From Dyella tabacisoli (GTDB taxonomy: Bacteria; Pseudomonadota; Gammaproteobacteria; Xanthomonadales; Rhodanobacteraceae), in the NCBI RefSeq assembly GCF_003350925.1, contig NZ_KZ857180.1, positions 1 to 64,000 of the forward strand: DNA of 64,000 bases, in the 5' to 3' direction. The notes under the pieces were generated by a model. The model was not told the DNA's origin. It saw nothing but the letters and a program-made list of their open reading frames with translations, and made no database searches. Positions 1 through 64,000 of this stretch are shown piece by piece (the stretch's first letter is position 1; the number at the start of each line of letters is the position of its first letter). Made by a program: the position numbers and the translations under genes.

Positions 1-98
1 CATGCCGAGTCCCCTGCGGGCCTTGTCGTCCGACCCTCACCGACGCACAGGGGCCCCAAGGTCAAGAGCCAACGTCAAAAGCAGCGAGCGTTGTGCCC
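1..98 (-). repeat. Partial inverted copy of structured dispersed repeat (copy A')
   Basis: Read on the minus strand, this matches the distal half of the element seen at 3297-3562 and 19129-19417: the TTTTGACGTT stretch, CTCTTGACC, GGGGCCCC, TGTGCGTCGGTGAGGG and the start of stem I with the GGACTCGGCA arm. It runs off the left edge of the window, so the rest of the element is unseen. A REP-like hairpin pair abuts it on the right. Confidence 0.8.
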
Positions 99-196
99 CT
101 CCCCCTGCGTGCAGGGGGAGGCTGGGAGGGGGTCCACCAACCTTGCCGCAAGATTGAACCCCTCCCCAACCCTCCCCTGCTAGCAGGGGAGGGGGC
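99..196. repeat. REP/BIME-like pair of C-rich/G-rich hairpins
   Basis: Two palindromes in opposite orientation: CTCCCCCTGC-GT-GCAGGGGGAG followed by a G-rich tail, then a C-rich lead and CCTCCCCTGC-TA-GCAGGGGAGG. The same two-hairpin arrangement recurs at 7797-7912 and 18333-18457, and single hairpins at 3254-3296 and 19090-19128. The paired, inverted layout is that of bacterial interspersed mosaic elements. No REP-associated transposase gene is seen in this window. Confidence 0.75.
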
Positions 197-264
197 CGTG
201 CGGCGTGCGTTTCATATATCGGCGACTGCGGGCAGTCGCATCCGAGTGCGCGCAGGACGCGCGC

Positions 265-514
265 TGCTCTTCGGGGCCCCTATGCAGCGGTGAGGCTTGG
301 ACGACAGGCCCGCAGGGGCATCGACACGGATGTCGATGCCTTTTCGCCAGGGCAGGAAGCCCTGTCGAAAAGCCCGGCCAAGCCTCACGTACTCGTAGGG
401 CAGGATGCCCGGAGAGCGCTGCATCGGGGTGGCCTTCTCTTTGGTTACTTTCTCTTGGCCATTCAAGAGAAAGTGACTCGGGCCCCGGCAGGGGTTCGAA
501 AACCGCCGCAGGCG
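265..514 (+). repeat. Structured dispersed repeat, copy A
   Basis: About 250 bases aligning to copies B (3297-3562) and C (19129-19417). Visible stems are: I, 317-326/331-340 (10 bp, loop CGGA); II, 341-346/366-371 around 348-353/359-364; III, 447-457/464-474 (11 bp, loop GCCATT); IV, CCCC-GGCA-GGGG near 482-496; and a terminal CGCC-GCA-GGCG. The right end lies 66 bases beyond the stop codon of the minus-strand DUF1697 gene, and a second short CCGCCGCAGGCG terminus sits at about 549-560. Open frames crossing the copy vary between copies and are not considered genes. Confidence 0.85.
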
Positions 515-580
515 ACAAGCTCGCGCAGCATCACCAATAGGCGAAACCCCGCCGCAGGCGAACAACCCAGCCCCACCCCC

Positions 581-1120
581 TCAGCTCTCACGCTCAACCA
601 ACCTCACCACCGTATTCCAATTCCGAGTAGTCAACGGAGCCTTCAACAACCGCTCCAACAACCCATTGACGTTACCTACCCGCCCACCCACTAACCGAGT
701 CACACTAAAAGCCTCACCCGCCCGAACATCAAACACCTCCATATCCCGCCGCGGAACAACAATCGGCGTTACCGGCATCTCGCTAAGACGATCCGGCAGA
801 AACGTCACACAGCAGTCGTTGATGTCATCCTGCGGCGCGCCGACAAACGGATCTGACGCCACCCGTTTAGCGAGGTAAGTAATGCTTCGCGTATAGGCAA
901 CACCATCCCATCCGCAAACCCGTCGAAGCTGCTCACGCGCAGCGTCTGCCAGCGATATCGCCTCAGCAGCGTTTGATGCCGAAAAACTGGCATTGCCATG
1001 GGTAAGAAACGAACTCATGTCTTGCGCGCCAACAGCCTCAAAGGCGGCGATGAATTGTGCCTTGATGGGGCTGCCTACGTGACCGAAATTGACGTTACGA
1101 AAAAATGCGGCAAATCGCAC
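581..1120 (-). CDS. DUF1697 family protein
   Basis: A 179-residue protein of the DUF1697 family, whose biochemical role is unknown. It shows the family layout: an N-terminal RFAAFFRNVNFG stretch (family: RYVALLRGINVG), a middle HGNASF stretch (family: SGNVVF) and the C-terminal TTRNWNTVVRLVE signature. The chosen start is the GTG at 1118-1120, preceded at good spacing by AGGGG. The frame stays open further upstream but would overlap the neighbouring TonB-like gene, and the shorter form fits the usual family length. It lies 29 bases downstream of that gene on the same strand, so it may be cotranscribed. Family assignment is firm; function is not. Confidence 0.85.
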   Translation of the reverse strand: MRFAAFFRNVNFGHVGSPIKAQFIAAFEAVGAQDMSSFLTHGNASFSASNAAEAISLADAAREQLRRVCGWDGVAYTRSITYLAKRVASDPFVGAPQDDINDCCVTFLPDRLSEMPVTPIVVPRRDMEVFDVRAGEAFSVTRLVGGRVGNVNGLLERLLKAPLTTRNWNTVVRLVERES

Positions 1121-1149
1121 GAACAGATACCCCTGGACTTCAGTGGACT

Positions 1150-3201
1150 CTAATGAAATTGATCGCTGGCCGGCACCCACGAACTGGCAGCCGCTGCCGG
1201 CATCGAGGGCTTGGGGCGGCCCGGTGTCAATCGATCGTCCAGGCATCCCGGCGGCAACGGACCACCGCTGACACGCGCCATGGCGCATTGCACGCTGTTA
1301 TCCAATTTGATCGGCGGCGACGCCGCGCTGGCGGCGGTGGCGGCGGTGGCCGGCCCCGGCGGCACCAACGGGTTGGTGGTCGGCAGGTTCAGGCGTTGAT
1401 AGATCTCCGGGTTCAACGCCTTGGCCGGCGGATCGGGATTACCACAGCCGAACAAGGACATCGGCAACAGCGGCATCACCGCGCATTCGATACGCACGCC
1501 GCGCGGCAAATGGAAGGTGTGCTTCACCGTGGTTTTTTCTACTGCGCGACGCAACGCCGTATCGATCGAGCTTTCGCCTGCGGGCGTCCAGGCGTCTTCG
1601 AAGCGTGTCGATTTGTAGCCGATATTGGGCCGGCCGTGCGACATGATCTCGGTGTTGCCATGCGGCTTCAGTTGCACGTAATCGCCAACCTGCCCGTTCC
1701 CGGCTGACTCCTGGCCACCCGGATTCTGGCCAGCGGTGCTGCCGTGCCCCTGATTTTCACCCTGCCCCGGCAACGCGAGATTCAAACCGCTCTTGCCGCT
1801 GGTCCGTGACGATTCGGGCGCACCATTGGGCGCGCCCGGCGTAGCGGTATTGCTGCCTTGCGGGGTGGCATTGGGCGCTGTGCTGACATCTGCACCGCTG
1901 CTTGCTGTGTTTGCTGCGACAGCATCTTTTGCGGCAGATGAATTATTCGTCGTAGCGCTCTGGGCCGCTTGCTCAGCTACCTTCGACGCAGTGGATTCGC
2001 TTGCAGGTTCGGCAGTCGCCGAGGCCGCGTTGAGCTGTGGTCGCGCCAGCGTCGGTTTGTTATCCAGCGCGATAGCCTTGGGCGCCGGCGTCTGCAATGA
2101 GGGTGCTTGCGGCCGTTCCAGCCGCGGCTGGGCGGCTTCGGTTAACGGCACAGCTTCGAGTTGCGTCTCGGCGACACGGATTGCAGGTGTCTGCACCTGC
2201 GGCTGTTCGCGCGGCACCACCGGCGTGACGGTGTTCGCCGACGCTTGCAGATTGACGGTGGGTGCGGGTTGCGCAGGTAGCGGTATCGCTTGCAGATCCG
2301 GTGCCGGCGGCGCGGCGGGGGTCTCGGGACGAACCGCCTGGGCCACGCTGGGCGGAGCAAGCGTGGGTACGGCGCGTTCCATCGCAATGGTCGGCGCGCT
2401 GACCGTAGGCGCTGATTGCGAGGGCAGATCGGGCATCGCCAACGAAGCGGGCGGCGGTACCGGCTGATGACCCTCCGCTTGCAGTTTGCGCACGGGCTCA
2501 GGTTGGAACTTGGGCGGTACCGGCGTCGTGGTCTGCGGCTTATCCAACGCCACCTGCGGCGGCTCGGTAGCCACCGGCACCGGCTGCAACTCTGGCGTGG
2601 GCGCCGGCTTGGGTAGCGTCACCGGCGGCAATGGCGCAGCGACCACTTCGGGCTTGGGTGCGCTCGGTGGCGGTGTCGCGGCGATGACCGGCGTTTCCAA
2701 GGCCGGCACCGGCACCGGTGTCAGCGGTGCGTCGGCACGGGTGGCGGCCTGGCTCTGCCGGGTCACCAGTGTCTGCGCCGTCGTACTGCCGCGATGCAAA
2801 GGGCCGACCTCTTTCGGTGGTGTGCCACGCACCGGCGGTGGCGGAGGTGGCTCGGGTTCCGTCTTGTCGATCAAGCGCACTTTAAGCGCACTGACGCTAT
2901 TGGCTTCAGGCGGCTCGACCATGTCATAAGCCGGCCCCAGCACCGCGCCAAACAGAAACAGCAAATGCACCAGCAACGCACCTGCCAGTGCGAGTGTGCG
3001 CAGCCAGCGGTCGCGCGGGCGCTCTTGTCGACGCCGCCGATACACAGCCGCACCCGTCGCCGCTTCCCGTGGCGAGGGCAGCGATACCGTGGCGAGGCGA
3101 GGGGTTTTGTCCGTGGGCGGCAAGGGCATACGCGCAAGTGTAGCGGGCGATGCTGCCATGTAGCGCGTGTGTTTTGCGCTAGCTGGATTGGTCTTAGACA
3201 C
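1150..3201 (-). CDS. TonB-like proline-rich envelope protein, long paralog
   Basis: About 683 residues. A basic N-terminus precedes one membrane helix (about residues 68-88) containing LLVHLLFLFG; a histidine in this helix recalls TonB. Next comes a P/A/Q/T-rich linker of about 400 residues that could span the periplasm, then a G/N-rich stretch. The C-terminal module contains YKSTRFE, PAGES, LPRGVRIEC and PLPPGC. That module recurs in the gene at 3598-4497, so the two are paralogs. No canonical TonB C-terminal domain (YPxxAxxxxxxGxV) is seen, so the partner is unknown. A GTG at 3201 is used; in-frame ATGs at residues 15 and 25 are alternatives and none has a clear ribosome-binding site. Low-complexity composition may mislead similarity searches. 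Confidence 0.7.
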   Translation of the reverse strand: MSKTNPASAKHTRYMAASPATLARMPLPPTDKTPRLATVSLPSPREAATGAAVYRRRRQERPRDRWLRTLALAGALLVHLLFLFGAVLGPAYDMVEPPEANSVSALKVRLIDKTEPEPPPPPPVRGTPPKEVGPLHRGSTTAQTLVTRQSQAATRADAPLTPVPVPALETPVIAATPPPSAPKPEVVAAPLPPVTLPKPAPTPELQPVPVATEPPQVALDKPQTTTPVPPKFQPEPVRKLQAEGHQPVPPPASLAMPDLPSQSAPTVSAPTIAMERAVPTLAPPSVAQAVRPETPAAPPAPDLQAIPLPAQPAPTVNLQASANTVTPVVPREQPQVQTPAIRVAETQLEAVPLTEAAQPRLERPQAPSLQTPAPKAIALDNKPTLARPQLNAASATAEPASESTASKVAEQAAQSATTNNSSAAKDAVAANTASSGADVSTAPNATPQGSNTATPGAPNGAPESSRTSGKSGLNLALPGQGENQGHGSTAGQNPGGQESAGNGQVGDYVQLKPHGNTEIMSHGRPNIGYKSTRFEDAWTPAGESSIDTALRRAVEKTTVKHTFHLPRGVRIECAVMPLLPMSLFGCGNPDPPAKALNPEIYQRLNLPTTNPLVPPGPATAATAASAASPPIKLDNSVQCAMARVSGGPLPPGCLDDRLTPGRPKPSMPAAAASSWVPASDQFH

Positions 3202-3253
3202 GGTGCGGCAGGGTTAGCTGCTGTTTGCGGAAGAGTGATGGTTTGCCGCGAGA

Positions 3254-3296
3254 ATGCCCCCCCTCCCAGCCTCCCCCTGCAAGCAGGGGGAGGGGC
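3254..3296. repeat. REP-like hairpin
   Basis: CCTCCCCCTGC-AA-GCAGGGGGAGG preceded by CCCTCCCAG. It abuts the left end of structured repeat copy B, as the equivalent hairpin does at copy C. Confidence 0.75.
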
Positions 3297-3562
3297 ACGA
3301 CGCTCGCGCTTTTGACGTTGGCTCTTGACCTTGGGGCCCCTGTGCGTCGGTGAGGGGCGGACGACAAGGCCCGCAGGGGACTCGGCATGGATGCCGAGTC
3401 CTTTTCGCCAGTGCATGGATGCACTGTCGAAAAGCCCGGCCGACCCTCACAAGCCCGAAGGGCGACGCACCGGGGTGGCCTTCTCTTTGGTTACTTTCTC
3501 TTGGCCACTCAAGAGAAAGTGACTCGACCACCGGCAGGTGGCCGAAAGCCCGCCGCAGGCGA
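3297..3562 (+). repeat. Structured dispersed repeat, copy B
   Basis: Same element as copies A and C with different stem sequences that still pair. Stem I is 3378-3387/3392-3401 (GGACTCGGCA with its complement, loop TGGA). Stem II is 3402-3407/3428-3433 around 3409-3415/3420-3426. Stem III is 3493-3503/3510-3520. Stem IV is CCACC-GGCA-GGTGG. The right end is 35 bases from the stop codon of the minus-strand gene at 3598. The copy separates the two TonB-like paralogs and fills most of the 396-base gap. Confidence 0.85.
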
Positions 3563-3597
3563 ACCCGGTCGCCATAACACTCAAATCAAAGCCCCAC

Positions 3598-4497
3598 TCA
3601 CAACCCCTTCGCCGCCCTCCCCCGCAAATCCGCATCCACCGATCGCGTCGGCGTATCCACCGGACACCCCTGCGGCAACGGCTTACCATCACGATAAATC
3701 GCGATGCACTCCTCATCGCTAAGCGGCTTGAGCGGATTCGTGTCCGCCGTCAACGGCTTCGCCGGCGCCATGCTGAGCCGCGCATCGCGACTCTTGGGCG
3801 AAGGCGGTGGCGGCGGATCCTGACAACCCGTGAGGAAAGTGCACTTCAGGTGCACGCCATGCGGCAATGCGACGTCATGCGGCTTGGTCACCGTCTCCAC
3901 TACATGCCGCATCGCGGCGTTGCCTAGCGACTCGCCGGGCGGCGGAAAATACTGCTCGAAACGCGTGGATTTATATTTCACCGGATCGCTATGGTGCATG
4001 ACCTGCATATCGCCATCCGCCTCCGGGCTACGCGTCACGTAAGCCGGCGCCGTACTCGCCGCAGCGGCCGGCAACAAGACCTGGCCGCTCTTGTCGAACA
4101 AGGCCGGGGCCGGCGTCGGTGGCGTGACCGGGCCGCCAGGCATGCTCACTGTCATGGCGTTCTTGGCCGGCGCCTCACGCACAGCCGCCGGGCGTACGAC
4201 GACATGTTGCTGAATCGCCACCGCTGGCGGCGGTGCGATCGGTGGCGGCGCCGTCTGCAACCGGCGCGGAATCAGCCGCACCTGCAAGGCATCGTCCATA
4301 CGCCTATGCCCCTCGGGCGACGAGGGCAGCAGCTTCATCTCATACCAGGTCACCCAGACGAACAACCCATGCAGCAAGAACGCGATACCCAGCCCCAGCC
4401 ATAGACGCCGACGATCAGGCGGCGGCTTGCGCCAGCGCAGTTGATGCAGCATCGCTCGGGTCGGGCCATCCAACGGCGCCAGACCGCGCATGCGCAC
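3598..4497 (-). CDS. TonB-like envelope protein, short paralog
   Basis: About 299 residues. A basic cytoplasmic N-terminus (WRKPPPDRRR) leads into one membrane helix near residues 33-52 containing AFLLHGLFVW, again with a histidine in the helix. A short proline-rich periplasmic linker follows. The C-terminal module has YKSTRFE, PPGES, LPHGVHLKC, a GC pair and PLPQGC, matching the module of the longer protein downstream. The GTG at 4495-4497 is the first standard start after an upstream stop; the frame is open further up only with non-standard codons. The two genes are probably a tandem duplication that diverged in linker length, later separated by a repeat. A TonB-like role is inferred from topology only. 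Confidence 0.7.
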   Translation of the reverse strand: MRMRGLAPLDGPTRAMLHQLRWRKPPPDRRRLWLGLGIAFLLHGLFVWVTWYEMKLLPSSPEGHRRMDDALQVRLIPRRLQTAPPPIAPPPAVAIQQHVVVRPAAVREAPAKNAMTVSMPGGPVTPPTPAPALFDKSGQVLLPAAAASTAPAYVTRSPEADGDMQVMHHSDPVKYKSTRFEQYFPPPGESLGNAAMRHVVETVTKPHDVALPHGVHLKCTFLTGCQDPPPPPSPKSRDARLSMAPAKPLTADTNPLKPLSDEECIAIYRDGKPLPQGCPVDTPTRSVDADLRGRAAKGL

Positions 4498-4865
4498 ATC
4501 GTCGGGCGGCGATTGCCAGCGATGATGCTCGACTTGTTGCGTGCGTTCGATGGCGATTCTCTTAGCGCTGGCAGGTGGGTGGCGACACGCCCAGACCTAC
4601 CCGGTGGTGCGCGAATCGTTGCCCGTTAAAGACCCGCGCCGGCGGCCATGGTTCCCCCCGCCCCGCACTGCAGCTTGACCCCGCCTGGCAATCGCTCAAG
4701 TCTATGCACACGGCGCTTGCGCCGTACCCGCCATGACCGCCCCCGCGTCCCTTACGCCCGGACGACCATGACGGCCCGCCAACGTCAGCCGCCAATGCGG
4801 CGTGTGCGGTGCCGCTCATGCCGGCCCTACCGCATGTGCCGCCTTCAGCACGGGAGGGTCGCATC
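4498..4865. other. Divergent intergenic region, no gene recognised
   Basis: A 368-base gap between the divergently transcribed TonB-like gene and the EF-G-like gene, so it should hold both promoters. It is strongly GC-rich (CCCCCCGCCCCGC near 4654). I see no convincing promoter boxes, RNA gene or reading frame with coding character beyond shadows. Confidence 0.5.
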
Positions 4866-6905
4866 GTGTCGTACACCACGGAAAGCATCCGCAACGTCAT
4901 TCTTGCTGGTCATGCCAGCACCGGCAAAACCACTCTGTTTGAAGCCTTGCTGCATGCCGGCGGCACCATTCAAACGCAAGGTTCAGTAGAACGCGGCACG
5001 ACCCAATCCGATACCGACGCCCAGGAAAAGGCCCGCGGCCATTCCATCGATAGCTGCATCGCCGCGATCGACCATGGCGGCTGTCATATCAATCTGATCG
5101 ACAGTGCTGGCTATGCGGATTTTCGCGGTGCCAGCCTGGCCGCGTTCGCCGCAGTGGAAACCGTGGCGATCGTGGTCAATGCCGTCAATGGCATCGAGCA
5201 TGGCACCCGCCGCATGATGGAGCATGCGAAACAACGCGGCCTGGCGCGTTTGCTGGTCATCAACAAGATCGATTTCGACGGTGCCAAATTGAGCGCGCTG
5301 GTGGATGCGTTACGCGAGGAGTTCGGCAGCGAGTGCCTGCCGATCAACCTGCCCGCGCAAGGCGGCCGGCAAGTGCTGGACTGCTTTTTCCATCGCGATG
5401 GCAACACCGATTTCTCTTCATTGGCCCAAGCCCATCAGCGCATTCTCGATCAAGTGGTGGAGATCAACGAGAACGTGATGGGTGCGTATCTCGATGCCGG
5501 TGAAGAGGCGCTGACGCCGCAGCAACTGCACGACGCCTTTGAGCAATGCCTGCGTGAAGGGCATCTGGTGCCGATTTGTTTTGTCAGTGCGCGCACCGGC
5601 GCTGGCGTGGCCGAGTTACTTAATATCACCGAACGCCTGCTGCCCAATCCGGCCGAAGGCAATCCGCCGCCCTTCCTCAACGATGGCGATCAACCCATTG
5701 CGGTCAGTACCGACCCGACCAAGCACGTGATCGCCGACGTGTTCAAGATCGTCAACGATCCCTTTGTCGGCAAGCTCGGCGTATTCCGTGTATGGCAAGG
5801 CACGATACGCCGCGACACGCAGTTGCTTATCGACGACGGCCGCAAACCCTTCAAGGTCGGCCATCTATTTCGCCTGCGCGGTAAAACGCACGAGGAAATC
5901 GACAGTGCGATTCCCGGCGACATCGCCGCCGTCGCCAAGATAGAAGAAATTCATTTCGACGCCGTGCTGCACGACTCGCACGACGAAGACCGCATTCACG
6001 TCCGCCCCCTGCCCTTCCCGCAGCCGATGTTCGGCCTGGCGCTGGTGCCCAAGCACAAAGGCCAGGAGCAGAAACTGTCGCAAGCGCTCAGCCGGCTCGC
6101 CGAAGAGGACCCGTGCTTTCGGATGGAGCATCACAAGGAACTCAACGAGACCGTCATACGCGGCCTTTCCGACCTGCATCTGAAAATCATGCTGGAGCGA
6201 ATGAAGGATCGCTACGCGGTCGAGGTCATCACCCATCCGCCGCGCATTGCTTATCGCGAGACCATCGCCGGCAAAGCCGAAGGCCACCATCGGCACAAGA
6301 AGCAAACCGGCGGCGCGGGCCAGTTCGGCGAAGTGTTTCTGCGAGTGGAGCCGCTGGAGCGCGGCGCCGGCTTCGAGTTTGTCGATGCGGTCAAAGGCGG
6401 GGTGATTCCAGGCCAGTATCTACCGGCTATCGAAAAAGGCGTGCGTCAGGCGATGGAAGGCGGCGCTATCGCCGGCTACCCGCTGCAAGACCTGCGCGTC
6501 GTGGTCTACGACGGTAAATACCACCCCGTCGACTCAAAGGAAGTCGCCTTTATCAGTGCCGGCAAAAAGGCGTTTCTCGACGCTATCGGCAAGGCGCGCC
6601 CGATCGTGCTGGAGCCGATCGTCGATGTCGAGGTATCGATCCCCGAGGCAAATGTCGGCGACGTCACCGGCGGCCTTGCCGGCAAGCGCGCCCGCATTAT
6701 GGGTACCGATGCGCTACGCGGCGGCGAACTGGTCATCAAGGCCCAAGCCCCCCTGGCCGAACTCACCGACTACCCCACCGAACTCAAGGCCATGACCGGT
6801 GGCCGCGGCCGCTACAGCCTCGATCTCAGCCACTACGAGCCAGTGCCACTGCCAGTACAGAAGCAACTCAGCGAGGCGTGGAAACCGCACGCCGAGGAGG
6901 ACTGA
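4866..6905 (+). CDS. EF-G-like translational GTPase
   Basis: A 679-residue paralog of elongation factor G. The GTPase domain has G1 GHASTGKTT (about 15-23), G3 DSAGYADF (about 79-86, canonical DTPGHVDF) and G4 NKID (about 133-136). Domain II, III, IV and V sequences follow, including a clear domain IV start (GGAGQFGEV) and domain V (EPIVDVEVSIPE). The switch I region lacks the usual RGITI motif, as in the EF-G-like subfamily distinct from the housekeeping fusA product of the str operon. The GTG at 4866 is chosen because GGGAGGG lies just upstream; an in-frame ATG at 4809 has no such site. A role in ribosome handling is likely but the exact step is unknown. Confidence 0.85.
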   Translation: MSYTTESIRNVILAGHASTGKTTLFEALLHAGGTIQTQGSVERGTTQSDTDAQEKARGHSIDSCIAAIDHGGCHINLIDSAGYADFRGASLAAFAAVETVAIVVNAVNGIEHGTRRMMEHAKQRGLARLLVINKIDFDGAKLSALVDALREEFGSECLPINLPAQGGRQVLDCFFHRDGNTDFSSLAQAHQRILDQVVEINENVMGAYLDAGEEALTPQQLHDAFEQCLREGHLVPICFVSARTGAGVAELLNITERLLPNPAEGNPPPFLNDGDQPIAVSTDPTKHVIADVFKIVNDPFVGKLGVFRVWQGTIRRDTQLLIDDGRKPFKVGHLFRLRGKTHEEIDSAIPGDIAAVAKIEEIHFDAVLHDSHDEDRIHVRPLPFPQPMFGLALVPKHKGQEQKLSQALSRLAEEDPCFRMEHHKELNETVIRGLSDLHLKIMLERMKDRYAVEVITHPPRIAYRETIAGKAEGHHRHKKQTGGAGQFGEVFLRVEPLERGAGFEFVDAVKGGVIPGQYLPAIEKGVRQAMEGGAIAGYPLQDLRVVVYDGKYHPVDSKEVAFISAGKKAFLDAIGKARPIVLEPIVDVEVSIPEANVGDVTGGLAGKRARIMGTDALRGGELVIKAQAPLAELTDYPTELKAMTGGRGRYSLDLSHYEPVPLPVQKQLSEAWKPHAEED

Positions 6906-6911
6906 GGTAGA

Positions 6912-7175
6912 GGGGAACGGGGAACGGGGAACGGGGAACGGGGAACGGGGAACGGGGAACGGGGAACGGGGAACGGGGAACGGGGAACGGGGAACGGGGA
7001 ACGGGGAACGGGGAAAAGCCTAAAAAGCAGAAGCAAAAAAGCAAGCGAAAAAACAAAGAAAAATCAAAAAAGAACGCGACATCACAGCCATCACTCAAGC
7101 CGCATGTTCCCCGTTCCCCATTCCCCGTTCCCTGCCTTACCTCCGTTCCCTGCTCTTTGCCCCCCCTCGGCCCCG
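6912..7175. repeat. Composite heptamer repeat: GGGGAAC array, A-rich spacer, inverted GTTCCCC runs (copy 1)
   Basis: Fourteen perfect GGGGAAC units run from 6912 to 7009, plus a partial GGGGAA. A purine-rich spacer (AAAAGCC, AAAAAGCAG, CAAAAAAGCAA and similar) reaches about 7085. From about 7106 come several GTTCCCC/ATTCCCC units on the other strand sense. The arms can pair into a very long hairpin, and four or more G-runs with three-base loops fit a G-quadruplex pattern. A second copy with seven units lies at 15745-15985. It fills most of the gap between the EF-G-like and Gre-like genes. It is not coding. Confidence 0.9.
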
Positions 7176-7237
7176 CTTGAGAAAGACCCATGCCAGAACT
7201 ATGTGGAGAGGTAGCAGTACACCTGTGGGAGGACGCT

Positions 7238-7744
7238 ATGAGTCGAGCTTTTGTTAAAGATCAGGATGACGCCAATCGCGAGGCGTTACCTGAGATTGCG
7301 CTGAGTGAGCACCCCAACTACACCACCTCCCACGGGCTGGCGCATTTGCGTGAACGCCTGGCCGCCACGCAGGCGCGGCACGATGCATTGAAAGCATCCG
7401 ACGACGCGCTGTCGCAACAGAACGAGTTGGCCATGCTGGAACGTGAGCTGCGCTGGCTGGGGGCGCGCGTCGCCAGTGCGATCGAAGTGGATCTGGAGCG
7501 GCAACCGAACGACCGCGTAGCCTTCGGTGCCCGCGTCACCGTGGATAGCGATGAGGGTGAGCAGCATTACCGTATCGTCGGTGAAGACGAGACCGATGCC
7601 GAGCACGGCGAAGTCAGCTATGTCTCACCGCTGGCGCGCGCGTTGATCGGCGCGCGGGTCGGCGAAGAAGTGATCTGGAAACGGCCGGCGGGCGATTTGT
7701 TGATTACGGTGACGGCTATCGACTATGACGATCATGATGCCTAG
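7238..7744 (+). CDS. GreA/GreB-family transcription factor
   Basis: A 168-residue protein. The C-terminal half has the Gre FKBP-like domain pattern (VAFGARVTVDSDEGEQHYRIVG; SPLARALIGARVGEEV), known to sit on the RNA polymerase secondary channel. The N-terminal half is predicted to be a helical coiled coil (about 40-100). Canonical GreB carries GDRSENADY at the coiled-coil tip with two acidic catalytic residues; here the corresponding stretch reads DDALSQQNE, so cleavage-factor activity is not assured. The ATG at 7238 follows GGGAGG and gives MSRAFVKD; the upstream ATG at 7190 lacks support. The gene stands alone downstream of a heptamer array. Confidence 0.8.
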   Translation: MSRAFVKDQDDANREALPEIALSEHPNYTTSHGLAHLRERLAATQARHDALKASDDALSQQNELAMLERELRWLGARVASAIEVDLERQPNDRVAFGARVTVDSDEGEQHYRIVGEDETDAEHGEVSYVSPLARALIGARVGEEVIWKRPAGDLLITVTAIDYDDHDA

Positions 7745-7796
7745 AGCCGCCTCCCCTACTAACACCTGATTAGCGTCGAACTCAGCTCATGGGTAA

Positions 7797-7912
7797 TTTG
7801 CTCCCTCCCCTGCTCGCAGGGGAGGGTTGGGGAGGGGTGAGGCTCTTGCCTCGCGCTAACGCAAAGGGATTACTCCCTCCCAGCCTCCCCCTGCATGCAG
7901 GGGGAGGAGCCA
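7797..7912. repeat. REP/BIME-like hairpin pair
   Basis: CCTCCCCTGC-TC-GCAGGGGAGG with tail GTTGGGGAGGGG, then about 40 bases later CCTCCCAG with CTCCCCCTGC-AT-GCAGGGGGAG. It lies between the convergent Gre-like and DUF58 genes and could end transcription from both, though neither hairpin has a U-run. Confidence 0.75.
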
Positions 7913-7938
7913 TATTCGGCATCAGCCGATGCTCACAC

Positions 7939-9249
7939 TCAAAGCCGCCCGGAACGCTTGACGCTCAAATATCGCTCCACCAATACACCCGATAATTCAT
8001 GGCAGCTCACGTCGAGCGTGGCCACGCCTTCGCGCCGCAAAGCATCGTGCATGGCCTCGCGCTCGGCCAGGTAGTGCATTGCGGCAGCGCTGCGAATGGC
8101 CGACTCCACGCTATCGTCCATTTCGGTCACCGCCTGATCGAGCGCCAGCTCGCGCAGGCTGACCACCAGCACCAGATGACGCCGCGACAGCATGGCGACG
8201 GCCATGCGCAGCTCTTCATCGTCTTCGTCGCGCACGTTGGTAATCAGCACCACAAAAGCACGGCGCTGCTGGCGTGACTGCAACGCGCTGGCCGCACTGA
8301 GGTAATCCGTCGCCACCGGCAGCGCCTGCAAGTCGTAACCGGCGCCCAACAGCATGTCCATGCCGCCGCTGCCATGCTGCGGCGGCAGCCAGCGCAGGTC
8401 TTCGCCGGCGCAAGCGAGCATGCCCACCGCATCGCCTTGGCGCAGTGCGATATAGGCCAGAGCCAACGACGCATTGAGTACGTGATCGAAATGCGCCAGG
8501 CGGTCGTCTTGCGCCAGCATGCGACGGCCGCAATCGAGCAGCAAGATGACTTGCTGATTGCGCTCATCGCGGTATTCGCGTGAGATCAGCCGGCCGAGGC
8601 GAGCGGTGGCTTTCCAGTCGATCTTGCGCAGGCTATCGCCAAGCCGATAATCGCGCAGTTCGTTGAATTCGGTGCCTTCGCCACGCCGGCGCTGCAATCG
8701 CGCGCCCAGGCTGCGCGAGGCAACCTCGACGCTAAGCCCGGCCAGCTCGGCCAGCGGCGCGAAATTGGGATACACGCGAATCGTGCTGGTCTCGCCGATC
8801 GTCCGCTGCTGATTCCATAAGCGCCATGGCGAGCGCAAGCGCAACTGACAACCGTCAAAAATGAATTGCCCACGCGCGCTGGGGGTCACCGTGTAATCAA
8901 GCGTCAGTTCGCGACCGGGCGCAAGCGAAAGCTCGCGCGGCATATCGCGCACGGCCCATGGCGCCGGATGCAGATCGTGAACCAGCACGTGCTGCGTGCG
9001 CTGGGTGGTGGCACGCAGATGCAGGCCGACCGCAAGCTCCGGCCCCAGCGGCACCACCAGCGGGATGTCGCGTCGGCAGATCGGGCTGGACTCGCGCCGC
9101 AGATGCCACCCATCCAGCGCGGCGAGCGTGGCGATCACGCTGGCGAGCGCTAACCAGATCGATAGCGGCAGCCATTGCAGGCTGACCAGCACACCGACGC
9201 CGGTCCAGCCCAGCAGCAGCCACAACAAAGCAGGAGCCGGGCGCATCAT
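7939..9249 (-). CDS. DUF58 domain protein of the MoxR operon
   Basis: 436 residues. Two N-terminal membrane helices (about 7-45) precede a DUF58 domain with the family signature YRLGDSLRKIDWKATAR (about 205-221). A von Willebrand A-like segment follows, with VILLLDCGRRM where the metal-binding DxSxS motif would stand; here the motif is degenerate. It is the last gene of a minus-strand operon and its start overlaps the MoxR stop by four bases. DUF58 proteins are typical partners of MoxR ATPases, which are thought to act as chaperones for metal- or cofactor-dependent complexes. The actual client is not evident. Confidence 0.88.
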   Translation of the reverse strand: MMRPAPALLWLLLGWTGVGVLVSLQWLPLSIWLALASVIATLAALDGWHLRRESSPICRRDIPLVVPLGPELAVGLHLRATTQRTQHVLVHDLHPAPWAVRDMPRELSLAPGRELTLDYTVTPSARGQFIFDGCQLRLRSPWRLWNQQRTIGETSTIRVYPNFAPLAELAGLSVEVASRSLGARLQRRRGEGTEFNELRDYRLGDSLRKIDWKATARLGRLISREYRDERNQQVILLLDCGRRMLAQDDRLAHFDHVLNASLALAYIALRQGDAVGMLACAGEDLRWLPPQHGSGGMDMLLGAGYDLQALPVATDYLSAASALQSRQQRRAFVVLITNVRDEDDEELRMAVAMLSRRHLVLVVSLRELALDQAVTEMDDSVESAIRSAAAMHYLAEREAMHDALRREGVATLDVSCHELSGVLVERYLSVKRSGRL

Positions 9250-10259
9250 TGGCGTGGTGCAGCCACCTTGTGCAACAACGCATCAAGTACATCGTCGGCA
9301 CGCTGACGCTCGATCAAGGCCTCAGGCGCCAGCAGCAAGCGATGACGCAAGGCCGGCAACGCCACCGCACGCACGTCGTCGGGGGTGACGAAATCGCGCT
9401 CATCCAGCACTGCGTTTGCGCGCGCCAAGCGCACCAGGGCAAGCCCGCCGCGTGGACCGGCGCCGCCGATGACGCCCGGCCATTCGCGGGTGGCGCGCGC
9501 GATGCGTACGGCGTAATCGATCACCGCCGGATCCACCCGCAGCGTCGCTACCGCCTGCTGCAACGCCAATAACTCCTGCTGTTCCAGCACCGGCTCTACG
9601 CGTGAAACATCGAGGTCGGCGGCAACGCGCCCGCTAAGCACCTGCTCGACCATGCGCTGCTCGTCCTCATGACTGGGATAGCCGATATCCACCTTGATGA
9701 GGAATCGATCCAACTGCGCCTCGGGCAACGGATAGGTGCCTTCCTGCTCGATCGAGTTTTGCGTAGCGACCACCATAAAGGGCTCGGGCAAGGCAAAACG
9801 CCGCCCTTCGATGGTGACCTGGCCCTCCTGCATCGATTCCAGCAAGGCCGCCTGGGTCTTGGCCGGCGCGCGATTGATTTCATCGGCCAGCAGCATATTG
9901 GCGAATACCGGGCCACGGCGGATCTGGAAGCGCTCGGTCTTCGGATCGTAAATAGCGTGGCCGGTGATGTCGCTAGGCATCAGATCCGGGGTGAACTGCA
10001 CGCGGCCGAAGCTGCAACTGATCGAGGCCGCCAGCGCGCGTACCAGCAGCGTCTTGCCCAGGCCAGGCACACCTTCGATCAATACATGACCGCCAGCGAG
10101 CAGGGCCAGCAATACTTGATCGAGCACCTCACCCTGACCGATGAAGGCACGCGACACCTGCTCACGCAAGGTCACCGTGCGCGCGGCCAATTCGCTTAGC
10201 GGCAAGGTGACAGCGGGTAGCTCCGGCATGCTCGCCGGGTTAGTGGATTCGAGGGTCAT
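9246..10259 (-). CDS. MoxR-family AAA+ ATPase
   Basis: 337 residues. Walker A GVPGLGKT (about 63-70), Walker B MLLADEI (about 122-128), the pre-sensor stretch TQNSIEQEGTYPLPEAQLDRF and a C-terminal lid domain mark an AAA_3 MoxR ATPase. The ATG at 10259 is preceded by AGGA and overlaps the DUF4350 stop as ATGA. A much longer open frame upstream (to 10454) lies inside the DUF4350 gene and has no family similarity, so it is rejected. It probably remodels or activates a target with the neighbouring DUF58 and membrane proteins. Confidence 0.95.
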   Translation of the reverse strand: MTLESTNPASMPELPAVTLPLSELAARTVTLREQVSRAFIGQGEVLDQVLLALLAGGHVLIEGVPGLGKTLLVRALAASISCSFGRVQFTPDLMPSDITGHAIYDPKTERFQIRRGPVFANMLLADEINRAPAKTQAALLESMQEGQVTIEGRRFALPEPFMVVATQNSIEQEGTYPLPEAQLDRFLIKVDIGYPSHEDEQRMVEQVLSGRVAADLDVSRVEPVLEQQELLALQQAVATLRVDPAVIDYAVRIARATREWPGVIGGAGPRGGLALVRLARANAVLDERDFVTPDDVRAVALPALRHRLLLAPEALIERQRADDVLDALLHKVAAPRQ

Positions 10260-11437
10260 AACATTTTCCTGAGTCGCGCCAGGGTGACAACACTTTCGCG
10301 AAACGCCATCGCGTTCGCGGGTGGATGGAACGCCCGCGCCAATTGCGCGCAGTCGAGTCGGTAACGTTCGGCCAGACGTTGATAAAGCGCATCGCCGTGC
10401 AGCATCGCGCAGACAGGATCGCGACGGCGCACACGCGCCAGCAAGGCGCTGCAAACCAGCTCATGCAAAGAACGCCCGTTATCGCGACGGAACAAAAACT
10501 CACCGACCGCCTGTACATGCTCAAGCAAAGCTCGGCGCTGCAGCAGCGGCACGGGCAGCAACGGCCCTAATCGCTCGCTGCGCATCGCCATCCAGCCGGC
10601 CAGCAGCAAGCTCAACGCAAGCAGCGCAGGCCAGCCCCTGGTCAGCAGCAAGGTCCAGAACAAGGGCTGGTCCAGCGCGTAAACCAGATACACATGACCG
10701 TCGTCGATATGCGGCGCCAACAAGCGCCAAGCGAAGCGTTGCTGTGCGGCCTGCCGTAGTTGTTCGCCCTCCAGCGGCACCAAGCTGCTGAGCACACTGA
10801 GCTTGCCCGACTCCAGGTCGGTGCGCACAAAGAAATAGCCGTCTTTTTCGTTACCGATCGTGGCATCGGCTTGCTTCATCAGCGCACTGTGCAGATGAAA
10901 GCGGGGGCCGCACCATTCAAAATCATTTTCGCCCTGCGTCGATGAAACTTGCTTCGATGGGGCCTGCTTCGATGGTGCCTGGCCCGTCGGCTTGGCCGGG
11001 TCGGCTGCGGCATCCAATGTGATGCACCCCTTGCCGGCCGTTTTCGCATCGAGCACATCGAGCGCTTCAAACAATGGGGTATGGCTTACCTCATCCAATG
11101 ATTTGACGGGCAGCACCAGATGACCGCCTTCGCGTACCCAATCGACGATACGCGCAGCAGTGCCCGTATCGATGCGGCTGACATCGGCACCGAGCACCAG
11201 GGTATCGTCAGGCTGCAATGGCAAACGTGCCGGAGCCAACGTCGTCAGCGAGGTCACCGGGACATCGAGCTTCGCCAGCGTACGTTCCAAGGCAAAGAAA
11301 CGGTTATAAAGCGCCTCGCCACGCGCGGGTGTGGTGACCTCGGTTTCTTTGCGCTCGAACATCATAAAGAAGCCACCCACGGCCAACCCAACCGCCGTGA
11401 GCACAATCAAGGTCACCGAAAGCGCCGTCCGGCTCAT
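10256..11437 (-). CDS. DUF4350 domain membrane protein
   Basis: 393 residues. One N-terminal membrane helix (about 7-27) is followed by a periplasmic region with DUF4350 features (DTLVLGADVSRID, IVDWVREGGHLVLP) and a second helix (about 268-288, LFWTLLLTRGWPALLALSLL), leaving a cytoplasmic tail. Near residues 150-170 there is a short repeated APSKQ/VSSTQ stretch encoded by a local GCTTCGATGG duplication. Its start overlaps the DUF4129 stop by four bases and its end overlaps the MoxR start, indicating translational coupling. Function is unknown; the domain is a regular member of MoxR-DUF58 operons. Confidence 0.85.
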   Translation of the reverse strand: MSRTALSVTLIVLTAVGLAVGGFFMMFERKETEVTTPARGEALYNRFFALERTLAKLDVPVTSLTTLAPARLPLQPDDTLVLGADVSRIDTGTAARIVDWVREGGHLVLPVKSLDEVSHTPLFEALDVLDAKTAGKGCITLDAAADPAKPTGQAPSKQAPSKQVSSTQGENDFEWCGPRFHLHSALMKQADATIGNEKDGYFFVRTDLESGKLSVLSSLVPLEGEQLRQAAQQRFAWRLLAPHIDDGHVYLVYALDQPLFWTLLLTRGWPALLALSLLLAGWMAMRSERLGPLLPVPLLQRRALLEHVQAVGEFLFRRDNGRSLHELVCSALLARVRRRDPVCAMLHGDALYQRLAERYRLDCAQLARAFHPPANAMAFRESVVTLARLRKML

Positions 11438-12945
11438 ACCTGCCTCGCATGTTGCGCAGGCCAGCCCGTCAGCAAGGCGTCGATGTCGCTGTCGCTGGGA
11501 AAGCGGTCGGCGTAGGCGGCATGCTGCCAGGTACGCACGATGGCGACGACACGCTGACTATGCTGGGTATCGTCGAGCGCGCGGGCGCGCCGCAAACAGT
11601 CGGCCTCGGTGGCATCGACCGGCAATGGCTTGTTCTGCGCAGCGGCCACTTGATCCATGCTGCCGCGATAAAGCAAGGCCAACGCTTCACGCCGCTGTCC
11701 AGCCTGCCACATCGCACGCGTAGCGCCGGCCAAATCATCAGGCATCGCCGCGGCTGCAACCATTTCATGCACTCGCACAAGCGCAGCCTGCCTGGGCTTT
11801 TTCCACGAAACAGGGTGTCGCATGGCATGCCGTATCACGAACACCAATAACGCACCCAGCACTACCGCCAGCAGCAGCCACATCAATAGATACAGACCGC
11901 CGGCGAACAGATTGCCGAGCAGCGAATCGCCGATTGGGCGTTGCGCTTGTACCGGCTCGGCGGGCTTGCGCAACGCCCATCCCATGTGTTTGTGCGTGCT
12001 GCCAAAGCGCGGGTCGCGATAGACCTGCGCAGCAGCAGCCGCAAACTTCGCGTCGTCTTGAGACGGCGATGGATCGAACACCTGCTCAACGTGAACACGT
12101 TCCGCCTCGGTGGCCGCGGCGTGCGCATGGGTTTGATAGAGCAAGCCAGCCGCGCAGGCAAACAGCAGTACCAGCGCGCGGCCGGCACTTTGCAGCCGTT
12201 GGCGAATACGCCGAAAAGCCAGGTCGATATCCCAGGCTTCGAGCTGGGTACGCCGGGTCAGATACAGCGCAAAACTGGCGGCCACGTAGAGCGGCTCGAT
12301 CACGCTCATCGCCAGATATACGGCGGCGGAAACCAGCAGGGTCACCGTCGTCGGCACGTTGTGGATGGCCTCGCGGGCATAAGCGCGCCAGGAGTCAGGC
12401 CAAAATTCGCCCGGCACAAACAGTACGCCGAACAGAAACATGGTTAAAAACAGCACGATTTCCAGTTGCAGGCAACCAAAGATCAGCATGTTGGTTTGCC
12501 CGCCGATGGTCTTGCACAGCACACGCCAGCGCGCCGAGCGCTGCGCTCGCGGCAATCCCTCCAGCAATTCCAATGGCAAGCGCAATCCGCGATGACTATC
12601 CAGGCGTCGCCAGGTCAACGCGGCCAAGGTGCCGCGCCAACGCCACTGGCGCTGTCCACGCAGTGTCTCGCGCCAACGCGGTACGTGATCGAACACCGCG
12701 TGCGACAACACATACAGAGGCACCCGGTCGAACAATGGCTTGAGCCACCAGATCAAAGCGATGCCCAACCAGGGTAAGTTCAGCAACAAGCCCAGCGATA
12801 CGCATGCCGCAACCAGCGGCAACGTGAATACCAACCAGGCCGACCATACCGGCCATGCGTTAGCGCGCAGCATCACTACGCCCAGATCCACCGCCTCGCG
12901 CGGAGTGCGCGGACGCAGCGCGACACTGATCCGCTCAAGCTCCAT
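11434..12945 (-). CDS. DUF4129 domain multi-pass membrane protein
   Basis: 503 residues. Several membrane segments fall in the first half (about 35-60, 150-180, 200-225, 255-275) and one near 340-365 (LLMWLLLAVVLGALLVFVI). The soluble C-terminus has the DUF4129 pattern (REALALLYRGSMDQ, TEADCLRRA). The ATG at 12945 lies inside the end of the SpoIIM gene (11-base overlap). In related loci such proteins accompany MoxR and DUF58 and resemble transglutaminase-operon membrane components; no catalytic residues are visible here. Part of the coupled operon. Confidence 0.82.
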   Translation of the reverse strand: MELERISVALRPRTPREAVDLGVVMLRANAWPVWSAWLVFTLPLVAACVSLGLLLNLPWLGIALIWWLKPLFDRVPLYVLSHAVFDHVPRWRETLRGQRQWRWRGTLAALTWRRLDSHRGLRLPLELLEGLPRAQRSARWRVLCKTIGGQTNMLIFGCLQLEIVLFLTMFLFGVLFVPGEFWPDSWRAYAREAIHNVPTTVTLLVSAAVYLAMSVIEPLYVAASFALYLTRRTQLEAWDIDLAFRRIRQRLQSAGRALVLLFACAAGLLYQTHAHAAATEAERVHVEQVFDPSPSQDDAKFAAAAAQVYRDPRFGSTHKHMGWALRKPAEPVQAQRPIGDSLLGNLFAGGLYLLMWLLLAVVLGALLVFVIRHAMRHPVSWKKPRQAALVRVHEMVAAAAMPDDLAGATRAMWQAGQRREALALLYRGSMDQVAAAQNKPLPVDATEADCLRRARALDDTQHSQRVVAIVRTWQHAAYADRFPSDSDIDALLTGWPAQHARQV

Positions 12946-13921
12946 CGCTATGCCTCACCCGCTCGGCGCCGCCTCGCCACAACCAGCCAAGCACCAGCAG
13001 CCATAGCAAGGCACCACTACCGAATTTCACGAGATCGGGCAGGCTGGCGATGGACGACCAGAACGCCTCGATAAAAGCCGCCATCAACAACATCGCAAAG
13101 GCGCCCAGCGCGAGCTGTGCACCGACCCAGCCGGCCATCACCATGGCCGGCCCGCGCCGTTGCCGGCCGGGCGCCAGCAAGGTCAAGCCCAGGCGCAAGC
13201 CGGCGCCACCGGAGATCACCAGCGCCGTCAGTTCAAACGACGAATGCCCCACGACGAAACGCCAGAACGGATGGCCGAACCCCATGCCGGTGAGATGGCC
13301 GGCCACCGTGCCGATAATCACCCCATTCGTCGTCATCACGTAGACCGCGCCGACACCAAGCAGCAAGCCGGAGGCAAACGTGCGAAACGCAATGCTGATG
13401 TTGTTCATCACATAGTGGCCGAACATCCCCAGATCGCTGCCGCTGCTGCGGCCGATCGAGGCGTTGGCGGGGTCGTACATCTTTTCGAACTCGGCCAGTT
13501 GCGCGCTGCCGAACACCGAATGCGCCAGCTCCGGCTTCAGTTGCATCAGCACCAGGCAAAACAGCATCGGCACATAGAGCAAGACTGCCGCCAGCGCAAT
13601 ACAACGCCATTCGGCACGAACCATGCGTGGAAAATCGGCCACCAGAAACATCGCTACCCGATGCCAGCGTGGTGCCGGCGGGCGATATAAAACACGATGC
13701 CCTTGTTGCACCAGGTTTTGCAAACGGTCGGTGACTTCGCGGCTGTAACCGCGCGCGCGCGCCAACGCCAGGTGATGGCATAGACGGCGATACAAAGCCG
13801 GAAAGGCCAGCGCCTGCGTGCTGCGCATGGCTTCGCGCGAGCGCAGCTCGGCGCTGCCCAACCATGCCTGCAAGCTGTCCCACTCCTGTCTATGCAGGGC
13901 AACGAAACGCTCCTGTTTCAT
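12935..13921 (-). CDS. Stage II sporulation protein M (SpoIIM) family membrane protein
   Basis: 328 residues. A soluble N-terminus (about 1-95, MKQERFVALHRQEWDSLQAWL) is followed by several membrane helices. The family-typical segment NNISIAFRTFASGLLLGVG (about 175-195) is present, as is the GHSSFELTALVISGGAGLRLG stretch. Despite the name, in non-sporulating bacteria this family belongs to MoxR/RDD operons and has no sporulation role. The start overlaps the RDD stop as ATGA. The product is probably an inner-membrane component of the same complex. Confidence 0.9.
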   Translation of the reverse strand: MKQERFVALHRQEWDSLQAWLGSAELRSREAMRSTQALAFPALYRRLCHHLALARARGYSREVTDRLQNLVQQGHRVLYRPPAPRWHRVAMFLVADFPRMVRAEWRCIALAAVLLYVPMLFCLVLMQLKPELAHSVFGSAQLAEFEKMYDPANASIGRSSGSDLGMFGHYVMNNISIAFRTFASGLLLGVGAVYVMTTNGVIIGTVAGHLTGMGFGHPFWRFVVGHSSFELTALVISGGAGLRLGLTLLAPGRQRRGPAMVMAGWVGAQLALGAFAMLLMAAFIEAFWSSIASLPDLVKFGSGALLWLLVLGWLWRGGAERVRHSDGA

Positions 13922-14598
13922 GGTCGTCCTATCAGCCAGTTCGCATAAGCCACCAATTGCCGTGCCCCCGCCTCGCCGGTCTGGCCGGTCAGCGGGTCAA
14001 GCAGATTGGCCAGCTCTTGCTGCCGTTGCGGCGTCAGTTGCGCGCAGCGTTCGGCGAAATCGACGATGACCGCCTGCTCGTCAGCCGCCAGATCGAGCGG
14101 CGGGCGCTCCGCAGCAAGCACCGGCACATGGTTGCCGGAGGGCAGCTCAGAGGTGTGGATCACCATGGTGCCGGCAATGATGTCGCCCAATCGACGGCCA
14201 TACGGATCGATCAGCGTACTGACCAGGCCCACCCCGTAAACGCCGGGCAGCATATCGACGACGCGCAGCAGATTACGCGCCATCGAGGGCACCCAGGTCA
14301 CCGGCGTACCGTCGGCATTGACGACGCGCAGGCCGATCGCCCGCTTGCCCAGCGTCTGCCCGTGAAAAAAGACCTCGCAAACCACCGGGTAAAACCACAT
14401 CAGCACAAACATCACCAGCATGCCGATACCCACGCCGGCCTGGCCGAGGAACGCCAGCGGAATCATCCCCATCCAGCACACCAGCACGCGGATCACGAAG
14501 TCGATGCTCCAGGCTTGCGCACGCGGCAACGCGCCGGCCGAACGCAAGCGCAAAAAGATGCCTTCGGGGGTCTCGAACTGCCTTACGGTATCGAGCAT
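13918..14598 (-). CDS. RDD family membrane protein (first in the MoxR operon)
   Basis: 226 residues. An N-terminal RDD domain with membrane helices (about 30-75 and 100-130) shows the family sequence GKRAIGLRVVNADGTPVTW, followed by a soluble tail of about 80 residues rich in Q, E and R. The start at 14598 has no strong ribosome-binding site. It lies 15 bases downstream of a second RDD gene. RDD proteins are small membrane proteins of poorly known function; some have been linked to ion exchange. Context ties this one to the SpoIIM-MoxR operon. Confidence 0.85.
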   Translation of the reverse strand: MLDTVRQFETPEGIFLRLRSAGALPRAQAWSIDFVIRVLVCWMGMIPLAFLGQAGVGIGMLVMFVLMWFYPVVCEVFFHGQTLGKRAIGLRVVNADGTPVTWVPSMARNLLRVVDMLPGVYGVGLVSTLIDPYGRRLGDIIAGTMVIHTSELPSGNHVPVLAAERPPLDLAADEQAVIVDFAERCAQLTPQRQQELANLLDPLTGQTGEAGARQLVAYANWLIGRP

Positions 14599-14613
14599 CG
14601 GTCGTTATCGGCG

Positions 14614-15114
14614 TCAGGCGTTGATGACGACGGTGTCGGCGAACACGTCATGCAGGCAGCGGCGTTCCGCGCCAAAAATCATCAATGAATCGACAAGATG
14701 GATCAGTCCGCCTAGATAGGGGACACCCCCCAGCAGGCTGATCGGCACGATGCGTAAGCCGATGATGCGGCCCAGCCCGATACGGCTGCCGTCGGTACGA
14801 ACCACCTTGATGCCCAGGATCAGCTTGCCGATGGTCTGGCCGTTTCGATGCAAGAGAACGCAATTGGCCACCGCGATACCCGCCAATAGCAGCAGCCCTG
14901 TGACTAGCCCGCCCGCGGATATGTTGGACGTTGCCGCGTAGGGGACCACCGCGAAAAGAAGAATCGTGACGCCTATACCCAGCAGCAATCCATCCAGCAG
15001 CGCGGCACCCAGGCGCCGGCCACGACTGGCCTTGCGCGCCTCGATATCCCGTGCCGAAAATCCCTCGACGTCCTCGACCACCGCTTGCGGAGCGGCATAC
15101 GGATTTACATCCAT
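14614..15114 (-). CDS. RDD family membrane protein (second)
   Basis: 166 residues, with an N-terminal soluble part (MDVNPYAAPQAVVED, a pattern common before RDD domains) and three or so membrane helices. The family stretch GQTIGKLILGIKVVRTDGSRIGLGR is clear. The ATG at 15114 is preceded by AGGAACCG. It is the first gene of the seven-gene minus-strand run, so the operon promoter should lie in 15115-15209. Two adjacent RDD genes of different length suggest a hetero-oligomer or an old duplication. Confidence 0.87.
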   Translation of the reverse strand: MDVNPYAAPQAVVEDVEGFSARDIEARKASRGRRLGAALLDGLLLGIGVTILLFAVVPYAATSNISAGGLVTGLLLLAGIAVANCVLLHRNGQTIGKLILGIKVVRTDGSRIGLGRIIGLRIVPISLLGGVPYLGGLIHLVDSLMIFGAERRCLHDVFADTVVINA

Positions 15115-15209
15115 CGGTTCCTATCCCTTAGATCCTGGCACCCGCCCCCCATGGCGAATGCAGCCGCGAGTATATGAGTGTTCTATCGCGCCTGCATGCG
15201 TGCGTGAGC

Positions 15210-15680
15210 CTAACGGCCCTTCGGCTTGAGCAAGGTGCCGCAGCACTTGGGCGAGCCGCACAGGCACAGCCACAGCTTTTTAAGGCGTGCGGTATGCGGC
15301 ACGTCAAGCGTAATGCCGTAATCGTAGGTCAGCTCCTCGCCGGGCTTGATCTTGCGGATCGCCTCGATCAGTACCCGGTCCTTGCGCGGATCGCCGCTGG
15401 CGCTTTCTTCGATGACCGCACGGCAATTAGGCTCGCAACTGTGGTTGATCCAGCGCGCGCTATTGCCATGCTGATTGGCGTCCACGATGTATTCGTCGTT
15501 GAGCGTGAACAAAAAGGTATGCCCCGTCTCGCCGCCGTCGCCGTACAGCTCGTCGGCCTCGTCGTTGGTCACTAAGGTGCCTTTGTACTGAATCACCTGC
15601 TCGCCCTTGGCGATGGCGCTAACGGCAAAAACACCATTGCCGTGGATCGGCGAACGGCGAGCAACGATACGTCGGGTCAT
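15210..15680 (-). CDS. SET domain protein-lysine methyltransferase
   Basis: 156 residues spanning almost only a SET domain. Motifs visible are GNGVFA (near 15-20), the pseudoknot sequence WINHSCEPNC (about 77-86), EELTYDYG (about 115-122) and a post-SET-like cysteine cluster CLCGSPKC (about 139-146). The known family activity is S-adenosylmethionine-dependent lysine methylation; the post-SET cysteines normally bind zinc with the pseudoknot cysteine. The bacterial substrate is unknown. The gene is on the same strand as the MoxR operon but separated by 95 bases. A composite heptamer repeat lies directly upstream. Confidence 0.9.
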   Translation of the reverse strand: MTRRIVARRSPIHGNGVFAVSAIAKGEQVIQYKGTLVTNDEADELYGDGGETGHTFLFTLNDEYIVDANQHGNSARWINHSCEPNCRAVIEESASGDPRKDRVLIEAIRKIKPGEELTYDYGITLDVPHTARLKKLWLCLCGSPKCCGTLLKPKGR

Positions 15681-15744
15681 GAGCTACATAGGTCGGCTGA
15701 GAGAGCCGATGATGATGCACGCTATGCATGACGATGGGAACCAC

Positions 15745-15985
15745 GGGGAACGGGGAACGGGGAACGGGGAACGGGGAACGGGGAACGGGGAACGGGGAAA
15801 AGCCTAAAAAGCAGAAGCAAAAAAGCAAGAGCAAAAACAAAGAAAAATCAAAAAGAACGCGGATCTGCAATATCCCCTCGAACCTCATGTTCCCCGTTCC
15901 CTGTTCCCCGTTCCCCGTTACCTAGCTTTACCTCCGTTCCCCGTTCCCTGCTCTACCCCCCATCCTGTTCCCCGCTCTTCCTCCC
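15745..15985. repeat. Composite heptamer repeat (copy 2)
   Basis: Seven perfect GGGGAAC units (15745-15793) plus GGGGAA, then a spacer nearly identical to that of copy 1 (AAAAGCCTAAAAAGCAGAAG and onward), then GTTCCCC-type units from about 15888 to 15985. It lies between the divergent SET and lipoprotein genes and ends about 32 bases before the lipoprotein ATG. It differs from copy 1 mainly in unit number. Confidence 0.9.
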
Positions 15986-16017
15986 TGCTATATTCAAACA
16001 ATCGTTTGAGGTGATCC

Positions 16018-16500
16018 ATGAAACGAGTACTCCGCTGTATCGCAATGGGCGCACTGGTCGCCGGCCTGGTCGCCTGCGGCCCGCCGCGCAAAAGCGTATT
16101 TCCGCCGGCCGTGAGCATTCAGGAAATGAATGTGCGGCCCGATGGGCAATGGCGGCTGACCCTGCGCATCCAGAACAACAGCTATTCCGGCATGGGTTTT
16201 CACAGTATCGAGGGCGAGCTGAAAGTGGCCGACGGAGTACCCGTACGTCTGCATCACAGCTTCGATCTGGACATCCCCGCCTTTGCCGGCGACGTCACCC
16301 AGATCGACGTGCTGCCCACGACGGAAATGAATCAGGCGCTGAAGGCCGTCGCCGCCAAAGGCAGCGCCGGCTCGCTGCCCTATAGCGTGATCGGCCACAG
16401 CAACGCCAAGCCCGAGCAAGAAAAAGAAAACCGCGACTTCGACTTTCACGGCAGCGGCTGGCTCTCGCCGGTGCCGGGTATTTCCAACACTTACCGCTGA
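16018..16500 (+). CDS. Lipoprotein with LEA-type (WHy-like) domain
   Basis: 160 residues. The signal peptide ends in a lipobox (LVAC, Cys at about 20), so a lipid-anchored envelope protein is expected. The residue after Cys is Gly, which favours the outer membrane. The body (VSIQEMNVRPDGQWRLTLRIQNN, then alternating beta pattern to about 115) resembles the LEA14/WHy beta-sandwich; that is a motif-level judgement. AGGTGAT sits properly before the ATG. The acyl-CoA dehydrogenase gene starts 44 bases after the stop and may be cotranscribed. Confidence 0.75.
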   Translation: MKRVLRCIAMGALVAGLVACGPPRKSVFPPAVSIQEMNVRPDGQWRLTLRIQNNSYSGMGFHSIEGELKVADGVPVRLHHSFDLDIPAFAGDVTQIDVLPTTEMNQALKAVAAKGSAGSLPYSVIGHSNAKPEQEKENRDFDFHGSGWLSPVPGISNTYR

Positions 16501-16544
16501 TCTCCGACCATCTGGCCGCACCCCCATTCCCAAGGAGTTATGTC

Positions 16545-18320
<1,776 letters not shown>

Positions 18321-18332
18321 AACACCGCACTG

Positions 18333-18457
18333 ACTCCCTCCCCTACGTGTAGGGGAGGGTTGGGGAGGGGTTCAATCTTGCGGCAAGGTTCCACCCCCTC
18401 CCAACCTCCACCTGCAAGTCCCGAAAAGGGGACTCCCTTCGGTCGCAGGGGAGGAGC
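18333..18457. repeat. REP/BIME-like hairpin pair
   Basis: CCTCCCCTAC-GT-GTAGGGGAGG with tail GTTGGGGAGGGG, then an inverted CCCCTCCC unit interrupted by an extra CCCGAAAAGGGGACTCCCTTCGG stretch before GCAGGGGAGG. In the first hairpin the stem reads CCCCTAC/GTAGGGG instead of CCCCTGC/GCAGGGG, a paired substitution that keeps the fold. Confidence 0.7.
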
Positions 18458-18572
18458 AATGAAGCTCGCCATCCTCCGCGTGCGAGGACGGCTGGGAAGG
18501 AATCACCAGCTTGCCCGCCTTACATACAGGGTGTAGAACCGGCAACAGTTTCCCCGCAGTCCGGTCAACCGC

Positions 18573-19046
18573 ATGCGCGACACTACTTTCCTGATTCACC
18601 TGGCTGAAGACGACGATCGCTTCATCCTCGACCTCACCCCCCGCTTCGTCGATTTCCAGCTACCGCCATGGCGGCGGCGCCACGAATGCATCGAAGGCAT
18701 CCGCAAAGATCTGCTGCGTCACTTGGAAGACCAGCCCGCCAACAGTTATTTATTCATCGCCAAAGACAGCGACGGCAAGCGCGTGGGCTTTATGCACCTG
18801 CAGAAAACCCAAGACTTCTTCACCGGCCGCAGCAACTGCCACATCTCCGACCTGGCCGTAGCCAAAGAACACGAAGGCCGCGGCGTCGGCAAAGCCCTCC
18901 TCGCCCACGCCGAAGACTGGGCGCGCGAACACCACTGCCAACTTGTCACCCTGGCCGTCTTTCCCGGCAACGAACGCGCCCGCGCCCTCTACGAAGCCAC
19001 CGGCTACGAACCCGACCTACTGCGCCTGGCCAAACCGGTTTCGTAA
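18573..19046 (+). CDS. GNAT family N-acetyltransferase
   Basis: 157 residues with one GNAT domain. Acetyl-CoA-binding motif A is visible as ISDLAVAKEHEGRGVGKALL (about 91-110), with NERARALYEATGYE (about 133-146) as motif B. The family transfers an acetyl group from acetyl-CoA to an amine; the acceptor cannot be predicted. The ATG at 18573 has only weak upstream purine content. It stands alone between repeats. Confidence 0.85.
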   Translation: MRDTTFLIHLAEDDDRFILDLTPRFVDFQLPPWRRRHECIEGIRKDLLRHLEDQPANSYLFIAKDSDGKRVGFMHLQKTQDFFTGRSNCHISDLAVAKEHEGRGVGKALLAHAEDWAREHHCQLVTLAVFPGNERARALYEATGYEPDLLRLAKPVS

Positions 19047-19089
19047 GCCCAACAAAAAATCGCGAGCCTCCAAGCTCGCGGCAAGACCG

Positions 19090-19128
19090 CACCCCCTCCC
19101 AGCCTCCCCTGCTAGCAGGGGGAGGGGC
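19090..19128. repeat. REP-like hairpin
   Basis: CCTCCCCTGC-TA-GCAGGGGGAGG preceded by CCCTCCCAG, abutting structured repeat copy C. Confidence 0.7.
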
Positions 19129-19417
19129 GAAAGCGCAGCGCTCGCTGCTTTTGACGTTGATCTTGATCTTGCTTTTGCTCTTGACCCTGGGGCCCCTGTG
19201 CGTCGGTGAGGGTCGGACGACAAGGCCCGCAGGGGCATCGACATGGATGTCGATGCCTTTTCGCCAGGGCAGGAAGCCCTGTCGAAAAGCCCGGCCGACC
19301 CTCACGTACCCGAAGGGCGACTCACCGGGGTGGCCTTCTCTTTGGTTACTTTCTCTTGGCCACTCAAGAGAAAGTGACTCGACCACCGGCAGGTGGCCGA
19401 AAGCCCGCCGCAGGCGA
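19129..19417 (+). repeat. Structured dispersed repeat, copy C
   Basis: The longest complete copy. It carries a direct GATCTT-rich stretch near its left end, then GGGGCCCC. Stem I is 19234-19243/19248-19257. Stem II is as in copy A. Stem III is 19348-19358/19365-19375. Stem IV is CCACC-GGCA-GGTGG, followed by the CGCCGCAGGCG terminus. The right end is 34 bases from the stop codon of the minus-strand RND gene. With the REP hairpin it fills the 405-base gap between the convergent GNAT and RND genes. Confidence 0.87.
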
Positions 19418-19451
19418 TCAACCTAGCCCCACACACCCAAACAAAAGATCA

Positions 19452-22400
19452 CTACACAGCAGCAACCTGCCGATCCCCAACCGGCCGCACCCGCGCCACA
19501 AACCGCAAATAACTCCCCGCCAACACCGGCATCACCAACAAATTAAGCAACGTCGAACTAGCCAACCCACCCAGAATCACCACCGCCATCGGCCCCTCCA
19601 CCTCACGCCCCGCCTCACCGTTACCCAACGCCAACGGCAACAACCCCAACGCCGTGACCAAGGCCGTCATCAAAATCGGCGTAAGACGTTCGCGCGCACC
19701 GCGCAAGACGGTGAAGCGACTCCAGTGCACCCCTTCTTCTTCCACCAGATGCTCGTAATGCGAGATCAGCATGATGGTGTTGCGCGCAGAGATACCAAAC
19801 AACGTGACAAACCCGACCAGGGCACCGATCGATAACACGCCGCCACTGATCGCAGCGGCAATCACGCCGCCGACCATCGCGAACGGTACGTTAGCGAGAA
19901 TCAACGCCACGCTGCGCCGATCGGGGAAGGCCATCAACAGCAGCGCAATAATGCCGATCGCCGCCAGCCCGCCATGCAAGAGCAGATCGTGCTGCGCCTG
20001 CACGGCACCTTCGGCGGCGCCGGTGAATTCGACGTAGTAGCCGGCCGGCAATTTGACGTTCTTGGCCAGGGCCGCCTGGGCCTGCGCGACAAAGCCAACG
20101 ACATCGCTCGACGTCGGCGTCACACCGAGTACGAGCCGGCGCCGGCCGCCTTCGTGCAGGACACTGGCGCGGCCATCGACCAGATCGCTGTCGGCTACTT
20201 CGGACAACGGCACGCTGCGCCCGGCGGTATTGCGCAATAGCAGCCTGCCGACGGTTTCTGGATCTTGCTGGGTAGCGGCATCCACAGACACGCGCACGGA
20301 TATCGGCTGCACACCGTCGAACACCTGGCCGGCAATCACACCCTGATGCGCCGCTGCGATGGTGTCGAGCACATCGCTCATACGCAGGCCATAAGCGGCG
20401 AGGTGATCCGCGTTTGGCGTAATGCGCATGGTCGGCACGGAGGGCTCGGTAGAAAGTCGCACACTGCCCGAACCCGGCACTTGCTGCAGTACCGGTTTGA
20501 TTTCGTCGGCAAGCTGATCGAGCGTATCCAGATTGCTGCCGTAAATGCTCACCGACACCGGCGCGGTTTCACCCGACAAAGATTCGCCGATGCGATCGCC
20601 AAGAAAGGTAACCACCTCGGCGCTGAGGCCCGGATAAGCCTCCAAGGTGTCTTTGAGGGCTTTTTCGATGCGTATTTCTTCCCGCGCCGGCAAGCCCGGT
20701 TTCAGCTCGACGTGAAACTCGCTGCGATTGGGCGGCCAGGTGTCCTGCACCATCTCCGCGCGGCCCACCTGTTGCGACACGCTGGCTACACCAGGAACGG
20801 CCAGCACATCGCTGCTGATGCGTTCGCCGAGGCGATTCATCTCGGCAATCGAGGTGCCCGATGGGCCGGTCACTTGCAGTACGAAATGGCCTTCGCGAAA
20901 TTCCGGCAACAACGAAGCGCCGAAGAACGGCAACGCGGCCACCGCCAGCGCGCCGAGCAAGAGCGCAGCGATCAGCAACACGTTCGCATGCGGCAACAAG
21001 CGCGCCAGCAAACGATGCTGCGCCAACTTCATGCGCTTCAACCAGCGTGGCTCGCGATGATGCTGATTTGCACGCAATAGCAACAGACACAGCGCGGGTG
21101 TCACGGTCAACGCGACCAATAGCGAAGCGAAGGTGGCGAGTAGAAACGCACCCGCCAGCGGCGCAAAGAAACTGCCCTGCAAACCCGGCAGCAGCAAGAT
21201 CGGCAGAAACACCAGGCCAACCACCAGGGTCGCCAATACCACCGGCCGGCGCACTTCGATCGAGGCGTCCAGAATCACCGGCAAACGCGGTGCATCGGGG
21301 CCCGCCTGGCGCAAGCGACGCATGATGTTTTCGACGTCAATGATCGCGTCATCCACCACCACACCCAGTGCCACGGCGAGGCCGCCCAGGGTCATCGTGT
21401 TGATGGTCCAACCGAGCCGCTGCATCACCAGCACCGCGACGGCAAGTGACAACGGAATGCTCATGAACGAGATCAGCGCGGTACGCCAGTTGCGCAAAAA
21501 CAGGATCAGCACGACCAGCACCAACACGGCACCGAGCAACAGCGCATCGCGCATGTTTTTCAGGGCCACTTCCACAAAGGTCGCCGGGCGATGCAAGTTC
21601 GCTACCAGGGTCACACCCTGCTCTTTCAGCATGGGCTTGAGATCGGCCAAGGCGGCTTCGACCGCGCGGGTGACCTCTAACGTGTTCGCACCGTACTGGC
21701 TATTGAGCGCGACCAGCACGCCGGGCTTGCCCATGATGCGCGAGTCGCCGAAGGCCGGCGCGGCACGCTCGGCAACCTCGGCGACATCGGCCAGGGTCAC
21801 GTTGCGACCGGCATGCTGGGTGATGATGGCGCGGCCCAGTTGGGCCGGATCGCGCAGGGTGCCGTCAGCTTCCAATATGACGCGCTGCGCGGGGGTGTCG
21901 ACATAACCGGCGCCGCGCACGCCATTCGCCGCCGCCGCAGCAAGGCGTACATCTTCCAGGGTGAGGCCAAAGGCCGCGAGCTTGTCGGGGTGCACGATCA
22001 CTTGCCATTCGCGTACACCGCCGCCAAACACGGTGGCATCGGCAACACCCGATACGGCGAGCAGGCGTGGCTTGATCGTCCAGTCAGCCAGGGCGCGCAA
22101 GGCCAGCGGGTCGAGCTTGTCGCTAAGCAGACCGAACTTCAGCAGATCCATGGTCGAGGAGACCATCGGACTCAAGGTCGGTGTCTGCACGCCTTGCGGC
22201 AAGCGCGAAGCCGCCTCGGTCACACGTTCGGCCAATAATTGGCGGGCGCGAAACGGATCGCTGCCCTCGTTGAACACGACCGTGATAACGGCCAAGCCCT
22301 GAATCGACTGCGAGCGCACCACCGCGACACCGGTGCCGCCGTTCACGGCATTTTCGATCGACTGGGTAACCCGCTGCTCGACCTGCAAGGCGGTGAAGCC

Positions 22401-22562
22401 CGGCGCCTCGACCTGCACGGTGACCTGTGCCGGCACGAATTCGGGAAAGACGTCGTAGCTGGCGGTGCGCAAATGCTGCACACCAAAAACCAGTAACAAG
22501 ACAGCAAGCAGGGTGACCCAGACCGGATGTCGCAGCGCGCTGCGAATAATGACGAGCAACAT
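19452..22562 (-). CDS. RND efflux permease, CusA/CzcA-like
   Basis: 1036 residues with RND architecture: first helix (about 9-28), a large periplasmic loop (about 35-330), six helices, second loop and a final helix set. The fourth-helix segment GVVVDDAIIDVENI (near 402-415) carries the acidic residues that form the proton relay in heavy-metal and related RND pumps. The ATG at 22562 (MLLVIIRSALRHP) is chosen because it follows the adaptor stop by four bases and gives the family N-terminus. It is the third gene of a TolC-adaptor-permease operon. The substrate (metal or drug) is not resolvable. Confidence 0.92.
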   Translation of the reverse strand: MLLVIIRSALRHPVWVTLLAVLLLVFGVQHLRTASYDVFPEFVPAQVTVQVEAPGFTALQVEQRVTQSIENAVNGGTGVAVVRSQSIQGLAVITVVFNEGSDPFRARQLLAERVTEAASRLPQGVQTPTLSPMVSSTMDLLKFGLLSDKLDPLALRALADWTIKPRLLAVSGVADATVFGGGVREWQVIVHPDKLAAFGLTLEDVRLAAAAANGVRGAGYVDTPAQRVILEADGTLRDPAQLGRAIITQHAGRNVTLADVAEVAERAAPAFGDSRIMGKPGVLVALNSQYGANTLEVTRAVEAALADLKPMLKEQGVTLVANLHRPATFVEVALKNMRDALLLGAVLVLVVLILFLRNWRTALISFMSIPLSLAVAVLVMQRLGWTINTMTLGGLAVALGVVVDDAIIDVENIMRRLRQAGPDAPRLPVILDASIEVRRPVVLATLVVGLVFLPILLLPGLQGSFFAPLAGAFLLATFASLLVALTVTPALCLLLLRANQHHREPRWLKRMKLAQHRLLARLLPHANVLLIAALLLGALAVAALPFFGASLLPEFREGHFVLQVTGPSGTSIAEMNRLGERISSDVLAVPGVASVSQQVGRAEMVQDTWPPNRSEFHVELKPGLPAREEIRIEKALKDTLEAYPGLSAEVVTFLGDRIGESLSGETAPVSVSIYGSNLDTLDQLADEIKPVLQQVPGSGSVRLSTEPSVPTMRITPNADHLAAYGLRMSDVLDTIAAAHQGVIAGQVFDGVQPISVRVSVDAATQQDPETVGRLLLRNTAGRSVPLSEVADSDLVDGRASVLHEGGRRRLVLGVTPTSSDVVGFVAQAQAALAKNVKLPAGYYVEFTGAAEGAVQAQHDLLLHGGLAAIGIIALLLMAFPDRRSVALILANVPFAMVGGVIAAAISGGVLSIGALVGFVTLFGISARNTIMLISHYEHLVEEEGVHWSRFTVLRGARERLTPILMTALVTALGLLPLALGNGEAGREVEGPMAVVILGGLASSTLLNLLVMPVLAGSYLRFVARVRPVGDRQVAAV

Positions 22563-22566
22563 CAGC

Positions 22567-23511
22567 CTAGTCCCCCGCCGGGGTGCTGTCGGCGGCGGCG
22601 GGCACCGGCGCGGCATCTACGGCGATCAAGGTCTCGACACCCTGCGTCACCACTTTCTCGCCGGCCTTGAATGGCGTGCCGACCAGCCAGCCAGCCGGCG
22701 TCATCGCCAAGGCTTGTACGGCACGGCGCTCGAAATGAGTAGCATCGGTAACGACGTAGGCCCAGGCCACGCCATTCCAGCGCACCACAGCAGCACGCGG
22801 CAGCAAAACGCCCTGCTGCTTGCTTTCGTTTTGCGCCCGCCCATGAAGCTGGGCAGTCAGGATCATGCCCGGCACCAACGACGTCGACGAAGCTTGCAAC
22901 AACCACGCAGCGCTCACGCCGGAGCTGCTGCGCGGCAACGCTCCCAGCACGCGGGCATCGAGCAACTTCTTTTCGGCCAATTGCAAGGTCGCCGTATCCG
23001 CGACAAAGGCCGCTGTTGGCGCACTTAGCGGTTCGCTTTTCAACAACGTCTCGCGCCCTTCGAGCAAGGCGTCGACACGCGTGCGTAAAGCGCCTGCATC
23101 GAGTGCGGCGAAACTGCCGCCCCACTCCACGCGCAACTGAGTGCGCGCCTGGCGCAGCTTGGATTGATCGGCAATCGATTGTGTACGTGCCGCCTCCAGC
23201 GCCTTACGCGACATGTTGCCGTCGGCGGCCACCAGTGCCTGCGTGCGGGTGTACTCGGCAGCCGATGCATCCGCCGCGGCCTGCGCCGCGACAATGTCGT
23301 CGGCCAGCTTGGCCAGCGATGAAGGGTCCAACACCTCGGCGGTCGCAGCTATCGCCGCTGGTGCTTGCGCGCTCTGCAGGGCCGCGGTGGCAAGACCTAG
23401 TTTCTCTTGTGCCTCCGCGGTGAGTTCGGTGGCGGCGGCCGACGCGACGATGCACGGCAGCGACAATGCGGCGAATAACGGCGCCCAGCGGCGGAGAGAT
23501 TGACGAGCCAT
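22567..23511 (-). CDS. RND periplasmic adaptor (membrane fusion protein)
   Basis: 314 residues. A signal peptide (about 1-27, ending ASA/AAT) is followed by a helical hairpin region rich in A, Q and R (about 60-130), then beta-domain sequence with LVPGMILTAQLHG and GVLLPRAAVVRWNG, typical of the beta-barrel and membrane-proximal parts of MFP proteins. It is shorter than most CusB/CzcB adaptors (about 400), and the lipoyl halves are hard to see. It links the inner-membrane permease to the TolC-like channel. Start and TolC stop overlap by one base (TGATG). Confidence 0.85.
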   Translation of the reverse strand: MARQSLRRWAPLFAALSLPCIVASAAATELTAEAQEKLGLATAALQSAQAPAAIAATAEVLDPSSLAKLADDIVAAQAAADASAAEYTRTQALVAADGNMSRKALEAARTQSIADQSKLRQARTQLRVEWGGSFAALDAGALRTRVDALLEGRETLLKSEPLSAPTAAFVADTATLQLAEKKLLDARVLGALPRSSSGVSAAWLLQASSTSLVPGMILTAQLHGRAQNESKQQGVLLPRAAVVRWNGVAWAYVVTDATHFERRAVQALAMTPAGWLVGTPFKAGEKVVTQGVETLIAVDAAPVPAAADSTPAGD

Positions 23512-24980
23512 CAGGGAGAGTCTCCGGGGAGCGCATCTGCAGCGGGCTGCAGTAAGCGGGTTTCATCGTTATCCAGCGGCGTGCGCACGGCATCTTCCAA
23601 TGCGCCAAGTGCCTGCTGGGATTGATCCCATGCGGTGAGTTGCGCTTGTGCTGCCGTCAGTGCAGCCAGTTGCGCATTCAATACGGCGACACGGTCGTCC
23701 TCGCCGTGGGCGTGGCCTAGTTCGGCCTGCCGGGCAAGTCGCTGCGCAGCCTGTTGGCCGCTACGTGCCGCAGCGAGTGCCTGCCGGGTCGCGGCGAACT
23801 TTGCGTTGGCGCTATCGATCTCGCTGTCGATACTTGCCTGTACCGCCTCTACATGCCGGCCGGCGGCTTCTCGACGCGCCTCGGCCTCGGCAATCGGGCC
23901 CTGGTTTTGATCGAAAATCGGCAGCGTGGCACTGAGATTGAATTGCAGTTTGCGCACGCCATGGTCATAGGTGTAGCCCGGCCCGAGCGAGATCTGCGGA
24001 TATTGCGCGCGTACCTGCTGATGCAGTTCGGTCTCGCGGCTGTCGTAGTCGACCAGGGCACGCTCCAGATCGACTCGCGACAGTCGTGCACGATCCTCAA
24101 GCGCAGCTCGTTGATCGGCCGCCGCAACCACCGGTGTATCGAAATCGTCCCAACGCAGTGCGATGCCGTCCAACGCGTTCGCCGGCACACCGACCGCACG
24201 CGCCAGTCGCGCATTCGCATCGGCCAGGCGTTGTGCCGCCGCTGCGGCCTCGTTATGCGATTGCGCCAAGGTCTGCGCAGCCAGCAAGGTTTCGCTTGAA
24301 GCGGATTCGCCCAAGGCATGGCGTTGTTGCAAGGCTGCCTGCAATGCCGTCGCCTTCGATACCGATTGTTCGGCTAGCTGTTGTTGACGCCGGGCCAGCA
24401 ATGTATCGGCCAACGCCGTACGCAAGCTATGGCGCACCGCCCACACCTTTTCGGCGTAATCCAGCCGCGCACCGCGCACACCGGCATCGGCCAACTCGGC
24501 ACGCAGGCGTCGCCGCAACATGGTGTCGATCAACATATTGGTGCTGATGCCCCACAGCCAGGACGAGCTGCCCGCCTGCGACTGGGTATAGCGCTCCAAG
24601 GCGAGACCCACCGTGGGATTAGGTATGGCTTTAGCCGTCCGTACCGCCGCACCGGCTTCGGTCAGGTGGGCGCGCGCTTCGGCCAGATCCGGATTCAGCG
24701 CCAGCGCGGCAAGCAACAACTCGGCACGGCCATAAGTGACCGGCGGCCAGTGTTCGCCCGAAGGCAACGCCGCTTGCAAACGTGCGGCAAGCGCCGGGTC
24801 ATCCAATCGACGCGCCTGCCATTGCGCTTGTGTTGTCGCGGTGTCGATGGGCTTGGGTTGGTACGAGGCGCAACCGCCCAACAACACCGCCATGGCTAGC
24901 GGCAGTAGTCCAAGCCGACGACGCCGGGGCCGCGGGGTGGCAATGAGCAAAGCGGAATCAGATGGATGCATAGGCCGCAT
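23511..24980 (-). CDS. TolC-family outer membrane efflux lipoprotein
   Basis: 489 residues. The N-terminus is basic and then hydrophobic, with a lipobox (LLGGC, Cys near 37). The outer-membrane-efflux repeats follow in two halves rich in alanine-glutamine helices (about 85-270 and 300-480), with the family stretch PNPTVGLALERYTQ and QYPQISLGPGYTYDHG. It should form a trimeric channel with the adaptor and RND pump encoded downstream. Start ATG at 24980 is used; ATG at 24971 is an equal alternative. First gene of the operon. Confidence 0.88.
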   Translation of the reverse strand: MRPMHPSDSALLIATPRPRRRRLGLLPLAMAVLLGGCASYQPKPIDTATTQAQWQARRLDDPALAARLQAALPSGEHWPPVTYGRAELLLAALALNPDLAEARAHLTEAGAAVRTAKAIPNPTVGLALERYTQSQAGSSSWLWGISTNMLIDTMLRRRLRAELADAGVRGARLDYAEKVWAVRHSLRTALADTLLARRQQQLAEQSVSKATALQAALQQRHALGESASSETLLAAQTLAQSHNEAAAAAQRLADANARLARAVGVPANALDGIALRWDDFDTPVVAAADQRAALEDRARLSRVDLERALVDYDSRETELHQQVRAQYPQISLGPGYTYDHGVRKLQFNLSATLPIFDQNQGPIAEAEARREAAGRHVEAVQASIDSEIDSANAKFAATRQALAAARSGQQAAQRLARQAELGHAHGEDDRVAVLNAQLAALTAAQAQLTAWDQSQQALGALEDAVRTPLDNDETRLLQPAADALPGDSP

Positions 24981-25038
24981 CTTGCGCGATATCGCTTAGT
25001 GCTGCCTTATAACTATGCTTCAGCCAAATGTCATGCGC

Positions 25039-25446
25039 TCAGCTCTTGCCGAGCTGGTCCAAACGCAAAGTCAGAGCCTCTTTGGTACGCCCCAGCCATT
25101 TGGCTACTTCGTCGAGCGCGATGCCGGCTTCAAAAGCCTCCATCAGCAAAAGGTCCTGGGCACGATCCCAGACCTCACTGGCCGGCTTGGTTACCTCGAA
25201 CTGTGCGCAATGATGCTGCTCTACAGCCAGCTCGACCCAAGGCCCATGTGACGAAGCGAGCACATCGGCGCCTTTTCCGACGTTGACCGAATGTGCGAGC
25301 GCATCGGCGGCATGAAACAGCGCGCGGATAACCCGAGTGTCGTTTAAAAGAGGGGCTTCCGGGAGCAACTCGCCGGTGAGCGGATTCTTGCCCTCGGCAA
25401 GCGCGAGGAGGATGTCTCGGTCAGAGAGGTACGCAAAATGTGCCAT
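25039..25446 (-). CDS. Small protein with HTH-like C-terminus, unknown function
   Basis: 135 residues, not recognised as a named family. The N-terminal half (MAHFAYLSDRDILLALAEGKNPLTGE) and the middle (RALFHAADALAHS) look helical. The C-terminal GIALDEVAKWLGRTKEALTLRL (about 111-132) fits a helix-turn-helix. The ATG at 25446 is preceded by AAGGATG and chosen over an upstream in-frame start at 25497. It lies 114 bases downstream of the sapC-like gene on the same strand, with a hairpin between, so linkage is uncertain. A DNA-binding role is inference only. Confidence 0.65.
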   Translation of the reverse strand: MAHFAYLSDRDILLALAEGKNPLTGELLPEAPLLNDTRVIRALFHAADALAHSVNVGKGADVLASSHGPWVELAVEQHHCAQFEVTKPASEVWDRAQDLLLMEAFEAGIALDEVAKWLGRTKEALTLRLDQLGKS

Positions 25447-25516
25447 GTAAGCATCCTTGCTGTTGAGTAAGTACCTTCGTCCATGTGTTGGCCGCACGCA
25501 GCCAAAGGTATAACGA

Positions 25517-25550
25517 CATGGCGGCCCCCTCTCCGAGGGATACCGCCATG
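25517..25550 (-). terminator. Hairpin downstream of the SapC-family gene
   Basis: CATGGCGG and CCGCCATG are perfectly complementary, with an inner CCCT/AGGG helix. No U-run follows in the minus direction, so it may be an mRNA-end hairpin rather than an intrinsic terminator. Confidence 0.4.
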
Positions 25551-25560
25551 CCTGACGCTT

Positions 25561-26328
25561 TTAGTTCTTGGTTGCCTTGGCGGCGACCTCAGCCTGCTCG
25601 CGCACATCGAGGCGCTGAGCGATGCGATCGATATTGGCCAGCGACAGCAAGTGAGCGTAGATCCAACCGAACACGCCTTCCTTGAGGAATTCGTGGGTGG
25701 TCTTCTCGTCGAGCTGGCGCAGCTTTTCCTCGTTGACCACAAACAGGCCATTGAGGTTGATCGACTTGCCGTCTTTCTGCAGTTGGATGTTGCGCGGCTC
25801 AAGCAGGTCGTGCTTGCGCAACTGCTCCATGAACCACTGCGTACGGCCGACATGCTGCTGGAACTCGCCAAGGAAGTTCACGGCATTGCTCAGCAACTCG
25901 GTGTCGGTGCCGTCTTCCTTGAACAGGCGGTCACCCTCCTCGCTGCCGAAACCCTCATAGGCCTCGTCGAGAAACACGGTGAAATCGTCGCCTTCGACCT
26001 GATCGGCCGGCTTCTCGGCCAACACGAACGGATAGCGGCGAACGAAGGCCGGGATATAGATGTTGGCTTCCCACTGGCCATTGGCGTCGACGAACAGGTT
26101 CTCGTTCTGACGTAGGCCAAGCAAGGCCATCGGGCCGGCATCTTCGACGCCCTGGCCGGCGAACAAGATCGGCAAGTCACGTGCGGCGGCCGGAAACTCC
26201 ACCCCAGTCAACGGCACCGAGTGCACGTTGGTGGCGAATTTCAGGCTCGGCACGCCTTTCAGGCGCAGATCTTTGTGTTGGGTACGGTTGAGCGGCACTG
26301 GACGCTCGTAGAAAAGGACTTCAGCCAC
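25561..26328 (-). CDS. SapC family protein
   Basis: 255 residues matching the SapC family throughout: N-terminal YERPVPLNRTQHKDLRLK, VPLTGVEFPAAARDLPILF (about 37-55), and AFVRRYPFVLA (about 92-102). The family was named for a Campylobacter S-layer-associated gene but its biochemistry is unsettled; in xanthomonads it usually occurs near TonB-dependent receptors and tryptophan halogenases. None of those is next to it here, so it is an isolated copy. No signal peptide is seen, which suggests a cytoplasmic protein. Confidence 0.88.
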   Translation of the reverse strand: MAEVLFYERPVPLNRTQHKDLRLKGVPSLKFATNVHSVPLTGVEFPAAARDLPILFAGQGVEDAGPMALLGLRQNENLFVDANGQWEANIYIPAFVRRYPFVLAEKPADQVEGDDFTVFLDEAYEGFGSEEGDRLFKEDGTDTELLSNAVNFLGEFQQHVGRTQWFMEQLRKHDLLEPRNIQLQKDGKSINLNGLFVVNEEKLRQLDEKTTHEFLKEGVFGWIYAHLLSLANIDRIAQRLDVREQAEVAAKATKN

Positions 26329-26621
26329 GTTGCTTACCTCTGCCCCGCCGTGCCGGGGTCGCCACCTAAGCTTCCCCTCCCAAACCCGGCGTCGGGTCTA
26401 CAGATGAACCCGCACTATATCAGCGCTTGTTTACACCCGCGACCACCCCCTCAAAACCGCTATCTGCCAACGTGAACAAGCATTTGCATGCGCCTGGCAG
26501 CGCCGGGGTAACTCAAGCCGGGGCAACCCAATACAGCCGGTTGGCCCGCAATGGCCGTCACCAGCCCTATTCCAGTGTTAAGTGTTCTCGTTGATTCGAT
26601 CCAGGTAGCAGTAGAGCCCCC
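26329..26621. other. Intergenic region, no gene recognised
   Basis: A 293-base gap upstream of the SapC-family gene and downstream of the thaumatin-like gene (both minus strand). It should contain the SapC-gene promoter; a CCCCGCCGTGCCGGGG hairpin lies near 26342. No reading frame or RNA gene is convincing. Confidence 0.45.
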
Positions 26622-27401
26622 TCAAGAAGCCGCGCCACTGAAGATAATCTGCACCGTGCCGCCGGTCGGAACGTTACCCGACCGCTGAATGTTGCATTGG
26701 GCTATCGATTGCACTTGCGGCTTGCTTGGGGCGTTCACGGGGGCGGGGCAATTGCGCATAGGGTTCGGCGGGTTAGAAGACGTAGTGCACCCCGTGGCTT
26801 GCCAGCCATACACACCCGGCACTGGCGCCCAACCCATGATTGATTCATTGGCTATATAGGTAACGTTCGCATTTCCTCCCGCCCCATCGTTCCACTGATT
26901 CTGCTGCGTCTGGCCTTTGAATTTGATAGCGATCAGCGCATTGGTGCCGTTGACCCCGCTGATGTCCACGGTCTCGCCAGGCATATTGAGCGTAAATTCG
27001 GCCAGATTGGTGCTATTGGGATAGGGATTACTGGCGCCGCCGCAGCCGCGAGCGGTAAAAGTCTTTCCGAAGGCAATATTGCCACTGAAGCTTTTCGAGC
27101 CGGAATTGAACGACACAGAACTATTGGCGGGCAGCATAAAGACGCCTTGCGTCGTCGACTGCGCCGGTTGCGGCTTGATTTTCCAGGACGATGGCAATTG
27201 ACTAATGCTGTTGATGCCAAAGGGGTGAGACGGATTAATGCCAAGCGTAATCATCACCGGATACGAGCGCGATGTCGCGTTAGTGACCTCCAACGTTGTG
27301 CCACTGTTGCTCTGCGCCAATGAGCTGGCAGAACACAAGAGGAACCCTGTGCATAGCAACGCTACAAAGTTCGGTGAACTGCTCCATTGACTCCGCATCA
27401 T
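26622..27401 (-). CDS. Secreted thaumatin-like protein
   Basis: 259 residues. A signal peptide (about 1-29, ending SLAQ) directs export. The body has LEVTNATSRSYPV near the mature N-terminus and ARGCGGASNP followed by NLAEFTLNMPGETVDISGVNG (about 118-150). In thaumatin-like proteins the equivalent region reads TGDCGG, then TLAEFTLN and DISLVDGFN. Six or so cysteines are spread through the C-terminal half, fewer than the sixteen of plant proteins. The assignment rests on this motif block and the secreted, beta-rich character. Function in bacteria (glucan binding, antifungal, other) is unknown. It has its own promoter region with an unusual nested palindrome. Confidence 0.6.
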   Translation of the reverse strand: MMRSQWSSSPNFVALLCTGFLLCSASSLAQSNSGTTLEVTNATSRSYPVMITLGINPSHPFGINSISQLPSSWKIKPQPAQSTTQGVFMLPANSSVSFNSGSKSFSGNIAFGKTFTARGCGGASNPYPNSTNLAEFTLNMPGETVDISGVNGTNALIAIKFKGQTQQNQWNDGAGGNANVTYIANESIMGWAPVPGVYGWQATGCTTSSNPPNPMRNCPAPVNAPSKPQVQSIAQCNIQRSGNVPTGGTVQIIFSGAAS

Positions 27402-27927
27402 AATCCGCCCCCTTTTCCGCAGACATTTTCACGAAAGAGCAGCCACCCACTCCCATTCGTGCACGAATAAGACAAGCTATTTTGTGAAAATGGTGTGAGG
27501 AACGATTTCCAATAATAATGTAGGCGGCCGCCAACCAACCTCCTTAATACCTACTTCAGCATTGTGTGGTCATACCGCGCGGCCTTGCCAACAAAAAACT
27601 TAATCCACCAAATAGGATTCGATTACCCACTCACCGCATACTGAATGCGGCGGCTGCGTTGACCCAGCTTCGCGGCACCTAAGTTGAACAAAGTCACCCG
27701 TGGGGGACGGCAACAGTTGCTTGTCGGAAGCTTGCAGCCACAGCGAAACCCCTAAGTAACTGATGCAAAACACTATCGAACAGGGCCGTTCTGGCCCAAA
27801 GGTGAGCAAAACATGTCGCCTAGGTACTGAATTGCATGCGTTTTGCAATGAAATGGGGCTATGCTCGGCAAAATCGCTGCGCTGCTGCATCGCAAGACGC
27901 TCTTTCGCTTTCAATGAAGGACGACAC
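27402..27927. other. Intergenic region with nested inverted repeats upstream of thaumatin-like gene
   Basis: 526 bases between divergent genes. A perfect 14-base palindrome, ATTCGTGCACGAAT, lies at 27455-27468. Around it, CATTTTCAC (27424-27432) and GTGAAAATG (27484-27492) form a 9-base inverted repeat whose centre nearly coincides. A minus-strand frame from about 27770 to 27600, GTG-started and about 57 residues long, has plausible composition (SPTGDFVQLRCREAG, CGEWVIESY) but no ribosome-binding site, so it is not called. The base composition is clearly richer in A+T than the flanks. Confidence 0.5.
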
Positions 27928-28548
27928 ATGCTGATGGAAGTGCCTAGCCGGGTCGTCAATCTGCACTCGACCCGGGTGCTATCGCTGGACGCTACCGGCC
28001 GCATCCTCGACTGGATCAGCTGGCAAGACGCCGTTTGTCTATACGTTCGCGAGGCGGTCTCCTGGACTCTGGGTGACCCCTGCCTCACCGTGCATGGCGG
28101 CCATAACCGCCATAGCGGCGAGCAAAGCCTGCTGCACCTGCATCCGATCGTCGCCAGCACCGGCCATTGCCGCGATCACGCGATCGACCCCGCTCCGGCC
28201 CTCACCAATGTCGCCCTGTTCGCCCGCGACCGTTATCTATGCCTGTACTGCGGCGAACGCTTCAGCCGGGGCGAGCTGACTCGCGATCATGTCTTGCCGA
28301 TCTCCAAGCGCGGCCAGGACGAGTGGGAGAACGTGGTCAGCGCCTGCCTCGCCTGCAATCTGCGCAAGAGCAACCGCACTCCTCAACAGGCCAACATGCC
28401 CTTGCTTGCGGTGCCCTACCGGCCGAGCTGGGTGGAGCATTTGATTCTGTCCAACCGCAATATCCTGGCCGATCAGATGGAGTTTCTGGTCAACCATTTG
28501 CCACGCGATCGGCGACCGCATATGCGCCTGGTACCGTCTTTGACGTGA
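27928..28548 (+). CDS. HNH endonuclease family protein
   Basis: 206 residues. The C-terminal HNH domain has CLYCG (about 105-109), [13 protein letters not shown] (about 117-129, catalytic DH), [19 protein letters not shown] (about 134-152), giving the zinc CxxC pair and the HNH core. The N-terminal 90 residues contain the [20 protein letters not shown] stretch usual in this chromosomal HNH subfamily. The ATG at 27928 follows GAAGGA; a longer open frame upstream lacks support. The cellular role of these stand-alone HNH proteins is not known. It ends about 58 bases before dxs. Confidence 0.87.
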
Positions 28549-28606
28549 ATTGCCCAAGGGTTGGCTCAGACTAGCCCTTGCTCCGCCCTGCCGCTGGGCC
28601 AACAAT

Positions 28607-30502
28607 ATGCGGATGAACGACCTTTCACACTACCCTCACCTGGCGCAGATCGACACGCCGGCCGACCTGCGCCGCATGCCCGACGATCAGCTACCCGCGG
28701 TTGCCAATGAGCTGCGCCAGTACCTGATCGAGGCCGTAGCCAGCTCCGGCGGCCATTTTGGGGCTGGCCTGGGCGTGGTGGAGCTGACGGTGGCGCTGCA
28801 TCACGTCTTCGATACGCCGACTGATCGGCTGGTATGGGATGTCGGCCACCAGTGCTATCCGCACAAGATTCTTACCGGTCGTCGCGAGCGCATCACCACG
28901 ATCAAGAAGAAGGACGGCCTGGCCCCCTTCCCGCGACGCGAGGAAAGCGAGTACGACACCTTCGGTGTCGGCCACTCCTCGACCTCGATCTCGGCGGCGT
29001 TGGGCATGGCCATTGCGGCGCAGCGCAAGAACGATCCACGCAAGGTCGTGGCGGTAATCGGCGATGGCGCGATGACCGCCGGCATGGCGTTCGAGGCGCT
29101 CAACCACGGCGGCGATGTCGAGCCGAACATGCTGGTGGTGTTCAACGACAACGGTATGTCGATCAGTGAGAACGTCGGCGCATTGACCAAGATGATGGCC
29201 CGCGCCATGGCCAGCCGCACACTGAATGTGTGGCGCGAGCGAGCCAAGCGGGCGATTCCCAAGAAGTCGTTCTTCGGTCGTTTCTTCAAGCGTTGGGAAG
29301 AACACGCCAAGGGCATGTTCGTACCCAGCACGCTATTTGAAGAACTCGGCTTTCACTACACCGGCCCGATCGACGGACACAACCTGCCGCAGTTGCTGGC
29401 GGCGTTGCGCATGGTCAAAGAACTGCCCGGCCCGCAGTTGCTGCATGTCATTACCACCAAGGGCAAGGGCTATGCCTTGGCCGAACAGGCGCAGATCGAG
29501 TACCACGCGGTCGGCCCGTTCGATCCGCAAGCGGGGCTGACAAAAAAGGCCGCGCCGGCCAAACCCAGCTATACCGACATCTTCGGCGACTGGCTGTGCG
29601 ACATGGCCGCCGCCGACCCGCGCCTGCTGGGCATCACCCCGGCGATGCGCGAAGGCTCCGGCCTGGTACGTTTTTCCAAGGAATATCCGCAACGCTATTT
29701 CGATGTGGCGATTGCCGAGCAACACGCGGTGACCCTGGCCGCCGGCATGGCCTGCGAGGGCGCCAAACCGGTGGTGGCGATCTATTCCACCTTTTTGCAA
29801 CGCGCCTACGACCAGGCGATTCACGACGTGGCGCTGCAGAATCTGGACGTTACTTTCGCGATCGATCGCGCCGGCGTGGTCGGCCCGGACGGCGCCACCC
29901 ACTCGGGCAGTTTCGATCTCTCGTTCATGCGCTGCCTGCCGAACATGCTGATTATGGCGCCGGCCGATGAAAACGAATGCCGCATGATGCTTAGCACTGG
30001 CTTTCAGTATCACGGCCCCGCAGCCGTGCGTTACCCGCGCGGCACCGGCCCAGGCACACCGATCAGCAAGGACCTCGGCACGTTGCCGATCGGCAAGGCC
30101 GAACTGCGCCGTCGCGGCCGTGGCCTGGCGATACTTTCGTTTGGCTCGATGCTGGCGCCAGCCACGGTGATCGCCGCCGAAATCGATGCGACCCTGGTCA
30201 ATATGCGCTTCGTCAAACCACTGGACGAGGCCATGCTATTGGAGCTGGCGAAAACCCACGACGCCTTCGTCACCCTGGAAGACAATGCCATCGCCGGCGG
30301 CGCCGGCAGCGGCGTAGCCGAATGCCTGGCGGCCCACGGCGTGGTCAAGCCGATACTTCACCTTGGCCTTCCAGACGTCTATCTGGAACATGGCAGCCGC
30401 GAGGAGGTCCTCACCATGGCCGGCCTCGATCTGCCGAGCATCCGCACGGCGATTCAGGCACGTTTCCCGCAATTGACCACAGCGATTGCTCACGCCGGCT
30501 AA
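28607..30502 (+). CDS. dxs: 1-deoxy-D-xylulose-5-phosphate synthase
   Basis: 631 residues. It condenses pyruvate with glyceraldehyde 3-phosphate, the first step of the MEP isoprenoid pathway, using thiamine diphosphate. Visible motifs: [20 protein letters not shown] (about 45-64), [17 protein letters not shown], the ThDP motif [20 protein letters not shown] (about 148-167), [10 protein letters not shown] and [16 protein letters not shown] (catalytic Glu). The start is the ATG at 28607; ATG at 28613 is equally possible. A strong hairpin follows the stop. Confidence 0.97.
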
Positions 30503-30509
30503 AGCCTGA

Positions 30510-30536
30510 AAGGCACCCCCGTTGCGGGGGTGCCTT
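30510..30536 (+). terminator. Hairpin after dxs
   Basis: An 11-bp perfect stem (AAGGCACCCCC at 30510-30520 with 30526-30536) and a 5-base loop directly after the dxs stop. The U-tract is poor, but position and stem strength support termination of dxs and possibly of the convergent chitinase gene. Confidence 0.75.
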
Positions 30537-30552
30537 GTCCATCACTGACTTA

Positions 30553-32883
30553 CTACTTCAAACCGTTGGCCATCGCCTTAATCAGCGTGCCATTCGCATC
30601 GTCGCCGCTGAACTCCCACGAGAATGCACCACCCAGCGACTGTGACTTGAGATAAGTCATCTTGCGCTGGATATTGGCCGGGTCGTCGAAGCTCCAGAAG
30701 GTGCTGCCGTTGAAGATCCAGTGCGCGCCGGTAGTGGTGTCGTCAAAGGCCGGATAACCCAGATTCATCAGCACTTTGTAGTCTTCGATGCCGGCCTCGT
30801 AAGTACCGGGTGCAGCCGTGCTGCTTTGCTGGAACAGGCCGTTGTTGGCGTTGGGCACACTGGCCCAGCCGCGACCGTAAAAGCCGATACCAAGATTGAT
30901 CTTGGAGGCAGGCATGCCAGCCGCCAGGAAAGCCTGAATCGCATCGTTAGTGTCGTATTGGGCGGCATCGCCGGTCGACGGGTCGCCCAGTGGCTTGTAC
31001 AGCGCGGAATGGAAGTTGGTTGTCGTTTCCCAGGCACCATGGAAGTCATAAGTCATCACATTGATGAAATCGACCGACGACTGGTACTGCGAGGGTTGCG
31101 TCACGCGGATCTTGTCGACACCCGCACCGGCGGCGATGGTAAGCAGCAGGCCCGGACGCACCGCGTCGAGCTGACGACGGAACTCGGCCAGCAAGGCGGT
31201 GAAATTCGCCGTATCGGCACTGGTGCCGCAGCTCAGGCCGCAAGCGGCCGGATATTCCCAATCGATGTCGATACCGTCGAACACGCCTGCCGCGGCACCC
31301 GCGCCGCCTGCACTGTCGGTCGCCGGCAGATTGCCCTTGATATAGGCATCGATACAAGAGGCCACAAAGGCCTGGCGATTCGCCGGCTGCGCCGCGCTGG
31401 CGAAACCGCGCGACCAGGTCCAACCGCCGAGCGAGATCAATACCTTCAGCCCCGGATGCTTGGCTTTAAGTTGCTTGAGCTGGTTCCAGTTGCCGCGCAA
31501 CGGCTGATTCCATACATCGGCCGTACCGTCCACGCTGTCGGCCGAGCCGTAGGACTTGGTGTAGTCGGCGTAAGCGTCGCCACCTGCACCGGTGTTGGGA
31601 TCGGCAGGCTGAGTCACGCCTACTTCGCAAACGTTGTTGCGCACGTTGCCGAAGGCATAGTTGATATGCGTAAGCACCGCGGCCGAACCACTGGTCTCGA
31701 TGTTCTTCACCTGATAGTTGCGGGCATAGATGCCCCACTGCGTGAAGTAACCCAGCACCCGCGCCGATGAAGTACCGCCGGTGGAGGTCTTGGCCGTAAT
31801 CGCCGAACTCTGTGCGGATGCATTGCCGGCATTGTCGCGCGCACGCACCGTGTAGCTATAGCTGGTGTTGGCACTCAAGCCGGTATCGGTGTAGCTGGTG
31901 GTGGTGCTCGAACCGACCAGGCTGCCGCCGCGATAGATGTCGTAACCGGCCACGCCGCTGCCACCCGCGTTATCCGTCGAGGCCGCCCACGATAGCGAGA
32001 TCGTGCTCGATGTCTGCGCGGTGGAAACCAGGCCTTGCGGCACACTGGGCGGCGTGGTGTCCGCGCTGGTCTTGGCGGTGATCGCCGTGCTCTGCGCCGA
32101 AGCATTGCCCGCCACGTCGCGTGCACGCACGGTATAGCTATAGCTGGTGTTGGAGCTGAGGCCGCTATCGGTGTAGCTGGTGGCGGTACTCGAACCGACC
32201 AGGTTGCCGCCACGATAGATGTCGTAGCCGGCCACACCGCTGCCACCGGGGTTGTCGGTCGAAGCCGTCCACGACAACGAAATACTGCTCGATGTCTGCG
32301 CGGTGGAAGCCAAACCCTGCGGCACGCTGGGCGGCGTGGTGTCGCCGGAAGTGGACACCGTGATATTCACATTTGCCGAAGCTCCGGTGAGGCCGCCATT
32401 GTCGGTCGCCACGGCTTTCAGCGTGTAGTTGCCAGCCTGCACATTGCTCCAGGTCACCGTATAGGGCGAGGCTGTAGCGACACCGAGCGAGGCTGTACCG
32501 TTGAAAAACTCAACCTTGGTAACCGTGCCGTCGCTGTCTTGCGCTGCCGCGCTGATAACAATATTGGCCCCGGCGGTGAAGGTGGCGCCGTTAGCCGGTG
32601 CGGTAATGCTGGCTGTCGGCGGCTGATTGGGGCCGGTGCTGCAACCGCCCTGGTCCTGATACCAGCCACAGCTAGGACAGTAATCGGGTGGTGTATTCCA
32701 GATCGAGGTGAGCGCTTGGTACAAATGGTTTTTGTAGACCATGTGATCGCCCGCGCTGTAAATCGCGGTAGCGCTCCAGGCGGCCACACCGGCACAGTTC
32801 GCGCTTTGCGCCTGGGCCGGATTACTCCATAAGGTCATCGGCACGAGTGCCAACATCAATAACAGTCTCAACAGGATGCGCAT
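30553..32883 (-). CDS. Secreted modular chitinase, glycoside hydrolase family 18
   Basis: 776 residues. In order: signal peptide (about 1-26, AQA/Q), chitin-binding CBM5/12 module (about 29-80, AWSATAIYSAGDHMVYKNHLY and cysteines), a bacterial Ig-like domain (about 88-176), two nearly identical fibronectin type III modules (about 180-272 and 274-366, each 94 residues), then the GH18 barrel (about 375-776). The catalytic motif DGIDIDWE lies at 536-543, Glu543 being the proton donor. It should cleave chitin outside the cell. Transcribed alone; a perfect palindrome upstream may be its operator. Confidence 0.95.
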   Translation of the reverse strand: MRILLRLLLMLALVPMTLWSNPAQAQSANCAGVAAWSATAIYSAGDHMVYKNHLYQALTSIWNTPPDYCPSCGWYQDQGGCSTGPNQPPTASITAPANGATFTAGANIVISAAAQDSDGTVTKVEFFNGTASLGVATASPYTVTWSNVQAGNYTLKAVATDNGGLTGASANVNITVSTSGDTTPPSVPQGLASTAQTSSSISLSWTASTDNPGGSGVAGYDIYRGGNLVGSSTATSYTDSGLSSNTSYSYTVRARDVAGNASAQSTAITAKTSADTTPPSVPQGLVSTAQTSSTISLSWAASTDNAGGSGVAGYDIYRGGSLVGSSTTTSYTDTGLSANTSYSYTVRARDNAGNASAQSSAITAKTSTGGTSSARVLGYFTQWGIYARNYQVKNIETSGSAAVLTHINYAFGNVRNNVCEVGVTQPADPNTGAGGDAYADYTKSYGSADSVDGTADVWNQPLRGNWNQLKQLKAKHPGLKVLISLGGWTWSRGFASAAQPANRQAFVASCIDAYIKGNLPATDSAGGAGAAAGVFDGIDIDWEYPAACGLSCGTSADTANFTALLAEFRRQLDAVRPGLLLTIAAGAGVDKIRVTQPSQYQSSVDFINVMTYDFHGAWETTTNFHSALYKPLGDPSTGDAAQYDTNDAIQAFLAAGMPASKINLGIGFYGRGWASVPNANNGLFQQSSTAAPGTYEAGIEDYKVLMNLGYPAFDDTTTGAHWIFNGSTFWSFDDPANIQRKMTYLKSQSLGGAFSWEFSGDDANGTLIKAMANGLK

Positions 32884-33303
32884 GACTTAACTCCAGTGAT
32901 CGAGTGAAGTTCGAATAGCCGGATAGCGCTTCACTGGAGATGCGGCAGCCTCACCCGCCTCAGATGACTGAGTGCGGACATAGGTCTGTCTTATGGAAAC
33001 ATCCCCACTGGTTTTCGACCCCCGGCCCCAACCGGGTACACCCATCGATCGCCAGCCCAACGATGACGCCCTCACCAGCTCCCGCCAGTACTGGCACCCC
33101 GATAGCCGTTTAATCCGCAGGCTTCAGACGCGTCAGTAGCGGCACCATGCTCGCCTCATGACAACGTTGTCAATCCGAGACTCGGCAGTTTGCGTTTTGC
33201 CGCACATTTGGATCGATGGAAGCGATGCGCTATCACGCGCCCTTCACTTTGGCGCATGGTTAAAGGCATGCCAAACCCTCCTCCGAGGAGGAAGGCTGCG
33301 TGC
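32884..33303. other. Chitinase upstream region
   Basis: 420 bases between the prmC stop and the chitinase start, both minus strand. It contains the palindrome at 33159-33172 and a weak GC-rich hairpin CCTCCTCNGAGGAGG near 33281-33295 that may end the prmC transcript. No credible reading frame is seen. Confidence 0.5.
33159..33172. promoter_or_regulatory. Candidate LacI-family operator upstream of chitinase
   Basis: TGACAACGTTGTCA is a perfect 14-base palindrome with a central CG, the architecture of LacI-family operators. From memory, the NagR-type regulators of N-acetylglucosamine use in Xanthomonadales and Alteromonadales recognise a TGACA-n-CG-n-TGTCA consensus. It is 276 bases upstream of the chitinase start codon and no other gene starts nearby, which fits control of chitin use. 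The regulator gene is not in this window. Confidence 0.55.
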
Positions 33304-34125
33304 TTATAAACGACCGCCGCTGACGCGATCGCGACCTTCAAGGTCCAGCGCGGTGAAAACATCGCGGTAGCCTTGTGCGTTCAACAGCTCGCGCACCGCG
33401 GGGCCTTGATTCCAGCCATGCTCCAGCAAGAGCCAGCCATCGGGATTGAGATGCTCGCGAGCTGCCTCGACGATATGCCGGATGGCATCCAGGCCGTCGT
33501 GGCCGGATGCGAGCGCGGTCACCGGCTCGAAGCGTAAATCGCCCTGGCCCAGATGCGGATCGCCGGCTTCGATATAAGGCGGATTGGAAACGATCAGCGC
33601 AAAACGCTGGCCCGACAACGGTGTCAGCCAGTCGCCTTGCTTGAACCTGATATTGGCGATATCGAATCGCTCGGCATTGCGTTGCGCCACCGCCAACGCC
33701 TCGCCGCTGGCATCGGTAGCGGTCACCTGCATACGGGGACGCTCATGCGCAATGGCCAAGGCAATCGCACCGCTGCCAGTACCCAGGTCGACCACACGCA
33801 GGGGTTGATCCTCAGGCAGTCGCTTCAACGCCAACTCCACCAGCAATTCGGTTTCCGGGCGTGGAATCAACGTGGCTGGCGTGACCTCCAGCTCCAGCGT
33901 CCAGAAACCGCGGCGGCCGGTGATGTAGGCCACCGGCTCGCCGGCGGCGCGGCGCTCGACCAACGCCGCATAGGCTTCATCCATCCGTGGTTCGAGTACA
34001 TCGTTGGCGTGTGCGATCAACCAGCTACGCGGCTTGCCTACGACATGGGCCAGCAGCACTTCGGCATCGACCCGCTCATCGAGCCGCTTACTGGCCGCAG
34101 CAAGGGCCTGGTGCAGCTCAGTCAT
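33304..34125 (-). CDS. prmC: Release factor glutamine methyltransferase PrmC
   Basis: 273 residues. It methylates the glutamine of the GGQ motif in peptide chain release factors. Motifs: the N-terminal helical domain, [28 protein letters not shown], the SAM-binding [16 protein letters not shown] and the substrate motif NPPYIE. The start at 34125 overlaps the end of the 1394-residue membrane-protein gene by eight bases, implying coupling. Length is usual for the family. Confidence 0.95.
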
Positions 34126-37100
34126 GCGATGTCTCCTCAGCAGGCAGCACTACTTTTGGCTCACGGCGACGCCAATAACCATCGCGTGTCCAGGCTTCAA
34201 AACCCCAACGCAGCCAACCGATCAGCGCATTCGCCAGCCACAACGCCCAAGCCAGCATGGCGATCTTGTAAGCCCACAGCGACACACTGAAGACACCTCC
34301 GCGCGGCAGCGCCGTAGCGATCTGGTCGGCAAACCAGTTCAGATCCCAGGCACTGGAACGATTGCCGGCCACATGCATATTGGGCAAGCCGAGCAAGCCC
34401 TCGGGCACCGCGGAAATCAGCACCGCCAAAGCCAGCAAGGTCATCGCCGCCAGGCCGATTTGCAGCAGGTTGAAACCGACCCGGCCCAACCGCGCCGGTG
34501 GTGTACCCCGCGCACGCAAGCCGAGCAAAATCAACCACACCACGACCAGCGCGTAAGCCGTCCAGGCAAAAGCGGAAAAGCCCAGCCCCAACAGCAGCCA
34601 ATGATGAAAACGTAGCGGGGTCGGCGCATAACGCGCAAGCAACCAGGCGGCCAGCAGCAACACGATCAGTTGCGACCAATACAACACGGCCGGTCCAGCG
34701 GTCGGTCCCCAGGTCCACAAGACCCAGCGATCGGTCGGCAGCTTCAGGCTCAAGTCGATATTCGCCGCCGTGGCGTTCAATGCGAACTGCGAGGTATAGG
34801 TGCGTATAGCGACGCCCTGTGGTTCGCGCACGCGTAACTCGTAGCGATGCAGGCCAGGCAACAGAGGCAGGCTGAGTTTGCCGTCGCGCACGGCGAGGCT
34901 GATCGTGTCGCCGTCACGGCTGGCTTGCAGCAATTCGGCTCCGGCCGGCAACGTGATCGGATGCTCGCCGCCACGGGTGCTGCGAACATTCAATCGCAAA
35001 CGGGTTTCGGTGGCACGATCACCCACCGTGCTATCGACCAGCACGCTATCGAAGGCAAGGCTGGCGCCCGCCGCCGCCTTGGGCCGACTGATCGCAAGCT
35101 TCAGACTTTCGCCTGGCAGCGGCTGGAAGCGCAGGCCATCGTCGCTGTCGCTGGCGGGTACGCCTTGTGCATCGACATGCCAGATCGGCGCGACGTGCAG
35201 CTCCCACACTTCGGCATGCTCGCTGAGCGCAGGCGCTTTCAATACCAGCGCGCTGGCCTGCCCTTGGTCGGTGTGATCGAGCCGACTGCTCCAGCTCACT
35301 TCCGACTGCCCCGCATTGAAGGTGACGCCGATATGGCCGTCTTGTACGCGGACGTTGTCGCCCAACGGATGCTCGCCGGGCAGCAAGGGCAGCTCCAGGC
35401 TGAAACCGCCGTCGAGCGGGGCGATGCGCTCGACGGTGTTCTCTACTGTCCAGTCCACACCCAGCACCAGGCTTCGAGTCAGCCGTATATACGGCGGAAA
35501 GGTTTGCACCAGCGAATCGGCGGCTTTATTGCCCACCGCCACGCGCACGCGATTGAGCGCAATGCTGTCGCCCAACGGGCGCCCGGCATCGACGCCGTCG
35601 AGTGACCAGCCCTGGCCGCTGAACGTGATGCGCTGCGGCCGCTGCGCAAAATGCAGGCTGGCGGTATCCACCGCCCCGGCCTGGTAGCGCAAGGCGACGC
35701 GATGCACGCCCCGATCCAGCCGCACCAGCACTTGCTCGTCCAGGCGTGTCAGCGGCGCATCGGCACGACCATCCACGCTGACGCTGAGCAAGCGCAGCCC
35801 TTCATCGACCTGCGGCAGCGCCAAGGCCACCGGTGCGCCGATATGTGCCTCCAGCTCCAAACCGACCGTATCGCCACTGGCCTGCACATTGGCCTGTGCC
35901 ACGGCGGCGCAGGTGGGCGCGCACTTGGGAGCTTCGGTCAGTCGCGTACGCAACTGATTGAGCAGGCTATCGCTGGGCATGCTCTGCGCTTGTGCGCCGT
36001 GTGGCAGCAAGGCCAGCGCCAGGAGTACCGCACTGGCACTGCCGATACGCCAACCAGGCGAACGGGGATGGGATGGCCGCAGCAAGCCCAACACGATCTT
36101 GCCAAGCAGCACGATCAACAACCCCAGCATCAATACACGCAACAGACGCACCAGCCACGCCGGGGCAATCACCAAGCGCGAGCTTTGCTCGGCCGTCACC
36201 GGGCCGGACCAGCCGAGCCGATAGTTGTTGCCGGTATTCCAGGTAGGCATACCGCCGCCGGCCTGGATCACGCTATGGATGTCCGTTTGCTGGGAGACCG
36301 ATTGCGCCGAAGAGATTCGCGAACCGGTGACCACCACGGATGACAGCGCACTTGCCTGACGGCGCTCGCCAACTAACGCAAATGACTGCATTTTCGAACT
36401 GTTGGCGTAATAACCACCCGCAGGTGCCGCTGCCATCGCTTGTGCCGGTGGCGCTGATGGTGCCGGCGGCGGCGGTGGTGGTGTCGGCATGGCTCGCGGC
36501 TCTGGCGCATTGGCCTCCTCCACCGCATCCGCAACGGGAACAACCTCTTGCTTGGCTTTCAGCCCACCGATCAACCCGACCTCCAGTGAGCCATGCGTGA
36601 CCGCACCTTCCAACTGCGGATGCAGCGCATAGTTCATTTGCGCCGCGGCAAACGGCAGCGTCCACAGCACGGTCAGCGCCAACATGGCCGCCGCACCGAT
36701 GCGCGCGGTCAAGCGCAAGCGGCCTTCTGGCAAGGCACGCAGCAGCAGAGCCAAGGCCAGGGCTACCCCGAGTGTCCAGCGCGGCGCGCCGGACTCATGC
36801 TGGGATAGCGCCAGAAAACCCACTGCCAGCAATGCCCATGGCCAGCCAAGCAGGCGTCCGGCCAGCAACGCGATCAGGGCGACGATGAAAAGATCGAGCA
36901 GACTCCATTGCGCGATCCACGAATCCGGCGAGCGATCGGCACCGCTGGCGCCGATCAACCGATAACCAAAAGGCAGATGCAAGGTCGCATTGATGCTTTC
37001 CAACGGTAGCTGCCAGCCAGCGCTGGGAATCGCCCCGCCGCGCTCGGGCAGACGCATGCCCGCATTGAGATCCAGTTGCGGCTCGCGTAACTCGACGCCG

Positions 37101-38302
37101 CTTTGGCCTGCACTACCCACGGTAACCAGTAGTGGCGTATCCGCTTGTGCGGCGCGCTGCAATTGCCATGGCGCAGCGACATCCAGCCGCTGGCGATGGC
37201 GCAGCGTGCCGCTGAGATGGTCGGCGACACTGAAGCCACGGCCATCGAAATCCAACCAGAGTTGTCGCTGCAACCTCACCTGATCGCTTTGACCGCCTTC
37301 GCCGCCACGCGCGCCCTGCTCGATGCTGAGGCCCGAGCTATCGTCCAGCGCAAAAGCCGGCGACTCGCGCCAATCCTCCGGCACTCCCGCCTGGGCAGCA
37401 TCGGTCGCCTGGCCTTGCACATGCGTACTGCGCAGGGCGGCATTATCGACGTAGCTCCAGATCTCCTGGCGTGGCCATGGCTCGGCGGGCAACGACAGCG
37501 ATATCTTGCTTAGCAGCTCGGTACTGCGGGCGCTCAAGTGCACGGTCCACTGTCCCGGCCGCAACTGCACGCGCAAGCGACCGTCGCTTTCCAGCCGCGC
37601 CGGCAAATCACCTTGTAGCGAAGTGGCGATAAAACCTTTCGGCAATGCCGGCCCCAATAACTGTTCGCGCGCACTGCCAGTGACATTGAGCTGTAGCTGG
37701 GTTTCCAGCAGCGCCGGCAATCCATCCTTCAAGTTGCGATACACCCGCAGCGATAACGCATCGGCAACGCGTTGCGCAGCCGCCGCCTCGCCCAGGGCGA
37801 GTTGATCGTCATTACGCTCGATGCGGCTGACGACAGCGCCATCCAAATTCAACGCGACCAGGCCAATAGTCGTCGGTACACGCAACTGCGCTGGCCGCTC
37901 GTCCCACGGCAGACTGCCATGCAGGGTGTAGTCCCCCGGCTCAAGCCACAGCATCGGCTCGTCGTTACGGTTCAGTACCGGCAGGGGTTTGTTATTGACG
38001 CTGACCTGTTGCGGCCAACTGTACTCATCGCCGGGCAAGGCCACCCAACTGGCGGCATCCACATGCACGTCGAGGCTGAAACGACCACCGTCCTTGCCCG
38101 CATCCAGCGTTAAACGGCCCGGCCATGCACACTGATAACTGCCGGCACCTGGGGATTGGTTAGCGAGAAAAGGGCATGCGTGTTGCGGTTCGTCGTGCAG
38201 CACCCAACCCTGCCAGTCGCGCAAATTCGGCGGAATATCCTGTGCCGACAACGGCGCGGCGACCAACAGCAGACCCAGTAACCAAGCCCAACGGTGATGC
38301 AT
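34118..38302 (-). CDS. Very large inner-membrane protein of unknown function
   Basis: 1394 residues. Signal peptide (about 1-21), a long periplasmic beta-rich region (about 22-450), membrane helices near 470-510 and 530-570, then an alanine/proline-rich linker ([14 protein letters not shown]) that carries [14 protein letters not shown], which resembles the TonB box of TonB-dependent receptors. Next come a helix ([22 protein letters not shown]), another large periplasmic region (about 770-1190) and about five C-terminal helices. I recall similar uncharacterised proteins in other gammaproteobacteria but no function. The ATG at 38302 follows GGGAGAAACGC; the longer frame upstream runs into non-coding sequence. 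Coupled to prmC. Gene-finding is secure, function unknown. Confidence 0.8.
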
Positions 38303-38404
38303 GCGTTTCTCCCTATGCCCCGAAGGGGACACCGCAGTGTAGATGGAAGTGGACCGACAAAGCGCCACCCATGACGCGGCGCAGCAATCCGCCCAAACAC
38401 CCAT

Positions 38405-38437
38405 AAAAAACGCCGGACGGCTTGCACCGTCCGGCGT
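38405..38437 (-). terminator. Intrinsic terminator after the M1 aminopeptidase gene
   Basis: Read on the minus strand: an 11-bp stem ACGCCGGACGG/CCGTCCGGCGT with a 6-base loop, followed by six T. It lies 28 bases after the aminopeptidase stop. Confidence 0.9.
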
Positions 38438-38465
38438 GGCTTCTCGCCCCAATTAATCGGTGCCT

Positions 38466-41147
38466 TTAGCGAAGAATCGCCGCCGGATCCTGCTTGGCCT
38501 TGAGTGCGGCGCATAGCAAGGTTGCTTCGCTGGTCTGCGCAAGACCGCGCTCAGCACCCGTAACGTCTTTCAAACGTGGCTTGAAGAAGGCCTGCAGACG
38601 ATCGGCATCGGCCGTGGAACAACCACCACCACCCATCATGCTGGGCAGGCGACCGCCGGCGAAGCTGCCGGTACGCGCGACGATCTTGTCGTAGTTGGCT
38701 ACCGACCACTGCCACATCGCATCGCGCCCGGCCTGAGTATCGCGACCGCCACGCAACAGCGCAGCCATTTCGCCGACCTTCACCTCTTTGCTCAAGGCGT
38801 AGTCGCGCACACGACCCGCATCGGCGCCTTCTTTCACCGCGGAAAGACCGGCAAGCATGGCATTGCGCTGCGCCGGATCGCTGGTCTTGGGCAATTCGGC
38901 AATCAACGCATCCACCGCCGGTTTACCGTGCTCTTGCACAGCCACGCCGAGCGCGGCACCGAGCAGATCGGAATCGGCCGCCGCCAGATCCAGCCGGCCA
39001 TCCGCCTTCGGCTTGAGCGCGGCATCGCCCTGCTTGAGCAGTTCAGCGCGCGCTTCAGGCAGTTTGTAGTCCAACGCCAGGCTTTCAGCCAAGGCATTGC
39101 GCATCAGCGAATCACCATCGGCCTCGCCCGCTTTGCGGTGGTAGCCAAGCTGCTGAAGCTGCGGCAGATAGGCGTCTTTCACCCACTGCTCGATACGGGC
39201 GCGCTGGGCATCGGTCGTGGCCAGGTTGTGATAGATCCAATCCACCTGATGGAACGGCGCGGTCGCCACTTCACGGGTCTTGGACGCGGCTAACGGCTTC
39301 AACGCGGCGAGTGCTTCGGCCGCATTCAACTCACCGTGATTGAACCCCGCGCTTACCCCATCGGCATAAGCCAACTGCTCGGCATCGCTGAGCTTGCCGG
39401 CTTGTTTGCCGAGACCGTCGAGGTCGGCGCGATTCACACTGAAACGGTAATAGCCGCTGGCATTCGCATTGGGCATGACCCAGGTCGGCTTGCTGGCGCC
39501 TTCGAGCACCATCGAGCCCTGCGCCTTGTCGAGCAGTTCACAACTGATCTTGTTGCCGTCGGCGGTGCCGTAGCGAACGCAGACCGGCACGCCCCACACC
39601 CGTTTGTCGTCACCGCTGCTGCCGGTCGGCAAATAACGGCTCTGACTCAGATGCAGCACGGTCTTGCCGCCTTCCTGGCTCAGCTTGGTCTGCACATAAG
39701 GCACACCGGACTGATTGAGGAAGCTCTTGAACGCGCGCTGGAAATCCTCGCCCTTACCGGCCGCCTTGGCGATCGAGGCGACCAGGTCGTTGGCGGTGGC
39801 GTTGCCGAACTGGTGGTCGTGGATATAAGCGCGCATACCTTTCTGGAAGGTGGCCTCACCCACATAACCCTCGAACATCCCCAATACGCTGGCACCCTTT
39901 TGATAGGTGATGCCGTCGAACGCGGTCTCGATATCGCCGTTACCGGTGATCTCCTGGCGGATTTTGCGCGCGCTGACCAGGCTGTCGTTATTCATCGCCC
40001 CCTGGGCACCGCGTACGCGGTCGAGATCGGCGCGGTATTCGGGATGCACTTTCTCGGTAACCTTCTGCTGCATCCAGGTGGCGAATGCTTCGTTGAGCCA
40101 CAGGTCGTCCCACCAGCCCATAGTCACCGTGTCGCCGGTCCACTGGTGCGCCAGCTCGTGCGCGTTGACGTTGAACGAGCCGCGCACGTAGTTCGCAGCG
40201 GAATCTTTATCCAACAGCAGCAACCAGTCGCGGAAAGTCACCAGACCGGCGTTTTCCATCGCACCGGCGGAGAAATCCGGGGCCGCGAGCAGATCGAGTT
40301 TGTCGAATGGATAGCCGAAGCCGTAGTAGTTCTCCAGCGTATGGATGATGGTCGGCGTTTCGCTCAACACATGCTCCATCCGATGGCCTTCGCCCTTGGC
40401 CGCGATACCACGCAAATCGGTGGCCTGGGTGCGGAATTCGGTCGGCGAAATGCTCGGCCCCTTCACCACGTCCCACGGGCCGACGCCGAAGGCGACCAGA
40501 TAGGTCGGCAATGGCTGGGTGCGCGCGAAGGTCAGGGTCTTCCAGCCTTGGTCGGCCGGATCTTCTTTCACCTGCTTGGTATTGGCGATGCCGACATCGT
40601 CGCTGGGAATGGTCAGGCGCAGGTCGAACGGCGTCTTGAACGAAGGCTCATCGAAACCGGGGAAGGCAAAACGCGCGCTGATCGGCTCCATCTGCGTCAT
40701 CGCATACGGCTGCCCTTCGTGGCTGACGCCATAGAGGCCCTGCAGTTGCTGGTTGAGCGGCGCGCTGTAATCGATCGCGACCGTTAGCTGCTGCGGCACC
40801 AGCTTGCCGCCGAGGTCGATGCGCACTACGCCTTCCTTCGGCGCCACCTCGACATATTTGCCTGCATGCGCCTTGCCGGCGGCATCGGTAATGGTCACTT
40901 TGGAGACTTTCAGCTCACGGCCATGCAGCCAGATATGGTCGGAAGCCTGAGCCAGTTTCAGCTTGATCGTGGTGGTACCGGTGAAATCCTTTTGCTTCGG
41001 ATCGACCTTGAAATCCAACTGGTAGGACTCGGGCATCGCCCAGCGCGGCAACTTGCCTTGCGGCTGGTCGGACGGAGCGGCGGCGAAGGCCGCGCCACAG
41101 CAGGCGGCGAGTGCGGTGAGCACAAGAGGACGAACGAAGCGATGCAT
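38466..41147 (-). CDS. M1 family metallo-aminopeptidase, exported
   Basis: 893 residues. A signal peptide (about 1-23, AFAA) indicates periplasmic or outer location. The N-terminal beta domain is followed by GAMEN (295-299) and HELAH (330-334) with the third zinc ligand in NEAFA (Glu353), exactly 18 residues further: the complete M1 gluzincin site. A long helical C-terminal ERAP1-like domain follows. It removes N-terminal residues from peptides; similar to aminopeptidase N class enzymes. The ATG at 41147 gives the signal peptide; the longer frame to 41285 crosses the fabV terminator and is rejected. Monocistronic, between two terminators. Confidence 0.95.
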   Translation of the reverse strand: MHRFVRPLVLTALAACCGAAFAAAPSDQPQGKLPRWAMPESYQLDFKVDPKQKDFTGTTTIKLKLAQASDHIWLHGRELKVSKVTITDAAGKAHAGKYVEVAPKEGVVRIDLGGKLVPQQLTVAIDYSAPLNQQLQGLYGVSHEGQPYAMTQMEPISARFAFPGFDEPSFKTPFDLRLTIPSDDVGIANTKQVKEDPADQGWKTLTFARTQPLPTYLVAFGVGPWDVVKGPSISPTEFRTQATDLRGIAAKGEGHRMEHVLSETPTIIHTLENYYGFGYPFDKLDLLAAPDFSAGAMENAGLVTFRDWLLLLDKDSAANYVRGSFNVNAHELAHQWTGDTVTMGWWDDLWLNEAFATWMQQKVTEKVHPEYRADLDRVRGAQGAMNNDSLVSARKIRQEITGNGDIETAFDGITYQKGASVLGMFEGYVGEATFQKGMRAYIHDHQFGNATANDLVASIAKAAGKGEDFQRAFKSFLNQSGVPYVQTKLSQEGGKTVLHLSQSRYLPTGSSGDDKRVWGVPVCVRYGTADGNKISCELLDKAQGSMVLEGASKPTWVMPNANASGYYRFSVNRADLDGLGKQAGKLSDAEQLAYADGVSAGFNHGELNAAEALAALKPLAASKTREVATAPFHQVDWIYHNLATTDAQRARIEQWVKDAYLPQLQQLGYHRKAGEADGDSLMRNALAESLALDYKLPEARAELLKQGDAALKPKADGRLDLAAADSDLLGAALGVAVQEHGKPAVDALIAELPKTSDPAQRNAMLAGLSAVKEGADAGRVRDYALSKEVKVGEMAALLRGGRDTQAGRDAMWQWSVANYDKIVARTGSFAGGRLPSMMGGGGCSTADADRLQAFFKPRLKDVTGAERGLAQTSEATLLCAALKAKQDPAAILR

Positions 41148-41264
41148 GGAAGTTCCCCAACGGTACGGACAAACACCCAAACTAGGGCTGGCAATGACCT
41201 TCGGCACAGTGCCAGAAGGCATGACCCAGGGCACGGATGCACGCTCAAGACGATCAAACCGACA

Positions 41265-41296
41265 TAAAAAAGCCCGGCGCCTCACGGCGCCGGGCT
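41265..41296 (-). terminator. Intrinsic terminator after fabV
   Basis: AGCCCGGCGCC (41271-41281) pairs with 41286-41296 around a 4-base loop, and in the minus direction the stem is followed by a run of T (forward AAAAA at 41266-41270). Confidence 0.9.
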
Positions 41297-41340
41297 TGGA
41301 TCGAGATCGATGGATCGGACGGTGTCTCGTTCGCCGCCGC

Positions 41341-42546
41341 TCAGGGTTCGACGACGTCGAAATGCACGTCGGGATTGACGTCCGCGTCGTAGTTCACATC
41401 CTGGCGGGCGAACCCGAACAAGCGCAGGAAGTCGTGCCGGTAACCGGCGTAATCGGTCAGTTGCGACAGGTTTTCGGTATTCACGATGGGCCATAGCGCC
41501 TTGCAGGCCTGCTGCACATCGTCGCGCAGCTCCCAGTCGTCCAGGCGCAGGCGGCCTTCGCTGTCGGTCTGCGGCGCCTGGCCGTCCTGGCGGTACAGGG
41601 CATCATGAAACAAGCGGTTGATCTGCTCGATAGTGCCCTCGTGAATGCCCTTCTCTTTCATGATGTGGAACACCATGGACACATACAGCGGAATCACCGG
41701 AATCGCCGCACTGGCCTGGGTCACCACCGACTTCATCACGCCTACATAGGCCTGCAGCCCCTGCGCGGCGTAGCGAGTACGTAGCTCCTGCGCGGTATTG
41801 TCCAGGTGCTGCTTGGCCTGGCCCAGCGTGCCGTGCCAGTAAATAGGCCAGGTGATCTCGGTACCCACATAGCTATAGGCCACGGTCTTGGCGTGTTCGG
41901 CCAAGACACCTGCCTTGCTCAGCGCGTCGATCCACAAGGCCCAGTCCTCGCCGCCCATGACGGTGACGGTGTCCTTGATTTCCTGCTCGGTCGCCGGCTC
42001 CACCGATACCTGCACGACCGTGTCGCGATTGGTATCGACCGAGGACGCGGTGAATGTCTCGCCGATCGTCTTCAGCGCCGAGCGGACGACTTCGCCGGTA
42101 TCGGGCAATTTGCGCACGGGCGATGCCAGCGAATAGACCACCAGATCGATCGGGCCGCCCATCTCTTGCTGGATCAGCTCGATCGCGCGGGCACGGGTCT
42201 CATGCGAGAACGCGTCGCCATTGATCGATTTGCTGTACAGCCCGGCCTGCTTGGCCAGCTTGTCGAATGCGGCAGAGTTGTACCAGCCGGCCGTGCCGGT
42301 CTTGGTCTCGCTGGAGGGCTTCTCGAAAAACACCCCCAATGTGGCCGCGCCGTAGCCAAAAGCCGCGGTAATCCGCGATGCCAGCCCATAGCCGGTGGAG
42401 GCGCCGATCACCAGTACACGCTTGGGACCTGCGGCCGACACGCCGCCGGCCTTGGTGATGTCGATTTGATCGAGCACGTTTTTCTCGCAACCGACCGGAT
42501 GCGCCGTGATGCAGATAAAGCCACGAACCTTGGGATTGATAATCAC
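41341..42546 (-). CDS. fabV: FabV-type trans-2-enoyl-ACP/CoA reductase
   Basis: 401 residues. NADH-dependent reductase of the last step of fatty-acid elongation, the triclosan-tolerant alternative to FabI. Seen: N-terminal [20 protein letters not shown], nucleotide-binding [11 protein letters not shown] (48-58), and the active-site pair Tyr236-x8-Lys245 ([10 protein letters not shown]), whose eight-residue spacing is the hallmark of FabV as opposed to other SDR enzymes. The GTG at 42546 preceded by GGAGAAG is chosen; it gives the family N-terminus, while the in-frame ATG at 42579 adds eleven residues without support. Followed by a terminator. Confidence 0.96.
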
Positions 42547-42728
42547 GAAAAACTTCTCCGATGCGACAAGACCCGACATTCTAGATCGACGCGGGGACCA
42601 TGCGCTGCCGCATAGATGCGGTAAAGCCCAAAGCAGCCAGCGCGGGCCGCCCGATTCGGCCCCTCCGGCCCTGCTATGCGGCCCTGCTATGATTGAGGCT
42701 CTTGTTGGGTTCAACAGGAAAAAACGAT

Positions 42729-43496
42729 ATGCAGGAAAGGATTCCCCACTCCATAGCCGCTGAGCCATCCATCGCCCCTCGCGTGGCCGTGCTGGAGGAT
42801 GACTCGCAATTACGCGATGCCATCCTGGTGCCGGGGCTGCGCGATTTCGGTTTCGATAGCACCGGCGCCGCCACGGCGGCCGAGCTATATCGACACATGT
42901 TGCGGCAGTCGTTCGATCTGGTCGTGCTCGATATCGGGCTGCCCGGCGAAGACGGCCTCAGCGTGATGAAGCATCTGCGCGAACTGTCCAATCTCGGCAT
43001 CGTGATGCTCACCGGCAATCGCAGCCGCATGAATTGCATCTTCGCGCTCAGTCATGGCGCGGACGCTTATCTATCCAAGCCCACCGACCTGGAAGTGCTG
43101 GCAGCCACCTTGCATAGTGTCGCCCGTCGTATCGTCAACGCTGACCATGGCCCGCCGAAAACCGTGGTTACGACGCACCACTGGCAACTGGATACCGACG
43201 GCTGGTGCCTGGTCTCGCCCAAGGGCAACGTGGTGGCCTTGACCATGCCCGAACGGATTTTGCTGACTCAACTCATCGCCGCGCAGGGCTCGCCGGTAAG
43301 CCGCGAGGCATTGATTGCGAGCCTGACCCAGGAGGACATCTACCATTTCGATCCGCACCGGCTCGAGATGATGATCCACCGTCTACGCCGCAAAATCTGC
43401 AAAAACACCGACGAAGCCCCACCCTTGCTCACCGTGCGCGGCACCGGATATTTGTTCGTCACGGGAAGGCGGCACTCCGGGAAAACCAACCTATAA
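42729..43496 (+). CDS. OmpR-family response regulator
   Basis: 255 residues. Receiver domain (about 18-135) with acidic pair EDD (about 25-27), phospho-acceptor Asp in [12 protein letters not shown] (about 68-79), Thr in MLTGN and Lys in LSKPTD. A winged-helix DNA-binding domain follows (about 150-245, [25 protein letters not shown]). It probably pairs with the sensor kinase gene that faces it: the two overlap by six bases tail to tail. Convergent pairing instead of an operon is unusual. Targets could include the adhesin promoter beyond the kinase gene. Confidence 0.92.
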
Positions 43497-44858
43497 ATCG
43501 TTGGCACACTCACTCACCGGCAGCAGAATGCGAAACCGTGCGCCCTGCCCGAGCGTGCTGTGGACATCGATCGAAGCCTGCCCGGCAAGCAATAGATCGC
43601 GCACCATAGCCAGGCCCAGGCCGCTACCCTGGCCAGCCGGCTTGGTCGTGTAAAACGGCTCGAACACGCGCTTGCGCACGTCATCGGACATGCCGCACCC
43701 AGTATCGCCAAGAGACAATTCGATCTTTCTGCAGTCGCGCAGATAGACCAGCCTGATGTCGAAGCGGCCACCGTGGGGCATGGCGTCTCGCGCATTGGCG
43801 GCGATATTGAACAGCACCAGTTCGAACTGGCTTCGGTCAAAACAAACCGGCATCGGTATATCTTCGGCGGCGAAGTCCACTCGCACATCGGCATCGAATA
43901 GTTGACGCAGCATCGCCAATAGTTCGCGCACAGCCACGGCAGCATCGAAGTGCTCGGCATAAGTGTCTTCGTAACGACTAAAGCTGAGCAGACGACGGCT
44001 GACCATAATGCCGCGCCTGGCCGCCCCCTCGACACCTTCAAGTGCGCCGACCAATGCCGCGGCACCGGCTTCGGCAAGGCGATCGCGTCGCTGCGCATAG
44101 CCGAGCACGATGCTCAGCACATTGTCGAAATCATGCGCAACGCCTCCCGCGACGCGCCCTACTGCCTCCAGTTTCTGTACGTGAACCAAGCGCTGCTGCA
44201 CGCTTGACCGACGCTCCATCTCCTCATGCAAGCGCTGGCTCGCCCGCTCTAGATCCCGGCTCTTCGCCTGCGATTCGGCGAGCGTCTCACGCAAAGTTTC
44301 AGCGGATCGGTCAACGATTAGCGCGATCAACAAATAGCTCGTCGACAGCACCGACAGTGCGACCCATGTCGGCGCGTACAACCTCCCGTACAGCCGATGT
44401 TGCTGTAACTCCACCAGCGCACCGATCACGAAAATCAGTTGCAGACAGACGAACACCAGCCATAGCGCACGACGCCGCTGCATCCATCCGCTGAGCAATA
44501 ACGACAACACACACAACGCGGCATCGAGTTTCTGTCCGCGCAAGCCAAAGACGGCATGGGTCGACGCTAGCGACATCAACGAGGCACCGAGAAACAAACC
44601 CACCGAGAGTTGGAGTTCGCCACGGCGTATCAACACCACACCCCACCAGGCAATCAAAGCCACCTGGATATCGGTGGCCAGATCGATCATCTCACCGACC
44701 GATACCGGCAGCCCCTCCGTATAGACGCGATGAAGCACCCATACCGGCAATAGCAAACCTATCACCACAAACAGCGAACCTAGCACCGCCGTACAACGTC
44801 GATCACAAGCATTGTGCAATAACGTTATCGACCGCCATGCGGCGACAGCTCGCCCCAT
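43491..44858 (-). CDS. Membrane sensor histidine kinase
   Basis: About 455 residues. Six or so N-terminal helices (about 25-195) form a membrane sensor without a large periplasmic domain. A coiled coil (about 200-235) leads to the dimerisation helix with H-box GRVAGGVAHDFDNVLSIVLGY; the usual motif is HDFNN, here HDFDN. The ATPase domain shows NIAANARDAM (N box), GDTGCGMSDDV (G1), FEPFYTTK (F box) and GSGLGLAMV (G2). ATG at 44858 has AAAGG upstream; GTG at 44879 is an alternative. Convergent with the response regulator and divergent from the adhesin gene. Confidence 0.9.
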   Translation of the reverse strand: MGRAVAAWRSITLLHNACDRRCTAVLGSLFVVIGLLLPVWVLHRVYTEGLPVSVGEMIDLATDIQVALIAWWGVVLIRRGELQLSVGLFLGASLMSLASTHAVFGLRGQKLDAALCVLSLLLSGWMQRRRALWLVFVCLQLIFVIGALVELQQHRLYGRLYAPTWVALSVLSTSYLLIALIVDRSAETLRETLAESQAKSRDLERASQRLHEEMERRSSVQQRLVHVQKLEAVGRVAGGVAHDFDNVLSIVLGYAQRRDRLAEAGAAALVGALEGVEGAARRGIMVSRRLLSFSRYEDTYAEHFDAAVAVRELLAMLRQLFDADVRVDFAAEDIPMPVCFDRSQFELVLFNIAANARDAMPHGGRFDIRLVYLRDCRKIELSLGDTGCGMSDDVRKRVFEPFYTTKPAGQGSGLGLAMVRDLLLAGQASIDVHSTLGQGARFRILLPVSECANDL

Positions 44859-45176
44859 GCTCCACACCCTTTCTCTCACTAAGGACTACCTCGAACGATG
44901 AGCCCCCATGGCGAGGTTCTTTGTGACACCACTTGTGCTGGGTAACAAGCCCTTTGGTTTAGTGAGTAAGCGTGAATTTTTCAATTAATTAGTGAGAAAA
45001 GCCAAGCATCGGCTTGGATATGTGATGTAGCGAAAACAGCCGTGGAAAAGCGTGCGTGACTCCACCGCCGCGCTAACGAATCCTCCGAAACCACGAGGTC
45101 ATCAAGACTTCGTCTCCACGGGCTCGTCATTCAGACGTCCATAGCCCGTTGGTCTTTCACGAATAGGGAGTATTAC
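44859..45176. promoter_or_regulatory. Kinase-adhesin divergent region with three TTAGTGAG motifs
   Basis: 318 bases. TTAGTGAG occurs as direct repeats at 44959-44966 and 44989-44996 (30 bases apart, about three helical turns) and inverted (CTCACTAA) at 44875-44882, over the kinase start. An A+T-rich block (TTTTTCAATTAATTAG) surrounds the second copy and may hold the adhesin promoter. The spacing suits a regulator binding one DNA face, possibly the adjacent response regulator. Confidence 0.5.
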
Positions 45177-48100
45177 GTGAACAAGATCCACAGCAAGATT
45201 TGGAGTAAATCCCTTCAAGCACTCGTCGTTGCATCCGAATGGGCCAAAGCCAGCGGCAAGACCGGCGCAACGCGTCGCTTGCGCATCGTGACGATGGCTG
45301 CCGCCATGGCATGCGTACCGGACATGGCGCTTGCCGCCGAAGACAGCGATGCACAAGCCGCTGCGGAACGCAGCTTGGCCGAAGTCACCCAAACGGCCGG
45401 CATTCAATCGCTGCAACAACTCCATGCCGTAGCACCCCATGCCGTCATCGCACGCGGCAATCGCTACTTCAAAGCCAGCGGCGAGTCCGGCGACACTAAA
45501 GACGAATCCAAAGTCGACGGCGCCCGTTCATTGGCCGCCGGCGCCCACAGCAAAGCGCTGGGCAATGACAGCACCGCTGTTGGCAACGGCAGCCACGCGG
45601 CAAAGGACAACGCGACGGCGATCGGCGCTGCCGCCATCGCCGAAAGCGAGCAATCCAGCGCATTGGGCGCACAAAGCTATGCCGAAGGCAGCTACACCAC
45701 CGCCATCGGCAGTAGCAGCTATGCACGTGCCATAGGCGCCAGCGCGTTCGGCTCGGGCAGCATCGCGTTTGGCGAGTTTGCTACCGCCACCGGTTATGGC
45801 GCATTGGCCCAAGGCAACCATAGCTCGGCCTACGGCGAAAACAGTCAGGCCACGCAAGACAACACCCTGGCCCTGGGCGCCAACGCACAGGCCAGCGACG
45901 TCGGCGCCACTGCCAGTGGCTTCGGTGCCCAGGCCTCCGGCGTCTACAGCACCGCCACGGGCATGGAAGCGGTCGCCGCCGGCCGGCTATCCACCACCTA
46001 CGGTTTCCGCAGCGAGGCCCATGGCATCGCATCCGTCGCCATGGGCGGCTATAGCGTCGCCAGCGGCGACTTCGCTGCCGCCTTCGGCTATGACGCGAAA
46101 GCCACAGGCCACCTTGCCATCGCACTCGGCAAAGGTGCTGAGGCCAGCGGCGACGAGAGCGTGGCAGTCGGCGGCTCAACGGACGGAATCGTCAACGCGC
46201 GAGCAACCAAGGTAGCCGGCACTGCTCTTGGCGCGGGTGCCTGGGCTACGGCCGATTACACCACCGCCATTGGTCACAATAGCTGGGCCTCGGCGACTGA
46301 TGCCGTCGCGATCGGCCGGGATGCCTACGCTAAAGAGGAGAACAGCGTCGCGCTAGGCAACAACTCAGTGGCCGATCGCAGTCGTACCGTATCCGTCGGC
46401 GACCGTGGCCTGGAGCGACAAATCGCCAACGTTGCGACCGGCACCCAAGACACCGATGCAGTGAATCTTGCGCAACTCAACGAGGTCGCCGGCACTGCCA
46501 ACAGATACCTCAAGGTCAACGGTGCCGAGAATAGTGGCGACGAAGCAACGGCCGAAAGCGAGCTGTCGATGGCTGCCGGCTCGGGCGCCACAGCCTATGC
46601 GCTCGGCGGCACCGCGATCGGTACCGGCGCCATCGCCATGGGCGAGTTCGCGACGGCCACTGGCTATGGCGCACTCGCCCAAGGCAGTCATAGCTCGGCC
46701 TATGGCGAAAATAGCCAGGCCACCCAGGACAACACCCTGGCTCTAGGCGCCAACGCCAGCGCCAGCGCGATCGGCGCCACCGCAAACGGCTTCCGCAGCA
46801 ACGCCAGCGCCATGGCCGCGGTCGCGATGGGCGGCTATAGCGTGGCCAGCGGCGACCAGAGCGTGGCCGTCGGCGGAAGTGCCTGGGCTACCGCCGACTA
46901 CACCACTGCTATCGGCCACAACAGCCGGGCCTCCGAGATCAACACGGTCGCACTGGGCCGGAACGCCTCTGCCAGTGCGGCAAGCAGCGTCGCCATTGGC
47001 GCCGACTCACAAGCCCGCCGCATCAATACCGTCTCGGTCGGCGACATCCGCCATGAACGGCAGATCGTCAATGTCGCTGCCGGCACGGAAGGCACCGATG
47101 CGGTAAACAAGGCACAGTTGGATGACGCCGTCGCCGGCATCGGCGCCCCCAGCTCGGTGCGTTACGACGACAGCAGCCGTGACCGGGTTACCTTGGGTGG
47201 AGGCGCTGCCGGCACCACGATCGACAACATCGCAGCGGGCGACATCGGCACAGGCAGTCGTCAAGCCATCCATGGTGGCCAGCTCAACGACTTCGGCCAT
47301 AGCGTCGCGCAGATGCTTGGTGGCGGCACCGCCTTCGGCGCAGCAGGTTTCACTGCACCGACGTTCTCCATTCAAGGCGGTAGCTACAACAACGTCGGTG
47401 GTGCACTCAGCGCCCTCGATGGCGCCATGAATAATGCGTTCACCCTCATCGGCGGGCTCATTGTGGGCGGCGGCGGCAACGGCAACGCACCGATCGGCAG
47501 CGGCGACGGGCTGGCTATCGGTAAAGGCAGCCATGCCCATGACAGCCGCGACACGGTGTTTGGTCACGGCGCCGTCGCCAGCGCGGATGCCAGCACCGTG
47601 CTGGGCAACGCCGCCTCGGTGAGTACCACAGCGACCCATTCGGTTGCGGTGGGCGCGGACAGCTCGGTCATGGCGGCCTCCGGCACGGCCATCGGCCAGG
47701 GCACACAAGTCACCGCAAACAACAGTGTGGCGGTGGGTGCCGGCTCAATAGCCGACCGTGCCAATAGTGTGTCGATGGGTACGGTAGGCAGCGAACGCCA
47801 GATCGCCAACGTTGCCGCCGGCACCGCCGCAACGGATGCGGCCAACCTCGGCCAAGTGAACGATGCGCTTGCCACCGCGAAAACCTATGCCGATGCGGGC
47901 GATGCAAAGACCTTGAATCAATCCAAGGCTTATACCGACACCAGGCTGAGCAATGCCGTTAGCAGCACTGACTTCAATGCGTTCCGCAGCACCGTGGACC
48001 GTCGCTTCCACCAGCTCGATCGGCGCATGGATCGCATGGGTGCGATAGCTGCCGCCAATACACAGATGGCAATCAACGCAGCGGGAGCAACCCACCCGCG

Positions 48101-48257
48101 TGGCCGCGTCGCGGTAGGCGCCGGCATTCAAGGCGGCCGTAGCGCGTTGGCCGTGGGCTACGCGGCACCGCTCGGCGAACGCGCCCGCTTCAGCCTCGGT
48201 GGCGCGTTCTCCGGCTCGGAGAACTCCGCAGGCATCGGCTTCGGCCTCGACCTGTAA
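45177..48257 (+). CDS. YadA-type trimeric autotransporter adhesin
   Basis: 1026 residues. It starts with an extended signal peptide region (MNKIHSKIWSKSLQALVVASEW, hydrophobic core about 38-53). The passenger has many YadA head repeats of about 14 residues (pattern AxAxGxxSxAxGxxA), three neck motifs containing GxxxxERQIxNVAAG followed by TDAVNxAQL, and a central G-rich stalk section. A coiled-coil segment (FNAFRSTVDRRFHQLDRRMDRMG) leads to the C-terminal YadA anchor (about 960-1026, RVAVGAGIQGGRSALAVGY, ending in GFGLDL). The GTG at 45177 follows AGGGAG. It should form a trimer exported through its own barrel for adhesion. Two near-identical 40-residue head blocks lie 290 residues apart. Confidence 0.95.
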   Translation: MNKIHSKIWSKSLQALVVASEWAKASGKTGATRRLRIVTMAAAMACVPDMALAAEDSDAQAAAERSLAEVTQTAGIQSLQQLHAVAPHAVIARGNRYFKASGESGDTKDESKVDGARSLAAGAHSKALGNDSTAVGNGSHAAKDNATAIGAAAIAESEQSSALGAQSYAEGSYTTAIGSSSYARAIGASAFGSGSIAFGEFATATGYGALAQGNHSSAYGENSQATQDNTLALGANAQASDVGATASGFGAQASGVYSTATGMEAVAAGRLSTTYGFRSEAHGIASVAMGGYSVASGDFAAAFGYDAKATGHLAIALGKGAEASGDESVAVGGSTDGIVNARATKVAGTALGAGAWATADYTTAIGHNSWASATDAVAIGRDAYAKEENSVALGNNSVADRSRTVSVGDRGLERQIANVATGTQDTDAVNLAQLNEVAGTANRYLKVNGAENSGDEATAESELSMAAGSGATAYALGGTAIGTGAIAMGEFATATGYGALAQGSHSSAYGENSQATQDNTLALGANASASAIGATANGFRSNASAMAAVAMGGYSVASGDQSVAVGGSAWATADYTTAIGHNSRASEINTVALGRNASASAASSVAIGADSQARRINTVSVGDIRHERQIVNVAAGTEGTDAVNKAQLDDAVAGIGAPSSVRYDDSSRDRVTLGGGAAGTTIDNIAAGDIGTGSRQAIHGGQLNDFGHSVAQMLGGGTAFGAAGFTAPTFSIQGGSYNNVGGALSALDGAMNNAFTLIGGLIVGGGGNGNAPIGSGDGLAIGKGSHAHDSRDTVFGHGAVASADASTVLGNAASVSTTATHSVAVGADSSVMAASGTAIGQGTQVTANNSVAVGAGSIADRANSVSMGTVGSERQIANVAAGTAATDAANLGQVNDALATAKTYADAGDAKTLNQSKAYTDTRLSNAVSSTDFNAFRSTVDRRFHQLDRRMDRMGAIAAANTQMAINAAGATHPRGRVAVGAGIQGGRSALAVGYAAPLGERARFSLGGAFSGSENSAGIGFGLDL

Positions 48258-48359
48258 TCCGCCTGGCCGTGGTGCATCCGCAGCGCGGCCTTTCCAAGCG
48301 ATGTCACGGTAGGAACGCCGTGACCGCACCTTCACATCAAGACCTCTGGGGAATAAAGC

Positions 48360-50246
48360 ATGAAGCTTCGAACCATCCAGCGTTGCACCTTGGCTGTCGC
48401 CATGGCGATGGCCCTACCCGTCGCGTTTGCCGCAGGCGGCCCATCAGCCATGAAGTACGACCACGTCTCGACCCATGCCAAGTCCGCTGGCTATGACCGT
48501 TTCATCGTCACCTATCGCGACGACGTTGTCGCAGCCAAGACCCCTGCTACGGTCGTGCAGGACATCACTGTCGCATTGAATCGCAGCGGCATCGCAGCCA
48601 GCCAGGCGGGTACGCCCACCGTCGCTGTGCGCTATATGCGCAAGCTGGCCACCGGTGCCGAGCTGGTTCGTACCGGACGCAAGCTCAACTCAACTGAAGC
48701 GAATGCGCTGATGCAGCAACTCGCGACCAATCCCGCCGTGCTGTATGTCGAGCCGGATACCTTGATGAAGGCGATCAGCGACACGGCGACGCCGATCGTG
48801 CCGAACGATCCGCTCTTCACCAAGTATCAGTGGCATATGCGTCCAGGTAACGGTGCCATGGAAACTATTGGCAAGGACACTGCCGCCTATGCCAATCGGG
48901 GCGGCAGCAATGCGTCGATGGCCTGGAACCTGAGCGAAGGCAAAGGCACGGTCGTTGCCGTGCTCGACACCGGCATCACCCTGCATCCCGATCTGGACAC
49001 CTCGCTAACCGATGCCGGCTACGACTTCATCATCGACAAGGATATCTCCGGCCGCGATACCGATGGCCGTGTGCCTGGCGGCTGGGACACTGGCGATGAC
49101 TGCAAGGAGGAAGACGACCCTAGCAGTTGGCACGGCACCCACGTCGCCGGCACTATCGCCGAGCTGACCAACAACGAGGTCGGCATGGCCGGTGTAGCGC
49201 CAAAGGCGAAGGTACTGCCGGTACGAGTACTCGGCCATTGCGGCGGCTACCGCTCCGACATCGCTGATGCCATCGTATGGGCTTCCGGTGGTGATGTTGA
49301 GGGCGTACCTGCCAACCAGCACCCGGCCCAAGTCATGAACATGAGCCTTGGCGGAGGCGGCGCTTGCGCCGCCGACAGTGTCTACGGCAAAGCCATTGCC
49401 GGCGCAAACAGTCGCGGCACCAGCGTGGTGGTAGCCGCAGGCAACAGCAATGCCGACGCCAGAAACTTCAGCCCAGCCAGTTGCCCCGGCGTAATCAACG
49501 TGGCCGCCAATGGCATTACCGGCAAGCGTGCGTTCTACTCCAACTACGGCAGCAGCATCACCCTGTCGGCGCCGGGCGGTGGCGTCTATGCCAACGACGG
49601 CAGTGGCGGTGCCAGGGTCGATGCCGGCTGGGTTTGGTCCACTACCAATACCGGCACGACCGTACCCGCTGACCCAGCTTACGGAGGCGCCCCTTTCGCC
49701 GGCACCTCCATGGCCGCACCGCATGTGGCCGGCGTCGTAGCGTTGATGGTCAGTGCGCGCAAGGACGCAGAACTAACCGCGCTGACCCCAGCCGAGGTGC
49801 GTACCGCACTGACCAGCAGCGCAAGAGCATTCCCAAGCAGGCCAGACCAGGTGATCGGTGCAGGTATCGTCGATGCTCATGCAGCAGTACAGAAGGCTAT
49901 TGATGGCAACACTACCCTGCTGCCCACTCCACTGAGCAACGGTGTGTTGATCGCCAATCTGTCCGGCGCGGCCGGCGATACCCTGCTCTACTCGATCGAC
50001 GTACCCGCCGACGCGACCCGGCTCAATCTGCGCACCCTTGGCGGCACCGGCGATGTCTCGCTGTTTATCAAACACGGCGAAGAGCCGGTGGCGGATGGCG
50101 CCAACGCTGATTTCCGCTCGGTCAAGCCAGGCAATAGCGAATCGGTAGTTATCGGCAAACCCGCCGCTGGCATCTGGTATTTGCGTGTGACCGGCGTGAA
50201 GGATTTCAGCAAGGTCTCAATCATCGGCAGCTACAAGGCGCCGTAA
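48360..50246 (+). CDS. Exported subtilisin-like serine protease (S8)
   Basis: 628 residues. Signal peptide (about 1-25), an inhibitor I9-like propeptide (about 47-138), then the peptidase with catalytic Asp203 (VAVLDTGI), His258 (WHGTHVAGT) and Ser450 (GTSMAAPHVAG), with the oxyanion-hole Asn in AAGNSN. A C-terminal PPC domain (about 530-625, LYSIDVPADATRLNLRTLGGTGDVSLFIKHG) is typical of proteases secreted by the type II pathway and is often cleaved off. It lies 102 bases after the adhesin gene and might process it or act outside the cell; that is inference. A terminator follows. Confidence 0.95.
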   Translation: MKLRTIQRCTLAVAMAMALPVAFAAGGPSAMKYDHVSTHAKSAGYDRFIVTYRDDVVAAKTPATVVQDITVALNRSGIAASQAGTPTVAVRYMRKLATGAELVRTGRKLNSTEANALMQQLATNPAVLYVEPDTLMKAISDTATPIVPNDPLFTKYQWHMRPGNGAMETIGKDTAAYANRGGSNASMAWNLSEGKGTVVAVLDTGITLHPDLDTSLTDAGYDFIIDKDISGRDTDGRVPGGWDTGDDCKEEDDPSSWHGTHVAGTIAELTNNEVGMAGVAPKAKVLPVRVLGHCGGYRSDIADAIVWASGGDVEGVPANQHPAQVMNMSLGGGGACAADSVYGKAIAGANSRGTSVVVAAGNSNADARNFSPASCPGVINVAANGITGKRAFYSNYGSSITLSAPGGGVYANDGSGGARVDAGWVWSTTNTGTTVPADPAYGGAPFAGTSMAAPHVAGVVALMVSARKDAELTALTPAEVRTALTSSARAFPSRPDQVIGAGIVDAHAAVQKAIDGNTTLLPTPLSNGVLIANLSGAAGDTLLYSIDVPADATRLNLRTLGGTGDVSLFIKHGEEPVADGANADFRSVKPGNSESVVIGKPAAGIWYLRVTGVKDFSKVSIIGSYKAP

Positions 50247-50265
50247 GCGCAGCGTCCGTCGGTGT

Positions 50266-50299
50266 AGCCCCGGCCATCGTGCCGGGGCTCTCTTCTTTT
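50266..50299 (+). terminator. Intrinsic terminator after the S8 protease gene
   Basis: AGCCCCGGC and GCCGGGGCT form a 9-bp perfect stem with a 6-base loop, followed by CTCTTCTTTT. Confidence 0.85.
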
Positions 50300-50346
50300 C
50301 GTTGGCTGACGTCTTGCTCAGCCGCGCCGACTCGCACCGATGGCCA

Positions 50347-50886
50347 TCAGCCGGCGACGTCAACCTGTTCCAGCGCTACCGCAACAGCGTGGATCACCGC
50401 GGCGATACGTGCCGCACTTTGAATCGGCTGCGCCGACAGGCCATGCTTGCGCAAGGTCTTTTCATGCGACTCCAGGCACATGCCGCAGCCGTTGATCGCC
50501 GATACCGCCAGCGAGGCCAATTCGAAATCGACCTTGTCGCCACCAGGGTTGGACATCGCATTCATACGCAAGCCGGCGCGCAAGGTACCGTATTCGGCAT
50601 CGCCGACCAGATGCAAAAAACGATAGTAAATATTGTTCATGCCCATGATGGCGGCGGCGACGCGGGCACCATTCAATTCTTCCGCATTGGCATGCTTGGC
50701 GGCTTCTTCGGCGATCGCCGCGGTCAGCGGTTTGTAACGCGACGCAATAGCCGAAGCGAGCGCGATCACGGCGATCTGTTTCTGGTTGAGACCGGGCGCG
50801 CCACCTTCGCTCAAGACGGACTCAAGATTGAGACGCAGATCTTTGGCGTACTCAGGTAGTTGGCTCTTCAGGTCAGCAAGGCTCAT
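50347..50886 (-). CDS. ahpD: Alkyl hydroperoxidase AhpD (carboxymuconolactone decarboxylase family)
   Basis: 179 residues. The CMD domain carries the redox motif GCGMCLESH (about 131-139), that is ExxxCxxCxxxH in its AhpD form, and the helical pattern [17 protein letters not shown]. AhpD can reduce AhpC through a lipoylated partner in place of AhpF. ATG at 50886 follows GAGGTG. It lies 145 bases downstream of ahpC on the same strand, so the two are likely one operon. No ahpF is seen nearby, which supports AhpD as the AhpC reductant here. Confidence 0.93.
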
Positions 50887-51031
50887 GGGGCACCTCATTA
50901 AATTCTGGGCAAAAAAAACCGACGGCGAAGCGGGCTTCGCCGCCGGTGGAAGTACCGCGCGCCTAGAGCTGGTTAAAAGTCTCTAGAGGGAGGGGGAGGC
51001 AACGCGCGGTCGGGCAAGGCAAAGCTATTAA

Positions 51032-51577
51032 TCAGGCAACGTGCAGGGTCTCTTCACCCTTGTGCCAGTTGCACGGGCACAGCTCGTCGGTCTGCAGGGC
51101 GTCAAGTACGCGCAGCACTTCCTGCGGGTTACGGCCGACCGAACCATCGGTGACGTAGACGAAGCGGATGATGCCTTCGGGATCGACCAGGAACGAAGCA
51201 CGCTGTGCAACGCCTTCGCGGTCATTGGTCTTGATGCCCAGCGCCGTGATGAGATCCTTGTTGATGTCGGCAAGCATGGGGAACGGCAGGTCGCGCAGAT
51301 CCTTGTGGTCTTTGCGCCATGCCAAGTGCACGAACTCGGAATCGGTGCTGGCGGCGAGAATCTGGCAATCGCGATCGGCGAACTGCGAGTTCAGATCGGC
51401 AAAACCCTTGATCTCGGTCGGGCAGACGAAGGTGAAATCCTTCGGGTAGAAGAACACCAACAGCCACTTGTTCTTGTAGGTATCGTTGGTGATCGGAAAG
51501 AACGCTTTCTCAAGGCTCTCGATCGAAACGGTCGCGGTGAGGTTGAAGTGCGGAAACTTGTCGCCAATGGTCAACAT
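51032..51577 (-). CDS. ahpC: Peroxiredoxin AhpC
   Basis: 181 residues, typical two-Cys peroxiredoxin. Peroxidatic Cys52 in DFTFVCPTEI, and a C-terminal LCPCNWHKGEE with Cys167 and Cys169 supplying the resolving cysteine. It reduces hydrogen peroxide, alkyl peroxides and peroxynitrite. ATG at 51577 follows AGGAGAG; the longer frame to 51688 crosses the promoter region. Divergent from oxyR across a region with an inverted repeat, so OxyR control is expected. Confidence 0.96.
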   Translation of the reverse strand: MLTIGDKFPHFNLTATVSIESLEKAFFPITNDTYKNKWLLVFFYPKDFTFVCPTEIKGFADLNSQFADRDCQILAASTDSEFVHLAWRKDHKDLRDLPFPMLADINKDLITALGIKTNDREGVAQRASFLVDPEGIIRFVYVTDGSVGRNPQEVLRVLDALQTDELCPCNWHKGEETLHVA

Positions 51578-51697
51578 GCTGATCTCTCCTGGTGGCTTGG
51601 GAATAACAAACGGCAAAGGTTTGCTGAATAGGGTTCGCGCCGCGTACGGCACGTGTTGAACCGCAGAGATTACGCAGCCGGGACGCATTGTTCAAAT

Positions 51698-51718
51698 TGA
51701 TTGTTACCATCACAATCA
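51698..51718. promoter_or_regulatory. Inverted repeat in the ahpC-oxyR divergent promoter region
   Basis: TGATTGT-N7-ACAATCA, a perfect 7-base inverted repeat with a 7-base spacer containing the LysR-type T-N11-A pattern. It lies 121 bases upstream of ahpC and 55 bases upstream of oxyR, placed to control both genes. OxyR is the obvious candidate to bind here; this is inferred from position, as the sequence differs from the enteric ATAG-N7-CTAT form. Confidence 0.6.
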
Positions 51719-51772
51719 TTGACGCCGCCTATCGAATGATATGACCAAGCCGAATCTCATGGATCTGCGACT

Positions 51773-52726
51773 ATGAACCTACGCGACCTGCATTACCTCG
51801 TGGCTTTGGCCGAGCATCGCCATTTCGGTCGTGCCGCCGAAGCCAGCTTTGTCAGCCAGCCCACCCTCTCGACCCAGATCAAGAAACTGGAAGACGAGTT
51901 GGGCGTGGCCCTGGTCGAGCGCACCCCGCGCAAAGTGCTGTTGACCGAGACCGGTCGTGAAATCGCCCGGCGCGCACGCGGCGTGTTGGCCGAGATCGAC
52001 GAGATCAAGGCCATCGCTCAACGCACTCGCGACCCGGAGTCCGGCACGTTGCGGCTGGGTATTTTCCCCACGCTCGGCCCTTATCTACTACCGCATCTGG
52101 TTCCTTTGGTACGCAACCGCTATCCGCGCCTGGAACTGCTCCTGGTGGAGGATAAAACCGAGCAGGTCATCAGAATGCTGCGCGAAGGCTCGCTGGACGT
52201 CGGCATCCTTGCGCTGCCCCTGCACGAAGACAGCCTGATTACCGAATTTCTATTCGAGGAGCCCTTCGTACTGGCCGTTCCTGATAGCCACCCGCTGGTG
52301 CACCTGAAACATCGCCTGAAGCTCAGCGACCTGGAAGACGAAAGCCTGCTGCTGCTTGAGGATGGTCACTGCATGCGCGATCAGGCGCTGGAGGTCTGCC
52401 AGCTCGCAGGCGCCGGGGAGAAATCGGGCTTTCGTGCCACCAGCCTGGAAACGCTGCGCCAGATGGTAGCCGCGAACGTGGGCATCACTCTGCTGCCGAC
52501 CCTGGCAATCAAGCCGCCGATGTCACGCACCGACAACGTCCATCTGATCGAATTCTCCGGGCATGCGCCGAGCCGTCGCATCGCGCTGGTATGGCGCAAA
52601 AGCTCATCCATGAATAGCTTCCTCAAAGGCATGGCCGAGGTCTTTCGCGGCCTGCCACCGGATCTATTGACCCCAGGCACGACCGTGACCAAGATCCCGG
52701 CGCGACAGAAGGCGGCGAGCAAGTGA
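51773..52726 (+). CDS. oxyR: Hydrogen-peroxide sensor OxyR (LysR family)
   Basis: 317 residues. N-terminal LysR winged helix (about 1-60, MNLRDLHYLVALAEHRHFGR) and effector domain. The redox pair is explicit: Cys200 and Cys209 in GHCMRDQALEVC, matching Cys199 and Cys208 of E. coli OxyR with the same eight-residue spacing. Peroxide forms a disulfide between them and turns on detoxification genes. Divergent from ahpC, the usual target. A C-terminal basic tail of about 15 residues (TKIPARQKAASK) extends past the common end. Confidence 0.96.
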   Translation: MNLRDLHYLVALAEHRHFGRAAEASFVSQPTLSTQIKKLEDELGVALVERTPRKVLLTETGREIARRARGVLAEIDEIKAIAQRTRDPESGTLRLGIFPTLGPYLLPHLVPLVRNRYPRLELLLVEDKTEQVIRMLREGSLDVGILALPLHEDSLITEFLFEEPFVLAVPDSHPLVHLKHRLKLSDLEDESLLLLEDGHCMRDQALEVCQLAGAGEKSGFRATSLETLRQMVAANVGITLLPTLAIKPPMSRTDNVHLIEFSGHAPSRRIALVWRKSSSMNSFLKGMAEVFRGLPPDLLTPGTTVTKIPARQKAASK

Positions 52727-52775
52727 ACCTACTCGCCGGCTACCCCATCCATCGCAACAAGACTTACTGAGCGCT

Positions 52776-53375
52776 ATGCAACGACTGCTCACTGCCGCAC
52801 TCGTACTTCTGCTTGCCCTGGGTGCGCTGCACTGGTGGCAGCACCGCTCGCTGACGCAGACGCCAGGCGTACTCGCGCCGAACATTCCCGAACAAGTGAA
52901 TCTGGACGACGGCACGAAATTGCAGCGCGGCGACGTCACCTTGCTCACGCGCGCGCATATGGAACTGACCGCCCGCCTGCTCTCGCGCGAGGATTATTCC
53001 TTCGATGCCGGCGCGACGCTGGCCCCGATGGATTTCGCCCTGGGCTGGGGCCGCATGTCCGACAGCGAAGTGTTGGCGAAAATCAGCATCAGCCAATCCA
53101 ACCGCTTCTACTACTGGCATGTCGACGACTTTCCGATACCGCGCCGTGAAATCGAAACCTCCAGCGCCAACATGCACCTGATTCCCGCCGATGAGAATGT
53201 GCGCCGATCACTGGAACACATGCGACCCGGACAACTAGTGCACCTGCAAGGTTTTCTAGTCGATGCCAGCCGCCCTGACGGCTGGCAGTGGCACACCTCG
53301 ATGACCCGCGACGACACCGGCAACGGCGCCTGCGAACTGTTCTATGTGGAGGCCGCCGAGTCGAGCGCTCGCTAA
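52776..53375 (+). CDS. Membrane-anchored periplasmic protein, unknown function
   Basis: 199 residues. One N-terminal hydrophobic segment (about 4-19, LLTAALVLLLALGALHWW) acts as signal anchor. The conserved-looking core contains DFALGWGRMSD, SISQSNRFYYW, PIPRREIETSSANMHLIPAD (about 120-140) and GACELFYVE near the end. I recall this pattern from uncharacterised proteins in Pseudomonas and xanthomonads but know no function. No catalytic motif is apparent. It starts 49 bases after oxyR and may belong to its transcript; convergent with msrA. Confidence 0.78.
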   Translation: MQRLLTAALVLLLALGALHWWQHRSLTQTPGVLAPNIPEQVNLDDGTKLQRGDVTLLTRAHMELTARLLSREDYSFDAGATLAPMDFALGWGRMSDSEVLAKISISQSNRFYYWHVDDFPIPRREIETSSANMHLIPADENVRRSLEHMRPGQLVHLQGFLVDASRPDGWQWHTSMTRDDTGNGACELFYVEAAESSAR

Positions 53376-53376
53376 G

Positions 53377-54030
53377 CTAGCCCGGCGACAAACCGATCGG
53401 GCAGCTCACCCCGGTGCCGCCCAGGCCGCAATAGCCATCGACATGCTTGGACAAATATTGCTGGTGCTCGTCTTCGGCAAAGTAAAACGGTCCGGCCATC
53501 GTCATCTCCGTCGTGATGGCGCCGTAGCCGGCACGATCAAGCTCCGCCTGGTAGCACCCGGCCGAAGCCTCGACCACGGCAAGCTGATCTGCACTGGACG
53601 TATAGATGGCTGAACGATACTGAGTACCCGTGTCGTTGCCCTGCCGCATGCCCTGAGTGGGGTCGTGACTTTCCCAGAAAATGCGCAGCAAGGTATCGAG
53701 ACTGACCTGTTGCGGATCGTAGACCACCCGAACCACCTCGGCATGACCGGTCTGACCCGAGCAAACTTCGCGATAGCTTGGGTTGGGCGTGTAGCCGCCG
53801 GCATAACCGACGGCGGTCGTCAGCACACCCGGCAAACTCCAGAATTTACGCTCGGCACCCCAGAAACAGCCCATGCCCAGCAACAGCGTCTCGCTGCCGG
53901 GAAAGGCATCGGCCAGCAATGACCGTCCATGCACGTGATGAGGGTGTGCCGCCTTAATCGGCGTATCGCGCCCTGGCAAGGCATCTTCAGGACGCGTCAT
54001 ACGTTGTTTCCAAGCGCCAATACCAAGCAT
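53377..54030 (-). CDS. msrA: Peptide-methionine (S)-S-oxide reductase MsrA
   Basis: 217 residues. It repairs methionine S-sulfoxide in proteins. The catalytic Cys55 lies in GCFWGAE, with [26 protein letters not shown] and [23 protein letters not shown] following, and C-terminal YCGLGG-x3-SC cysteines for recycling. The long N-terminus ([12 protein letters not shown]) matches the enterobacterial long form, supporting the start at 54030; Met11 is an alternative. Together with ahpC, ahpD and oxyR it makes this an oxidative-defence block. Confidence 0.95.
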
Positions 54031-54122
54031 GTGCCGTCTCCCGCCTGCAATTCATAACGCCTGAGAAATGGGGACTCGAACCGGCCGGCACAAGATCGCC
54101 CGGTTCACTATCGCCCGGCATG

Positions 54123-54641
54123 TCAATACTGCAGCAAGGCCTGCAAGGGTAGGTCGCTATGCCAACGGCTACGCCCTTGCAGAGCAGCCAGCTCAATCAG
54201 CACGCTGGCACCGACCAGGACGCCGCCCAGTTTGCCGATCAACGTGCGCCCCGCCGCCAGCGTGCCACCCGTGGCCAGCACATCGTCGACCAGCAGCACC
54301 CGCTCACCCGGCTTTAAAGCATCGCTGCGGGCTTCCAGTCGATCGGTGCCGTATTCCAGCGCGTAATCCACCGCGATCACCGGCGGCGGCAACTTGTTCG
54401 GCTTGCGTAGCGGCACAAAGCCGGCGTGCAGTTTCTGCGCCAGCGCCGCGCCAAAAATAAAACCGCGCGACTCGATACCGCATACCGCCTGTACGCTACT
54501 GCCCTGCCAAGGCTCAGCCATCGCGTCGATACAACGGGCAAACCCGCCGGCATCGGCAAGCAACGGCGTGATGTCGCGAAATACGACGCCAAGCTTGGGG
54601 AAATCCGGCACGGCACGGATAAGCGCCTCGATCTGTTTCAT
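54123..54641 (-). CDS. apt: Adenine phosphoribosyltransferase
   Basis: 172 residues. Converts adenine and PRPP to AMP in purine salvage. N-terminal IRAVPDFPKLGVVFRDITPLL and the PRPP-binding motif RVLLVDDVLATGGTL (about 118-132) are diagnostic, as is the GIESRGFIFGAALA loop. Standard length. No clear partner gene; the msrA gene follows 92 bases downstream. Confidence 0.96.
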   Translation of the reverse strand: MKQIEALIRAVPDFPKLGVVFRDITPLLADAGGFARCIDAMAEPWQGSSVQAVCGIESRGFIFGAALAQKLHAGFVPLRKPNKLPPPVIAVDYALEYGTDRLEARSDALKPGERVLLVDDVLATGGTLAAGRTLIGKLGGVLVGASVLIELAALQGRSRWHSDLPLQALLQY

Positions 54642-54735
54642 GGCATCACTCGTTCATTCTTGGGATGACTGACTAAGCGGATCGGTGGAGGCCACGGAGA
54701 GACTTTGCACAGGCTCGGCCAGCGAAAGGGGCAAC

Positions 54736-55014
54736 CTAACCGCAGTCGAGTATTGATGGGGGCAAACCACCCTCGTGTTCGTTCAATACAGCGCGCGCTT
54801 CGACCAGTTGCAGCTCGACCCCACGCACCACCGCGTCCGCGGCCGCCTGACTCGATTCAGGCACCAACACCGCCACATAATCCAGCGCCGGCAATTGCCC
54901 AACCGCTCCGGTGAGGTACTCGCCGGAGATAAAAGCCGGAATGCCCTCGCGTTCCAGCGCATCCTTTACCAGATGGGCGTCGATCAGGGTTTCGGCTCGG
55001 TAGGCGATGCGCAT
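54736..55014 (-). CDS. DUF2007 domain protein (putative signal transducing protein)
   Basis: 92 residues. MRIAYRAETLIDAHLVKDALEREGIPAFISGEYL at the N-terminus is the DUF2007 pattern (a small alpha/beta fold related to PII-like regulators in annotation, function unproven). ATG at 55014 begins exactly at the domain; an upstream in-frame TTG at 55050 would add twelve residues with no support. Divergent from glnS, with 200 bases between. Confidence 0.8.
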   Translation of the reverse strand: MRIAYRAETLIDAHLVKDALEREGIPAFISGEYLTGAVGQLPALDYVAVLVPESSQAAADAVVRGVELQLVEARAVLNEHEGGLPPSILDCG

Positions 55015-55214
55015 GTCATGCACGCTAACGCCGATGCTGACGGTGGGCAAGCGCCGCAGCAGCTCACTTCGGTAATAAATCCCCGCAACGCATCGGCCCG
55101 GTCTCTTTCACCCAGGGAATACGCCCCACAAACTACGGATATTCGGGGTAACCGCAGCATCACCCGGACAGGGTAAACTTATGCGTTCTGCCCATGTGCA
55201 ACGAGCTTTACGCG

Positions 55215-57005
55215 ATGTCGACCGAAAAAACCGTAGCCGCGCCTGTCACTGCCACTTCGCCCGATGCGCCGAAGACCGATGTACAGAGGGCCGATGTACA
55301 AAGGGACTTCGTCCGCCAGATCATCCGCGACGACCTTGCTGCGGGCCGCCATCACGCCATCCGCACGCGCTTTCCGCCGGAGCCCAACGGCTATCTGCAC
55401 ATCGGTCACGCCAAGGCGATCTGCCTGAGCTTCGGCATCGCCGCCGAGTTCAAGGGCTGGTGCAACCTGCGCCTGGACGACACCAATCCGGGCAAAGAAG
55501 ACCCTGAGTTCGTCGAAGGCATCAAGGACGACGTGCGCTGGCTTGGCTACGAATGGCACGACCTGCGGCATGCCTCGGATTATTTCGACGTGTTCTACCG
55601 CGCAGCGATCAAGCTGATCGAAGACGGTCACGCCTATGTCGACGACCTCAGCGCCGATGAAATGCGCGAATATCGCGGCACGCTGACTACACCGGGCCGC
55701 CATTCGCCATATCGCGAACGCAGCGTGGAGGAAAACCTCGACTTGTTCCGCCGCATGCGGGCGGGCGAATTCGACGACGGCAGCAAAACCCTGCGCGCGA
55801 AGATCGACGTAACCTCCGGCAATATGAATATGCGCGATCCGGCGATCTATCGCATTCGCAAGGTGACCCACCAGAACACCGGCGATGCCTGGCCGATCTA
55901 CCCGATGTACGACTACGCGCATTGCTTGTCCGATGCGCTGGAAGGCATCACTCATTCGCTATGCACGCTGGAATTCGAAGATCACCGCCCTCTATATGAC
56001 TGGTTCGTCGACAAGGTCGACCTGCCCAATCATCCTGAGCTATGGCAGTCCCTGCACGATGCCGGCTTCGAAAGCGAGCCGGACAAGCCGCGACAAATCG
56101 AATTCTCTCGCCTCAACCTCAGCTACTGCATTACCAGCAAGCGCAAGCTGGCGCAGTTGGTCAACGAAAACCTCGTCGATGGCTGGGACGATCCGCGCAT
56201 GAATACGCTGCGCGGCCTGCGCCGTCGCGGCTTCACCCCGGCCGGCCTGCGCCTGCTGATCGAGCGCCTGGGCGTGAGCAAGCAAAACAGCGTGATCGAC
56301 TATGCGATTCTCGAAGGCTGTATCCGCGAAGATCTCGACGCCACCGCTGCACGTCGCATGGCCGTACTCGATCCATTGAAATTGGTCATCACCAATTTGC
56401 CGGCATCGCACGACGAAGCCCTGGTGTTTCCCAACCATCCCAAAGACGAGAGTTTCGGCACCCGCGAAGTACCCTTCGCGCCCGAGATCTGGATCGAACG
56501 CGAGGACTTCGCCGAAGTGCCGCCGAAGGGGTTCCATCGACTCAAGCCTGAGGGCGAAGTACGCCTGCGCGGCGTCGGCATCGTGAAGTGCGACGAGGTC
56601 ATCAAGGATGCCGATGGCAACGTGACCGAACTGCGCTGCAGCCTCGATCTCCAATCGCGCCATGGCATGCCCGGCGCAGACCGCAAGGTGAAGGGCACTA
56701 TTCACTGGGTTAGCGCCAAGCATGGCGTGGCCACCGAAATACGTTTGTACGACCGCTTGTTCAACGTGGCCGCACCCGACGACGAAAGCGACGGCAAAAG
56801 CTGGATCGAGCACATCAACCCTGACGCCAAGCGCACCGTACACGGCTGGCTTGAGCCCGCGGCGGCTCGGGTCGAGCCCGAACAGCGCTTCCAGTTCGAA
56901 CGGCTCGGCTATTTTGTCGCCGACCGCACCGATCATCGTGCCGAAGCCCCTGTCTTCAACCGTGCGGTTACGCTACGCGACACCTGGACTAAACAGGCAG
57001 GCTGA
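55215..57005 (+). CDS. glnS: Glutaminyl-tRNA synthetase
   Basis: 596 residues. Class I synthetase charging tRNA-Gln. The HIGH motif is in EPNGYLHIGHA (about 56-66), the second signature appears as ITSKRK (KMSKS-like), and the anticodon-binding beta domains fill the C-terminal third (EVRLRGVGIVKCDEV onward). ATG at 55215 (MSTEKT) is preferred over 55194; neither has a strong ribosome-binding site. Near residues 21-31 a short TDVQR/ADVQR duplication comes from a 12-base repeat (GATGTACA). The next gene overlaps the stop by one base. Confidence 0.96.
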   Translation: MSTEKTVAAPVTATSPDAPKTDVQRADVQRDFVRQIIRDDLAAGRHHAIRTRFPPEPNGYLHIGHAKAICLSFGIAAEFKGWCNLRLDDTNPGKEDPEFVEGIKDDVRWLGYEWHDLRHASDYFDVFYRAAIKLIEDGHAYVDDLSADEMREYRGTLTTPGRHSPYRERSVEENLDLFRRMRAGEFDDGSKTLRAKIDVTSGNMNMRDPAIYRIRKVTHQNTGDAWPIYPMYDYAHCLSDALEGITHSLCTLEFEDHRPLYDWFVDKVDLPNHPELWQSLHDAGFESEPDKPRQIEFSRLNLSYCITSKRKLAQLVNENLVDGWDDPRMNTLRGLRRRGFTPAGLRLLIERLGVSKQNSVIDYAILEGCIREDLDATAARRMAVLDPLKLVITNLPASHDEALVFPNHPKDESFGTREVPFAPEIWIEREDFAEVPPKGFHRLKPEGEVRLRGVGIVKCDEVIKDADGNVTELRCSLDLQSRHGMPGADRKVKGTIHWVSAKHGVATEIRLYDRLFNVAAPDDESDGKSWIEHINPDAKRTVHGWLEPAAARVEPEQRFQFERLGYFVADRTDHRAEAPVFNRAVTLRDTWTKQAG

Positions 57006-57568
57006 TGGGCATGTTGCCGCTGCAAATTCATCTCACCTTGCCGCCGTGGATCGGTGATGTCGCCGACACCAACAAACGCTATCTCACGGACGAAGAGCGC
57101 GTAGGCCTGGCGATTGAGCTGTCGCAGCACAATATTGCCCATGGCACCGGCGGCCCGTTTGGCGCGGCCGTGTTCGACGAACATGGCCGCTTGATCGCCG
57201 CCGCAGCCAACCGCGTGGTGCCGCAGACATGCTCCGTGGCGCACGCTGAGATGCTGGCCTATATGGCAGCGCAGCAACGACTGTCGCGCTACCGTCTCAA
57301 CGAATTGGGCGACCGCCATATTCTCGCCACCAGTTCGCAGCCGTGCTGCCAATGCTATGGCGCCACCGTATGGGCTGGTATTGACGAGCTGCTTATCGGC
57401 GCACGCGCCGAAGACGTAGAAGAGCTTACCGAGTTCGACGAAGGCCCCCTGCCGGCTGACTGGATCGGCGAATTGGAGCGCCGCGGCATTGCCGTGCGCC
57501 GCGACATTCTGCGTGACCGGGCACGCACGGTGCTGGCCGCCTATGGCGCGAGCGGGTCAACCTATTGA
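57005..57568 (+). CDS. Nucleoside/guanine deaminase-like protein (CDA fold)
   Basis: 187 residues. Zinc-dependent deaminase with the catalytic HAE motif (AHAEMLAYM, about 81-89) and PCCQC (about 111-115) as zinc ligands. The context GGPFGAAVFDEHGRLIA matches the cytidine/deoxycytidylate deaminase superfamily, closest in style to guanine deaminases or TadA-like nucleoside deaminases; the substrate cannot be fixed. The start overlaps the glnS stop (TGATG), and the stop overlaps the next start, suggesting a three-gene unit. Confidence 0.88.
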   Translation: MGMLPLQIHLTLPPWIGDVADTNKRYLTDEERVGLAIELSQHNIAHGTGGPFGAAVFDEHGRLIAAAANRVVPQTCSVAHAEMLAYMAAQQRLSRYRLNELGDRHILATSSQPCCQCYGATVWAGIDELLIGARAEDVEELTEFDEGPLPADWIGELERRGIAVRRDILRDRARTVLAAYGASGSTY

Positions 57569-58284
57569 GCCGATTCCGCGCCGCGCTGCCACTGATCCTG
57601 CTGCTGCTGGCGGGCATCGCGCTGTTTGCTTCTGGCGCACTGGATCAGTTGCACCCTGAGCAGTTGATCGCCCATCAAGATCAACTGCATGCGCAGATCC
57701 ATTCCAATCCCTGGCTCAGTCGACTGGCCTTTGTCGGCCTGCTTACCCTGGCGATGTCGACCGGCATTCCAGGCACGGTGGTCATCATCTTCGCCGGCGG
57801 CTTTGCTTTCGGCGTGGTCGAGGGCACGCTGTGCTCATCGATCGGGGTCACCCTGGGTTCGCTGATCCTGTATCTGGCCAGCCGCTACGCCATGGGCGGC
57901 GGCGGCAAACATCCGCCGGTCTACGTTGAACGACTGCGCCACGGCTTTGCCAAGCATCCGGTCAGCTACACCTTGTTTCTGCGTTTTGTGCCGGTGGTGC
58001 CATTCGGCATGGTTACCTTGAGCCTGGCCTGGCTACGCTGCCCTTTATGGCTATTCATCGGCGCCACCTGGCTAGGCGGCACCGTCATGCTGATCTTCGA
58101 AACCTCGGTCGGTGCCGGCCTTGGCACTGTGCTCAGCCACAACAAACAACTCGGCCCCGGCCTGCTGCTGCAGTACGAAGTGTTGCTGCCACTGGGCGCA
58201 CTCGCCCTGCTTGCGCTGCTGCCATTGTTGCTAAGCCGCTTTACCCGCCGTTTTCATCACCACGCGCCCCCGCCGACGGAGTGA
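57565..58284 (+). CDS. TVP38/TMEM64 family membrane protein
   Basis: 239 residues. Helices at about 8-25, 52-80, 85-110, 135-160 and 200-225 in a DedA/SNARE-associated fold. The family stretch FLRFVPVVPFGMVTLSLAWLRCPLWLFIGATWLGG (about 133-168) and the upstream GTLCSSIGVTLGSLILYLASRYAMG are clear. Relatives act in lipid scrambling or membrane homeostasis. TTG at 57565 overlaps the deaminase stop and gives MSRFRAALPL; no ATG fits the first helix. Confidence 0.88.
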   Translation: MSRFRAALPLILLLLAGIALFASGALDQLHPEQLIAHQDQLHAQIHSNPWLSRLAFVGLLTLAMSTGIPGTVVIIFAGGFAFGVVEGTLCSSIGVTLGSLILYLASRYAMGGGGKHPPVYVERLRHGFAKHPVSYTLFLRFVPVVPFGMVTLSLAWLRCPLWLFIGATWLGGTVMLIFETSVGAGLGTVLSHNKQLGPGLLLQYEVLLPLGALALLALLPLLLSRFTRRFHHHAPPPTE

Positions 58285-58434
58285 ACTGCCCCGAGCAAGC
58301 ACTGTCCCCCTGCTTTGTGGGGATTTGTCACAAACCACAGCAATCCCTAATCTTCCCAGTGGCAAGCTAGGTACTGACATGGCGCCGATCGCTGCACAAG
58401 ATCCGGCCCTCCCAACCACCTGCTGGAATTAGCG

Positions 58435-59448
58435 ATGAAATCCCTGACCCTGCTCACCTGCATGCTGATCTCGTTGGCGGCATCCGCCAGCCCCGCCTCA
58501 ACTCACTCCGGCGCTGCCGAAAACAGCAACTATGCCGTGCAGCAACACTACCCGCTCGGCGGTACCGGCGGCTGGGACTACCTCAGTCTCGATCCCGCCT
58601 CGCATCACTTGTTTATCGCCCGTGACGATCGCGTCATGGTTGTCGATACGCAGAGCGGCAAACTGCTCACCGAAATTTCCGGCATGCAGCATGCCCACGG
58701 TGTCGCCCTGGCACCCGGCAAGCATCGCGGCTATGTCAGCAATGGCCACGGCAATAACGTCAGCGTGATCGACCTCGATACGCTCAAAAGCCTCAGCAAC
58801 ATCGCGATCAGCGGCCAAAACCCGGATGCGATCATCTACGACAGCGCCAGCGATCATGTGCTGGCGATGAACGGCCGCAGCAACAATATCAGCGTGATCG
58901 ATCCCACCGCCGGCAAGGAAATAGCAACGATCGCCCTGCCCGGCAAGCCCGAATTTGCGGTGAGCGACGGCAAAGGCAATGTCTTCATCAATATCGAAGA
59001 CAAGAACCAGATCGTGCATATAGATACCCATGCGAACAAACTGCTCCACGCATGGCCACTGACCGCCTGCGACTCGCCGAGCGGACTTGCTTTCGATGCA
59101 GCATCGCAACGGTTGTTCTCGGTCTGCGATAACCAGAAGATGGCCGTCACTGATGCCAGCAATGGCCGGCAAGTAGCCCAGATCGCCATCGGCAAAGGTC
59201 CCGACGCGGTCGCATTCGACCCGCAGACCAAGCTGATCTTCAGCTCCAATGGTGAAGGCAGCCTCAGCGTCGTGCGTGAAGACGACGCCGATCATTACAC
59301 CGCACTGGCGGACGTCGCGACCCAGAAAAGCGCACGGACCCTGAGCCTGGATCCGACCACGCACCAGTTGTTCCTCGTCGCCTCCGATCCTGCGCCGCGC
59401 GGAACTCCGGTATCAGGCTTTACTTTGCTTGTTGCTGGCCGCCACTGA
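58435..59448 (+). CDS. Exported YncE-like beta-propeller protein
   Basis: 337 residues. Signal peptide (about 1-18, ASA). The rest is built of repeating blades with the YVTN-type pattern: HHLFIARDDRVMVVDTQSG, HRGYVSNGHGNNVSVIDLDT, DHVLAMNGRSNNISVIDPTAG, and so on to the end. Such seven-bladed propellers act as periplasmic binding or scaffold proteins; no catalytic residues are visible. It stands alone and is followed by a strong terminator. Confidence 0.88.
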   Translation: MKSLTLLTCMLISLAASASPASTHSGAAENSNYAVQQHYPLGGTGGWDYLSLDPASHHLFIARDDRVMVVDTQSGKLLTEISGMQHAHGVALAPGKHRGYVSNGHGNNVSVIDLDTLKSLSNIAISGQNPDAIIYDSASDHVLAMNGRSNNISVIDPTAGKEIATIALPGKPEFAVSDGKGNVFINIEDKNQIVHIDTHANKLLHAWPLTACDSPSGLAFDAASQRLFSVCDNQKMAVTDASNGRQVAQIAIGKGPDAVAFDPQTKLIFSSNGEGSLSVVREDDADHYTALADVATQKSARTLSLDPTTHQLFLVASDPAPRGTPVSGFTLLVAGRH

Positions 59449-59464
59449 GGTTCTTTAGCAACGC

Positions 59465-59510
59465 ATAAACCCCGCGTGGGTGGAATCACGCGGGGTTTAT
59501 TGGATTTGTT
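59465..59510 (+). terminator. Intrinsic terminator after the beta-propeller gene
   Basis: ATAAACCCCGCGTG (59465-59478) pairs perfectly with 59487-59500 around an 8-base loop, with TGGATTTGTTT following. Confidence 0.85.
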
Positions 59511-59981
59511 TCCTCTGCAAGTCTGAGCGCGAGATCGAATGAGTGTTCTCGCTACCGGGTCGTCTGCGGCGGGCTTTCGGACCCCTGCCGGGGCCTGAAG
59601 TCAAAAAGAGCAAGATCAAAACAAGATCAAAAGCAAGATCAGCAACGACCACCAATCGCCCATGGCATCCAGCGCCCGTGCCACGAGCATGACGGATTCA
59701 CTCCGCATACGTTGCAGGCATTGGTCATAGGTGTGATCGCCCTCGATCTAGGCGGCCAGGTCATCCATGTCGTCGACCAAAGCAGGATCTTCAACGTGCG
59801 CCCCGAAACACCAACCGCTACGCGGTGAGGCTTACGGCAGCCATTGGAATCGTCTACGGAGAACGCACGTGCGGATGCCATAAAAAGCGGGATCTTGTTC
59901 GCCAACGAGTCGCTGGAGTGCAGCCACCACCAGCAACTCGATTGGCGTGAAACTCCAAATAGAACGACGAACCACTCTCGA
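59501..59981. other. Accessory intergenic region with gene fragments
   Basis: 481 bases without an intact gene. It holds truncated repeat copy D (59561-59648) and, on the minus strand from about 59850 to 59630, a frame with one internal TAG: DDMDDLAA, stop, then IEGDHTYDQCLQRM and VARALDAMGDWWSLL before running into the repeat. The last block resembles the N-terminus of HxlR-type regulators (VARALxVIGDxWxLLIL). It is called a possible decayed gene only. Confidence 0.35.
59561..59648 (-). repeat. Deleted copy of structured dispersed repeat (copy D)
   Basis: Read on the minus strand it ends with CCGAAAGCCCGCCGCAG preceded by CCCC-GGCA-GGGG (stem IV), as in copy A. At the other end it has the AAGATC-rich stretch found at the far end of copy C. 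The central stems I to III are missing, so it looks like an internal deletion. The CGCCGCAG end faces the stop codon of the plus-strand propeller gene. Confidence 0.65.
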
Positions 59982-60275
59982 TCAATCGGCAGGCAACCAA
60001 TCAGGCTTGTTCAGACGGATTGACATTCCACCGTCTGGAGGCACCCTTTTTAGATGATTGCCTAGCACGCCGGTCAGTTTCTGAAAGCCGAGCAACTGCT
60101 TTGCATCCGTCAAACGGTCCCACGAATCCCGGACATCATTGCCATTGACGGAGATCTTGACCTTAACGTGCCTCATCTTCCCCGAACCGATAGCTTCTAT
60201 CTCAAACTCTTGTATCTGTCTTGACTCCCATCCGTTATTACTGACGGCGCCGTTCAGTGCTTCGATAAACCTCAT
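59982..60275 (-). CDS. Small hypothetical protein
   Basis: 97 residues, not recognised. Sequence: MRFIEALNGAVSNNGW at the start, charged middle (KMRHVKVKISVNGNDVRDSWDRL), ending NKPDWLPAD. No signal peptide, membrane helix or known motif. The ATG at 60275 is preceded by an excellent GGGGGAG, the best reason to call it real. Codon use is less GC-biased than the surrounding genes, in line with acquisition by transfer. It lies in a short accessory patch near tRNA-Lys. Confidence 0.6.
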   Translation of the reverse strand: MRFIEALNGAVSNNGWESRQIQEFEIEAIGSGKMRHVKVKISVNGNDVRDSWDRLTDAKQLLGFQKLTGVLGNHLKRVPPDGGMSIRLNKPDWLPAD

Positions 60276-60453
60276 TTCACTCCCCCTTTAGACGGCCACC
60301 ATGGCCAAGTAAATGGGGGCACCCTAAGCCATTAGCTGCGGGATAGCCTTAACCAGGTATCTCACTTTTTAGATCGCTTTGGCTAGAGAGAAGAAAGGTC
60401 TCTTACACGCAAAATACCTTACGCTTGCATGGCGTTTTTCTTTGAGCCGAAAA

Positions 60454-61149
60454 TCAGCTAGAAGCCGGCATCCGCGTGGAGGACTCAGGTACGTTAGACA
60501 GAGCGCTGTCCATCCTTGTTACGAGACTGTCGAGGCCGTGCGCGACTTCGCTAGCCGCTCCTGCCATTTGATTGACGACGTGCAGCAACTCTCGGGGCTG
60601 GTAGTCATCCATCTTCATATCGACCAGGATGTCGGCCATGCGTTGACCACTAAGTACGTTTGATGCCTCCTGGATGGTGATCGCTGCACTCGCGTTTTGC
60701 GCGGCGTAGATACTGGAATAACGCCTCAGCCGATCAGCATCGATCCAGCTAGCCGACTGATTGGCCACGGAGACGTCCCAAGCCTCACGGCGCATCACCG
60801 GCCAACGCCAGTCAAGGTAGAGCCCATAGGGGTCCGCCTCATGGATGTGTCTGTTGATAACGGCAGTGGATGCATGCGCTTTGAGATCGACCACCAGCCC
60901 GTCGCGAATCTTTTCCAGCGCATGCATACGGGCGAAATCGTGATCCCGCTGATGCTTGATCTGGATAAGATTCTCGTGAATCTCTGCCTCGATCTTCACC
61001 ATTGCATCGACAGCGGCGTGCTCGTGGTGCACGCGCTCTATCCACGCTTCCAATCCCAGAGCGGTAAGGATACTGAGCACGATCATCAGGTAATGAGTAG
61101 AGAATTCCTTTAGCGACTGAAGGCGCACCTTCGGCAGTTCGAGATGCAT
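60454..61149 (-). CDS. Single-pass membrane protein, unknown function
   Basis: 231 residues. One N-terminal membrane helix (about 18-36, HYLMIVLSILTALGLEAWI) preceded by LPKVRLQSLKEF. A long helical, likely coiled-coil region follows (about 40-100, EAEIHENLIQIKHQRDHDFARMHALEKI), then a tryptophan-rich middle (YLDWRWPVMRREAWDV) and a helical tail. I recall similar proteins as hypotheticals in xanthomonads. No enzymatic motif. ATG at 61149 is used, without a strong ribosome-binding site. Base composition is lower in GC than the core genes. Confidence 0.7.
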   Translation of the reverse strand: MHLELPKVRLQSLKEFSTHYLMIVLSILTALGLEAWIERVHHEHAAVDAMVKIEAEIHENLIQIKHQRDHDFARMHALEKIRDGLVVDLKAHASTAVINRHIHEADPYGLYLDWRWPVMRREAWDVSVANQSASWIDADRLRRYSSIYAAQNASAAITIQEASNVLSGQRMADILVDMKMDDYQPRELLHVVNQMAGAASEVAHGLDSLVTRMDSALSNVPESSTRMPASS

Positions 61150-61438
61150 GAAGCGAATCCTGTGAGATCGACGAAGATGTGGGGCCGGAGCGTAACCGAT
61201 CGTGTATTGCTATCGCAGTGCCGTAGGTAGTCATAGCACCCAGCAAGCGCTGCGGCTAAGCATTCCCATATCCGTCAACAAGAACATCTGCCTCAGCGCA
61301 CTGCCTGCCGAATATCTCTTCGGGTCGAAAGGGACGTCAAAGCACAGGGCTTTGCAGCGGGGGAGGAATCCAGATACGGACATCTATGGCCAACCAACCG
61401 TCCAGCGTCAGGGGCTCAGTCCACAGGCCCATCAACCA

Positions 61439-61540
61439 GACAACTGCGGCGGCACACGATGCGCCGCGAGAATGTCATCGCGGCTGGTGTTTTTGATTGT
61501 GCAACCAGCCTCGAAGAGCTGAATTTTACGGCCAGCCACA
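61439..61540 (-). pseudogene. Fragment resembling P2-type phage portal protein
   Basis: On the minus strand the frame reads KIQLFEAGCTIKN then TSRDDILAAHRVPPQLSG and stops. P2-family portal proteins (gpQ) have FxNIKNVSRDDIxxAHRVPPQxMG at the corresponding place, so the match of SRDDILAAHRVPPQ is hard to explain by chance. Only about 34 residues remain, with no start and a premature stop. It sits between a tRNA terminator and an accessory patch, as expected for the scar of a decayed prophage. Confidence 0.6.
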
Positions 61541-61570
61541 AAAAAGGGACTTGCATCGCTGCAAGTCCCT
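61540..61570 (-). terminator. Intrinsic terminator of tRNA-Lys
   Basis: AGGGACTTGCA (61545-61555) pairs with 61560-61570 around TCGC; on the minus strand it is followed by six T. It lies 9 bases after the tRNA 3' end. Confidence 0.92.
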
Positions 61571-61578
61571 GAATTTAT

Positions 61579-61654
61579 TGGTGGGCCGTGATGGATTCGA
61601 ACCATCGACCAATAGATTAAAAGTCTACTGCTCTACCAACTGAGCTAACGGCCC
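61579..61654 (-). tRNA. tRNA-Lys (anticodon UUU)
   Basis: 76 bases with encoded CCA (61579-61581). Acceptor GGGCCGT pairs with ACGGCCC; D-arm AGCTCAGTTGGTAGAGC; anticodon loop CTTTTAA with TTT at the centre; T-arm GGTTCGAATCC. All four stems are intact. It follows queC on the same strand, an arrangement conserved from Pseudomonas to xanthomonads. Confidence 0.97.
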
Positions 61655-61744
61655 ATCGCGTTAAGCGAAGCCGGCAATTTTACGGCCTATGAGCCTTCGG
61701 CACAAGTTGTACTCGTTCATATGCGCGGCAGCCATGGCAAACGC

Positions 61745-62452
61745 TCAGACGTAGCGGGTTGGATCGGGCAGGCCTGCATCGCGAAAACCCTGCGCCCGCA
61801 GGCGGCAGGCGTCGCAGTGCCCGCAGGCGCGGCCTTCGGCATCGGCCTGGTAGCAGCTCACCGTCACTGAGAAATCGATGCCAAGACGCTGGCCCTCGCG
61901 TGCGATATCGGCCTTGCTCATGCGCATCAGCGGCGCGTGGATGCGGATACCGGCGCCTTCCACACCGGCCTTGGTGGCCACATTGGCCAACTGCTCGAAT
62001 GCATCGATAAAGGCCGGCCGGCAATCGGGGTAGCCCGAATAGTCGACGGCATTGACGCCGCACCAGATATCACTGGAACCGAGTACCTCCGCCCAACCGA
62101 GCGCAATCGACAGCATGATGGTGTTGCGCGCCGGCACATAGGTCACCGGAATAGCATCGGCACTGGCGTTTTGATCGGTATCGAGCGGCACATCCATATC
62201 GGCGGTGAGCGCCGAGCCGCCGATTGAGCGCAGATCGACGCTTACCGTCTTATGCCTTGCCGCGCCAAGCAAATGCGAAACGCGTTCCGACGCTTCCAGC
62301 TCGGCACTGTGGCGCTGGCCGTAGGCCACGCTCAAGGCATAAACCTCGTAACCCTGCTCGCGCGCGATGGCGATTGTGACGGCTGAATCCATGCCGCCGG
62401 AGACGAGTACGACAGCTTTGCGTAGAGAGTTTTTGGACATGGTTGAATCCAT
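61745..62452 (-). CDS. queC: 7-cyano-7-deazaguanine synthase QueC
   Basis: 235 residues. ATP-dependent conversion of 7-carboxy-7-deazaguanine to preQ0 in queuosine biosynthesis. PP-loop [14 protein letters not shown] (about 11-24), [13 protein letters not shown] (about 99-111), and C-terminal zinc cysteines with [14 protein letters not shown]. Start at 62452 (MDSTMSKNS); Met5 is possible. It follows queE by 93 bases and precedes tRNA-Lys. Confidence 0.96.
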
Positions 62453-62545
62453 GGTGAGTCAGGCCGGTCACCGGCCGAAAAACGCCACCGGCAACACAGG
62501 CCGGCGCGCCATATGAACTCCACTCTCCGTGCCGAAGAGGGCTAT

Positions 62546-63250
62546 TCAGTGGCCGGCCGCGTCGTTCCATAGCAGCTTATGAAGCTGCAACTGGAAGCGC
62601 ACCGGCAATTTGTCCTCGATGATCCACTCGGCCAGCTCGCGCGGCTGCACTGCACCGTGCACCGGCGAGAACAGCACCATGCAGCGTTGCTCAAGCGCAT
62701 GCTCGGCGACTGCATTGCGCGCCCATTCGTAATCGGCGCGACTGGCGATCACGATCTTGATTTGATCGTGCGGCAGCAAATGATCCAGATTGGACCAGAG
62801 ATTGCGCTTGGCCTCGCCCGAATCAGGTGCTTTCAGATCCATCACTTTGCGCACGCGAGGATCCACCGGCGACACATCGAGCGCACCGGAGGTTTCCAGC
62901 GACACGTCGTACCCGGCATCGCACAAACGCTGCAACAGGATCAAACAACGCTTCTGCGCCAGCGGCTCGCCGCCGGTGACGCAGACATATTTGACGCCAT
63001 GGGAGGCCACCTCGGCGAGGATGTCGTCAATTGCACGCCAGTTGCCGCCGTAGAAGGAATACTCGGTGTCGCACCAGACGCAGCGCAGCGGACAACCGGT
63101 GAGACGTATGAATACCGTGCGCCAGCCGATGGCGTCGGCCTCGCCCTGGATCGAATGGAAGATTTCGGTGATGCGCAGACGCTCGGGCATGGCCTCTACC
63201 GTCATGGCCGCCGACGTGGTGGACGCCACGCTTGCGTCTTTGTCACTCAC
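62546..63250 (-). CDS. queE: 7-carboxy-7-deazaguanine synthase QueE
   Basis: 234 residues. Radical-SAM ring contraction of CPH4 in queuosine synthesis. After a 28-residue N-terminal extension it shows FHSIQGEADAIGWRTVFIRLTGC and the cluster motif CPLRCVWC (CxxxCxxC, about 53-60), then VCVTGGEPL (about 94-102). GTG at 63250 (MSDKDAS) lies 10 bases after the cpoB stop. Part of the cpoB-queE-queC line. Confidence 0.96.
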   Translation of the reverse strand: MSDKDASVASTTSAAMTVEAMPERLRITEIFHSIQGEADAIGWRTVFIRLTGCPLRCVWCDTEYSFYGGNWRAIDDILAEVASHGVKYVCVTGGEPLAQKRCLILLQRLCDAGYDVSLETSGALDVSPVDPRVRKVMDLKAPDSGEAKRNLWSNLDHLLPHDQIKIVIASRADYEWARNAVAEHALEQRCMVLFSPVHGAVQPRELAEWIIEDKLPVRFQLQLHKLLWNDAAGH

Positions 63251-63260
63251 TACGACGACC

Positions 63261-64000
63261 TCAGTTACCCGGCTGCTGCACGCGGCGCAGTCGCTCCTGG
63301 GCCAGGCCGGCGGCCTTGGAACCCGGATACTTGGTGGTTACTGATTTCAGCGTGGCCTTGGCGGCGTCGGTCTGCTTCAACTCAAGTTGACTATAGCCAA
63401 CCTTGAGCAAAGCGTCAGGCACTTTGTCGCTCTGCGGAAACTGGCTGAGCAAGCGCTGGAACGTCTCCAACGCCACCGGATAATTCATCGTGGCGTAGTA
63501 AGACTCGCCGAGCCAATAAAAGGCATTCGGGGTGAGTGCGTGATCGGGATATTGCTGGATAAAACCACGGAAGCCGCGCGAAGCCTGCGCATATTCACCG
63601 CCGCGCAATGACTTGAACGCCGCATCGTAAACGGCCTGCGCACCTGCGGCATCGGCCGGAGCAGCCGTGCTGGCGGCGGTAGCGGGCTGCGCCTGATTGG
63701 CCGGCGCCTTGCCCTTGCCCGTCGCTGCCGCGGGGGTGTTCACCGCGGGGGGCGTGGCATTGGCTGCCGGATTGTTGTTGCCAGCCGCAGCGCCGGCACC
63801 TCCTTCGAGGCGACCGATACGCGAATCGAGATCCACGTACTGCGACTTGCTTTTGTCCTGGAGTCCCTGCAACTGATGCTGCAGTTCTTCGATCTGGCCC
63901 TGTAGCTGCTGCACCTGCGCCTGCAGTTGCTGCACCTGGTTGACCATGCCGATACCGCCCTGGTCTTGGTTTTGCGCCTGCTGCTCCAGCCGTGCGACAC
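63261..64000 (-). CDS. cpoB: Cell division coordinator CpoB (YbgF), partial
   Basis: 246 codons visible including the stop; the 5' end lies beyond the window. The frame continues upstream of the internal ATG at 63947 as VARLEQQAQNQDQGGIG. The visible N-terminal part is a coiled coil (QVQQLQAQVQQLQGQIEELQHQ) that trimerises in the family, then an A/P/N-rich linker, then TPR repeats (AQAVYDAAFKSLRGGEYAQASRGF, ALTPNAFYWLGESYYATMNYPVAL, SDKVPDALLKVGYSQLELKQTDAAKATL). CpoB works with the Tol-Pal system in coordinating outer-membrane constriction; tol/pal genes are expected just outside. Confidence 0.93.
   Translation of the reverse strand, partial: VARLEQQAQNQDQGGIGMVNQVQQLQAQVQQLQGQIEELQHQLQGLQDKSKSQYVDLDSRIGRLEGGAGAAAGNNNPAANATPPAVNTPAAATGKGKAPANQAQPATAASTAAPADAAGAQAVYDAAFKSLRGGEYAQASRGFRGFIQQYPDHALTPNAFYWLGESYYATMNYPVALETFQRLLSQFPQSDKVPDALLKVGYSQLELKQTDAAKATLKSVTTKYPGSKAAGLAQERLRRVQQPGN

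Follow-up and report, generated by a model that had tools for sequence, protein, structure and literature searches.

Dyella tabacisoli carries a dispersed, recombining structured element, the plus strand of which folds into a series of hairpins, two of them presenting GGA in loops that stay constant while their stems vary. Selection on the single-stranded fold is strongly supported, and it is probable that the GGA hairpins are clamped by a dimer of CsrA/RsmA, in which case this structured RNA would serve both as a genome-wide CsrA sponge and as a tag on individual transcripts. Copies were examined in a 64,000-nucleotide stretch of the genome (the window), in the remainder of that genome, and in other bacteria.

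Three copies (A, B, and C) were located at or close to the positions reported in an earlier note on this sequence, with structured cores at 277-429, 3337-3475, and 19193-19330, respectively, all on the plus strand; a 3′ domain of ~90 nt follows each core. Two subtypes, type 1 and type 2, occur in the genome. In copy B (type 1), a CCCC/GGGG closing stem (3337-3340 with 3472-3475) is followed by P1 (3342-3348 with 3464-3470) and P2 (3350-3360 with 3440-3450). P2 encloses three hairpins, namely, a CCC-GCA-GGG mini-hairpin, hairpin I (3378-3401; loop GGA at 3389-3391 in the context CATGGATG, a CANGGAYG sequence), and hairpin II (3402-3433; base TTTTCG..CGAAAA, top CAGTGCA/TGCACTG, loop GGA at 3417-3419). 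The short hairpin IIb (GCCC GAA GGGC; 3453-3463) lies inside P1; in type 2 copies a GGA hairpin takes its place. The 3′ domain (3475-3524) contains hairpin III (3489-3503 with 3510-3524), whose loop GGCCAC (3503-3508) is complementary to GTGGCC at 3475-3480, and hairpin IV (CCACC GGCA GGTGG) follows at 3528-3541. Copy A is of type 2, with GGA loops at 328 (I), 355 (II), and 403 (IIb), an additional GGA (255-257) in a 5′ hairpin (GCGCGC AGGAC GCGCGC; 248-264), and a 3′ domain (430-515) comprising hairpin III with the pseudoknot and hairpin IV (CCCC GGCA GGGG). Copy C is of type 1, with GGA loops at 19245 and 19272 and a 3′ domain at 19331-19420. A fourth, type 1 copy on the minus strand (1-94; 96.8% over 94 nt) consists of the 5′ part only, being cut by the contig start, and diverges from copy A to form a head-to-head pair. 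The elements are immediately preceded on their 5′ side by G/C-rich palindromes (CCCCTCCC..GGGGGAGGGGC; 93-124, 160-196, 3258-3298, and 19092-19127), which look like a separate REP-type repeat and are possibly part of the mobile unit.

Copy B has a predicted folding energy of −138.4 kcal/mol (z, −4.62), which none of 200 shuffled sequences equaled. The compensatory changes from which a conserved fold had been proposed are all present: stem I reads GGCATCGACA in A and C and GGACTCGGCA in B, with both sides changed in three pairs; stem II shows a G-C to T-A switch and one more inner pair in B; and stem IV is CCCC/GGGG or CCACC/GGTGG. Stem III, described previously as invariant, is so among the three window copies, but genome-wide it occurs in two main versions (TTTCTCTTG/CAAGAGAAA and TTTTCTTTG/CAAAGAAAA), so that this stem also carries both-side changes. 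Hairpin IV exists in the genome as CCACC, CCCC, and CCTCC. The three window copies alone are weak evidence, given that a small number of hairpin versions have recombined freely within this genome, and it is the comparison of sequences across genera that carries the case for selection. A covariance model was built, and covariation over many copies exceeded both shuffled and slid-partner controls. In an alignment of 28 copies drawn from roughly a dozen genera, double changes were found in 42 of the 57 modeled pairs, 91% of cells were paired, and the covariation score was 0.484 (0.151 when shuffled; ≤0.107 with slid partners). A larger alignment of 116 distinct copies, aligned to the covariance model and so biased toward it, gave both-side changes in 54 of 55 modeled pairs and a score of 0.457 (shuffled, 0.119; slid partners, ≤0.076). 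In these 116 copies, P2, the outer stem around hairpins I and II, had double changes in all 11 pairs, with 95.3% of cells paired. Double changes this pervasive, with scores well above the controls both within and between genera, indicate selection on the fold.

It is the plus strand that folds. Paired columns contained 121 G·U pairs and 51 A·C mismatches, whereas shuffles gave 389 and 331, and an excess of G·U over A·C beyond that expected from column composition identifies the strand that folds. A protein-coding reading was rejected; open reading frames (ORFs) overlie the copies in several frames, and the stems covary without a coding pattern.

The 3′ domain adds a tertiary feature. The complementarity between the hairpin III loop and the segment preceding it recurs in variant form (GTGTCC/GGACA, GTGCTC/GAGCA, GTCGCC/GGCGAC, and others), and across 95 copies the longest loop-upstream pairing averaged 5.07, compared with 4.02 (standard deviation, 0.09) after shuffling; none of 200 shuffles reached the observed value. 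The predicted pseudoknot, joining the downstream loop to the upstream segment, covaries too. A partial duplicate of the T-rich strand of hairpin III lies immediately upstream (TTCTCTTTGG / TTTCTCTTGG; 3481-3510 and equivalent positions) and could allow the A-rich strand to switch partners. At one locus elsewhere in the genome (contig C14, 7703-7865), ~28 nt of the 3′ tail of the element is repeated beside a copy, with a spacing of 41 to 47 bp.

The most specific functional lead, overlooked in the earlier note, is the conservation of the GGA loops. The apical loop of hairpin I contained GGA in 113 of 115 copies, on 43 different versions of the stem, and that of hairpin II in 116 of 116, on 37 versions. 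GGA was present in 47 of the 68 copies having hairpin IIb but in just 5 of 116 copies of the neighboring mini-hairpin, and type 2 copies have the additional 5′ GGA hairpin. These counts also bear on the reading that gene conversion, rather than selection on structure, produced the paired changes. Versions of stems I and III are combined in all four possible ways (10, 9, 8, and 7 copies), a reassortment which indicates that whole hairpins have been moved among copies by recombination or gene conversion. Conversion of this kind relocates entire hairpins without generating complementary stems, and pairing was retained together with the GGA loop in those 43 and 37 distinct stems across genera, with covariation evident in the 28 diverse copies as well. 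We regard an artifact of conversion as highly improbable.

The loop contexts were CANGGAYG or CAGGA, the former in 108 of 116 copies, and the ACARGGAUGU core of the CsrA SELEX site was present in 15. The GGA in the window copies was predicted to be unpaired with a probability of 1.0. When both strands of the window were searched for GGA hairpins in tandem (≥6-bp stems, within 60 nt), the only examples were those of the three elements, each on the plus strand. Enrichment of CANGGAYG across the window was considered and rejected (22 occurrences, 22.6 expected); the signal sits in the paired hairpins. The SELEX consensus for CsrA is RUACARGGAUGU, with GGA mostly in six-nucleotide loops, and CsrA bridges two sites 10 to 63 nt apart, with an optimum of >18 nt (PMC7652899). 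The distance between the GGAs of hairpins I and II, 23 to 26 nt in all copies measured, falls within this bridging range. Judged by sequence, loops I and II match the CsrA/RsmA site at a spacing that one CsrA dimer could bridge. The stems, at 9 to 13 bp, exceed the length favored by SELEX, where most ligands had no more than four contiguous pairs (PMC7652899), and this counts against a role in CsrA binding. A single csrA gene with normal N-terminal and RNA-binding sequence is present in D. tabacisoli, and csrA was found in 35 of 36 element-bearing genomes, the lone exception being a fragmented assembly; this co-occurrence is weak evidence, as csrA is very common across the class.

The earlier statement that the element matches no named family holds for the window copies at the Rfam gathering cut-off, and no useful match was obtained for them at gathering or E-value thresholds, but it missed a remote kinship with TwoAYGGAY (RF01731, clan CL00106). 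The link emerged through distant homologues found with the covariance model. RF01731 and our model R1 matched the same loci in genomes of other gammaproteobacterial families (G197, G064, G165, G036, and G021; for example, G197:C3:106074 and G036:C1:2449372). RF01731 scored above its cut-off in two genomes of other families, with relatives reaching 65.5 bits. In D. tabacisoli the best copy scored 36.2 bits, under the 43-bit gathering cut-off, and the copies were accordingly classed as a distant relative rather than as formal members. On this evidence the element is a remote, high-copy branch of the TwoAYGGAY group, itself a predicted RNA family. In both, a longer-range stem encloses an adjacent pair of hairpins that carry (A)NGGAY-type loops. 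The D. tabacisoli copies differ in having a mini-hairpin ahead of hairpin I, in the additional GGA hairpin of type 2, in a pseudoknot-forming 3′ domain that is absent from the Rfam model as read, and in their number, with dozens dispersed over the genome in divergent pairs. TwoAYGGAY was discovered by Weinberg et al. in 2010 (PMC2864571) and was proposed, without validation, to be a CsrA-sequestering RNA by Gardner and Eldai in 2014 (PMC4333381).

Other known systems share some of these features. The CsrB/CsrC/RsmX/Y/Z small RNAs (sRNAs) carry several GGA-loop hairpins per RNA and have CsrA/RsmA as the expected partner, yet they are few, independently transcribed genes, in contrast to the ~60 dispersed copies without a recognized promoter seen here, and neither RsmX/Y/Z nor CsrB matched the window at Rfam cut-offs. 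RsmU of Xanthomonas, in the same order, is a GGA-bearing RsmA-binding RNA derived from a 3′ untranslated region (UTR); compared by its published description, it differs in being reported from Xanthomonas alone and in having one gene, XC1332 (comEA), as the source of that 3′ UTR (PMC7694677). REP/BIME sequences are likewise high in copy number, intergenic, arranged in inverted pairs, and absent between divergent genes in scored cases, but the element is much longer (about 230 to 280 nt), has multiple hairpins and invariant GGA loops, and is not accompanied by any RAYT transposase above the cut-off in the D. tabacisoli genome. Literature searches yielded no account of this repeat. The new features are the dispersed, high-copy nature of this branch, its two subtypes arranged in divergent pairs, the pseudoknot at its 3′ end, the sites that are empty in a congener, and the trading of hairpin variants between copies.

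The D. tabacisoli genome contained 61 covariance-model matches, two of them weak. Matches were found in at least 119 of 147 genomes and 23 of 26 genera of the family, in at least 34 of 369 genomes of the class, and in at least 4 of 299 genomes of a phylum-wide sample, all four from the same order; these counts are lower bounds, since only the best 8 to 20 candidates per genome were scored and strict filters were applied. Seventeen copies in D. tabacisoli were of type 2, and 11 of these were head-to-head with a type 1 copy, with 138 to 256 nt between cores. The other six lay within a few hundred bases of the contig end that they face (contigs C6, C8, C12, C13, C14, and C16), copy A with its truncated partner at 1-94 being among them, and it appears from this that pairs break short-read assemblies. 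Pairs of unlike subtype were seen again in other genera. At two loci in distant relatives (L132 and L141), the two copies were convergent rather than divergent.

Copies were intergenic and often ended just past the 3′ end of a neighboring gene. This placement, together with the cis-regulatory type assigned to TwoAYGGAY by Rfam, would suit an element that acts in cis, each copy controlling its own transcript by way of CsrA-dependent termination or stability and leaving the CsrA pool untitrated. The discovery paper, though, scored TwoAYGGAY as not cis-regulatory (PMC2864571), of 43 cases scored, 30 had the downstream gene on the other strand, and sites have been gained or lost between congeners. 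Both orientations occur, a strict sense 3′-UTR placement was rejected, and a purely cis-acting role seems doubtful. Neither a σ70-type promoter nor a terminator was found at copy B; an intrinsic terminator reading was also rejected, sites near copy A being chance-like.

Comparison with a second genome of the genus (G001) showed presence/absence at two of the window sites. The site of copy B spans about 45 bp in G001 and 416 bp in D. tabacisoli, and that of copy C lacks the element while the flanking genes match; the differences are compatible with gain or loss, and divergence of the spacer at site B prevents the placing of junctions or of a target site duplication. G001 has dozens of elements elsewhere in its genome. 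Such empty sites, the number of matches in D. tabacisoli, the resemblance of pairs with outward 3′ domains to long terminal inverted repeats, and the lack of any copy located between divergently transcribed genes among the 36 cases that could be scored (using a simple gene caller; the cases are not all independent, as paired copies share neighbors) are what would be expected of a selfish REP- or MITE-like repeat, in which the fold acts mainly as single-stranded DNA or RNA read by a mobilizing enzyme and GGA is a signal for that enzyme rather than a CsrA site. No transposase gene was found with the copies, however. A single Y1 transposase-like ORF in D. tabacisoli (contig C12, 12073-12369) scored 21.9 bits, under the 23-bit cut-off, and is at most a candidate for the mobilizing enzyme; no transposase was recognized by eye among the ORFs listed between the members of two widely spaced pairs; and searches of plasmids, phages, and viral contigs found no copy at the sensitivity applied. 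The GGA context and spacing, moreover, match CsrA specifically. A selfish repeat of this kind is unlikely, if somewhat less so than an element acting in cis alone.

We therefore favor the CsrA sponge. Two hairpins in type 1 copies, and three to four in type 2 copies, would offer a loop GGA, and hairpins I and II would be clamped by one CsrA/RsmA dimer. Transcripts bearing the element, whether from read-through or from promoters, would capture CsrA and so lower the free pool, the genome-wide set thereby acting as a distributed sponge, and any transcript containing a copy would gain a CsrA-binding tag. Apart from stem length and the lack of a recognized promoter, this proposal has to contend with solo copies that have no fixed sense orientation relative to neighboring genes and with a high copy number and empty sites that are also compatible with a selfish repeat; one that used its GGA loops for an unrelated purpose would look similar.

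The global regulator CsrA has just a few dedicated sRNAs as known antagonists. An element present dozens of times per genome, with site pairs of the CsrA type at near-fixed spacing, would constitute an unrecognized large pool of CsrA sites. More tentatively, and with less than even confidence, a mobile or recombining repeat may have spread CsrA-binding modules over gammaproteobacterial genomes, such that copy number partly sets CsrA availability, insertions give transcripts CsrA binding, and TwoAYGGAY represents one corner of a larger group; if so, the ~60 copies here would amount to >150 GGA hairpins, provided all are intact. The element gives a ready test for the unproven 2014 idea that TwoAYGGAY RNAs bind CsrA, and the extended fold, with its 3′ pseudoknot domain, could be used to improve the Rfam model. 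A repeat of this sort, present in most sampled genomes of the family, would also link repeat spread to global regulation.

Follow-up and report, generated by a model that had tools for sequence, protein, structure and literature searches.

The stretch of Dyella tabacisoli DNA analysed here (64,000 nucleotides; hereafter the window) carries two elements, each made up of a GGGGAAC array, an A-rich core with a variable segment, and a C-rich inverted arm (Table 1). The first-pass annotation had counted 14 units in copy 1 and 7 in copy 2; both counts and both positions were reproduced, and every unit is perfect. The window has 27 two-unit GGGGAAC matches (one mismatch allowed), compared with an expectation of 0.03 from shuffled sequence; those on the minus strand at 7106-7126 mark the C-rich arm of copy 1, and a profile model of the core matched copy 1 at 7010-7119. 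The annotation had also described shared spacers and inverted arms: about 65 nt of the A-rich spacer are indeed nearly identical between the copies, but the next approximately 30 nt belong to different variant types, and the GTTCCCC arms, present from 7106 and 15889, are short and degenerate. Its two structural suggestions agree with what we found, as the G-rich strand fits a G-quadruplex (G4) pattern at the level of pattern and a hairpin between the arms is possible in silico (z scores of -2.9 and -3.2 on the two strands). G4 formation by GGGGAAC is predicted from this pattern and from related heptamers; in the accessible text of Rehm et al. (PMC4692102), circular dichroism shows G4 folding of (GGGAATC)n and of Nostoc heptamers.

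Table 1. Positions of the two GGGGAAC elements and of the genes beside them in the window
Feature	Coordinates	Strand	Remarks and evidence
EF-G-like (elongation factor G-like) gene, left of copy 1	4866..6905	+	lagging-strand gene; Pfam, NCBIfam, gene script
Copy 1 array, (GGGGAAC)14	6912..7009	+	14 perfect units; starts 6 nt past the EF-G-like stop codon
Copy 1 A-rich conserved core, then ~30-nt variable segment (one of several variant types)	7010..7105	+	40-copy alignment
Copy 1 C-rich inverted arm (GTTCCCC GTTCCCC ATTCCCC GTTCCC ...), plus trailing degenerate unit	7106..7157	+	
GreA/GreB-like gene, right of copy 1	7238..7744	+	Pfam, codon-usage gene script
SET-domain protein gene, left of copy 2, divergent from right neighbour	15210..15680	-	Pfam
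Copy 2 array, (GGGGAAC)7	15745..15793	+	7 perfect units
Copy 2 A-rich core and variable segment	15794..15888	+	alignment, core profile model
Copy 2 C-rich inverted arm and trailing degenerate GTTCCC(C/T) units	15889..15985	+	
Small lipoprotein-like gene, right of copy 2	16018..16500	+	no family match

For the Gre-like gene, the codon-usage script favours a start at 7238, which follows a GGGAGGAC ribosome-binding-like site, over one at 7190. Other repeats are also present in the window. The segment at 19072-19420, some 350 bases long, is another dispersed repeat; it is 77% identical to the D. silvatica loci L070 and L140, and its frames spell a ...KVTKEKATP-like string that recurs near 180-565 and 3214-3720; at 31786-32343 lie two 282-base tandem copies, 85% alike, which are perhaps repeats within a large protein gene.

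A dispersed, genus-specific family

A 291-base element query returned at least 40 long matches in the D. tabacisoli genome (G000; 5.07 Mb in 33 contigs), with 40 of 80 candidates scored, and the core-only profile model gave at least 61 matches there and at least 33 in D. silvatica (G001), of the same genus (150 of 1,513 and 150 of 1,346 candidates scored, respectively). Counted from the model matches among those 150 of 1,513 candidates, D. tabacisoli holds approximately 47 full or near-full cores. We aligned 41 of its copies, 40 of whose cores entered the formal alignment; loci L001 to L008, which overlap later loci, were left out of the counts. Relatedness of the spacers had been set beforehand as a test, and full alignment showed the spacers to be related, while the genome-wide search found a dispersed family. 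The claim that the two arrays are one family and not independent microsatellites thus stands, the same core recurring in the approximately 47 copies by both alignment and profile model. The two arrays are members of a non-autonomous interspersed repeat in which an A-rich core lies between a G-rich heptamer array and short C-rich inverted arms.

Each element reads as 4 to 15 GGGGAAC units, GGGGAAAAGCCTAAAAAGCAG...AAAAAAGAACGCGG, about 30 variable bases of few types, and CATGTTCCCC-like arms, in which perfect runs reach only 1 to 3 units across the 41 D. tabacisoli copies. In the copies of L010, L011, L013, L028, L030, L034, L037, and L039, the arm is followed by a second 3' module, itself truncated, whose appearance suggests recombination of the core at GCCTAAAAA. 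Among the 233 genomes of the family Rhodanobacteraceae searched, the core was found at good scores in two (D. tabacisoli and D. silvatica), with one further weak match, and an exact pattern scan of named genomes matched ten contigs, all of them from Dyella silvatica RBB189. GGGRAWC-type heptamer arrays are present in 82 of the 233.

By heuristic gene calling, 38 of the 41 copies are clear of called genes and three have a low-confidence overlap. The flanking genes are both antisense to the element at 19 copies, divergent at 11, convergent at 6, and both sense at 5, and arrays often adjoin stop codons; no regulatory position is conserved. The annotation had proposed that changes in unit number make the array a tunable element near promoters, and such a promoter-tuning or phase-variation role would suit copy 2, which sits between divergent genes, and the variation in unit number. 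We consider it very improbable, given that every gene arrangement occurs, that arrays so often end at stop codons, and that unit number is not conserved: at sites shared with D. silvatica it is uncorrelated between the species (rho 0.21, P = 0.38) and equal at only 3 of 20. It is likewise highly unlikely that the element is a structured RNA or a small peptide gene. The core is conserved, and a 13-codon frame lies on the other strand in 24 of the 40 D. tabacisoli copies with a scored start, but no base pair shows changes on both sides among 40 sequences, Rfam gave no match at the element, and in D. silvatica 8 of 14 scored frames are cut short within 7 codons, while a start is missing at that place from 12 of 26 copies.

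Orientation relative to replication

With the elements masked, the strand of the element and the local GC skew have opposite signs at 34 of 34 D. tabacisoli loci, spread over 13 contigs, and at 20 of 20 D. silvatica loci. The model matches agree: in D. tabacisoli they lie on one strand per contig throughout (at least 61 matches among 150 of 1,513 candidates scored), and each of the eight D. silvatica contigs with at least two matches has them all on one strand (150 of 1,346 candidates scored). Contig C1 looks like one replichore arm, because sixteen of its seventeen 20-kb samples have negative or near-zero negative skew, the remaining one being slightly positive. Leading and lagging strands were assigned from GC skew rather than from a mapped origin. 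Since the leading strand commonly carries an excess of G, according to the accessible part of one account (PMC3174206), GGGGAAC would be in the lagging-strand sense, and the C-rich strand would be the lagging template. Outside the elements, GGGG is commoner in the leading sense (2040 versus 1343 lagging-sense), AAAAAGC is strand-even (50 versus 49), and only 160 of 272 long open reading frames are on the leading strand; because GGGG leans leading, long frames are so weakly biased, and neighbouring genes occur in all four arrangements, neither composition nor transcription explains the polarity.

Heptamer arrays lacking the core provide a contrast. In a scan limited to at least three perfect units ending in a non-G base, eight matches were obtained in D. 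tabacisoli, and two arms of core elements were set aside; of the six core-less arrays, three are in the right orientation and three in the wrong one, compared with 41 of 41 right for cores (Fisher P = 0.0012). This 3-3 split is soft, as one 'right' array, on C12, has its longer arm on the other strand and another 'right' one, on C14, has equal arms. In the closed genome G017, from another genus, 10 of 17 GGGAATC arrays are lagging-sense, and in G007, also of another genus, 9 of 13 clusters are, including all seven of four or more units, some of which lie at near-zero skew. The G007 arrays hint that array length alone may carry some polarity. We rejected polarity as a general property of heptamer arrays on the G017 count and the mixed G007 result; strong polarity belongs to the core family, possibly alongside a weaker length effect in arrays. 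At G017:C1:462585 (L191 16585) there is a 33-unit GGGAATC array with a 21-unit one 13 kb off, both lagging-sense. Core-less inverted heptamer pairs with other interiors were found at L206 7348-7530, L207 7487-7640, and L208 7935-11290; the interior at L206 is similar to the one next to a D. silvatica array (L209), and at L208 two near-copies of one interior stand in tandem.

The main rival to polarity of insertion is orientation-specific survival, whereby elements insert both ways and those with the G-rich array on the lagging template are lost by G4-induced slippage. In E. coli, according to the accessible text of PMC10530614, (G3T)8 is far less stable in some backgrounds when the G-rich strand is the lagging template, so that the orientation observed here, with the C-rich strand as lagging template, is the stable one. 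The G-side perfect run also exceeds the C-side run in 41 of 41 D. tabacisoli and 25 of 26 D. silvatica copies, and the uniformly lagging-sense longer arrays of G007 fit the same idea. The opposing evidence, however, is that the array-free core model finds no reversed, array-poor copy among its at least 61 D. tabacisoli matches, that G017 retains wrong-way arrays of 6 and 8 units, that a (G4T)4 dimer shows the opposite asymmetry in E. coli as far as the same text goes (PMC10530614), and that GGGAATC has no strand preference in two Xanthomonas in the available part of Rehm et al. (PMC4692102). We therefore judge survival somewhat unlikely; because no reversed core was found, even with a short array, insertion polarity is favoured but not settled.

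A third possibility is that the elements are functional polar chromosome markers whose orientation is kept by selection for segregation or fork processing, as with KOPS and AIMS, octamers that are likewise strand-polar round the chromosome. Complete polarity, near-fixed sites, and an excess of close neighbours over uniform placement (11 versus 4.75 simulated, P = 0.003) would be in keeping with such a role. KOPS and AIMS are short, lie on the leading strand, and need no 200-bp body, whereas the elements here are 200 bp long, are carried on the lagging-sense strand, and probably overwrite each other; approximately 47 copies per 5 Mb is also sparse, and the core is limited to one genus. We give this reading little credence.

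Shared sites and probable exchange of cores

Of 26 sampled D. silvatica cores, 20 map by their flanks to a sampled D. tabacisoli core site; fewer than 2 would be expected by arithmetic from the approximately 6.5% of the D. tabacisoli genome covered by core loci, and since both sets of regions were picked around cores, this sharing is not an unbiased rate. One of the remaining six meets a D. tabacisoli array with a run of N, and five have no usable flank match in the D. tabacisoli DNA compared. In the other direction, 22 D. tabacisoli cores had both flanks mapped in D. silvatica, where reading the sequences by eye gave 19 full cores, one truncated core, and two sites without a core, whose flanks have diverged; a clean empty site with target features did not emerge from this comparison. 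The concern that the arrays are assembly artefacts is weakened by finding the same elements at the same sites in the independent D. silvatica assembly; it remains, and two D. tabacisoli copies have runs of N inside them.

Both flanks of eight D. tabacisoli core sites could also be mapped in G007. Seven of these have no array there, and the eighth, corresponding to the core in L032, carries a core-less 13-unit array in the same orientation at the exact site, with protein-level support for the site. This last case, together with heptamer arrays being present in 82 of 233 family genomes and good core matches in 2, is what would be expected if the arrays were ancient and vertically inherited and the core of each species had invaded them separately, with no ongoing conversion. 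We find this doubtful, as it sits poorly with the seven G007 sites without an array and would require separate invasions to have struck the same sites in 19 of 22 cases. With the core at good scores in just 2 of 233 family genomes, both of one genus, and arrays missing from seven of the eight G007 sites, gain by spread within that lineage is a simpler reading than loss elsewhere.

Site sharing is not accompanied by sharing of core sequence. Mean core identity is 0.702 at shared sites, 0.704 between non-matching copies of the two species, 0.833 within D. tabacisoli, and 0.678 within D. silvatica, and shared-site partners are no more alike than permuted ones (0.702 versus 0.703, P = 0.54). A 7-12 nt insert occurs in 19 of 26 D. 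silvatica cores and at 14 of 20 paired sites, in none of whose D. tabacisoli partners it is found (an insert of this size is present in 1 of 41 D. tabacisoli cores); conversely, a motif specific to D. tabacisoli is present at 10 of 20 paired sites and in none of the D. silvatica partners. On a poorly resolved tree, species labels need 5 changes, compared with approximately 21 when shuffled. Identical variants recurring across fixed sites would be difficult to attribute to separate mutations, so that transfer of sequence from site to site, in at least one of the lineages, is the most likely explanation of these alignments. A homogenised set of cores is evident in D. tabacisoli alone, because D. 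silvatica cores are more diverse among themselves than they are relative to D. tabacisoli cores, and the signs of conversion could also be imitated if shared arrays had been invaded independently.

Origin of the family and comparison with known repeats

The reading we prefer, at a probability of roughly 40%, is that the core spread by single-strand insertion at the lagging template, that its sites became nearly fixed, and that ectopic conversion between copies followed. The core would have spread in the common ancestor of the two species by a process limited to one strand at the fork, most simply one in which single-stranded element DNA inserts into, or anneals to, the lagging-strand template, and all copies would thereby carry GGGGAAC in the lagging-strand sense. 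With sites nearly fixed, ectopic gene conversion, for which the heptamer arms serve as guides, would then let copies overwrite one another, and replication slippage would change their unit number; no host role in gene regulation would be required. We infer this mode of spread from the observed copy number, polarity, site sharing, apparent transfer of cores in at least one lineage, and drift of array length. A more radical version, which we regard as improbable, is an enzyme-less homing repeat whose single-stranded copies anneal to lagging-template heptamer arms and replace the interiors of further copies; the sites would then be inherited and their content rewritten genome-wide in one orientation. 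The combination of uniform orientation, conserved sites, and overwritten interiors suggests an unusual route for a short DNA to copy itself round a chromosome.

We searched for enzymes that might serve the family. The reverse transcriptase profile RVT_1 (PF00078) had no match in D. tabacisoli or D. silvatica, with controls matched in 3 of 14, and origin by a retron, a group II intron, or another element bearing a reverse transcriptase was rejected on this result. The Y1 transposase profile PF01797 gave one weak match in D. tabacisoli and none in D. silvatica or G007. This match is a REP-associated tyrosine transposase (RAYT; G000:C12:11986-12423, L126 and L210; NF047646, 204 bits), flanked by its own GTTGGGGTT-type repeats and a few kb from three GGGGAAC elements. 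NF047646 likewise had no match in D. silvatica or G007, and distant Y1 types could escape both searches. A RAYT origin was rejected, as the sole RAYT of D. tabacisoli has its own REPs and is absent from D. silvatica. No shared Y1 transposase or reverse transcriptase partner was thus found among the searched genomes, which counts against the mode of spread preferred here.

Fork-coupled orientation has precedents in IS200/IS605 and Tn7 (PMC5371812), and in the accessible text of that paper the orientation of IS200/IS605-type elements and their non-autonomous derivatives follows replication via the lagging-strand template; here, too, orientation is coupled to replication. The present elements differ from these in that no shared Y1 transposase was found and that an eroding array forms their left end; inspection by eye revealed no conserved tetranucleotide at their flanks. 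REP, BIME, and REPIN sequences with RAYT transposases are, like this family, dispersed intergenic inverted repeats, and the REP-type GT(A/G)G foot (GTAG/GTGG 5' of a short hairpin) was absent from the aligned consensus on inspection.

The closest known relatives are the heptameric G4 repeats of Xanthomonas (GGGAATC) and Nostoc (GGGGA(C/T)T) described by Rehm et al. in 2015, whose accessible text assigns the xanthomonad repeats neither function nor origin (PMC4692102). Beyond that paper, our literature search, whose coverage took in few subscription journals, found no published account of the GGGGAAC family, its polarity, or its rewriting. Like the elements here, the repeats of that report are variable-length arrays of G-rich heptamers that are intergenic and often near stop codons; Xanthomonas has 70-75 convergent inverted pairs per genome, with most sites common to the species and unit number varying, again as here (PMC4692102, in the parts accessible). 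The tandem G-rich heptamer of at least four units in an intergenic position is likewise found here, although the unit is GGGGAAC rather than GGGAATC or GGGNATC. The same text reports no leading or lagging preference and mentions no shared core (PMC4692102), whereas in the family described here the orientation is lagging-sense throughout (34 of 34 and 20 of 20 loci), a genus-specific A-rich core lies between the arms, and core sequence moves between sites. The family offers a handle on the origin of heptameric G4 repeats, in that it turns attention to the replication fork and to the copying of sequence from site to site, and the presence of forward-only cores beside unoriented core-less arrays in one genome makes ideas about G4 and repeat stability testable in bacteria. 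We describe it firmly, and with moderate to low certainty as to mechanism, as a polar, rewritten, genus-specific variant of the known heptameric G4 repeat class.
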